Shown piece by piece: positions 1-40,174 of a stretch of DNA of 40,174 nt. The notes beneath the pieces were generated by a model. That model did not search any database. It worked only from the letters and a program-made list of their open reading frames with translations, and was not told the origin of the DNA. Source of the DNA: Candidatus Omnitrophota bacterium (GTDB lineage: Bacteria; Omnitrophota; Gorgyraeia; Zapsychrales; Fredricksoniimonadaceae); contig JADFXW010000004.1 of the NCBI GenBank assembly GCA_015233375.1, positions 1,976 to 42,149 of the forward strand. Reading direction: 5' to 3'. The first letter of the stretch is position 1; every line of letters starts with the position of its first letter. Made by a program: the position numbers and the translations under genes.

Positions 1-1
1 T

Positions 2-508
2 TTGTGTCAATCCTAGGTGTGCACCGTTGGATTATCCGCGCTTATTGTAAGGCAGTGTAATAGCTATGGTCCCTGGCAATATCCAGAGAAATTTATCCCC
101 GTTGTTATTAATCATGCGATGCATCATAAGGCGGTCCCTGTTTACGCGAAAGGCTTGAATCAACGGGAATGGCTTTTTGTCAGCGATTGTGCCAGCGCTA
201 TTTTAAAGGTGCTTGAAAAAGCCAAGGATGGTTCGATATACAATATTGGCAGCAATATATCCATCAGGAACATTGATCTGGCTCGAATGATACTGGATAT
301 GCTTGGAAAATCATCAAGGTTTATCAAGTTTGTGTCAGATAGGCCAGGGCATGATTTTCGTTACGCGCTTGATTCTCATAGAATTACAAAAGAATTAGGA
401 TGGCGCCCCAAGGTTTCGTTTGAAGAGGGGATAAGAGAAACCCTGCTTTGGTATCAAAAGAATAAATTTTGGTGCAAAAAGAAGGTTGCGTTTGGAAATA
501 AAACATAG
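2..508 (+). pseudogene. C-terminal part of an NAD-dependent epimerase/dehydratase (dTDP-glucose 4,6-dehydratase-like); 5' truncated by window edge and with in-frame TAG at 14-16
   Basis: Translation ALIVRQCNSYGPWQYPEKFIPVVI...REWLFVSDCASAI...YNIGSN matches the SDR epimerase C-terminal half (R-x-x-N-x-YGP-x-Q-x-PEK, E-W-x-x-V-x-D). The frame continues upstream (LCQS*VCTVGLSALIVRQ) through a TAG. Confidence 0.65.
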
Positions 509-561
509 TTGGGCCGTAAAATTGATGGTTATATCGAACTTATTAGCTGAAAGGATGTTCA

Positions 562-1776
562 ATGAAGGTCCTTTTTACAACACGCGTTTTAGAGCATCCG
601 GCAATAGGCGGGCCGGCCTTGCGCGTTGAAAATTCAATCAAAGCACTTTCCAGAGTATGTGATCTTTTTATCGTCTCCCGTTTGTCTAAGTCTGTCATCG
701 GCCAAGAACGCGCTGAATCATTTTATAAGGAGTATTGCAGGGAATTTTTGTATGCGCCTTCTGCTCGATGGAGTAGGAATCGATATGTACGTAAACTACA
801 GACAGAGTGGCATAAGGCCATGCGTTACCAAGATGATGAAAGGTTTATTATCGATCAGGTTGATGAGAAAGGCGTGGATGTCCTTTGGTGCGGGTTTGGG
901 AATAGATCTTTTGAGCTGATCGAACGGATTAAGGCCCAGCGGCCATTGCTTAAGATCGTCTGTGACACGGACAGTGTTTGGTCGAGATTTGAGTTGAGAG
1001 AACTGCCTTTTGAAACAGATCCCAAGCAGAGGAAGAAAATTCAAAAAGACGGTTATCGGACTGCGGCCTGGGAACGGAAGATCGTTTATTTGTGTGAAGT
1101 AACAACAGCGGTCTCTGAGGTGGATGCTGTCTATTATCGTGCTATCGCCAACGACCCCCAACGCGTTATGATATTTTCTAATGGGATTGACCTTAAGACC
1201 TACGAGGCCCCCCATCCTTTTGTCGCTGGTTTTAAAAAGCCATGTATTTATTTAGCAGGGAGTTTTTTCCGTGAGGATTGTCCGATGCATCGTGCGGCAA
1301 GGTGGATAGTTGAAAAAGTATTTCCAACATTACAAAAGGCAATCCCGGACATTCATTTTTATATTGTAGGCAAGGGAAGCGATGTGATTTGTGGTAAATA
1401 CAATGCTCCTGCGATTACGGTCACTGGCAAGGTCTCTTCGGTATTGCCGTATCTTTGTCATTCTGATGTTGCTCTGGTGCCTTTGCAATTTGAATCTGGG
1501 ACTCGTTTTAAAATCATGGAAGCAGGCGCATGCAAGGTGCCGATTGTTTCCACGGCCCTTGGAGCAGAAGGTATTCCTGTTATTCATGAGCAGGACATCC
1601 TTCTGGCTGACAATCCGGAAGACTTCACAAGATCGATCATAAGGCTTATACGGGACAAGGACCTGGCGACATGGTTAAAAAACAACTGTTATGAGCTTAT
1701 TCGAAAGAAATACAGCGTTGAATATCTTTCCACAGAAGCAGAGCTAATATTACAAAAATTGGGCGCCATGAAATGA
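562..1776 (+). CDS. Glycosyltransferase, GT4/group 1 type
   Basis: 404 aa; late GT-B motifs (FYIVGKGSD, VTGKVSSVLPYLCHSDVALVPLQFESGTRFKIMEAGACKVPIVSTALGAEGI). Confidence 0.85.
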   Translation: MKVLFTTRVLEHPAIGGPALRVENSIKALSRVCDLFIVSRLSKSVIGQERAESFYKEYCREFLYAPSARWSRNRYVRKLQTEWHKAMRYQDDERFIIDQVDEKGVDVLWCGFGNRSFELIERIKAQRPLLKIVCDTDSVWSRFELRELPFETDPKQRKKIQKDGYRTAAWERKIVYLCEVTTAVSEVDAVYYRAIANDPQRVMIFSNGIDLKTYEAPHPFVAGFKKPCIYLAGSFFREDCPMHRAARWIVEKVFPTLQKAIPDIHFYIVGKGSDVICGKYNAPAITVTGKVSSVLPYLCHSDVALVPLQFESGTRFKIMEAGACKVPIVSTALGAEGIPVIHEQDILLADNPEDFTRSIIRLIRDKDLATWLKNNCYELIRKKYSVEYLSTEAELILQKLGAMK

Positions 1777-1836
1777 AAGAAGAGAAAATATTTAGATTCC
1801 ATTCGTAAAAAATGTTAGTCACCAAAAGGACCTGGC

Positions 1837-2259
1837 ATGTCTGTCGAACACATTATTCATAATAAACGCACGTTGGCATTGATACTGCGTCATGATTTTA
1901 AAAAAGACGGGATCCATTTTTTTACGCCACAAGATTTTTCTCAGCAGTTGGCGTATATGAAACGTCCCAAAGATTATGTTATTGACCCTCATGTCCACAA
2001 TCCAGTCATTCGCCATATTGAATGGACCCAAGAAGTCCTTTTGATTAAAAGCGGCAAGGTGCGCGTTGATTTTTATGATGATAAAAAGGTTTTTCTAGAA
2101 AGCTGTATTTTAGGGGCAGGGGACGTGATTTTATTGGCCCAGGGAGGCCATGGATTTACCATGCTTGAAGAAAGTGAAATCATTGAGGTCAAACAAGGCC
2201 CTTATGCAGGCGAACAAGATAAGGTGCGTTTTAAGGGGATTTCCCATGATGACAAATAA
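1837..2259 (+). CDS. Cupin-like hypothetical protein
   Basis: 140 aa; small beta-rich protein with DPHVHNPVIRH...GAGDVILLAQGGHGF cupin-style motifs; embedded in the sugar gene cluster. Confidence 0.65.
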   Translation: MSVEHIIHNKRTLALILRHDFKKDGIHFFTPQDFSQQLAYMKRPKDYVIDPHVHNPVIRHIEWTQEVLLIKSGKVRVDFYDDKKVFLESCILGAGDVILLAQGGHGFTMLEESEIIEVKQGPYAGEQDKVRFKGISHDDK

Positions 2260-3496
2260 GAAAATAGCCGTTGTGCTTTATCGTTACCCTTTGAGCATAT
2301 CGACGATGATAATCGCTGCTATTGCTTTATTAAGCCAACACAATAAGGTTGATGTCTTTCTTGATGATAAGCAAAGACTGACTTTTAAATGCGACCCATG
2401 GCTGCAGGCGCTGATTGTGCCAGGCACGAAGAACCCTTTTGCGATTTTTTTACGTAAAGCAACGAATAAATTGAGGATTCTTTTTTTCTCGGCGTTTGGC
2501 AGGTTTTATTCTTTTTCTTGGGAAAGCATCAATTTTGATCTTGTCCGGTTTTCCAAGGCCTTGCGCGGGCAATTCTCCAAGAATCAATACGATATTGTCA
2601 TTGCCATAGAAGCCAAAGGCTTGATAGCCGTTGATAGGGCGGAAGTTTTTAAGGGGGATTTGATTTATTTTGATATGGAATTGTTAGATTGGTCCCCGAA
2701 GCATTGGGCGCACATGGATAAAGTGGAATTAAAGAAGAGACAATTTGCGGCTTTACAAAAGGTCAATCATGTGATGATAACAAGCCCTAAAAGGGCAGAG
2801 ATATTTGCTCAAATGAACAAATTTAACCCGGAACGCATATCGGTCTTGCCCGTTGTACCGCTCAAAAGAAAGGTCTTACAAAGGTCCAGGTATTTTAGAG
2901 ATAAGTTTAAGATACCTGAACATCAAGTGATTGTGCTTTATGCGGGGAATTTTTCCGCTTGGGCGCAATGCCTTGAAATAATAGAAAGTATGGACAACTG
3001 GCCTAAGGAAGCGGTATTGGTGATGCACACGGGGTACGGGAAGCAGGTTAAAAATTTAGATTATTTTAAGGCCATGGAAAAGAAGGCTTCTGGGCGTCAG
3101 GTCTATTTTTCGTTAGAGCCCATGCTTTATCAAGATATCACGGAGGCCATGACATCAGCGGATATTGGGCTTGCTTTTTATGAGAATCTAGATGCTAATT
3201 TTTATGAAATTTGCTTTTCATCGAACAAGATGGCTGAATATCTCGCCTCAGGGCTGTCTGTCATTACGTCTCCTTTTGAGGGGCTTAAGGAATTCGTTGA
3301 AGGGCATGGAATAGGGAGATCCGTTGATTGTGCTGATATAGGAAAGGCCGTCCAAGACATTATTCAAAAAGAGCGAGTTTATCGTGAAAATGTAAAAAAA
3401 TGTGTTGAAAAATTCTTTATTTTTGAGGATTATTTTTCGAAAGCATGGCTGCGTTACGAAAAGTATGCAGGCCTATCACAAACAAGTCCTCATTAA
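2246..3496 (+). CDS. Glycosyltransferase (GT-B, group 1-like)
   Basis: ORF track starts at 2150; ATG at 2246 (MMTNKKIAVVLYRYPL) is more plausible, with a short overlap of the previous stop. Contains VLYAGNFSAWAQ and SSNKMAEYLASGLSVITSPFEGLKEFVEG. Confidence 0.75.
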   Translation: MMTNKKIAVVLYRYPLSISTMIIAAIALLSQHNKVDVFLDDKQRLTFKCDPWLQALIVPGTKNPFAIFLRKATNKLRILFFSAFGRFYSFSWESINFDLVRFSKALRGQFSKNQYDIVIAIEAKGLIAVDRAEVFKGDLIYFDMELLDWSPKHWAHMDKVELKKRQFAALQKVNHVMITSPKRAEIFAQMNKFNPERISVLPVVPLKRKVLQRSRYFRDKFKIPEHQVIVLYAGNFSAWAQCLEIIESMDNWPKEAVLVMHTGYGKQVKNLDYFKAMEKKASGRQVYFSLEPMLYQDITEAMTSADIGLAFYENLDANFYEICFSSNKMAEYLASGLSVITSPFEGLKEFVEGHGIGRSVDCADIGKAVQDIIQKERVYRENVKKCVEKFFIFEDYFSKAWLRYEKYAGLSQTSPH

Positions 3497-3516
3497 TTGA
3501 GGCGCAAGGAAGAAAG

Positions 3517-5733
3517 ATGATAAAAGAGACCCAAGTTAAAATAATTTGTACCATAGGCCCTGCATCCTTAGAACCGGATATCCTTAAGAAATTAGAAGCC
3601 AGAAAGGTTTTTTTGGCGAGGATTAATCTTTCCCATGTCCGTCTAGAAGATATAGAAACATATATTCATAAACTCCTTCCCTTTAATATCCCTATAGCGA
3701 TTGACACAGAAGGTTGTCAAATCAGGACCGGTTATATTGAGCAAGGTTCTGTTTTTTTTCATAATAACAGTTTAGTCAGGGTTTATAGGTCTAAGGTCCC
3801 TATTGACGGGAATCAAATCTATTTTAACCCGCATAATGTGGTTGATTTCTTCAAGCCTGGGGATTTGATAGAGTTAGATTTTAATTCGGTGCTTTTAAGG
3901 GTTGAGGATGTGTCGATCTTAGCGAAGGATGATTTTATCCTTTGTAGGGTCATCATCGAAGGAAGCATAGGAAGTTCTAAAGGGGTCCATAGCGATTCCA
4001 TGGCCCAAGTGTTGCCCGCCTTTAGCCAGAAGGATCTAAAGGCGTTTGATTTAGCTAAAAAATACGGCATTAAGCATTTCACCTTGTCCTTCATGAATAC
4101 GGATTTGGATGTCAAAAATTTTAAGGAGATATGCCCCCAATCAGTGGCTTATGCCAAAATAGAAACCCTATCAGGAGTCAAGAATGTTGAAGCTATTATG
4201 AAGCATGTGGAAGGGATATTGATAGATAGAGGTGATCTTAGCCGAGATGTTCCTATAGAACGGATCCCGCTGATGCAGAAATATTTAATAGAAAAAGCGA
4301 ATGCTGCAGGAAAAGAGGTATTAGTCGCCTCGAATTTGATAGAGACGATGGCTTTAGCATTAAAACCTTCAAGGGCCGAGGCCAACGATATCATCAGTAC
4401 TATTAGAGATGGGGTCAGTGGTTTTGTGTTGACTAAGGAGACGGCAGTGGGCCAGTATCCTGTTGAGACGGTCAATATGCTAGAAAGCCTGATAAAATTA
4501 GGAAAGCATGCCAGGCAGATGGCGCAGCATCGAGATACTAATGATATTGACTATCTTCTTGACAGGGATACAGACGGGCTTTTGATAGAACCGCATGGCG
4601 GGCGATTGATTGAGCGTCTTTGGGATCCTAAGGCCTTGGGCCAGATCTCGTCTTTGCCTAAGTTATTGGTTAATGAAGACATCTTGATGGACCTCGACCA
4701 GATTTCTGTGGGTGCATTTAGTCCTTTGGAAGGATTTTTGGTACAGGATGATTACAAGAGCGTCTTGGAAAGAATGCGCCTGGCTAATGGTGTGCCATGG
4801 CCCATACCCGTGATCCTGCCTGTTGATGACAACCAGAAAAAGGGATTGGCCAAGGGAGAGGAGATTGCTCTTTGTTTAGAGACAGATGGGGCTGTTTATG
4901 GGACTTTGAAAATTGAGGAAATTTATCCGTTTGATAAAGAAGAATTTGCGCGCCGTGTTTACGGAACCATGGATGATAAGCATCCAGGGGTCCAGATTCT
5001 AAAGAAGTGTGGAGAGTATTTGTTAGGGGGCAAGGTTAAACTTATCAAGCGGCCTCATTTTAAATTTGATCATCTTAACCTAACGCCCCGGCAGGCCAGG
5101 CGAATTTTTGAAAGTTTGGGTTGGTCTAAGGTTGTTGGTTTTCATACAAGAAACGTTATCCATAGGTCTCATGAATACATTCAACTAGAGGCCATGGAAA
5201 GATGCGGTTGTGACGGACTTTTTGTGCATCCTGTGGCAGGTAGAAAGAAGGCGGGAGATTATACCGTTGAAGCTATTGTGCAAAGTTACCAGATAATGGT
5301 TGAGAAATATTACCCTAAAAACAGGGTCATTTTTGGGATGTTTTCAACATATTCAAGGTATGCGGGCTTTAGGGAAGCGGTGTTTACGGCCTTGTGCAGG
5401 AAAAATTTTGGCTGTAGCCATTTTATTGTGGGACGTGATCATACCGGAGTAGGGCAATTCTACGGGGCCACCAGTTCGCAAGATATTTTTCATCAATTTG
5501 AGGATATTGTGATCGAGCCGGTATTCTTCGATGAGGTTGGATTTTCAAGTAAGTTGAAAAAATATATGCATAAAAAAGATGCCCCTGAAGGGGATTTCTT
5601 GAACATCAGCGGAACTAAGGCCAGAGAGATGTTTAAGAATAAGAATTCTCCTCCGGATTGGTTCATGCGCCAGGATATTTCTGATGCGATCATCAATCAA
5701 TTATCCAATGGCCAGAAGGTTTTTGTCGAATGA
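3517..5733 (+). CDS. Fusion protein: pyruvate kinase-like barrel domain (N-term) + sulfate adenylyltransferase / ATP sulfurylase (C-term)
   Basis: N-term: VKIICTIGPAS, RINLSH, IDTEGCQIRTG, AKIET, GILIDRGDLSRDVPIERIPLMQKYLIEKANAAGKEVLVASNLIETM, PSRAEANDIISTIRDGVSGFVLTKETAVGQYPVETV (pyruvate kinase signatures). C-term from ~4575: LIEPHGGRLIERL, GFHTRNVIHRSHEYIQ, GRDHTGVGQFY, ISGTKAREMF (ATP sulfurylase). Start 3517 with upstream AAGGAAG. Confidence 0.9.
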   Translation: MIKETQVKIICTIGPASLEPDILKKLEARKVFLARINLSHVRLEDIETYIHKLLPFNIPIAIDTEGCQIRTGYIEQGSVFFHNNSLVRVYRSKVPIDGNQIYFNPHNVVDFFKPGDLIELDFNSVLLRVEDVSILAKDDFILCRVIIEGSIGSSKGVHSDSMAQVLPAFSQKDLKAFDLAKKYGIKHFTLSFMNTDLDVKNFKEICPQSVAYAKIETLSGVKNVEAIMKHVEGILIDRGDLSRDVPIERIPLMQKYLIEKANAAGKEVLVASNLIETMALALKPSRAEANDIISTIRDGVSGFVLTKETAVGQYPVETVNMLESLIKLGKHARQMAQHRDTNDIDYLLDRDTDGLLIEPHGGRLIERLWDPKALGQISSLPKLLVNEDILMDLDQISVGAFSPLEGFLVQDDYKSVLERMRLANGVPWPIPVILPVDDNQKKGLAKGEEIALCLETDGAVYGTLKIEEIYPFDKEEFARRVYGTMDDKHPGVQILKKCGEYLLGGKVKLIKRPHFKFDHLNLTPRQARRIFESLGWSKVVGFHTRNVIHRSHEYIQLEAMERCGCDGLFVHPVAGRKKAGDYTVEAIVQSYQIMVEKYYPKNRVIFGMFSTYSRYAGFREAVFTALCRKNFGCSHFIVGRDHTGVGQFYGATSSQDIFHQFEDIVIEPVFFDEVGFSSKLKKYMHKKDAPEGDFLNISGTKAREMFKNKNSPPDWFMRQDISDAIINQLSNGQKVFVE

Positions 5734-6287
5734 AAACAAAGATATTATGGTTCACAGGCCTTTCAGGCAGCGGCAAGACAACGATAGCAAATGGGTTTTT
5801 CAAGAAATTAGAAGCCCAAGGCCAGAAAATTAAAATCATTGATGGGGATGCGGTCCGTGGCACGCTCCATAAAGATTTAGGCTTTAGCCCTGCTGACATT
5901 AAAGAAAACAACAGGCGGATTGCGCTGATGTGTCAGGAGAATGTGGGACAATGGGATTATATTTTGGTGCCGGTCATTTCACCTTTTCGTGAAAGCAGGG
6001 ATTTTGCAAGAAAGCTCTTGGGAGGGGCCTTTGTCGAAGTGTATATAAAAACTTCCTTGGAAGAGTGTATCCGCAGAGATCCTAAAGGGTTGTACAAGAA
6101 GGCTCTGGCAGGAGATATCGAGAATTTTATCGGGATCTCTAAAAACACGCCTTACGAAGGGCCTAAAAATCCTGAAGTTGTTGTTGATACGGCTTGCGAA
6201 GATATCGATGCGGGCGTTGAGAGAATTATTAGATATATGAGCTCAAAAGAAGGATGGGTCTTATGCCAGAAAAACAAGATCAAGTGA
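5730..6287 (+). CDS. cysC: Adenylylsulfate (APS) kinase
   Basis: WFTGLSGSGKTTIA P-loop, DGDAVRGTLHKDLGFSPADIKENNRRIALMC, DPKGLYKKALAGDIENFIGIS..YEGPKNPEVVVDT; ATGA overlap with the preceding gene. Confidence 0.92.
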   Translation: MKTKILWFTGLSGSGKTTIANGFFKKLEAQGQKIKIIDGDAVRGTLHKDLGFSPADIKENNRRIALMCQENVGQWDYILVPVISPFRESRDFARKLLGGAFVEVYIKTSLEECIRRDPKGLYKKALAGDIENFIGISKNTPYEGPKNPEVVVDTACEDIDAGVERIIRYMSSKEGWVLCQKNKIK

Positions 6288-6988
6288 TTTTAATTGCTGA
6301 TTTTGGTCGTTCAGGACAAGGGTGGCTTAGTTATATGCTTTGTTATATTTTGAACGCTTCCTTTATAGAGCCGTATGTTCTTTTAAAAGGACAGCAATAT
6401 ACAGCATCTGAGCACATCTTAAGTTTGACACGTGGTCATCTGCCCGGTAGAGAGAAGACCCCGTATGCCATGGTTGTGAAGACCCATGAATACCCTTCTG
6501 TTGACATTAATTTAACAGACAAGATTATTTGTTTAACACGGGACCCGAGGGATGTGGCTGTTTCCTATTATAATATGCAGGTAGTCAACAGCAAAAAGAT
6601 CAAGAATTGGAAGAATGTTTTGCTTAATCGAAAGTTAATCCATTACTCACGCACAGCCTTGAAATGGACAAAATATTATCAATGCTGGCAGGGCAAGGAT
6701 TGTTATTGGGTCAGGTATGAAGACATGATCACGGATCTTAAAAATACCCTAAAGGGCATTTTGGCCTATCTGGGTATTGAAGCCAAAGAAGAGATACTCA
6801 AAGAAGCCATGGAAGAATTTTCATTTGCCAAGATAACAGGAAGAACACCGGGTGTTGAGGACAAGAAAAACCTTGAATTTAGGAAGGGAATTATGGGGGA
6901 TTACAAGAACCATTTTAACAAATTAGAAATGAAGCTTTTTAGTCAAATATGCAGCAAGGTGGCTTCTGAGCACGGGTATATTTTATGA
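6263..6988 (+). CDS. Sulfotransferase domain protein
   Basis: ILIADFGRSGQGWLSYMLCYIL (5'-PSB loop-like), KTHEYP, IICLTRDPRDVAVSYYNMQ (3'-PB motif), WVRYEDMITDLKNTLKGILAYLGIE. Internal ATG at 6263 preferred over 6254. Confidence 0.88.
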   Translation: MPEKQDQVILIADFGRSGQGWLSYMLCYILNASFIEPYVLLKGQQYTASEHILSLTRGHLPGREKTPYAMVVKTHEYPSVDINLTDKIICLTRDPRDVAVSYYNMQVVNSKKIKNWKNVLLNRKLIHYSRTALKWTKYYQCWQGKDCYWVRYEDMITDLKNTLKGILAYLGIEAKEEILKEAMEEFSFAKITGRTPGVEDKKNLEFRKGIMGDYKNHFNKLEMKLFSQICSKVASEHGYIL

Positions 6989-8130
6989 CGAAAGAAATCC
7001 CGAAACGGAAAATACCAGTTTGCTCTCCCTTCTTAAATGGCCAGGAGATGGAGTTTGTCACAGAAGCCTTGAAGGATGGCTGGATATCTTCGTCGGGTAA
7101 ATATGTGACGGCCTTTGAGCAGGAATTTTCCCGATATTGTGGGGCAGGATACGGGATTGCTGTTTGTAACGGTACTATGGCGTTGCATTTGGCGTTAGTG
7201 GCTTTGGGTATTGGTCCAGGGGATGAAGTCATTATCCCTGATTTTACGATGATAGCCAGTGCTTTGGCTGTCGTTTATACAGGGGCGCGACCTGTGTTTG
7301 TGGATGCCCATCCTGATACATGGAATATAGATGTAAGCGCCATTGAGGCTAAGATAACAAAAAAGACAAGGTGCCTTATGCCGGTGTCCATTTTTGGAAA
7401 TCCTTGTGACATGGATGCCATCAAAGCGATGGCCCAAAAACACCATCTTTTCGTGATTGAAGACGCTGCTGAATCTCATGGGGCTGAGTATAAGGCCAAG
7501 AAAACAGGATCCTTGGCGGATATCACGGCGTTTAGTTTTTTTGCCAATAAGAACTTAACGACGGGCGAAGGCGGGATGGTTGTGACGAATGATAAGAAAT
7601 TGGCGGATCGCTGCCGGTATTTCAAAAATTTATGCTTTCCCTTAGAGGGTCCCAGAAACTATATTCATGAGGACATTGGTTTTAATTATCGGATGTCTAA
7701 TTTACATGCGGCCATTGGCTTGGCTCAGGTCCAAAAGGCGGATGAGTACCGGGCCATGAGGATTAAGAATGCGAGATTGTATCAGGAATTGTTGAAAGAT
7801 GTGCCTGGGATCATTTTTCAGAAAGACACGAGTGATAGTCTTCATGTTCATTGGATGAATGCCATTCTGCTGGATCCTGTTTTATTTGGGAAAACGCGGG
7901 ATCAGTTAATGGCCTCTTTAGCACAACAGGGGATTGAAACGAGGCTTTTGTTTATTGGTATGCACCGTCAACCTTGTTTACAAAGGTTAGGTTGTGATAG
8001 TCAAGGGGCGTATTCTATAACAGACAATCTCGCTTTCAATGGCTTGTATTTACCGTCAGCCAGTCATTTAACGGATGAAGATATCCGTTATGTGTGCCAA
8101 TGTATTCAAAGGACGTGCTCATGCGCATAG
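6985..8130 (+). CDS. DegT/DnrJ/EryC1/StrS-family PLP-dependent sugar aminotransferase
   Basis: AVCNGTMALHLALVALGIGPGDEVIIPDFTMIASALAVVYTGARPVFVD, EDAAESHGAEYK, SFFANKNLTTGEGGMVVTND. Confidence 0.93.
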   Translation: MTKEIPKRKIPVCSPFLNGQEMEFVTEALKDGWISSSGKYVTAFEQEFSRYCGAGYGIAVCNGTMALHLALVALGIGPGDEVIIPDFTMIASALAVVYTGARPVFVDAHPDTWNIDVSAIEAKITKKTRCLMPVSIFGNPCDMDAIKAMAQKHHLFVIEDAAESHGAEYKAKKTGSLADITAFSFFANKNLTTGEGGMVVTNDKKLADRCRYFKNLCFPLEGPRNYIHEDIGFNYRMSNLHAAIGLAQVQKADEYRAMRIKNARLYQELLKDVPGIIFQKDTSDSLHVHWMNAILLDPVLFGKTRDQLMASLAQQGIETRLLFIGMHRQPCLQRLGCDSQGAYSITDNLAFNGLYLPSASHLTDEDIRYVCQCIQRTCSCA

Positions 8131-9311
8131 GCTGCATTTTAGAACAAAGAATCCAGGTTGGCGGCGGTTTTGGCCAGCAATTATCAACCATAAAACTGTT
8201 GCATAAATATACGACGGAACATTCGGTGATTTTTTATACCACCATGAGGGAGAATGTCAGTCTTTTAAAAACGCTGGGGATTAGTGCTAAGTATTTGGAT
8301 GCTGGTTCCTTGGGCCATAAGATATATGCCTGTCTTTGCAGGCACAAGTTGCCGTATCAGTTATTAAATCGTTTGGGCCTGGCCTGGGCGCCATTTGAAA
8401 GGGTTTTACATCAAGATAAGGTGGACCTTATTTATTTCTTGTCGCCGTCCTGGCTTGCCTTATCAGTCACTCATTTTAACTATCTGGTGACGATTTGGGA
8501 TGTTTATCATCGAGATTCGCCTGAATTTCCTGAGGTTAATTTTAATAGAGAGTTTGAGGACAGGGAATATTTTCTAAAAAGCGTTTTACCTAAGGCCATC
8601 GCCGTGTTGGTGGATAGCCCGCACAACAAAGACAATATGGTGCGAAGATATGCCTGCGATGCCCAAAGGGTGCATGTGGCCCCTTTTTTACCGGCCATTG
8701 AGGAAAACAGGTCTGGAGCAAAGGTCGATGTTTGCTCTAAATATAAAATCCCACGTCCATTTATTTTTTATCCTGCCCAGTTTTGGGCACATAAAAATCA
8801 TGTTTATATTCTTGATGGTCTTAAGGTCCTGCGTGATAAATTCCATGTAACGATGGATGTTGTTTTTTCTGGGTCAGATAAGGGGAATTTGAAATTTGTT
8901 TTGGATTATGCTAAAGGACTAGGGCTTGAAGGGAATGTTCATTATGTAGGGTTTATTCCGAATGAAGACATGACGGCTTTCTATCAAGGGGCGACGGCCA
9001 TGGTTATGCCGACGTATTTGGGCCTCACTAATATTCCTCCATTAGAAGCGTTTGCTTTAGGATGTCCGGTTTGTTATTCAGACCTGCCGTTTATGAAAGA
9101 CCAGGTTGGCCAGGCCGCTTTTTTAATGGATTTGGACAATCCTGAATCGTTAGCCAGTCATCTAATGACGATTTTAAATAATCCTAAGGAAGTTCGCCAG
9201 AAGATAGAATTAGGCCGAAAGACTGTCTCAGGTTGGACGGATAAAGATTATCATCAAGTCCTTCAAGAGATATTCAACGGGTATGCCCAAAAAGCCCGGT
9301 GTTGGAAATGA
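8121..9311 (+). CDS. Glycosyltransferase, group 1 (GT4)
   Basis: FIFYPAQFWAHKNHVYILDGLKVLRD, VHYVGFIPNEDMTAFYQGATAMVMPTYLGLTNIPPLEAFALGCPV; ATG 8121 (MRIGCILEQRIQVGGGFGQ) is the likely start. Confidence 0.9.
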   Translation: MRIGCILEQRIQVGGGFGQQLSTIKLLHKYTTEHSVIFYTTMRENVSLLKTLGISAKYLDAGSLGHKIYACLCRHKLPYQLLNRLGLAWAPFERVLHQDKVDLIYFLSPSWLALSVTHFNYLVTIWDVYHRDSPEFPEVNFNREFEDREYFLKSVLPKAIAVLVDSPHNKDNMVRRYACDAQRVHVAPFLPAIEENRSGAKVDVCSKYKIPRPFIFYPAQFWAHKNHVYILDGLKVLRDKFHVTMDVVFSGSDKGNLKFVLDYAKGLGLEGNVHYVGFIPNEDMTAFYQGATAMVMPTYLGLTNIPPLEAFALGCPVCYSDLPFMKDQVGQAAFLMDLDNPESLASHLMTILNNPKEVRQKIELGRKTVSGWTDKDYHQVLQEIFNGYAQKARCWK

Positions 9312-10108
9312 CACCTTATAAAATTTCTATTGTTACCGCATCGTTTAACCAAGGCCTGTTTATCGCTGAGGCTATCGAGAGTGTGCTTGCCCAGGGTTAT
9401 CCTCAATTTGAACACATCATCGTGGATAATTGTTCAACGGACCAAACCTCTGAGGTTTTAAAGCGCTATGGGCATCTGAAGGTCATCTGTGAGAAAGACA
9501 AGGGCCAGAGCGATGCTCTTAATAAAGGGTTTAAAGCGGCAACGGGCAATATTATTGGTTGGCTTAATGCGGATGACAAATATTTGCCAGGATGTTTTAA
9601 GGCGGTCATTGAGGCCATGGATAAAGAGCCCTCGTGTGATGTTTTGTATGGAGACTATAGGTTTGTGGATGTGAAGGGAAATCTGATTCGTGTTCGCAAA
9701 GAGCTAGGATTCGATTTATTTATGTTGAAATACCTGCATGTGCTTTATATCCCGACGACAGCCACCTTTTTTAATAGGAAGGTTTTTGATGAAAAGAACT
9801 TCCTTGATATTAATTATCACTACGCCATGGATTATGAATTTTTTGTGCGCCTGGCAGGGCAGGGGTACACATTCGGGCATATCCCGCGGGTGATGGCGGA
9901 TTTCCGCTGGCACGAACAGGCTAAAAGCCAGCAGCGGCATAAATCAAAGGCAGAGATGGAAAAGGCGCTTATTGTGCAGGATAAATTTTTGCAAGGGCTA
10001 AAGCCTCCTTTAAGAAGCCTGGTCCGTGATCTGTTATGTGCCATCGCACGCCTAAAGAGGTATACCCTGAAATTTTTGTCAGGAGCGTATTTTGTGAGGA
10101 GTTCTTGA
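9299..10108 (+). CDS. Glycosyltransferase family 2
   Basis: ISIVTASFNQGLFIAEAIESVLAQGYPQFEHIIVDNCSTDQT...GWLNADDKYLPG; start may be GTG 9299 or ATG 9308. Confidence 0.92.
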   Translation: MLEMTPYKISIVTASFNQGLFIAEAIESVLAQGYPQFEHIIVDNCSTDQTSEVLKRYGHLKVICEKDKGQSDALNKGFKAATGNIIGWLNADDKYLPGCFKAVIEAMDKEPSCDVLYGDYRFVDVKGNLIRVRKELGFDLFMLKYLHVLYIPTTATFFNRKVFDEKNFLDINYHYAMDYEFFVRLAGQGYTFGHIPRVMADFRWHEQAKSQQRHKSKAEMEKALIVQDKFLQGLKPPLRSLVRDLLCAIARLKRYTLKFLSGAYFVRSS

Positions 10109-10173
10109 TTAACATCCCAGCAGCAGGAATATGTGATTAACAAAATTAAGAAACGCCTTAATAAGAGGGAACA

Positions 10174-10416
10174 ATGAAAACAGAAATCATATTGAAGCTC
10201 AACAAGTCATTTGAGGGTTCTGCGTATACCAAAGATGGCATGGAATATTGGATGGCCCGAGATTTGCAGAAACTATTGGATTACGATGAATGGAGAAATT
10301 TTGTAAAAGTTATTGAAAAGGCAAAAACTGCCTGTCTAAATTCAAAACAAAGCATATTTGATCATTTTGTTGACGTCAACAAGACGATCCCTATGCCTAA
10401 AGGGGATGAGTTTTAA
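10174..10416 (+). pseudogene. Truncated DinD-like (DNA damage-inducible protein D / BRO-N-like) N-terminal fragment
   Basis: 80 aa: EYWMARDLQKLLDYDEWRNFVKVIEKAKTACLNSKQSIFDHFVDVNK resembles the DinD N-terminus (EYW.AR.L...L.Y..WR.F..VI..A..AC); ends far short of full-length family members. Confidence 0.6.
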
Positions 10417-10484
10417 CTGAGAATTGTTTTTTAGCCGCCTCTTTCTGTTCAAAGATTTAAGAATATCTGCTATAATCAAAATAT

Positions 10485-10976
10485 ATGATTATTTATGAAG
10501 ACATTTTGCGGGCTTTTCAAGAGAATAAAGTCAAATATGTGTTAGTGGGCGGCTTGGCGGTGAATTTACAAGGAGCTTTTCGAAGCACCGCAGATTTAGA
10601 CCTTCTTGTTGAGATGTCGGATGCGAATTTGGCAAAAATTGTAAAAATATTGAAACGGAAGAAATACTTTGTCAAACAACCCATTGATCCAATGAAGATC
10701 TCCGATGCAACTACGCGTAAAGACTGGATAGAAAATAAGAATATGAAAGCATTTTGTTTTTTTAAGGAAAACGGCCAACAAGTAGATCTTATCATTGATT
10801 CTCCCGTCAAATTTGTTGAAGCAAACAAAGAAGCGGATATCCAGAATGTGGATGGCCTGCGGTTGCCGGTTGTATCCATTAGACATCTTATAAAAATGAA
10901 AGAAAAAACTGGCAGGGAAAAAGATAAGTTAGATGTCTATGAATTAAAAAGAATCAAGAAATTGAAAGGTGTTTGA
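10485..10976 (+). CDS. Nucleotidyltransferase-fold protein (MNT/AbiEii-like)
   Basis: KYVLVGGLAVNLQGAFRSTADLDLLVEMS (GG...A....R.T.DxDxxV) plus a later acidic position in VDLIIDSP. Confidence 0.75.
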   Translation: MIIYEDILRAFQENKVKYVLVGGLAVNLQGAFRSTADLDLLVEMSDANLAKIVKILKRKKYFVKQPIDPMKISDATTRKDWIENKNMKAFCFFKENGQQVDLIIDSPVKFVEANKEADIQNVDGLRLPVVSIRHLIKMKEKTGREKDKLDVYELKRIKKLKGV

Positions 10977-11161
10977 TGATCAATTTTGGATGGGAAAGTC
11001 AGACAGAGCGTTTAAAACGGCATATGAGCATCCCTCCCAAACGGAAACTGGAACTCCTCAATGAAATTAATCGTTTTACCAGGAAATATGCTTTTAAAGA
11101 ATTTCCCAACTTAAACAATCGTAAAAAGAAATCCACAGCAAAAAAGGCACTTTCAAAATAA
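10973..11161 (+). CDS. Small basic protein translationally coupled to the nucleotidyltransferase
   Basis: 62 aa, ATG overlaps the upstream stop (ATGATG/TGA); Lys-rich C-terminus; no family recognised. Confidence 0.5.
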   Translation: MMINFGWESQTERLKRHMSIPPKRKLELLNEINRFTRKYAFKEFPNLNNRKKKSTAKKALSK

Positions 11162-11173
11162 AAGTTTTTTCTT

Positions 11174-12247
11174 TTATCCTCCTGTAAATGAGAGATAAAA
11201 TTCTAGTGGCACTTGTTGGTAAGAATAAAATTTTTTAAAAATACTTTTTGCAAAAATAGAAGAACTTCCTTGGTAGGCGCTGCATTTTTTACATAAATCA
11301 ATAAGGTGTCCTTGTTTAAAGGTAGCTAATAAATTTCTTCGTTGTAGTCCTTCCCAGCACGCCTGAAGAGATTCGTGTTTTGCATTTCCAATTATTAAAC
11401 AATCTCCATTCATGTTAACGCACCCACAGCCGGTTATTAGACCATTGGACATTACGGTGATTAAGCCCAGGGGCATGACACAAGGATCGCTTTTTATCCA
11501 TGAATCAGCTTCGATAATAACTAATTTTTTATTCGGATCATTTTTAACCATTCCTCCGTAGTTCATGTAAACGGACATGTCTGACAGGATCAGGCCTTGT
11601 TGTTTAAATATTTCCAGTTCTTTAGAATAAGTTTTTTTAAAAAGAGGGTCATTGGTCCTGAATGTTAAATAAATAATCACATCATCATGGATCGATTCTT
11701 TTATTTTAAGGAGTCTCTCAATGGAGGCCAATACGTTGTCCAGTTGATCGACACCGTATAAATCTTTGTACCCTGCAGGGTCTAAGCCGCCAACGCTTAA
11801 TTGGACTAAAAAAGTGTTCTTGAGGATGAATTTTAATTCCTCATCCGAATATTTTCCAAAGGCTATTCCATTGGTTGTGAAACTGATTTGGTTGATATTC
11901 TGATAGCGGGACAAGACTTCGAAACGCTTAATGAGCAAGGGATCTAGTAAAGGGTCTCCTCCGATCGGGGTTAAACTGACAGCGCCTCCACCCATCTGAG
12001 AATATTCACCAATCACTTTCTCGAAAATTTCCAAGGCCAGGACTTGAGGCGGGCGTTTCATCATGGGGTAACTGCAAAAGATGCACCGAGAATTGCAGGC
12101 ATTAATAGTTTCCACTTGAAGCCAGAGGGGCCTGTGTTGGGCCATTTTTAACATCCGTCGGACTTGAAACACATGAAGGATTATGTTGAGGAGATTTAAC
12201 CATTTTTTTATCATAACCTTTAACAGTGATAAGTATTTCTTCATCAT
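11174..12247 (-). CDS. Radical SAM protein with C-terminal SPASM-like Cys motifs
   Basis: ETINACNSRCIFCSYPMM (CxxxCxxC), C-terminal GCGCVNMNGDC...CKKCSAYQG. Confidence 0.88.
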   Translation of the reverse strand: MMKKYLSLLKVMIKKWLNLLNIILHVFQVRRMLKMAQHRPLWLQVETINACNSRCIFCSYPMMKRPPQVLALEIFEKVIGEYSQMGGGAVSLTPIGGDPLLDPLLIKRFEVLSRYQNINQISFTTNGIAFGKYSDEELKFILKNTFLVQLSVGGLDPAGYKDLYGVDQLDNVLASIERLLKIKESIHDDVIIYLTFRTNDPLFKKTYSKELEIFKQQGLILSDMSVYMNYGGMVKNDPNKKLVIIEADSWIKSDPCVMPLGLITVMSNGLITGCGCVNMNGDCLIIGNAKHESLQACWEGLQRRNLLATFKQGHLIDLCKKCSAYQGSSSIFAKSIFKKFYSYQQVPLEFYLSFTGG

Positions 12248-12328
12248 TTGCCCTTTCCGTTGTTATCCGGCATTTCAATGTTATAACATAGCATATTAAA
12301 ACACCATTGTTGATTTAAAATTACCATT

Positions 12329-12356
12329 TTGACAACTATAATGAAAGGTGTATATT
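12329..12356 (+). promoter_or_regulatory. Sigma70-type promoter TTGACA-N16-TATATT
   Basis: TTGACA at 12329-12334, TATATT at 12351-12356; lies just before the large inverted repeat and upstream of the 12597 ORF. Confidence 0.65.
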
Positions 12357-12382
12357 CCTTAAAAAGGAATATGTTAACGTGA

Positions 12383-12555
12383 GTTCGATATAAGGCTTGG
12401 AAGTTATTTTTTCAACTACGCGTTGCCTTTTTCCGCCAATCTTTTCTAATATTTCAGAAAGACAACGCCCTTCGGGCTGTCTTTTAAGAATCGGTGATGA
12501 AGATTGGCGGGGCAACAGTAGTTTTTAAAAACAACTTCCAAGCCTTATATCGAAC
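12383..12555. repeat. Large imperfect inverted repeat (outer arms ~55-60 bp) with internal hairpins
   Basis: GTTCGATATAAGGCTTGGAAGTT... pairs with ...AACTTCCAAGCCTTATATCGAAC; inner continuation CGTTGCC..CCGCCAATCTT / AAGATTGGCGGGGCAAC; internal AGACAACGCCCTTCGGGCTGTCTTTT hairpin. Confidence 0.9.
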
Positions 12556-12596
12556 TGGCGGTATGTAAAGGGCCCTAAAGAACAATCAGCAATGGG

Positions 12597-14342
12597 ATGA
12601 AGGTATTGATGTCCAAGGACGTCTATAAGATATTAATCATGGAACTATGGGGTTTAGGGGATGTGGTCATGATGAGCGCTGTCCTTAAACCCTTGAGGCT
12701 GGCTTTTCCTAAGGCTAAAATTGTCGTCTTATGCCAGGAGCATGGACAGCAAATTCTTCAAGAAAATAAAGAGATCTCCTCCTTTGTCACGTTCAAATTC
12801 CCATGGACCCTTTTTAAGGCCAAATATCATTTATGGCAATGGGATTGGCCAGGACTCTTGGGGGGCATTCAGGAATTACGCCGGGAAAGATTCGATCTTG
12901 TTTTAGATGGCAGGGGAGATCTCCGAAATGATTTTTTGGCATGGCTTATAGCACCCTCTCAATATGTGAGCGCTTCGAAAAAACGCCTTGAACATCGTGT
13001 GGATTGCTGGAAAGGCGTGCTTGAACAGATAGGTGTTTCTAGAGAGGCAATTTGTCCTGAAATTGGGATTTCTGGGGCAGAACAATCTGAGGCCAGGCAA
13101 TTTATTGAACAACAATTTCCTTCAAGGCCTGGCCAATTAATTGGGATTTATCCTGGCGCTTCCCAGCCCTTTAAGCGCTGGCCTTTGGAAAGATTTAAGG
13201 GATTGGCCCAAAGATTTCTTGAGGATGGTCAAACAGGCGTTATTGTAGTCGCGGATCCAGACGGTTTTGGACAAGAGTTAGGCCAGGATTTAAAGGTGCC
13301 GGTATTTAAGGGAAATATCAGACAAGTGATTGGTTTGCTTGGCCAGCTTAATAGGTTGGTCTCTAATGATACAGGCCTGATGCATATGGCGGCGGCCCTC
13401 CATGTTCCTGTAACAGCTGTTTTTGGTCCGGGTGACCCTGATATTTTTGGGCCCAGGGGCTTATCAGATATTGTGATAAAACCTTGTCCTGGGCGTCCTT
13501 GTTTTGTTGGTTGTAAGAAAAAGTCGGTGGATTGCCTTTTGGATATTTCTGTGGAAGATGTTTGGCAGTCGGTCAGAGGGCAAATGAGCCTTAAAACCAT
13601 TTCACTGTTGGGAGCCCCTGTAAGCCGTGTCACGGTGAGGCTTGCCGTGCAACAGATAGGCACCTGGGTCAAGCAAAAAGAACGTCACTATGTTTGTGTG
13701 GCCCCTGTTTCAACCTTGGTTGAAGCCAAAAGAAATCCTAAATATAAGGAAGTATTAGAGGGTGCCGGCATGGTCACGCCTGATGGCATGCCTGTTGTTT
13801 GGCTGGCCAAGTCAAAAGGTTGTCAAGATATAGAACGCACCTATGGTCCGGATTTGATGCGTTGTGTCTGCCAGCATGGCCAGGAAAGGGGTTTAAAACA
13901 TTTTTTTTATGGAGGAACGGAAGATAGTTTGCGGCAATTAGAACAAAGGTTGCTTGTGGCGTATCCACGTCTTATTATTTCAGGAAGGTATGCTCCTCCT
14001 ATGAGGCAAGGTCTTTGGCAGGAAGATAAAGCCGTCATTGATACAATAAACGCTTCTGGTGCAGATATCATTTGGGTAGGGCTAGGAAGCCCTAAACAGG
14101 ATTTCTGGATGCAGGCGCATAGGCCTTTGCTGCAAGCCCCGGTTATCATCGGCGCAGGTGCTGCCTTTGATTTTTGTTCAGGCCTGAAGCCTCAAGCTCC
14201 TCGGTGGATGCAAAGAAGCGGCTTGGAGTGGTTTTTCAGGTTTTGTTGTGAACCCAAAAGGTTATGGAAAAGGTATTTAATTGGGAATAGTTTGTTTATA
14301 ATGTATGTCGTTAAGGATATGTTTAAAAAGGCAAGTACTTAG
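12597..14342 (+). CDS. Fusion glycosyltransferase: GT9 (heptosyltransferase-like) N-term + GT26 WecG/TagA/CpsF C-term
   Basis: N-term IYPGASQPFKRWPLERFKGLA, SNDTGLMHMAAALHVPVTAVFGPGDP; C-term APVSTLVEAKRNPKYKEVLEGAGMVTPDGMPVVW, WVGLGSPKQDFWM, IGAGAAFDF. Confidence 0.9.
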   Translation: MKVLMSKDVYKILIMELWGLGDVVMMSAVLKPLRLAFPKAKIVVLCQEHGQQILQENKEISSFVTFKFPWTLFKAKYHLWQWDWPGLLGGIQELRRERFDLVLDGRGDLRNDFLAWLIAPSQYVSASKKRLEHRVDCWKGVLEQIGVSREAICPEIGISGAEQSEARQFIEQQFPSRPGQLIGIYPGASQPFKRWPLERFKGLAQRFLEDGQTGVIVVADPDGFGQELGQDLKVPVFKGNIRQVIGLLGQLNRLVSNDTGLMHMAAALHVPVTAVFGPGDPDIFGPRGLSDIVIKPCPGRPCFVGCKKKSVDCLLDISVEDVWQSVRGQMSLKTISLLGAPVSRVTVRLAVQQIGTWVKQKERHYVCVAPVSTLVEAKRNPKYKEVLEGAGMVTPDGMPVVWLAKSKGCQDIERTYGPDLMRCVCQHGQERGLKHFFYGGTEDSLRQLEQRLLVAYPRLIISGRYAPPMRQGLWQEDKAVIDTINASGADIIWVGLGSPKQDFWMQAHRPLLQAPVIIGAGAAFDFCSGLKPQAPRWMQRSGLEWFFRFCCEPKRLWKRYLIGNSLFIMYVVKDMFKKAST

Positions 14343-14368
14343 GTCATTCCCGCGAAAGCGGGAATCCA
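14343..14368. repeat. dRS3-like short inverted repeat (ATTCCCGCGAAAGCGGGAAT)
   Basis: GTCATTCCCGCGAAAGCGGGAATCCA directly after the stop of the upstream gene. Confidence 0.75.
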
Positions 14369-14383
14369 TAAAAAGACTGACTG

Positions 14384-15802
14384 ATGAAATCCCGTTTACA
14401 ATCCATTTTTATTGTTTGCGCCTATGCGGCCATTGACGTGGCTTTGATAACCTTGGCCTTTTATTGGACCTTGTGTTTAAGGGTCCAAACAGTGCACTTC
14501 AGTGTTTCTTTGCCATCCTTTTATTCGGAGCATGATCCTTTTCGTCAGCTGTTTATGGTCTGGACATTGCTGATTGTATTTTCTCATCATGCGCATGGCC
14601 TGTATCATACCCGTCGGGAAAAGGCAGGCGGGAGGCCTGAATGGGTGGAGGTTGCAAAATCCACTATTATTTCAACGCTGGGTATTATCGTTTTAGCCTT
14701 TTTATTAAAGATACAGGATTTCCCGCGCAGCGTGATGGTCCTTGATGCGCTGGTGATCACGGTTTTTTGTTTTTCTTGGCGATTATTAAAGAATGTTTTT
14801 GTGAATTACCTGGTTTCAAAAGGGTACAATAACTTTAATGCGCTTATCATAGGGGCAGGCCCAACAGGCCTCCTTTTAGCCCAAGAGATAAGTCTTCAGG
14901 GGGCCTTAGGTTTTAAGATTAAAGGATTTTTGGATGATGAGAAAAAAGGCCTTGTGGAAGAATGGCCGGTTTTAGGAAAACTGGATGCTCTGCCTCATGT
15001 CATTCAACGTGAATTCATCCATAAAATTTTTATCACCAGTTATACTGATGACAAGTCTTTCTTGAAGATATTGGAGACTGCTAAGGAAGAAGGGATAGCG
15101 GTCAGGGTCGTGCCGCAAGGCTACCAATACATGACCAGTGATTTTATTAAATTAAACATCGGTCCTATCCCTGTTTTGGAGTATTCTGATACGAATGAAT
15201 ATTATCGTCGACGGATGAAGATGGTCCTTGATTTGATATTGTCCTGTTTACTGATGCTTGTCTTATTGCCGGTTTTGATACTGGTGGCTATCTTCATTAA
15301 AATAGACAGCCCAGGCCCGGTCTTTTACCGTTCAAGACGTTATGGCCGTTATGGCCGTGTTTTTGATATGTACAAGTTCCGCAGTATGGTCAGTAATGCG
15401 GATGGTCTGTTGCATAAGCTTAAAGACAAGAATGAGGTTGATGGCCCTATTTTTAAGATAAAAAAAGACCCCAGAATAACGAGGGTTGGTGTTTTCTTGC
15501 GTCGATTTAGTTTGGATGAATTGCCCCAGATTTTAAATGTACTGAAAGGGGACATGAGTTTGGTGGGGCCTCGCCCTTTTCCGACAAACCAATTAGAGAA
15601 AGAAGATTTACGGCAGCTAAAGCGTTTGGGGATAAGGCCTGGCATTACCGGGCTTTGGCAGATAATGGGTCGCAGTGATGTCTCTTTTGAGCATTTATTA
15701 CGTTGGGATATTTGGTACATAAAAAACTGGTCTTTTTGGCTGGATTTGTATATATTAATGCGAACTTTTCCTGCGGTACTTAAAGGTAAGGGGGCGTATT
15801 GA
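14384..15802 (+). CDS. Exopolysaccharide polyprenyl glycosylphosphotransferase (undecaprenyl-phosphate sugar phosphotransferase)
   Basis: Several N-term TM segments, CoA-binding-like LIIGAGPTGLLLAQEI, C-term KIDSPGPVFYRSRRYGRYGRVFDMYKFRSMV...FLRRFSLDELPQILNVLKGDMSLVGPRP. Confidence 0.95.
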   Translation: MKSRLQSIFIVCAYAAIDVALITLAFYWTLCLRVQTVHFSVSLPSFYSEHDPFRQLFMVWTLLIVFSHHAHGLYHTRREKAGGRPEWVEVAKSTIISTLGIIVLAFLLKIQDFPRSVMVLDALVITVFCFSWRLLKNVFVNYLVSKGYNNFNALIIGAGPTGLLLAQEISLQGALGFKIKGFLDDEKKGLVEEWPVLGKLDALPHVIQREFIHKIFITSYTDDKSFLKILETAKEEGIAVRVVPQGYQYMTSDFIKLNIGPIPVLEYSDTNEYYRRRMKMVLDLILSCLLMLVLLPVLILVAIFIKIDSPGPVFYRSRRYGRYGRVFDMYKFRSMVSNADGLLHKLKDKNEVDGPIFKIKKDPRITRVGVFLRRFSLDELPQILNVLKGDMSLVGPRPFPTNQLEKEDLRQLKRLGIRPGITGLWQIMGRSDVSFEHLLRWDIWYIKNWSFWLDLYILMRTFPAVLKGKGAY

Positions 15803-15807
15803 TAAAA

Positions 15808-15840
15808 GATTGCGTCACACCTTCGGGATCGCAATGACAC
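15808..15840. repeat. Short intergenic inverted repeat (ATTGCGTCACACC-TTCGGGATCGCAAT)
   Basis: GATTGCGTCACACCTTCGGGATCGCAATGACAC; ends are inverted complements (ATTGCG/CGCAAT). Confidence 0.5.
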
Positions 15841-15904
15841 TCGTCGGAACACTTCCGAAAGCTGAACTGTTACTAACTGTGTAAGTGGTAGGGAGGAAGA
15901 TAAA

Positions 15905-16912
15905 TTGAAAAAAGCATTGATAACAGGCATCACAGGCCAAGATGGATCTTATTTAGCTGAGTTTCTGATTAAAAAAGGGTATACAGTTTACGGTATTATT
16001 AGGCGTTCGAGTAGTTTTAATACCCAGCGTGTCGACCATATTTATCAGGACCCTCATGAAAAAGCCAGGTCTTTAAATTTGGTTTATGGTGATTTGAATG
16101 ATGCCAGTTCCCTTAATGCCCTTATAAGGAGTATACGCCCGGATGAAATTTATAATTTAGGTGCCCAAAGTCATGTGAAGGTAAGCTTTGAAATACCTGA
16201 ATATACGGCTGAGGTCACGGGCCTTGGCACAACCCGCCTTTTAGAGGCCATTCGAGACAGCGGAGTCAATACCAAATTTTATCAGGCCTCCTCGTCAGAG
16301 ATGTTTGGCAAGGTCTGCCAAACCCCGCAAAGTGAGAATACCCCTTTTTATCCCCGCAGCCCTTATGGGGCGGCCAAGGTGTATGCTTATTGGATGACGG
16401 TCAATTATCGTGAAGCGTACCATATGTTTGCTTGTAATGGTATTTTATTTAACCATGAATCTCCTCGTCGTGGGGAGACCTTTGTGACCCGCAAGATAAC
16501 CATGGCCTTGGCGCGTATCAAATTAGGATTGCAGAAAAAACTTTATTTGGGCAATCTGGATGCCAAGCGTGATTGGGGCTTTGCGCTTGATTATGTAGAG
16601 GCCATGTGGCTTATGCTCCAGCAGTCCAAAGCAGATGATTATGTGATCGCCACAGGAGAAACCCATTCCGTGCGGGAATTTTTAGAAGAGGCGTTCGGGT
16701 ATGCGAAACTGGATTGGAAGAAATACGTCCAAATCGACAAGCGCTATTTAAGGCCAACGGAAGTGGATTTGCTTTTGGGGGACAGCTCAAAAGCAAGGCG
16801 TGTCCTTAAATGGAAACCAAAGGTTAATTTTCAGCAGCTTGTGCGTATGATGGTTGATAGTGATATGGATTTAGCAAAAAAGATGGTGTATGGGTTAAAG
16901 GGCAAGAGATAG
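15905..16912 (+). CDS. gmd: GDP-mannose 4,6-dehydratase
   Basis: [83 protein letters not shown] start. Confidence 0.96.
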
Positions 16913-16940
16913 TTTTTTTACTCTTGATATATGTGTGTGG

Positions 16941-17030
16941 GATGGACGGAGGACTATTATGTTTCCGGAACGGGATATTTTGGCCAAAAATCCCTGATTG
17001 TTCCGAAAACATAATAGTCCTCCGTCCATC
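16941..17030. repeat. 90-bp near-palindrome between gmd and fcl
   Basis: GATGGACGGAGGACTATTATGTTTCCGGAAC / GTTCCGAAAACATAATAGTCCTCCGTCCATC (one mismatch over 31 bp) with inner GGGATATTTTGGCCAAAAATCCC. Confidence 0.92.
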
Positions 17031-17033
17031 TGA

Positions 17034-18044
<1,011 letters not shown>

Positions 18045-18071
18045 AGGCAAAATTAACTCATGGAGGTGAAA

Positions 18072-18536
18072 ATGAAAAAAGGGTTTACGATTATTGAATT
18101 GATTATCGTTTTGTCAGTTTTAGTGATATTGATTGGGATCATCGTTCCTCGGATGTCTGGTATGCAGCAACAGGGTAATGTTGTCAAGGCCAAGGCTGAA
18201 CTGCAAACCCTGCAGACGGCTATGGAATCTTATTATATGAATAATGGCAATACATATCCTGGAACGCCACAGCAGTGGAATTATACGCCTTCAGAGACTT
18301 ATTTTACTCAAGCGACTCCTCAGATTGTTTCATCGGTTTTGTATGATCCGTTTAATCCGGGGAATGAATATGGCATGTATGTTAGTCAGAATGGCAAGTA
18401 TTATGCTTTTGCGTCTTATGGGCCGGGTGGGACAAGTTTTTGTACCACGGGACCAGATTTGGTTAGTAACACCGGGAGTATTGATAAGAATGGGTGTACT
18501 CATATGATTTGTGTAACCAATGGAACTGGCTGTTAA
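18072..18536 (+). CDS. Type IV pilin / pseudopilin (GspG/PilA-like)
   Basis: MKKGFTIIELIIVLSVLVILIGIIVPRM: prepilin peptidase site G|FTIIEL and hydrophobic helix. Confidence 0.92.
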   Translation: MKKGFTIIELIIVLSVLVILIGIIVPRMSGMQQQGNVVKAKAELQTLQTAMESYYMNNGNTYPGTPQQWNYTPSETYFTQATPQIVSSVLYDPFNPGNEYGMYVSQNGKYYAFASYGPGGTSFCTTGPDLVSNTGSIDKNGCTHMICVTNGTGC

Positions 18537-18572
18537 TTGACGGGGAGTAGGGTGCTAATATAAGTGGTTTAT

Positions 18573-18631
18573 TTTTAGAAAATAATGTGGCAACAACCCA
18601 TCGTTGTGTAGCCAATGTTCCAGGTTGCTAA
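18573..18631 (+). pseudogene. Relic of a second pilin 3' end
   Basis: Frame reads LENNVATTHRCVANVPGC* vs pilin end GCTHMICVTNGTGC*; nucleotide similarity extends past the stop (TTGTGTAACCAATGGAACTGGCTGTTAATTGACGGGGAGTAGG vs TTGTGTAGCCAATGTTCCAGGTTGCTAATTGAGTGGAAGCAGG). Confidence 0.6.
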
Positions 18632-18670
18632 TTGAGTGGAAGCAGGTTTTAATAGAAGAGGAATTGAATT

Positions 18671-19855
18671 ATGCAAAAGATGACTATCCGTGATATTAAT
18701 ATTAAGGACAAGCGTGTTATTATCCGTTTGGATTTTAACGTTCCTTTGGATGCCAACCTTCATATTACTGATGAGCGGCGTATAACGTCATCCTTACCAG
18801 TTATTCAATATGCTTTAAGCCAAGGGGCTTCCAAGGTGATTTTGATGAGCCATTTAGGCCGCCCTAAGGGAACAGGTTTTGAGAAGGAATTATCGCTGTT
18901 GCCTGTGGCCAAACGTTTGGAAGAACTGCTTAAAGAAAAAATACTATTTCTGAATGACTGCGTAGGCCCTCAAGTAAAAGAGGAAATAGCAAAATCCAGT
19001 CAACGGTTAGTCCTTCTTGAAAACCTGCGTTTCCATAAGGCGGAAGAAAAGAATGATCCTGCTTTTGCAAAGGAATTAGCCTCATTGGCTGATATTTATG
19101 TCAATGACGCCTTTGGCACAGCGCACCGGGCCCATGCCTCAACCGCCGGGATTACGGCGTATTTACCTGCTGTATCAGGATTTTTAATTGAAAAGGAACT
19201 GCAATATTTAGGCCATGCTATTAATAATCCCGTTCGTCCTTTGGTGATTATTTTAGGTGGGGCCAAGGTTTCAGATAAGATTGAACTGATTCAGAATCTT
19301 ATTCCTAAAGCCAATAGCATTATTATTGGCGGCGGGATGGCGTATACTTTTTTAAAGGCCAAGGGTATTAATATTGGTAATTCTAAATTAGAAAAAGACA
19401 AGATTGATACAGCCTTAAGTTTAATGGATCAGGCCAAGAAGGCTGGGGTTGATATTGTTTTAACAAAAGATTTTGTTATCACGCAATCATTCACCAGCGA
19501 TGATTGCAAGATTTCTGATACGATTCCTGATGGTTGGGAAAGTTTGGACATTGGCCCCAAGACCATCCAGAGTTATGATGCCGTGCTTTCAAAAGCCAAA
19601 ACCGTGGTGTGGAACGGTCCTTTAGGTGTTTTTGAGCGTGATGCCTATGCTAATGGAACACGCGCGGTGGCGCAATATCTAGCTTCTTTAAAAGATGTAA
19701 CGGTTATTATCGGTGGTGGAGATTCAGCGGCCGCAGTGGCCAAATTTGGGCTTGAAGACAAGATGACGCATATCTCAACAGGCGGCGGAGCTTCCTTGGA
19801 ATTTTTGGAAGGTAAAGAGCTGCCAGGGATTGCGGCATTGAATGATAAGAAATAA
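18671..19855 (+). CDS. pgk: Phosphoglycerate kinase
   Basis: RVIIRLDFNVPLD, LMSHLGRPKG, VLLENLRFHKAEEKNDPAFAKELASLADIYVNDAFGTAHRAHAST, GGGDSAAAV, STGGGASLEFLEG. Confidence 0.98.
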   Translation: MQKMTIRDINIKDKRVIIRLDFNVPLDANLHITDERRITSSLPVIQYALSQGASKVILMSHLGRPKGTGFEKELSLLPVAKRLEELLKEKILFLNDCVGPQVKEEIAKSSQRLVLLENLRFHKAEEKNDPAFAKELASLADIYVNDAFGTAHRAHASTAGITAYLPAVSGFLIEKELQYLGHAINNPVRPLVIILGGAKVSDKIELIQNLIPKANSIIIGGGMAYTFLKAKGINIGNSKLEKDKIDTALSLMDQAKKAGVDIVLTKDFVITQSFTSDDCKISDTIPDGWESLDIGPKTIQSYDAVLSKAKTVVWNGPLGVFERDAYANGTRAVAQYLASLKDVTVIIGGGDSAAAVAKFGLEDKMTHISTGGGASLEFLEGKELPGIAALNDKK

Positions 19856-19870
19856 ATAGTGGAGATAGTA

Positions 19871-20629
19871 ATGCGTAAACCTATCATCGCAGGTAACTGG
19901 AAATTAAATAAGGTCCCTCATGAGGCGGTCCTTTTAGTCAATGAATTGAAGCGTGATCTGATTGATGTTGAGTATGCAGACATTGTCGTGTGCCCGCCGT
20001 TTACAGCATTGGCTGATGTTGCGGATACCTTGACTGAAACAAATATTGCGGTGGGTGCCCAAAATCTTTTTTGGGAAGATTCAGGGGCCTTTACAGGTGA
20101 GATTTCAGCACCCATGCTCAAAGATTTAGGAGTGGTTTATGTGATTATTGGACACTCTGAGCGCAGGCAATATTTCAACGAAACCAATGAGACAGTCAAT
20201 AAACGCTTACGTGCTGCCTTGAAACATGGTTTAAAACCTATTGTATGTGTGGGAGAGAACTTAGCTCAGCGTGAGTCGAACAAAACTTTTGATATTATTA
20301 AGGATCATTGTGAAGGGTCTCTTAAGGGTTTGTCTGCAGAGGAAATGAAAGGTGTTGTTGTGGCGTATGAGCCTGTTTGGGCCATTGGCACAGGAAAGAC
20401 CGCAACACCGGATCAGGCCCAAGAGGTGCATGTTTTTATCCGCGGTTTATTAGAAAAGATGTTTAATAAAGAAACAGCGCAGTCTGTCCGTATTCAATAT
20501 GGTGGCAGTGTCACACCAGATAATATTACGGCGTTAATGGCTCAACCAGATATTGATGGGGCCTTGGTTGGGGGTGCCAGTTTAAAATCAGTGTCTTTTG
20601 TGGCCATTGTGAAGGGCACAAAGAAATAA
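19871..20629 (+). CDS. tpiA: Triosephosphate isomerase
   Basis: MRKPIIAGNWKLNK, GHSERRQYFNETNE, VVAYEPVWAIGTGKTATP, QYGGSV. Confidence 0.98.
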   Translation: MRKPIIAGNWKLNKVPHEAVLLVNELKRDLIDVEYADIVVCPPFTALADVADTLTETNIAVGAQNLFWEDSGAFTGEISAPMLKDLGVVYVIIGHSERRQYFNETNETVNKRLRAALKHGLKPIVCVGENLAQRESNKTFDIIKDHCEGSLKGLSAEEMKGVVVAYEPVWAIGTGKTATPDQAQEVHVFIRGLLEKMFNKETAQSVRIQYGGSVTPDNITALMAQPDIDGALVGGASLKSVSFVAIVKGTKK

Positions 20630-20640
20630 ATTTATACTAT

Positions 20641-20725
20641 AGGAAATTCCTTTTCTCCCTCTTTGCGAAGCGATGAAAGAGAGGGTTCAAGGGGAGTTCT
20701 TTTTAAAGTTCGCCCTAAGGCGTTA
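20641..20725 (+). repeat. Dispersed repeat copy A (CCCTCTTT..AAAGAGAGGG..GGGGAGTTCTTTTTAAAGTTCGC)
   Basis: Shares stem and 3' tail with copies at 24912, 31916 and 34636. Confidence 0.8.
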
Positions 20726-20742
20726 AAATCTAGGAGTTATTT

Positions 20743-21147
20743 ATGGGGTTTGTTCTTGCTATTCATGTTATTGTTTGTATTTTATTGGTTATTTCCATCC
20801 TCATGCAAGCAGGGCGTGGCGGTGGATTGACAGAGACCTTTCAATCAGCTGAGTCGATGTTTGGGACCAGGACCAATGTTTTTATGGTCCGATTTACGAC
20901 GGTTTTGGCGGTTATTTTTATGTGCACCTCCTTGCTTTTTGCTTTCAAGTTTTCTAAGGGTTCAACGTCCTCTTTGATGAGCAATAAAAAGCTTTTGGCC
21001 ACGGTCCCCAAGACGCCCGCGCCTAAACCCTCTAATGAGCCAGAAGTTCAGGTAAAGGTTGAGTCGCCCAGGGTCATGAATCCGGCTGAAACCGGCCTGC
21101 CAGCCAAGGAAACTCCAAAAGTTCCTCAAAAGAATGCCAAGCCATAA
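20743..21147 (+). CDS. secG: Preprotein translocase subunit SecG
   Basis: ISILMQAGRGGGLTETFQSAESMFGTRTNVFMVRFTTVLAVIFMCTSLLFAF; follows pgk-tpiA, a common order. Confidence 0.93.
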   Translation: MGFVLAIHVIVCILLVISILMQAGRGGGLTETFQSAESMFGTRTNVFMVRFTTVLAVIFMCTSLLFAFKFSKGSTSSLMSNKKLLATVPKTPAPKPSNEPEVQVKVESPRVMNPAETGLPAKETPKVPQKNAKP

Positions 21148-22849
21148 TAAGGCTATCATTACAAAAGTATTTTTTATTCTTTGTATGATAGGGCTTTTTT
21201 TAGTACAGGCCCAGGCTGCCAGTCGTTATGGTGGAAGCCTTGTTGAGGCTGTTTCCTCTGATCCTAAGACCTTCAATGATATTGTTTCAACGGATGCTAA
21301 CAGCCGGGTCATCACGTCATTACTTTTTGAAGGCTTAACAACTGAAGATCCTTTCACCCTTAAAGTTATCCCCAATTTAGCAAAATCATGGGACGTTAGT
21401 CCAGATGGGCTTAGATGGGTGTTCCATTTAAGAACAGATGTTCGCTGGTTTGATGGTGTTTTTTTGAGTGCCGATGATGTTGTTTTTACCTTTAATGATT
21501 TAATTTATAATCCTGATATCCCCTCTTCTTGTAAAGATGTATTGACCATTGAAGGCAAGCCATTGACCGTTGAGAAAATAGATGATCACACGGTGCGTGT
21601 AATCTTACCTGTCAAATTCGCCCCCTTTTTAAGGGCCATGGGCCAGTCTATCTTGCCCAAACATTGTTTAATGAAAGCCCTGCGGGACAAGAAGTTCTCA
21701 TTCACCTGGGGGATTGACACGCCTGTGGAACAAATTATTGGTACAGGGCCGTTTCAATTAAGTGAATACCATCCTGGCGAGCGATTGGTTTTTAAACGTA
21801 ATCCTCATTATTGGAAAAAATCAAAGACCCAGGAACAGCTGCCTTATTTGGATAAGATTGTTTTTTTAATCATTCAAGATCACCAGGCCCAGCTTCTGAA
21901 GTTTATGGATGGCGAACTTGATGCGGTTGGGATAAGTGGCAGTGATTATCCATTATTAAAACCTTTGGAAGCGTCCAGGCAATTTCATATTTTTGAGGCC
22001 GGGGCTGCTTATGATGCCAATTTTGTGGTATTGAATCAGAACCCTCGCCTTAATCCAAAAACCCATCGTCCTTTTCTTGACGCTGTGAAGTTGTCCTGGT
22101 TTACCAATCTGTCATTCCGCAAAGCTTTGGCGCATGCGATAGATAAGAAGAAAATCATTGAAATATTAAATAACGGGTTGGGCCTCTCGCAGGATGGCCC
22201 GATGTCGCCTGGCAGCGGATTTTTTTATACACCTGATGTGATGACCTATGATTATGATTTAAAGAAGGCAAAGGAAATATTAAAACAAGCGGGATTTCAT
22301 TTAAGCCCTGATGGAGGCACCTTGAAGGATCCTCAGGGGCATCCTGTTGAATTTAATTTTTATACAGCGAATGCTGCATCTGCGGGGCGTGAGGCGATGT
22401 CAGGGATTATTCGTTTTGATTTAGAAAGATTGGGCATGAAGGTGAATTTAGTGACCGTTGAATTTAATACCCTGGTCAATAAATTGATGTCTTCGTATGA
22501 TTGGGACATGGTGATGATAGGATTAACAGGCGGGGTTGAGCCTCATTTTGGCCAGAATGTTTGGGCCTCTTCGGGAGGTTTGCATTTATGGAATCCTCGT
22601 CAAAAGACACCCGCGACTTTATGGGAAAAACGGATTGATGAAATTTTTAATGAAGGGGCCCAGGAATTGGATGAGAATAAACGGAAAATACTTTATGATG
22701 AGTTTCAGAGGATTGTTGCTGAAAAATTACCAGTTATTTATACGGTGTTGAATATGGACATGTACGCGGTGCGTGATAAATTTGGAAACCTGAAACCATC
22801 AGTCAATGGCGGCGCGTTTCATAATATTGAGGAGATCTATAAAAAATAG
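21134..22849 (+). CDS. Peptide ABC transporter substrate-binding protein (SBP family 5)
   Basis: GGSLVEAVSSDPKTFNDI, LAKSWDVSPDGLRWVFHLRTDVRWFDGVFLSADDVVFTF, IGTGPFQLSEYHPGERLVFKRNPHYW. Confidence 0.95.
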   Translation: MPSHNKAIITKVFFILCMIGLFLVQAQAASRYGGSLVEAVSSDPKTFNDIVSTDANSRVITSLLFEGLTTEDPFTLKVIPNLAKSWDVSPDGLRWVFHLRTDVRWFDGVFLSADDVVFTFNDLIYNPDIPSSCKDVLTIEGKPLTVEKIDDHTVRVILPVKFAPFLRAMGQSILPKHCLMKALRDKKFSFTWGIDTPVEQIIGTGPFQLSEYHPGERLVFKRNPHYWKKSKTQEQLPYLDKIVFLIIQDHQAQLLKFMDGELDAVGISGSDYPLLKPLEASRQFHIFEAGAAYDANFVVLNQNPRLNPKTHRPFLDAVKLSWFTNLSFRKALAHAIDKKKIIEILNNGLGLSQDGPMSPGSGFFYTPDVMTYDYDLKKAKEILKQAGFHLSPDGGTLKDPQGHPVEFNFYTANAASAGREAMSGIIRFDLERLGMKVNLVTVEFNTLVNKLMSSYDWDMVMIGLTGGVEPHFGQNVWASSGGLHLWNPRQKTPATLWEKRIDEIFNEGAQELDENKRKILYDEFQRIVAEKLPVIYTVLNMDMYAVRDKFGNLKPSVNGGAFHNIEEIYKK

Positions 22850-22907
22850 TGACAGGCACTAATTTTCTTAAAATTTGATTAAAAATTAGTGCCTGTCACT
22901 ATTTTTT
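22841..22907. repeat. Perfect 26-bp inverted repeat hairpin with 15-nt loop
   Basis: AAAAAATAGTGACAGGCACTAATTTT ... AAAATTAGTGCCTGTCACTATTTTTT; contains the stop codon of the upstream gene. Confidence 0.95.
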
Positions 22908-22912
22908 CTACT

Positions 22913-23881
22913 ATGTTTAAACATATTTTACAACGCCTCGGTTCCACCATTTTGCTCTTGCTTGCCGTGAGCTTTTTGACTTTTTGGCTCATGCGCGCTA
23001 CACCGGGTAATTTCTTTGACTCGTTGCGCCTGAATCCACAAATTTCGCAGGAAATGGTGGAGCGTTATGAAAAACTTTATCATTTAAAAGACCCCTTGCT
23101 CGTCCAATACGGGCATTGGCTTGTCAATATTCTTCACGGAGAGTGGGGATACTCTTTTTATTATAATGTGCCTGTGACCCATGTGTTGGGTACTCGTTTG
23201 TTTAACACCTTTATTTTATCGTTCACGAGTTTATTATTGACCTGGAGCCTGGCGATTCCCTTAGGGATTTGGGCTTCCCTTCGGGCTAATCAATGGGGGG
23301 ATCGCCTTCTTTCCCTATTTTCATTTGCAGCGCTGTCAGTGCCTGGTTTCTTTTTGGCAGTTCTGGTTTTATATATAGCAAGCCTCGTCGGAGGATTGCC
23401 CTTAGGGGGTATGCATAGTCCCGGGTATGATGAGATGTCGTTTTTTGGAAAAGTTTGGGACACTCTTCTTCATTTGATAATTCCCGCTTCAGTGCTTTCT
23501 TTATCAAGCATGGCGTCCCTGCAGAGGATTATGCGGGGAAATATGTTGGGTGTTTTGCGTCAGCAGTATATTTTAGCGGCCCGTGCGAAAGGTTTACCGG
23601 AAAACCTGGTGATTTATCGTCACGCACTTCGCAATGCCTTTAATCCACTGGTCACGCTTTTAGGTTATGAATTCGCCTCCCTTTTAAGCGGGGCGGCGTT
23701 AGTGGAAATTGTTTGTTCTTGGCCTGGTTTAGGCTCACTTTTGTTGACAGCGGTAAGGGCCAAGGATATTTATTTGGTCATGAGCAGTACTCTCTTGGCA
23801 GGTGTCCTTTTGATTGTGGGCAATATTTTAGCGGATATTTTATTGGTTTTGGTTGATCCACGGATTAGGTATGAACAATAG
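22913..23881 (+). CDS. Peptide ABC transporter permease (DppB/OppB-like)
   Basis: LQRLGSTILLLLAVSFLTFWLMRATPGNFFD; AARAKGLPENLVIYRHALRNAFNPLVTLLG EAA-type motif. Start moved to ATG 22913. Confidence 0.94.
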   Translation: MFKHILQRLGSTILLLLAVSFLTFWLMRATPGNFFDSLRLNPQISQEMVERYEKLYHLKDPLLVQYGHWLVNILHGEWGYSFYYNVPVTHVLGTRLFNTFILSFTSLLLTWSLAIPLGIWASLRANQWGDRLLSLFSFAALSVPGFFLAVLVLYIASLVGGLPLGGMHSPGYDEMSFFGKVWDTLLHLIIPASVLSLSSMASLQRIMRGNMLGVLRQQYILAARAKGLPENLVIYRHALRNAFNPLVTLLGYEFASLLSGAALVEIVCSWPGLGSLLLTAVRAKDIYLVMSSTLLAGVLLIVGNILADILLVLVDPRIRYEQ

Positions 23882-24902
23882 CCGTATATCATTAGCTTTT
23901 AAATCTTTTCGTCAAAACCGCATGGCCATGATTTGCTTATGGGTTCTAGGTTTATTGTATGGTCTTGCTATTTTTGCGGATTTGATAAGCCCGTATTCTT
24001 ATGCGGATGAGGACCGTAATTTCTCTTATTGCCCTCCGACATCTATAGAGTTTTTTGATGGGCCCAAGATTGTTCCTCCTTTTGTTTATCAAAAGCATTT
24101 GACCTTTGATGCCATGCACCGTCGTGTTTTTGTGGTAGACAGGAGCCAAAAATATCCTTTGCATTTTCTTAGAGGGGGACGTTTGATTCAAGTTGATGCG
24201 CCCGCGAGGCTTTATTTATGGGGAGCAGATGCCAGGGGCCGTGATTTATTTTCACGGATCTGTTATGGGGCCAGGATTTCTTTATCAATAGGCCTTATAG
24301 GTGTTGCTATTTCATTTATTTTTGGGCTTTTGATAGGGGGGATGGCTGGTTTTTATGGTGGCTGGATAGATGGGATATTAATGCGTGTTTGTGAGATGTT
24401 CATGATGGTACCTGGTTTTTATTTGATGTTGGCTTTAAGGGCTGCGGTCCCGGAGAATTTTAACTCTGTGCAGGTTTATATCAGTGTTGTTTTGATCTTG
24501 GCGCTTATTGGCTGGGCCTCCTTGGCGCGAATTATCCGTGGCATGACCCTTTCTTTGCGTGAGCGTGATTATGTATTAGCAGCCAAAACCTTTGGGGTGT
24601 CGGATTTAGGGATTATTTGCAAACACATTTTGCCTCAAACGGTATCTTATTCTTTGGCAACCTTGATGCTTTCTGTTTCCTCTTATATTTTAGCTGAGGC
24701 GGGATTGAGCATGGTGGGGCTTGGTATCCAGGACCCCGTCCCCAGTTGGGGCAATCTTCTATCGAATGCCATGGAAATAGTGCCGGTCATTTTTGCGCCG
24801 TGGATATTACTGCCAGGTTTATTTATTTTTATGGCGGTCATGTGTTTCAATGTTATTGGCGATGCGCTGCGGGACGCCTTTGATCCCATGTTTCAGGATT
24901 AA
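23871..24902 (+). CDS. Peptide ABC transporter permease (DppC/OppC-like)
   Basis: GADARGRDLFSRICYGARISLSIGL, LAAKTFGVSDLGIICKHILPQ, EAGLSMVGLGIQDPVPSWGNLLSNA. Confidence 0.94.
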   Translation: MNNSRISLAFKSFRQNRMAMICLWVLGLLYGLAIFADLISPYSYADEDRNFSYCPPTSIEFFDGPKIVPPFVYQKHLTFDAMHRRVFVVDRSQKYPLHFLRGGRLIQVDAPARLYLWGADARGRDLFSRICYGARISLSIGLIGVAISFIFGLLIGGMAGFYGGWIDGILMRVCEMFMMVPGFYLMLALRAAVPENFNSVQVYISVVLILALIGWASLARIIRGMTLSLRERDYVLAAKTFGVSDLGIICKHILPQTVSYSLATLMLSVSSYILAEAGLSMVGLGIQDPVPSWGNLLSNAMEIVPVIFAPWILLPGLFIFMAVMCFNVIGDALRDAFDPMFQD

Positions 24903-24911
24903 GAAATACCA

Positions 24912-24984
24912 CAGGAATTTTTCCCCCTCTTTTTTTAAAGAGGGGGAAAGGGGGAGTTCTTTTTAAGGTTCGCTGAGAAGCGTA
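24912..24984 (+). repeat. Dispersed repeat copy B
   Basis: CAGGAATTTTTCCCCCTCTTTTTTTAAAGAGGGGGAAAGGGGGAGTTCTTTTTAAGGTTCGCTGAGAAGCG. Confidence 0.85.
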
Positions 24985-25093
24985 AGTTCTGTCCGTGGGA
25001 TATAGCGAGGTTTATGGACACTTTAAAAGTTTTTTTCGAAACGGGATATTTTCGCCGTTTGTGTCTGTTACAACAAATTTTTTCACATAGAGA

Positions 25094-25317
25094 ATGGAAG
25101 GACTGAAATTGTTTTTTAAAGAGATTTGGTCATTTTAGCCTAAAATGAGTCATGACCGAGGGCATTTTAGCCCATCAGGGCTAAAATGGCCAAACATGTT
25201 CGAGTCCTTTATTTCAAGAGAAATAAAGGACGAGTTGTTTGGCCACCGAAGGGCATGACTTATTTTAGGCGTTAAAAAATGACCCATCTCTTTAAAAAAC
25301 AATTTCAGTCCTTCCAT
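25094..25317. repeat. 224-bp nested palindrome with perfect 32-bp terminal arms
   Basis: ATGGAAGGACTGAAATTGTTTTTTAAAGAGAT (25094-25125) / ATCTCTTTAAAAAACAATTTCAGTCCTTCCAT (25286-25317); further pairing TCATTTTAGCCTAAAATGAGTCATG / CATGACTTATTTTAGGC..AAAATGA; apex CCTTTATTTcaagagAAATAAAGG; side hairpin CATTTTAGCCCatcaGGGCTAAAATG. Confidence 0.95.
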
Positions 25318-25331
25318 GATCACTAGAAAAG

Positions 25332-26105
25332 GTGCTTATTCAAAATTCCGTACTATCCATCAATGGTTTAACGATATCTTCAAAAGACAAGACGATTGTC
25401 AAGGACGTGTCTTTTGAAGTCCCTCGGGGAAAGATTGTGGCTTTGGCTGGCGGATCTGGTTGTGGCAAGACAACGATAGGGTTGTCTGTTTTACGACTCT
25501 TGCCGTATGGCCTTCATTTGGAGCGAGGCCGCATTCTTTTTGAGGGGCAGGATTTATGGGCGCTTTCCCCTGAGGAAATAAGACAGATAAGAGGAAAACA
25601 CTTGAGCATGGTGTTTCAAGATGCTTTAAGCGCCTTTGATCCCGTATTTACCATTGGGAGCCAATTAAATGAAGTGTTGGTGGCTCATACGGAATTATCC
25701 CAAAAACAGAGACGTGAGAAAATTTTGAACGCCTTTGGTGAGGTTCAATTGCCAGATCCAGAACGTGTGTATCGAAGTTATCCGCATCAATTAAGCGGCG
25801 GGATGCGGCAGCGTGCGATGATAGCGCAAGCGTCTATCTTAAATCCAGCCTTACTGATTGCTGATGAGCCCACCAGCAGCCTGGATGTGACCTTGCAAAT
25901 AAAGATGGGCGAGTTATTATCCTGCTTAAAAGATAAAGGGGTTTCAATCTTAATGATTGCGCATGATTGGGGCATGATTAAACGATTAGCGGATTTTGTG
26001 GTTGTGTTGTGCCAGGGAGAGGTTGTGGAACAGGGCGCTGTTCATCAGGTTTGTCAGAACCCTGGGCATGAATATACCAAGGCCTTAATGGAGGCGTTTC
26101 AATGA
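25332..26105 (+). CDS. Peptide ABC transporter ATP-binding protein (DppD-like)
   Basis: VALAGGSGCGKTTIGLSVL Walker A, LSGGMRQRAMIAQA signature, LLIADEPTSSLD Walker B. Confidence 0.94.
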   Translation: MLIQNSVLSINGLTISSKDKTIVKDVSFEVPRGKIVALAGGSGCGKTTIGLSVLRLLPYGLHLERGRILFEGQDLWALSPEEIRQIRGKHLSMVFQDALSAFDPVFTIGSQLNEVLVAHTELSQKQRREKILNAFGEVQLPDPERVYRSYPHQLSGGMRQRAMIAQASILNPALLIADEPTSSLDVTLQIKMGELLSCLKDKGVSILMIAHDWGMIKRLADFVVVLCQGEVVEQGAVHQVCQNPGHEYTKALMEAFQ

Positions 26106-26806
26106 GTATTTTATCCGTCAAGAATGTGGTCAAATCCTATGGTCCTTTGAAGGTTGTGGATGATGTCAGCTTCTGCCTTCAAGAAGGCGATAATCTGGGC
26201 GTTATCGGCGAATCAGGTTCTGGCAAGACAACCCTGGCCAAGATTATCATGGGATTGATTAAGCCGGATAAAGGATCAATTGAGACCCAAAGAGGTTTTT
26301 TGCAGATGGTGTTTCAAGACCCTTTTCAATCCCTGGATCCCTTATGGACCATCGAGGCTATTTTAAAAGAAGGCTTGTTTCAGGCTGCTGGAATGTCTAA
26401 AGAAAAGCAATACCAGAAAATGGCGCAGATGCTTCAGGCTGTGGGGCTTTCCGTTGATATTTTGCATCGTTTTCCTCATGAATTCAGTGGAGGAGAGCGT
26501 CAACGAATTGCCATTGCCCGGGCCTTGATGGCCAATCCTAAGGTCCTGCTGTTGGATGAAGCGGTTTCTTCGTTAGACACCTTGGCACAAAAACAGATTG
26601 TGGACCTTTTAAAAAAATTAAAACAGGATTTTCATCTAACACTCCTATTTATTTCTCATAATTTGAGGTTGGTTCGGAATTTTAGTGATAAAATATTGGT
26701 CATGTATCAGGGCAAGATAATAGAAGAAGGCCCAACCAACAACGTCTTGCGATGTCCTCAACATCCCATGACCAGGCAACTTTTGCAAGCGGCATTTTAC
26801 CTATGA
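26102..26806 (+). CDS. Peptide ABC transporter ATP-binding protein (DppF-like)
   Basis: LGVIGESGSGKTTLAKII, FSGGERQRIAIARAL, LLLDEAVSSLD. Confidence 0.94.
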   Translation: MSILSVKNVVKSYGPLKVVDDVSFCLQEGDNLGVIGESGSGKTTLAKIIMGLIKPDKGSIETQRGFLQMVFQDPFQSLDPLWTIEAILKEGLFQAAGMSKEKQYQKMAQMLQAVGLSVDILHRFPHEFSGGERQRIAIARALMANPKVLLLDEAVSSLDTLAQKQIVDLLKKLKQDFHLTLLFISHNLRLVRNFSDKILVMYQGKIIEEGPTNNVLRCPQHPMTRQLLQAAFYL

Positions 26807-28941
26807 CGGAAAGATTTTGGAAAAATTTAAGCATGGTTTCTGGATGGCTGGCCATTGGTGTTTTCTTTGGCCTTGCTGTTTTTGTTTCCAGCCTTGAAAT
26901 CAAGGATCTCGATTTATGGCTGCATTTAAGGATGGGGCATTGGATTTCTCACCATTGGTTTGTCCCTGATTTCGATGTGCTTTCCTGTACGATATTTGGT
27001 AAACCATGGGTGAATCATGAGTGGTTGTTTCAGGTCTTGGTGTATCAGATCCAAAGCCATTTTGGTTTTGATGCGCTTATCACCATGCAGTCCTTGGTGG
27101 TGGCATTGATGTTTGTGGTTTTGTTGTTTTTAGGGTATAGCAAGGACAATCAATGGATAACCGTTTTTACCTTATTAATGGTCTTAATGGTTTACCAAAC
27201 AAGGTTCACCATCCGTCCCGATATATTCAGTTTATTGTTTTTTGTTTTGAACATCTATATCTTGTCCTTACACATCAATCAACGTTGGGCGATGTACGCG
27301 CTGGTTCTTTTACAGATCCTGTGGACGAACATGCACGGATTTTTCTTTTTTGGGCCTTTATTGGTTGGTTTGGGGCTTGTGGCTGAGTTTATCAAGCGGC
27401 GAGTCCCGTTGCCCTGGGAGTGGAACACCACAGGCCGCCTGAATGACGAGGAATACAGGAAATTAAAAATAGTATTTCCGGTTCTGTTATTGGCGTGTTG
27501 TGTCAATCCTGGGACTATTCATGGGGCGTTGTATCCCTTAAAGGTCTTTTTTCATTTGGCCCAGGAGAACAAGATATTTTTCCATCATATCCTGGAATTG
27601 CAAAAGCCTGTTGATGCCAAGACCATTTTCACTGATAAATATTTTCATTATAAGGTTTTGATCATTTTGTCTGCGGTTTCCTTTGTTTTTAACCGTCGAA
27701 AAATTGATATCAGCAGTCTTTTGATTTGGATTGTTTTCTTGCTGTTTTCTTTGGCGGCTATCCGTAACCTGATATATTTTGCGGTAGCTGCGTTTTTGGT
27801 CATCATGGTGAATGTTATTTCTATTTCATGGGAAACCCTGGTGCCCATACGCTTTACAGCCCCGAAATTTAAATTTATTACAGGGATTATGTGTAAAGCG
27901 ATGATTATTGGCTGGATGCTCAATTTTGGGTTACAAATATCCAGTAATGGATATTTTGATTTTGACACCTTTCATCGTAAAAGCGAATTTCTGGGCATTT
28001 CAAAGCGGGTGTACCCTTATAAAGCCGTTGATTTTCTTATCCGGCAGAAAATCAATGGGAATTTCTTTAATGATTTTAATTCTGGCGCTTATTTATTAGG
28101 AAGGACAAGCCCTCATATTAAGGTTTTTATTGACGGCCGCACCGAGGTTTATGGGGCAGCCTTTTTTCAGGAGTATATGAAGATATGGCAGGAGGGTCAG
28201 GTTAAGACCTTCCAATCGTATGAGCGCAAATATCATATTACAGGCGCTTTTTTGAATAACACCAGACAACAAATTCCATCAGCGGTTCTTAAAATGTTTT
28301 ACTCGTTTAAAAATTGGACAATGGTTTATCTGGATGAGGATGCGGTTATCTTTTTAAAACAGACCCCGCAAAATAAGGCTCTGATAGACCGTTATGCTGT
28401 GGATTTAAAGAAATGGAAGGTAAGGCCGCTTGATTTATTGGGCCTGGGGACAAGGCCTGTTGATCCGTATATTTTTACAAACAGGGCGTATATTTTAGAA
28501 ACCTTAGGATTTGATGACGCGGCCCTCCTTGAGTGTAAGGAGGCGCTTAAGTTCTCTGCAGATTATGGTCCTGCGTACAATATCATGGGAAAGATTTATA
28601 ACCGCAAAAAGGATTTTAAGAAGGCCTTTGAATATTGCCGATTGGGGGCCATGTACACCGGAGACCTTCAGACGAAGATAGGATTAGCCCAAGCTTATGA
28701 AGGTTTAAGGAATTTCCAGGGGGCTTTGGCGCAATACCAGAAGGTGTTGGACGCCTCTCCTCGAGACGTGTCTGGTTATTTTGGCAAGGCCCGTGTTTAT
28801 GCCCAAATGGGTGAGGAGAAGAAGGCGTTGGATATGCTGCAGGCGGCATCTAAATTAGGAATTGAAGATAAGGTTGATGTTCAAAGAATTCATGATATTA
28901 TAAATGACAAAAAAGGGGCTGCCCCAAAAAAGAAGCATTGA
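26803..28941 (+). CDS. Polytopic membrane protein with C-terminal TPR-like repeats
   Basis: Many hydrophobic segments in the first ~400 aa; C-term FDDAALLECKEALKFSADYGPAYNIMGKIYNRKKDFKKAFEYCRLGAMYTGDLQTKIGLAQAYEGLRNFQGALAQYQKVLDASP. Start ATG 26803 overlaps the upstream stop. Confidence 0.8.
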   Translation: MTERFWKNLSMVSGWLAIGVFFGLAVFVSSLEIKDLDLWLHLRMGHWISHHWFVPDFDVLSCTIFGKPWVNHEWLFQVLVYQIQSHFGFDALITMQSLVVALMFVVLLFLGYSKDNQWITVFTLLMVLMVYQTRFTIRPDIFSLLFFVLNIYILSLHINQRWAMYALVLLQILWTNMHGFFFFGPLLVGLGLVAEFIKRRVPLPWEWNTTGRLNDEEYRKLKIVFPVLLLACCVNPGTIHGALYPLKVFFHLAQENKIFFHHILELQKPVDAKTIFTDKYFHYKVLIILSAVSFVFNRRKIDISSLLIWIVFLLFSLAAIRNLIYFAVAAFLVIMVNVISISWETLVPIRFTAPKFKFITGIMCKAMIIGWMLNFGLQISSNGYFDFDTFHRKSEFLGISKRVYPYKAVDFLIRQKINGNFFNDFNSGAYLLGRTSPHIKVFIDGRTEVYGAAFFQEYMKIWQEGQVKTFQSYERKYHITGAFLNNTRQQIPSAVLKMFYSFKNWTMVYLDEDAVIFLKQTPQNKALIDRYAVDLKKWKVRPLDLLGLGTRPVDPYIFTNRAYILETLGFDDAALLECKEALKFSADYGPAYNIMGKIYNRKKDFKKAFEYCRLGAMYTGDLQTKIGLAQAYEGLRNFQGALAQYQKVLDASPRDVSGYFGKARVYAQMGEEKKALDMLQAASKLGIEDKVDVQRIHDIINDKKGAAPKKKH

Positions 28942-28950
28942 GAGGTTGTT

Positions 28951-30156
28951 ATGCGAGATTTATTAACTTTTATTTTAGCAGGCGGAAAAGGCGAACGTTT
29001 GGATCCTTTGACCCGTGACAGGGCAAAGCCTGCGGTGCCGTTTGGGGGAATTTATCGCATCATTGATTTTGCGCTTTCTAATTGCGTTAATTCGGGATTA
29101 CGCCGTATTTTTCTTTTGACCCAGTATAAATCATTTTCTCTTCAGCGCCATATCATTGAAGGGTGGAACATTTACTCTAATCAGTTAGGTGAATTTATAG
29201 ATGTGGTCCCAGCCCAGCAGCGGATTTCAAGCGACTGGTATTTGGGAACAGCAGATGCTATTTATCAGAATTTAAACATGGTCGTGGATTATGCGCCCAA
29301 GTTTGTGTTGGTTTTAGCAGGTGACCATGTGTATAAAATGGATTACCGCAAACTGATAGAATTTCATATCAATAACAATGCAGACATGACTGTTGCCTGT
29401 ATCATGATGCCCAAGAGTGATTCCATCCATTTTGGTGTTGTTGAGGTCAATAAGCAAAACATGGTCATTGGTTTTCAAGAAAAACCTGAAAAGCCAAAGA
29501 CCATTCCGACCCATCCTGGCCAAATTTTTGGTTCCATGGGTATTTATTTGTTTAATGCGGATGTGTTAAAAAAAGAACTGGCTTTGGATGCCTCAAAGCC
29601 CGGGTCTGACCACGATTTTGGCAAGAACATTATTCCCCAGATGGTGGCGAAAAAGCTTAAAGTTTATGCGTATGATTTTGCCAAGGGCGAGCAGAAAGAG
29701 GCCTATTGGCGGGATATTGGGACACGTGATTCTTATTATCAAGCGAACATGGACCTTTGTGGAGCTCGTCCGAAATTTAACTTGTATGACAAGTCCTGGC
29801 CTTTGCGCACGTACCATCATCATTACCCGCCGTTAAGGTTTTATACAACGGGTCAGATGCATGGGACGATTATTGATTCCATTGTGTCAGGGGGTTGTAT
29901 TTTGGAAAGTGTTCACATTGAGCATTCGGTGGTTTCCAGTAATGTGACCATCAGGGACGGTGTGGTGATTAAGAATTCTGTTATTATGGATGGCGTGACT
30001 ATTGGGAAAGGGGCCCGAATCCAGGGGGCCATTATTGACAAGGATGTGGATGTTCCAGCTGGGAGCAAAATCGGTTTTGACAAGGCCTTGGATAAGAAAC
30101 GCTTTGTGCTGACCACATCTGGCATCGTCATTGTTGCCAAAAAAACATCATTGTGA
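28951..30156 (+). CDS. glgC: Glucose-1-phosphate adenylyltransferase
   Basis: FILAGGKGERLDPLTRDRAKPAVPFGGIYRIIDFALSNCVNSGLRRIFLLTQYKSFSLQRHI, WYLGTADAIYQNL, LAGDHVYKMDY. Confidence 0.97.
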   Translation: MRDLLTFILAGGKGERLDPLTRDRAKPAVPFGGIYRIIDFALSNCVNSGLRRIFLLTQYKSFSLQRHIIEGWNIYSNQLGEFIDVVPAQQRISSDWYLGTADAIYQNLNMVVDYAPKFVLVLAGDHVYKMDYRKLIEFHINNNADMTVACIMMPKSDSIHFGVVEVNKQNMVIGFQEKPEKPKTIPTHPGQIFGSMGIYLFNADVLKKELALDASKPGSDHDFGKNIIPQMVAKKLKVYAYDFAKGEQKEAYWRDIGTRDSYYQANMDLCGARPKFNLYDKSWPLRTYHHHYPPLRFYTTGQMHGTIIDSIVSGGCILESVHIEHSVVSSNVTIRDGVVIKNSVIMDGVTIGKGARIQGAIIDKDVDVPAGSKIGFDKALDKKRFVLTTSGIVIVAKKTSL

Positions 30157-30170
30157 TATTCTTCTAACTT

Positions 30171-31373
30171 ATGATTATTCAACCAAAAATCCGAGGCTTT
30201 ATCTGTACAACAGCACATCCTCAAGGGTGTGCCCGGCATGTTCAAGAACAAATCGCATATGTCAAATCGAAAGTGCCTATTACCCGTGGCCCTCAAAAGG
30301 TCCTGGTCATTGGCGCATCGACGGGCTATGGGCTGGCTTCCCGCATTACGGCGGCATTCGCCTCTCGTGCTTCAACCATTGGCGTCTTTTTTGAAAGGGC
30401 CCCGGAGGCCAAGCGTACGGCCACTGCGGGTTGGTATAATACAGCTGCTTTTGAAGCTGCTGCCCGTCAAGAAGGCCTGTATTCCAAAAGTTTTAATGGG
30501 GACGCGTTTTCTGATGATATGCGCCGTCAGGTGTGTAAGGCCATTAAGGAAGATTTAGGCCAGGTTGATTGTGTTATTTATTCGTTAGCATCTCCCAGAC
30601 GAACAGATCCCAAGACAGGCGAGGTTTACAAATCAGTGCTAAAGCCTAAGGGCAAGGCCTATACGAACAAAAGCATTGATTTTGAGACCAATAGTATTTG
30701 TGAAGTGACCCTGGAAACAGCCAATGAAGAAGAAATTCGCCAGACGATTAAGGTCATGGGGGGGGAAGATTGGCAGATCTGGATAGACACCTTATCGAGC
30801 GAAAAACTCCTGGCTCCTCAATGCGTCACGGTGGCCTATTCTTACATAGGACCTGATGTGACAACGCCAGTTTACCGTAATGGAACTATAGGTGCTGCTA
30901 AGGATGACTTAGAAGCCACAGCCCTTGGGCTTGATGATAGGATGAAAAAACTTGGTGGCCGGGCTTTTGTTTCAGTTAATAAAGCCCTTGTGACGCAAAG
31001 TTCTTCTGCCATACCTTTTATCCCTCTTTATTTTGTGCTTTTGATGAAGGTGATGAAAGAAAAAGGCGTGCATGAAGATTGTATTCACCAAATATACCGC
31101 CTCATGAATGACCGCCTTTACAACAGTTATCCTTTAGACAAAATCCCGACAGATCCGACCGGGCGTATCCGTGTTGATGATTATGAGATGCGCGAGGATG
31201 TGCAAAGCGAGGTCGCCAAACTTTGGGAAATAGTGTCTAATGAAAACCTCAACAATATCGCTGATGTAAAAGGGTATAACAGCGATTTCCTCAAGCTTTT
31301 TGGTTTTGGTTTAAATGGTGTTGATTACAACGCAGATGTCAACCCGGATGTCCCTATTATGGGCGTCTCTTAA
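30171..31373 (+). CDS. fabV: Trans-2-enoyl-CoA / enoyl-ACP reductase (FabV family)
   Basis: MIIQPKIRGFICTTAHPQGCARHVQEQIAYVK, KVLVIGASTGYGLASRITAAF, VDCVIYSLASPRRTDPKTG. Confidence 0.96.
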   Translation: MIIQPKIRGFICTTAHPQGCARHVQEQIAYVKSKVPITRGPQKVLVIGASTGYGLASRITAAFASRASTIGVFFERAPEAKRTATAGWYNTAAFEAAARQEGLYSKSFNGDAFSDDMRRQVCKAIKEDLGQVDCVIYSLASPRRTDPKTGEVYKSVLKPKGKAYTNKSIDFETNSICEVTLETANEEEIRQTIKVMGGEDWQIWIDTLSSEKLLAPQCVTVAYSYIGPDVTTPVYRNGTIGAAKDDLEATALGLDDRMKKLGGRAFVSVNKALVTQSSSAIPFIPLYFVLLMKVMKEKGVHEDCIHQIYRLMNDRLYNSYPLDKIPTDPTGRIRVDDYEMREDVQSEVAKLWEIVSNENLNNIADVKGYNSDFLKLFGFGLNGVDYNADVNPDVPIMGVS

Positions 31374-31873
31374 GACGACTGGTTTGTTGGGCAATAACTG
31401 GGATTGGATGGGTTCACACAGCTTGGATTACAGCCTGACTGATTGCTGGCGGTGCAATTTTGTGCCCCTGGAAGGACGATCGGGTTATTCGTGATGGTTA
31501 ATTGAAATCCAGGGTTAGAAATATTTGTTGCTGTGCAAATGTAGCCGGAAGGGTCGCTGGTACAGGTGTAGTTGAATTGGGTATCAACGATACGGGAAGG
31601 CAGGTTTGTGTTAATATTGGCAAGATTGTTGCAGGGGGCAGTGCTTGTATCAAGGCAGAAGTTGCTGTAATTTTTAAAAAAATAGCTTCGTTGGGCTTGA
31701 TAAATGGTCATTAAATTACTTTGGGCATTCTCACCAGCCCCCTGTTGCATGAAAGCATTATAGCTGGGAACAGCGAAGGCGGCTAAAAGCCCAATAATAA
31801 CAAGGACCACCACCAATTCAATAATAGTAAATGCCTTTTTTAAAGTTGTTGGTTTTATTGGATTTAATACCAT
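31370..31873 (-). CDS. Type IV pilin-like protein
   Basis: KKAFTIIELVVVLVIIGLLAAFAVPSYNAFMQQ: class III-like prepilin N-terminus. Confidence 0.9.
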   Translation of the reverse strand: MVLNPIKPTTLKKAFTIIELVVVLVIIGLLAAFAVPSYNAFMQQGAGENAQSNLMTIYQAQRSYFFKNYSNFCLDTSTAPCNNLANINTNLPSRIVDTQFNYTCTSDPSGYICTATNISNPGFQLTITNNPIVLPGAQNCTASNQSGCNPSCVNPSNPSYCPTNQSS

Positions 31874-31915
31874 AGGAATTTCCTTAGTCTCCCTTTTTTA
31901 AGAGGAAGAAAAACC

Positions 31916-31990
31916 ATTTCCCCCCTCTTTGCGAAGCGATTAAAGAGGGGGAAAGGGGGAGTTCTTTATAAAGTTCGCTGTAAGAGACTA
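31916..31990 (+). repeat. Dispersed repeat copy C (preceded by a partial copy at ~31872-31910)
   Basis: ATTTCCCCCCTCTTTGCGAAGCGATTAAAGAGGGGGAAAGGGGGAGTTCTTTATAAAGTTCGCTGTAAGAG. Confidence 0.85.
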
Positions 31991-32034
31991 GTTTAGATAT
32001 ATCACGATCATTTATAGAAATCAAGGCTCTTTAT

Positions 32035-32601
32035 TTAAAAATGCTTCGGATTCTCGAAGATGAGGAATTCGCAGGGTCTTTTGCTGTTATTTTCAAACCG
32101 GTGAGTTAAAGTGCTCTTAAATGAAACTGAATCATAAAATCTTAACACATGCTTTTCTTCTCCCACAATACAGGTCATCGTGCCTTTTAAAACAAATATC
32201 AGTTTTTCATAGTTGCCTTCTGAAGGGCTTCTTTCGGAGGGCATTTTCTTCTTGGGTTCTAATCGAACAAGTAGTCCTAAAAAACTCCGTGTAGGGCTGC
32301 TGACAACCTTGGCAATAAATCCTTCCCCTCTTAATTCGTCCAGGCTATCCTTCCTTCTTATTATTTGTCGGTCTTCTAACTCTGTACCTTTGAGTAAGGT
32401 TGGGAGCCCCACACCTAAAGCATAGGCAATTTGCAGAATAGAAGAGAATCTTGCGGCTATATGTCCCTGTTCCATTCTGTATATGGTTCTATAGCTGATG
32501 GCTTTCTTTTCACCAAATATTTTGAGTATATTGTTTGAGACGTCCTGGATAGACAAATGCTTGCTTTCCCTAATATCTCTTATTTTTTCGTATAGTTTCA
32601 T
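32035..32601 (-). CDS. XRE-family HTH regulator with C-terminal cupin domain
   Basis: HTH: KIRDIRESKHLSIQDVSNNILKIFGEKKAISYRTIYRMEQGHIAARFSSILQIAYALGVGL; C-term EKLIFVLKGTMTCIVGEEKHVLRFYDSVSFKSTLTHRFEN. Confidence 0.88.
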   Translation of the reverse strand: MKLYEKIRDIRESKHLSIQDVSNNILKIFGEKKAISYRTIYRMEQGHIAARFSSILQIAYALGVGLPTLLKGTELEDRQIIRRKDSLDELRGEGFIAKVVSSPTRSFLGLLVRLEPKKKMPSERSPSEGNYEKLIFVLKGTMTCIVGEEKHVLRFYDSVSFKSTLTHRFENNSKRPCEFLIFENPKHF

Positions 32602-32786
32602 AACAATCTCCAGACAATAAATTATACCTTATTAATCTAACGTGTCAAGACATATTATACTCAATGGATTATATTAATGTCAATGTTAAGAAAAAATTAT
32701 TTTAATTATTTAATATAAATTCACAACTTGTTTACTATCAATTATTTGTGTCGTATAAGAAATTGACATATATCATGTCACATGAC

Positions 32787-32815
32787 TTGCACAATGTCAT
32801 AACATGTGTTATATT
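32787..32815 (+). promoter_or_regulatory. Sigma70-type promoter TTGCAC-N17-TATATT with overlapping CATGT/ACATG dyads
   Basis: TTGCAC 32787-32792, TATATT 32810-32815; AGGAGG at 32826 and ATG at 32841 downstream. Confidence 0.65.
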
Positions 32816-32840
32816 TGTATCAGATAGGAGGAAAAGACAT

Positions 32841-33002
32841 ATGTTCATGGAGACCATAAATAAAGTAATTTTAACAAAATCAATAACATCGTTCCTATTA
32901 TTAGCCATTGGTGGCTTTATTAAGCATCATAATAGAGAAGAAGCTCAAGATGATATGCCTGGGGATAATTTTCCATATGCGTTAATGTCCCGAAGAATTT
33001 AG
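32841..33002 (+). CDS. Small hypothetical protein (possible single hydrophobic segment)
   Basis: 53 aa MFMETINKVILTKSITSFLLLAIGGFIKHHNREEAQDDMPGDNFPYALMSRRI; strong RBS AGGAGG. Confidence 0.55.
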   Translation: MFMETINKVILTKSITSFLLLAIGGFIKHHNREEAQDDMPGDNFPYALMSRRI

Positions 33003-33018
33003 GAAAGTGAGGTGGGTC

Positions 33019-33246
33019 ATGAAAGTATTGTTGATTTTGAAAAATGACAAAGGACCAAGGCCAGGGATTGTAGTAGCTGTTTGCCCAAAGACATTTTCTG
33101 ACAGGGTTGTTCCTTTATTAGAAAAGAATAAAGGGCAGGAGGCTTTTAATCTTCTGAAAAGAGAATCCATCCCTGAGTCGTATATACCTGCTGGCGATTG
33201 GTTCAAAAAATATGTTCCGACTCTGTTTGAAGGAGGGACAAATTAA
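33019..33246 (+). CDS. Small hypothetical protein
   Basis: ~75 aa following the previous small ORF closely; ORF track start 33007 is GTG. Confidence 0.5.
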   Translation: MKVLLILKNDKGPRPGIVVAVCPKTFSDRVVPLLEKNKGQEAFNLLKRESIPESYIPAGDWFKKYVPTLFEGGTN

Positions 33247-33288
33247 TATTTATTTAAGGCATCTTATATGGCTGGATAGGAGGTTTTT

Positions 33289-33669
33289 ATGTCATTAGAA
33301 AAACCAAGAATACTTATTGTTGACGATGAGATTGATATTTGCACCTGTTTGCAGGGTTATTTTGAAAGAAGGGATTTTATAGTTTCAACAACAGGCAATG
33401 GTCTTGAGGCTCTTTCCATGTTACGTGTTTCAAAATATGATCTGGTGTTATTGGATTTGACCTTACCTGGTTTAAATGGAGGGAAGGTGCTTGAAGGTTT
33501 ACGTGCAAATGATAAGGAAACCAAGGTCATCATTGTTTCAGGGAATGATGACGCTAAAGAGATTGCCAGGCTTTATAGTCTTGGGATTGAAGGGTATTGC
33601 TCAAAGCCTTTGATGCTTGAAAATCTGCTGGCAGCGGTTTATAAGGCAATAGGGATGCCAGGCGTTTGA
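33289..33669 (+). CDS. Stand-alone response regulator receiver domain
   Basis: RILIVDDEIDICTCL, DLVLLDLTLPGLNG, KVIIVSG, GYCSKPLMLENLL; no output domain. Confidence 0.92.
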   Translation: MSLEKPRILIVDDEIDICTCLQGYFERRDFIVSTTGNGLEALSMLRVSKYDLVLLDLTLPGLNGGKVLEGLRANDKETKVIIVSGNDDAKEIARLYSLGIEGYCSKPLMLENLLAAVYKAIGMPGV

Positions 33670-33705
33670 GGCGCCGGTTGCGCTTGTTTTATAATCAAAT
33701 ATTAT

Positions 33706-33734
33706 TTGACAAATAATCAATTATAGTTTACACT
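33706..33734 (+). promoter_or_regulatory. Sigma70-type promoter TTGACA-N17-TACACT upstream of secreted-protein cluster
   Basis: TTGACA 33706-33711, TACACT 33729-33734. Confidence 0.65.
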
Positions 33735-33852
33735 TCAAATAAATTTGTGAAAGATTCTGGAATAAGCAGGTTATGGAGGTTGGATAAAAAGTTAGGTTAA
33801 GATTACATCAAAAGAATAGGGTAAGTTAAAAAGAATAAAAAGAGAAAGGGCT

Positions 33853-34635
33853 ATGATTATGAAAAGAATGGCATTGATGCTCATGGTTTTGTGTTGGCCA
33901 GGCAGTTTATGGGCTGCTACTTTGATAGCAAATAATGTACCGTACGTCTGTCAGGGAGGGGCAACGCCGCAAATGTGCAGTTCCAGTATAACAGCAACAT
34001 CTGCTGGCAGTATTGGTATAGGGACAAGCGCGCCTCAATTTGCCTTGGATGTTCCTTCTTCAGCGCACTTTTTATCATTAAACCTAAATGCAACCTCTAC
34101 TGGTGGGGCAAGTGGTTCTGATTTTTGGATAGGTCAAGGGGGTGCAAACGGCGGCAAAGATTTAGCTATTAATGGCGGGACTGGCACTACAACAGGAGGC
34201 ATTGAATTTGATATTAATAATGCCGCCACCCTTTTTTTATCGCCGAATGGGGACATCTATAGCCCGCCTTCAGGCAACTGGTCAGACTATTCCGCAAGCT
34301 CGACTATTGTAGGATGGAGTTCAATTTCATCTTCCGTAATACTTACAAAGAAAATAGGGAAAATCGTATTTGTATACTTTAATATTTCCGGGACTAGTAA
34401 TACAACAACTGTAACATTTACGTTGCCATACTCGTGTAATTCAAACTCTCTTTATTGGCCTAATGGAATATTGGCGACTACCGTAGATAGGAGTACTAAT
34501 CTTTCTGTTCCTGGAAAATGTTATATGGGGCCAGGCAGTAATACCGTTGTTTGCGTATCATCGCCTATTGGTGGTGCATGGACTGCAAGTGGGACAAAAA
34601 TAGTCCAAGGCCAATTTTGGTATCAATCAAGCTAA
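33853..34635 (+). CDS. Secreted protein with tail-fibre/adhesin-like sequence
   Basis: Signal peptide MKRMALMLMVLCWPGSLWAA; SIGIGTSAPQFALDV motif typical of fibre-like proteins; KKIGKIVFVYFNISGTSNTTTVTFTLPY. Confidence 0.6.
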   Translation: MIMKRMALMLMVLCWPGSLWAATLIANNVPYVCQGGATPQMCSSSITATSAGSIGIGTSAPQFALDVPSSAHFLSLNLNATSTGGASGSDFWIGQGGANGGKDLAINGGTGTTTGGIEFDINNAATLFLSPNGDIYSPPSGNWSDYSASSTIVGWSSISSSVILTKKIGKIVFVYFNISGTSNTTTVTFTLPYSCNSNSLYWPNGILATTVDRSTNLSVPGKCYMGPGSNTVVCVSSPIGGAWTASGTKIVQGQFWYQSS

Positions 34636-34710
34636 ATTTTCTTATTCCCCCTCTTTAGTTAAAGAGGGGGTTAGGGGGAGTTTTTAAAAAGTTAGCTGTA
34701 AGGCGGTAAG
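34636..34710 (+). repeat. Dispersed repeat copy D
   Basis: ATTTTCTTATTCCCCCTCTTTAGTTAAAGAGGGGGTTAGGGGGAGTTTTTAAAAAGTTAGCTGTAAGGCGG. Confidence 0.85.
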
Positions 34711-34773
34711 TCCATTATTTGAAGTTTTTGTTGTGGTTAAAACTATTAACAATTTATACCAGGAGAAATCAGA

Positions 34774-35160
34774 ATGAAGAAAATCACTTTAATAACAATT
34801 TTTTGCCTGCTGTTTAATTTTTCGCCGGTCTTTGCCATGAATCAGATAACCTGCAAAAGCAAGTCAGTCACCGCATTGAATCAAACAATCAAAGATCCGG
34901 CGTATTTTAATCAACTGTTTAATACGAATGATTGTGTGGTCATACAGGTTGCTGACCCGGCACCCTTGACGCCAGCAGCACAACAAGCTTTGATAAACAC
35001 TCAAATGGCAGGTTTGCAGCAGTCCGCGCAAATTGATGCTCAAATGGACACGAATCGTAAAGCGTATATTGATGCTTTGATATCAAAGGACACGGCCAAG
35101 CAGCAAACAATCGCGGCAGCACAGTCACAACTGGCGGCCCAAAGAGCCCAAATACAGTAA
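34774..35160 (+). CDS. Small secreted hypothetical protein
   Basis: 128 aa; signal peptide MKKITLITIFCLLFNFSPVFA; Gln/Ala-rich C-terminal helix. Confidence 0.65.
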   Translation: MKKITLITIFCLLFNFSPVFAMNQITCKSKSVTALNQTIKDPAYFNQLFNTNDCVVIQVADPAPLTPAAQQALINTQMAGLQQSAQIDAQMDTNRKAYIDALISKDTAKQQTIAAAQSQLAAQRAQIQ

Positions 35161-35208
35161 TACCAGGGCTTGTAAAAATAAAGAAATATCTGAATCGGGA
35201 GCGAGAAT

Positions 35209-36594
35209 ATGGTTAAAAATTTTTATACACTTGTAATATCTGCCGTGATTTTTATGGTTTTTGGTATGACCAGCTCATGGGCGACAATCATCAAGGATAC
35301 TAGTGGCGACGTTATAACAGATACGAATAATAATCCTATTTCAGATACTAATCCATCAACGCCCATGGCGCCGGTTATCCAGAGTCAGCCTGCAAGTGTC
35401 ACGGTGAGGGCACCCGCAACAGCGACTTTTACAGTTTCGGCAATAGGGTATCCTGTTCCTGCATATCAATGGATGCAAAAGGCTTCTGGGACATCTTCAT
35501 TTGTGAATATCTCTGGGGCAACATCAAGTAGTTATACAACTCCGGCCACGACATTAGCCAATAGCGCAACTCAATACCAGTGTATCATCACTAATTCAGC
35601 AGGCAGTGTGACAAGTAATGCGGCGACTTTGACTGTTTATACGATACCCAATATTACAGCACAGCCGGCGAGTCAGACGGTTATAGCGCCTTTAACAGTG
35701 AGCTTTTCTGTGAGTGTGACAGGGGCGCCTTTGCTCACATATCAATGGATGCAGCAAGCCTCTGGGACAAGTGGATTTACACCCATTAGTGGAGCGACTA
35801 GTTCAACGTATGGTATGGCCTCAACAACATTAGCCATGAGCGCCAATCAGTATGAATGTGTGGTTTCCAATGCGGCAGGTTCAGTGACGAGTAGTCCCGC
35901 TATTTTGACCGTAAATCCATCAGCGCCCAATACACCAACGATGAATACACCAATAGCAGGGAATGGATTTGTGTCATTAAGCTGGACAACGGCCACAGGG
36001 GCAACCAATTATACTGTTCAATACGGCACATCAACCACATCGTCTCAAGTGATACCTCTTGGCAATGTGACAAGTTTTACAGTTACAGGTTTGAGCAATA
36101 ATACAAGTTATAATTTTGCAGTTTTGGCTAGCAACATAGGCGGCAGCAGCGTTTATTCAAACGTGGTGTCTGCAACACCTGCCATAGTACCCATAACACT
36201 CTCCTATACCTATGATGATTTGAATCGTTTGACCAATGAACAAGGGATATCCAATGTTTTATATAGTTATGATGAGCTCGGCAATATTTTATCGGATTTT
36301 AATGCCGTGTCAGGCAGCGTTGATACAACTCTTCCCAGTATACCGCTTGGACTGACAGCCACTGTTTTAAATTCGCGTCAGGTTAATCTGACCTGGAATG
36401 CCTCAACAGATAATGTGGGGGTTTTTGGTTACATTATTTACAGGAATGGATATAAGGTGGCCACAACAACCTTGACGTCATTGACTGATTTGAACCTGGT
36501 ATCTGCCACGACGTACAGTTATTTTATCCAAGCTATGGATGCGGCTGGTAATGTGTCAGGGGCCTCAACAACGGTCACGTTAAAAACGATATAG
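35209..36594 (+). CDS. Secreted multidomain protein: two Ig-like repeats, FN3, a short YD/RHS repeat segment, FN3
   Basis: Signal peptide; PVIQSQPASVTVRAPATATFTVSA...YQWMQ repeated; YTYDDLNRLTNEQGISNVLYSYDELGNILSDF; VNLTWNASTDNVGVFGYIIYRNGYKV. Confidence 0.88.
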   Translation: MVKNFYTLVISAVIFMVFGMTSSWATIIKDTSGDVITDTNNNPISDTNPSTPMAPVIQSQPASVTVRAPATATFTVSAIGYPVPAYQWMQKASGTSSFVNISGATSSSYTTPATTLANSATQYQCIITNSAGSVTSNAATLTVYTIPNITAQPASQTVIAPLTVSFSVSVTGAPLLTYQWMQQASGTSGFTPISGATSSTYGMASTTLAMSANQYECVVSNAAGSVTSSPAILTVNPSAPNTPTMNTPIAGNGFVSLSWTTATGATNYTVQYGTSTTSSQVIPLGNVTSFTVTGLSNNTSYNFAVLASNIGGSSVYSNVVSATPAIVPITLSYTYDDLNRLTNEQGISNVLYSYDELGNILSDFNAVSGSVDTTLPSIPLGLTATVLNSRQVNLTWNASTDNVGVFGYIIYRNGYKVATTTLTSLTDLNLVSATTYSYFIQAMDAAGNVSGASTTVTLKTI

Positions 36595-36616
36595 TTTGAT
36601 GCAGAAAGGACATGTT

Positions 36617-39600
36617 ATGGTTTTAATGAACAATAAAAGAATAAGAGGGATGTTTACAGGCTTATTTTTATTGGGCCTTGTATTTTTCACGCTAGATGCT
36701 CAGGCCAATCTGCCCATGCAAACAAAGAGTATTAAGGCTTCTAACATTTTGCCTCAAACGGCGGTCCAGAAATCTATTTTCTCTACTGGCGGTTTAGTCA
36801 ATACATCTTCATTGGCCTCATCGATACAATCATCCAGTTACTTAAAATCATCATATACAGCAGCAGTATCCATGAAGTCTAGTTCTGCGCTGAATGTTTC
36901 AGCAATGGCATCGTCTACCTCAACACCAACCACGTTAATGCTTAATGCCGATGAAGTCGCTGATTTAGCAAGGGCATTAAATTATGACCCTCTTAAAATA
37001 TTCAATTATGTTTATAACAACATTAATTATACCCCTTATTTTGGCGTACAAAAAGGGGCCCCACAAACGTTAATAGACAAAAATGGTAATGATTTTGACC
37101 AAGCGGTATTGTTGGCTGCTTTATTAAAGGATTGTCCAAGCTCATCTGGGGTGACATCGGTTAATTATGTTCTTGGTATCATGACGATGCCCTTAAGCGG
37201 TTTGGCTAATTGGTTGAATGTGGATGCGGCATTTCCATTAGTACAACAGATTTTAAATAATAATGGTATTCCTAATGGTAATGCGAATACCACTAATAAT
37301 ACTTTAGACGTGGTAAGGTTATGGCTGCAAGTCACTATTAATGGAAAGACGTATGTTTTAGACCCTGCTTATAAGCAGTATAGTTATAAAATAGGTATCA
37401 ATATTCCCCAAGCAATGGGTTATACCCAGTCCGGGCTTTTAAGTGCCGTGAATTCGGGTGCTACTATAGCGAGTAATTATGTCCAGAATTTAAATGAAAC
37501 AGCCCTGCGGAATTTATTGGCCAGCTATTCCAATAATTTAATTGCAACGATGAGAAGTCAATATCCTAACGCCCAAACCAGTGATATCCTGGGCGGCCGC
37601 AGTATTCAACAAGTGCTATTAAAGAGCCTTCCTGCAGCTTTGCCATTTGTAACCTCTAACACTTCAACAGCAACGAGTATCCCTAATACGTTTGATACCC
37701 TTGTAGAGATTAAATATGACGGTATAGATATTACGTTGCCATCATTATTATTTACAGGGAAACGGTTCATGCTTCATTATCTTGTTTCAGGGACGACTTG
37801 TCAGCCATTTTTTACGGTGGATGATGGGATGGTGTCAGACAGTAGTGGCAAGGCTGTTTTAGGCACATCGATTGCTTTGGGCACAACAGGCAATATGACG
37901 ATGACCGTTACACATCCATACTCAGGTAACGGTACAAATCCATTTATTTTTACCTCTAATTATATTGTCAGCAGTGGTTCAACCTATTCGATAATTTCAG
38001 ATTTTGGGGGAGGGGTGGGAGATGCCCTTATTAAGAAAAGGCAACAAATCTTAAACGAGGCATTAGTCTTTGGCGATTCCAATAATCCATACGTTGTCCA
38101 GGATGAAACCCTTAATATCATGGGCCTGACCTATTTAAAAGAGAAGAGGGCGACGCAAGATATTATTGCAAAATTGTCAGGAATGGCCCCTGTTTATTTA
38201 CACAGTATAGGAAGAATCGCGCAGGAGTCTAGTTATTACATTGATATAGCAGATAATACATCGACTATTTCAGCGCAGCATACAGGCATGGATAATACGG
38301 TGCCTGCATCTTTTGCAGGTGCCGGCTTTGATAGTGCTTATGAGGTTGGTATGATGCAGCAGATGTCGCCTCCTTCTTTTCAAGGGATGTCCACGGTCCA
38401 TGTGCTTGAATTGGCCATTAGTCAAGGTCAAAAGATTTATGCGGTAAACAGTGCTAATTTGGCTCTGATACAGCCGCTGCTTAGTAACTATAACGCGACT
38501 GATATAAGTGAAATCCAGGGTTGGGTCAATGCAGGCAACACGGTTTATATACCTGCTAATGGATTAATAACCGTTGGGAATTGGCAGGGGCCGATATATT
38601 TAATAGTAGGGCAGAGCTCTCAATCTATATCTGAAGTGTATGCGATGGGTGATGATTGTTTTTGCGGTGAAGATGTGGTGGCAAACCAGAAGGTGAGCAC
38701 TTCAACCGTTGTGAGTGTTAATCAGGCTATTTTGCCCGCCTTAAATCAAACCATCCAGACAGAAACAGCCAATGAGCCTGTAGATATGACAACAGGCGGG
38801 TTTTTGCATGATCATTTAGACCTTGCGTTGGGTGGGGCTGCGCCATTAGGCTTGTCTTTTTCAAGACATTATCTGAGCACCTCTAATTTAATAACCACAG
38901 CGTTGGGTAATGGCTGGGAACATAATTATGATATTCGCCTGACCCAGCAAAGTGATGTGGACCCTGTTTTAGGGTTAAGGGCGCCTGTGGAAGCCGCAAG
39001 CCTTATAGTAGCCGCGTATACTGTTTTTGATATTTTAAATGCCCAGAATAACGCGGATGGATGGATGACTGCGGCCCTTATCCAAAAATGGGCTACAGAT
39101 CAGATGTATAACAATTCCATTAATGTCAATATAGGCCAGAAGGTGTTGACCTATATTAAGCTTCCTGATGGCTCGTATGCAGCGCCTCCTGGCGTGACGG
39201 TGTCTCTTATTAAAAACAGTAATGGCACCTTCAAGCTTCAAGACCGGATTGGCTCTGTGATGAATTTTAATGCTAATAATCAGGTCAGTAGTATCCAGGA
39301 TGTTGATGGCCATACAATGACGTTTACTTATAACAGCAGCAATTTATTAAGCAGCGTTACTGACCAATTTGGCAGAACCTTGAATTTTGCATATAACGGT
39401 AATGGATTATTGACCGCAGTTACTGATTCTGCAAGCCGCAGTGTGTCTTTTGGGTATGACAGTAATAGTAATTTAACCAATTATACGGATGCCACGGGTA
39501 AGCCTTGGAGTTATGGGTATGACGGCAACCTGCGCATGACAAGTATCACTAATCCGTTGGGAACTAAGGCGGTCACTAATACCTATAATGCCCAAGGGCA

Positions 39601-40174
39601 GGTGATAACCCAATTAGTGCCCAGGCAAGGGGGGACTCAAGCAACATACAATTTTTATTTTAATGGTGTTAATAACGCGATACAGGACCCTTATGGTAAC
39701 CTGACTACTTATAATCTGGATAATATAGGACGGACAATTTCTGTTACAGATGCGCTAGGGGATACAAGTGCTGTAACGTATGATGGCCAAAATCATGTGG
39801 TCAGCGCCATTGACCCTTTAGGTCATATTATCAATTTTACCTATGACGGGAATAATGACCTTATTAATATTCAGTATGTTCTCAATGCGAGTACGACGAA
39901 TACATACACGTATGGTTATAACTTGGCGTTTGATTTGACAAGCATCACAGGCCCGTTGAGTGATTCAACGACGTTTAGTTATGACTCAAAGCATCATTTG
40001 TTACAGAAGACAAGCCCGTTAAGTGCCAGTACTTGCTTAACGATGTCCTTTAGTTATTTGACTAATGGTTTTTTAAGTACAATGACAGACCCATTGGGTT
40101 ATGTCACGACCTATACCTATGATGCCTATGGCAACCCATTAACAGCTAAGACAGGCGCTCATCCAGTTATTACG
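36617..40174 (+). CDS. Large secreted RHS/YD-repeat protein with N-terminal transglutaminase-like domain (partial, runs off window)
   Basis: Absent from ORF track because it has no stop in the window. ATG 36617 MVLMNNKRIRGMFTGLFLLGLVFFTLDAQA; YDPLKIFNYVYNNINYTPYFGVQKGAPQTLIDKNGNDFDQAVLLAALLKD; then VTDQFGRTLNFAYNGNGLL, SVSFGYDSNSNLTNYTDATGK; checked in-frame at 39359. Confidence 0.88.
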   Translation, partial: MVLMNNKRIRGMFTGLFLLGLVFFTLDAQANLPMQTKSIKASNILPQTAVQKSIFSTGGLVNTSSLASSIQSSSYLKSSYTAAVSMKSSSALNVSAMASSTSTPTTLMLNADEVADLARALNYDPLKIFNYVYNNINYTPYFGVQKGAPQTLIDKNGNDFDQAVLLAALLKDCPSSSGVTSVNYVLGIMTMPLSGLANWLNVDAAFPLVQQILNNNGIPNGNANTTNNTLDVVRLWLQVTINGKTYVLDPAYKQYSYKIGINIPQAMGYTQSGLLSAVNSGATIASNYVQNLNETALRNLLASYSNNLIATMRSQYPNAQTSDILGGRSIQQVLLKSLPAALPFVTSNTSTATSIPNTFDTLVEIKYDGIDITLPSLLFTGKRFMLHYLVSGTTCQPFFTVDDGMVSDSSGKAVLGTSIALGTTGNMTMTVTHPYSGNGTNPFIFTSNYIVSSGSTYSIISDFGGGVGDALIKKRQQILNEALVFGDSNNPYVVQDETLNIMGLTYLKEKRATQDIIAKLSGMAPVYLHSIGRIAQESSYYIDIADNTSTISAQHTGMDNTVPASFAGAGFDSAYEVGMMQQMSPPSFQGMSTVHVLELAISQGQKIYAVNSANLALIQPLLSNYNATDISEIQGWVNAGNTVYIPANGLITVGNWQGPIYLIVGQSSQSISEVYAMGDDCFCGEDVVANQKVSTSTVVSVNQAILPALNQTIQTETANEPVDMTTGGFLHDHLDLALGGAAPLGLSFSRHYLSTSNLITTALGNGWEHNYDIRLTQQSDVDPVLGLRAPVEAASLIVAAYTVFDILNAQNNADGWMTAALIQKWATDQMYNNSINVNIGQKVLTYIKLPDGSYAAPPGVTVSLIKNSNGTFKLQDRIGSVMNFNANNQVSSIQDVDGHTMTFTYNSSNLLSSVTDQFGRTLNFAYNGNGLLTAVTDSASRSVSFGYDSNSNLTNYTDATGKPWSYGYDGNLRMTSITNPLGTKAVTNTYNAQGQVITQLVPRQGGTQATYNFYFNGVNNAIQDPYGNLTTYNLDNIGRTISVTDALGDTSAVTYDGQNHVVSAIDPLGHIINFTYDGNNDLINIQYVLNASTTNTYTYGYNLAFDLTSITGPLSDSTTFSYDSKHHLLQKTSPLSASTCLTMSFSYLTNGFLSTMTDPLGYVTTYTYDAYGNPLTAKTGAHPVIT

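Follow-up and report, generated by a model that had tools for sequence, protein, structure and literature searches.

What separates the oppC-like permease gene from the oppD/dppD-like ATPase gene at this locus of a Candidatus Omnitrophota genome? In G002, the closest relative that keeps oppC-oppD, the two genes are 14 bp apart, whereas in the window (the whole stretch of 40,174 nucleotides that was analysed) the gap is 429 bp, and the 'splitting' of the transporter operon described in the first-pass annotation is thereby upheld. The gap holds a 224-bp branched palindrome, and also a CCCCCTCTTT hairpin repeat and an apparent part of another palindromic repeat (Table 1). Is the palindrome a stoichiometry switch for permease and ATPase, as the annotation had it, or a repeat that happened to insert between two genes?

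Table 1. Coordinates of the branched palindrome, its parts and its surroundings in the window
Feature	Position	Strand	Basis
oppC-like permease gene, upstream	23853..24902	+	gene calls, protein comparison
CCCCCTCTTT hairpin repeat	24920..24975	+	scores as terminator-like
Fragment resembling half of another palindromic repeat (family B, as in L044)	24977..25092	+	comparison by eye
Whole branched-palindrome element copy, most likely element body	25094..25317	+	fold, arm complementarity, homologues
Left terminal inverted-repeat arm, 32 nt, perfect	25094..25125	+	inverted-repeat search
Conserved TCATTTTAGCC, asymmetric A/GTTAA internal loop, 5' side	25130..25140	+	TTTTAG invariant across five species
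Conserved core of 94 nt, three-way junction	25157..25250	+	covariance models R1 and R2 (98.1 bits, E 5e-23); covariation
Side hairpin	25163..25188	+	fold; double changes in 49-copy alignment
Apical-arm base stem, 5' strand GGCCAAAC	25188..25195	+	fold; 49-copy covariation
ATGTTCGAG, tandem G.A internal loop, 5' side	25196..25204	+	TGT and GA near-invariant in 49 copies
Apical stem-loop	25205..25230	+	fold; 49-copy covariation
CGAGTT, tandem G.A internal loop, 3' side	25231..25236	+	GA and TT invariant or nearly so (96-100%) in 49 copies
GTTTGGCC stem strand and junction ACC (CC pairs with main stem)	25237..25247	+	49-copy covariation
Conserved GGCGTTAAAAAATGA, asymmetric A/GTTAA internal loop, 3' side	25268..25282	+	comparison of copies
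Right terminal inverted-repeat arm	25286..25317	+	inverted-repeat search
oppD/dppD-like ATPase gene, downstream; start codon tentative (GTG 25332)	25332..26105	+	gene calls, relative's operon

The palindrome is real. Its terminal arms of 32 nt are 100% complementary, and the RNA fold of a 244-nt region has an energy of -134.8 kcal/mol against a mean of -50.6 for shuffled sequences (z -19.8; 0 of 200 shuffles). Folded as DNA, either strand is strong (-86.7 and -82.2). The side hairpin and the apical stem pointed out in the annotation are both present in the fold, where they form the three-way junction of the core, and the distance from the palindrome end to the called oppD ORF is 14 bp, as had been stated. 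A motif was also said to recur on both arms. CATTTTAGCC does recur, twice in the left half (25131 and 25163) and with its complement within the side hairpin, but the right main arm has the variant ATTTTAGGCGTTAAAAAAT in place of that complement, a mismatch conserved among copies. Element ends are approximate in the genus of the window: copies in the same genome have in common an additional motif at the right end, GTCCACTA, and flanks that pair weakly.

How widespread is the element? A genome-wide copy count, proposed in the annotation, yields about 14 loci by sequence search of the element's own draft genome (1.76 Mb, 64% complete), nine of them with the whole core and the others cut by contig ends or internally shortened. 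These copies are 91-97% alike in the core and are nearer each other than any other genome's copies. In relatives within the genus, the main stems share little sequence with that of the window; the fold is the same. Outside the genus blastn gives no matches, and more distant copies were found with covariance models. The first model (R1), built on the 94-nt core, detects copies in all seven genomes of the genus, in two more genera of the same family and in 16 genomes that belong to different families within the class, sister genera within the family being mostly without the element. The second (R2), built from 49 copies, is positive in 63 of 384 sampled Candidatus Omnitrophota genomes and 49 of 282 genera, with up to 11 copies each; all of the genomes are incomplete MAGs, covariance E-values are rough and copies from the same genome are not independent. 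The repeat family is apparently undescribed. The window copy gives only sub-threshold, unrelated miRNA and sRNA matches in Rfam, none reaching the gathering threshold, no Rfam family is matched in eight homologous loci, a scan for tRNA and tmRNA found none, and no account of the element turned up in the literature searched for repeats or structured RNA of Omnitrophota. A viral origin was considered and rejected, as none of 32 IMG/VR contigs with a short motif matched the covariance model.

Does the element move? At the orthologous site of one G004 copy, G006 and G002 lack the element and have gaps of 49 and 43 bp, and where G002 has a copy, G004 and G006 have nearly no gap and no element. Recent, near-identical copies are found in pairs at otherwise unrelated loci, two pairs in G183 (98.6% over 289 nt and 95.7% over 254 nt) and one in G221 (97.8% over 313 nt). 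Similarity within a pair stops on one side at the inverted-repeat ends, e.g. AAATGAATCTG...CAGATTCATTT; on the left side, some pairs share a further stretch beyond the element. The differences in presence at orthologous sites and the near-identical copies at unrelated loci together indicate that the element is mobile and dispersed. There is no clear target-site duplication at the copies compared, and flanks at empty sites are too diverged to give exact insertion points. Some loci are common to several species, more often than chance by a rough estimate, and at three orthologous loci (G001/G005, G000/G006 and G005/G006) the element is inverted relative to the genes, which would fit two origins, independent insertion or an inversion of the spacer through template switching.

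The genes next to the element are housekeeping genes of various kinds, and the neighbour families listed include no transposase. In tandem gene pairs the + strand is antisense in 30 cases and sense in 14 (p 0.02, ignoring relatedness), an excess to be expected if sense insertions are more harmful. Judged by this distribution, the element is a dispersed repeat and not an operon-specific device, and a stoichiometry switch as its purpose is not supported, unrelated neighbours, occurrence in both orientations and the predominance of antisense copies all speaking against it. How, then, might it be mobilized? End-pattern searches, the element's own genome being 64% complete, revealed no autonomous transposase-bearing element with the same ends; the candidates for such a partner were all either short hairpin derivatives or solo ends, of which one or more lies at the 3' end of a gene. 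Y1 (RAYT/IS200) transposases were rejected as mobilisers: there are 0-2 such genes per genome of the genus, and in G006, a genome with about 11 copies of the element, none was detected. A motif, GCCACCCGCT or GCCATCCGCT, accompanies 13 of 102 copies, at loci that include L282-L285 and L276-L279. It stands upstream of the element, on the 5' side and in the same orientation in every case and never 3', and is possibly a companion module.

Is the fold itself selected? In covariation analysis, advised in the annotation together with folding, 26 of the 31 base pairs change on both sides in the 49-copy alignment (341 cells versus 92 shuffled; 0 of 500 shuffles), and sliding the pairing partners by one column lowers pairing from 95% to about 50% or less. 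This alignment is fitted to the model; the first, unfitted R1 alignment agrees, with double changes in 20 of 31 pairs (0 of 500 shuffles). Covariation alone is insufficient here, however, because template switching in inverted repeats can equalize the arms and mimic compensatory change (PMC8794818, PMC8604942). The arms are indeed equal within one copy and different between copies. In three copies of the element's own genome (L013, L014 and L019) the palindrome tip is lost at matching points on both arms, and in a fourth (L011) the left half has been copied in place of the right half, with the turn at the side hairpin. To judge from these break points, the shortened copies were left by a polymerase that switched template within the hairpin. 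In G002 (C37:60346-60641, L129), two copies face each other head to head in a stretch of less than 300 bp, and one of the two is rearranged.

The decisive observation is that the best conserved places are not Watson-Crick paired. In the core internal loop (TGTYYGAG / CGAGTT), the unpaired TGT and GA of the 5' side and GA and TT of the 3' side are 96-100% identical in 49 copies across the class, and unpaired columns carry a mean information of 1.21 bits, more than the 1.03 bits of paired columns. The loop does not have the arrangement of a kink-turn. Tandem G.A pairs, from CGAG opposite CGAG, form on the + strand only, and additional C-GA-G steps are present in the main stem and the side hairpin of relatives. 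Mismatches on this strand are biased toward G.A over C.T (43:2 in the core and 59:21 in the main stem). The ratios of G.U to A.C are mixed (39:15 in main stems, 12:20 in core pairs); the strand argument therefore rests on the G.A pairs and one C-G/U.G pair, and the data are compatible with both RNA and single-stranded DNA. Double-sided changes together with near-invariant unpaired residues read as an RNA-like signature. As far as comparison of copies can tell, the fold is under selection, and it must be selection that holds the conserved mismatches; the annotation's expectation of a very stable, structure-selected nucleic acid is strongly supported by the covariation and the conserved loop residues.

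Could template switching during replication have done all this by itself, maintaining a degenerate palindrome whose fold is unselected? Such a process would account for arms that are equal within copies and different between them, for the L011 derivative and for the inverted orientation at three orthologous loci, and both arm homogenization and spacer inversion by template switching are known from the literature. But it would erase mismatches and loops, and these are among the most conserved residues phylum-wide, which makes this explanation very improbable, even though part of the palindrome covariation can come from template switching without selection, a point against the reading preferred below. 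An inverted chimera of the assembly is hardly credible. Assemblies are broken at the palindrome at the end of G006:C53 and the start of G006:C57, contigs of these MAGs often end in such an element, and G006:C53 is an inverted chimera, in which one and the same flank borders the element on either side, in inverted orientation. The window copy, however, is internal to a 42-kb contig and has asymmetric loops and different flanks; with asymmetric homologues at many loci in independent MAGs, the artefact of inverted chimeric reads that the annotation had allowed for is excluded for this copy.

The element is probably a non-autonomous, MITE/ERIC-like mobile repeat that has terminal inverted repeats and whose + strand fold is conserved. 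A putative enzyme supplied in trans would recognize the folded + strand and move the element within and between Omnitrophota genomes. The recognized molecule is more likely single-stranded DNA, exposed during replication or transposition, but possibly RNA; DNA is slightly preferred because copies occur in both orientations, DNA folding is good and no promoter is evident. The identity of the arms within a copy would be renewed by template switching in the hairpin, while selection holds the conserved mismatches. At the present locus the element would have landed between oppC and oppD and, as a side effect, probably lowered or uncoupled oppD expression. An insertion 14 bp from the oppD ORF probably disturbs the start region and transcript of this gene, and a polar effect is plausible.

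Might the gap have a function in the operon after all? A stable hairpin between cistrons can act as a block to exonucleases or polymerase, and a cis-acting mRNA element (terminator, RNase-processing or stabilizing hairpin) that sets the permease:ATPase ratio would suit a very stable structure lying in the 429 bp that separate oppC from oppD, two genes of the same direction. Yet copies adjoin unrelated genes and are more often antisense, which speaks against any dedicated cis-acting mRNA device; the element is absent from the same site in G002, and the one terminator-like stem within it is weak, with the T tail GAGTTGTTTG. Such a role is improbable. A cis-regulatory leader or riboswitch was rejected for the same distribution of neighbours and orientations. 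The RNA-like covariation, the near-invariant unpaired residues including the tandem G.A loop, the conserved C-G/U.G pair and the deep conservation would also suit a multicopy family of small non-coding RNAs, transcribed from their own or a neighbouring promoter and acting in trans as folded RNA, with dispersal secondary; the 30:14 antisense predominance fits independent transcription. This is unlikely, though not negligibly so: a conserved promoter was not seen in the window copy, which was the one examined for it, copy numbers range from 1 to 11 and differences in presence are frequent, sister genera of the family mostly lack the element and Rfam has no match. Somewhat less likely still is an RNA-dependent, SINE-like mobile element, in which a ribonucleoprotein or reverse transcriptase would recognize the three-way junction with its tandem G.A loop and copy or direct the element. 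If true, it would be a phylum-wide bacterial mobile element of a kind not yet described.

How does the preferred reading, a mobile repeat moved in trans, compare with known systems? Large structured bacterial RNAs of the HEARO, OLE and GOLLD types have elaborate, covarying and conserved folds, and some are tied to mobile elements; the present element differs in being mostly one long helix, with no adjacent partner gene and no Rfam match in eight loci. REP and REPIN sequences are imperfect palindromes recognized as folded single strands, and are multicopy and mobilized in trans by RAYT (Y1) transposases. The element is likewise a multicopy folded palindrome, but is about 220 nt in length, whereas REPs have 20-40 nt and are far more numerous; membership was rejected on length and because Y1 was not detected in G006. 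Integron attC sites were also rejected, as the core motifs do not fit the attC consensus. With bacterial MITEs the element shares terminal inverted repeats, a lack of coding capacity, species-specific amplification, internal deletion derivatives and empty sites. It also has multiple dispersed copies with presence/absence at orthologous sites; it is not filed as a MITE, since neither a parental transposase nor a clear target duplication was found, and its interior is structured and conserved phylum-wide, that of a MITE being an eroded transposon. ERIC, YPAL and similar intergenic repeats of 100-200 bp in Gammaproteobacteria are, like the element, dispersed, intergenic, long foldable palindromes without a gene (PMC2267715), a likeness of anatomy. 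ERIC is described as a single long stem-loop (PMC2267715), but the element has a three-way junction, near-invariant non-canonical loops and double-sided covariation over some 50 genera, and belongs to another phylum. By analogy, it would work as a MITE or ERIC-type repeat does.

Many genera of this uncultured phylum thus share a structured mobile repeat family that neither Rfam nor the literature searched contains, with covariation as strong as in accepted structured RNAs. The conserved single-strand fold suggests that some protein recognizes the element as folded RNA or DNA, and predicts a putative enzyme that reads a branched single-stranded fold. The family also offers a natural system in which one sequence is subject both to template switching, which perfects palindromes, and to selection, which preserves defined mismatches. 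For Omnitrophota MAGs in general, it explains some assembly breaks and operon gaps.

Other repeats are found in the window. A long palindrome at 12375-12563 (RNA z -13.9) recurs elsewhere in the same genome, at G000:C110 (L039), with its interior inverted relative to the arms, and is a second branched repeat family. At 16941-17030, just before the gene at 17037, a near-perfect 31-bp inverted repeat resembles a larger palindrome in L044 (G000:C164); palindromes of this type are a third family, and half of one appears to be present next to the element, at 24977-25092. A short hairpin, CCCCCTCTTT..AAAGAGGGGG, followed by GGGGGAGTTCTTT has four intergenic copies (20641-20715, 24920-24975, 31907-31980 and 34645-34699). 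A REP-like palindrome, AATAGTGACAGGCACTAATTTT, at 22838-22910 overlaps the end of a solute-binding protein gene and the start of a permease gene. Among the genes, a single ORF at 3445-5733 encodes a pyruvate-kinase-like domain fused to one of sulfate adenylyltransferase.
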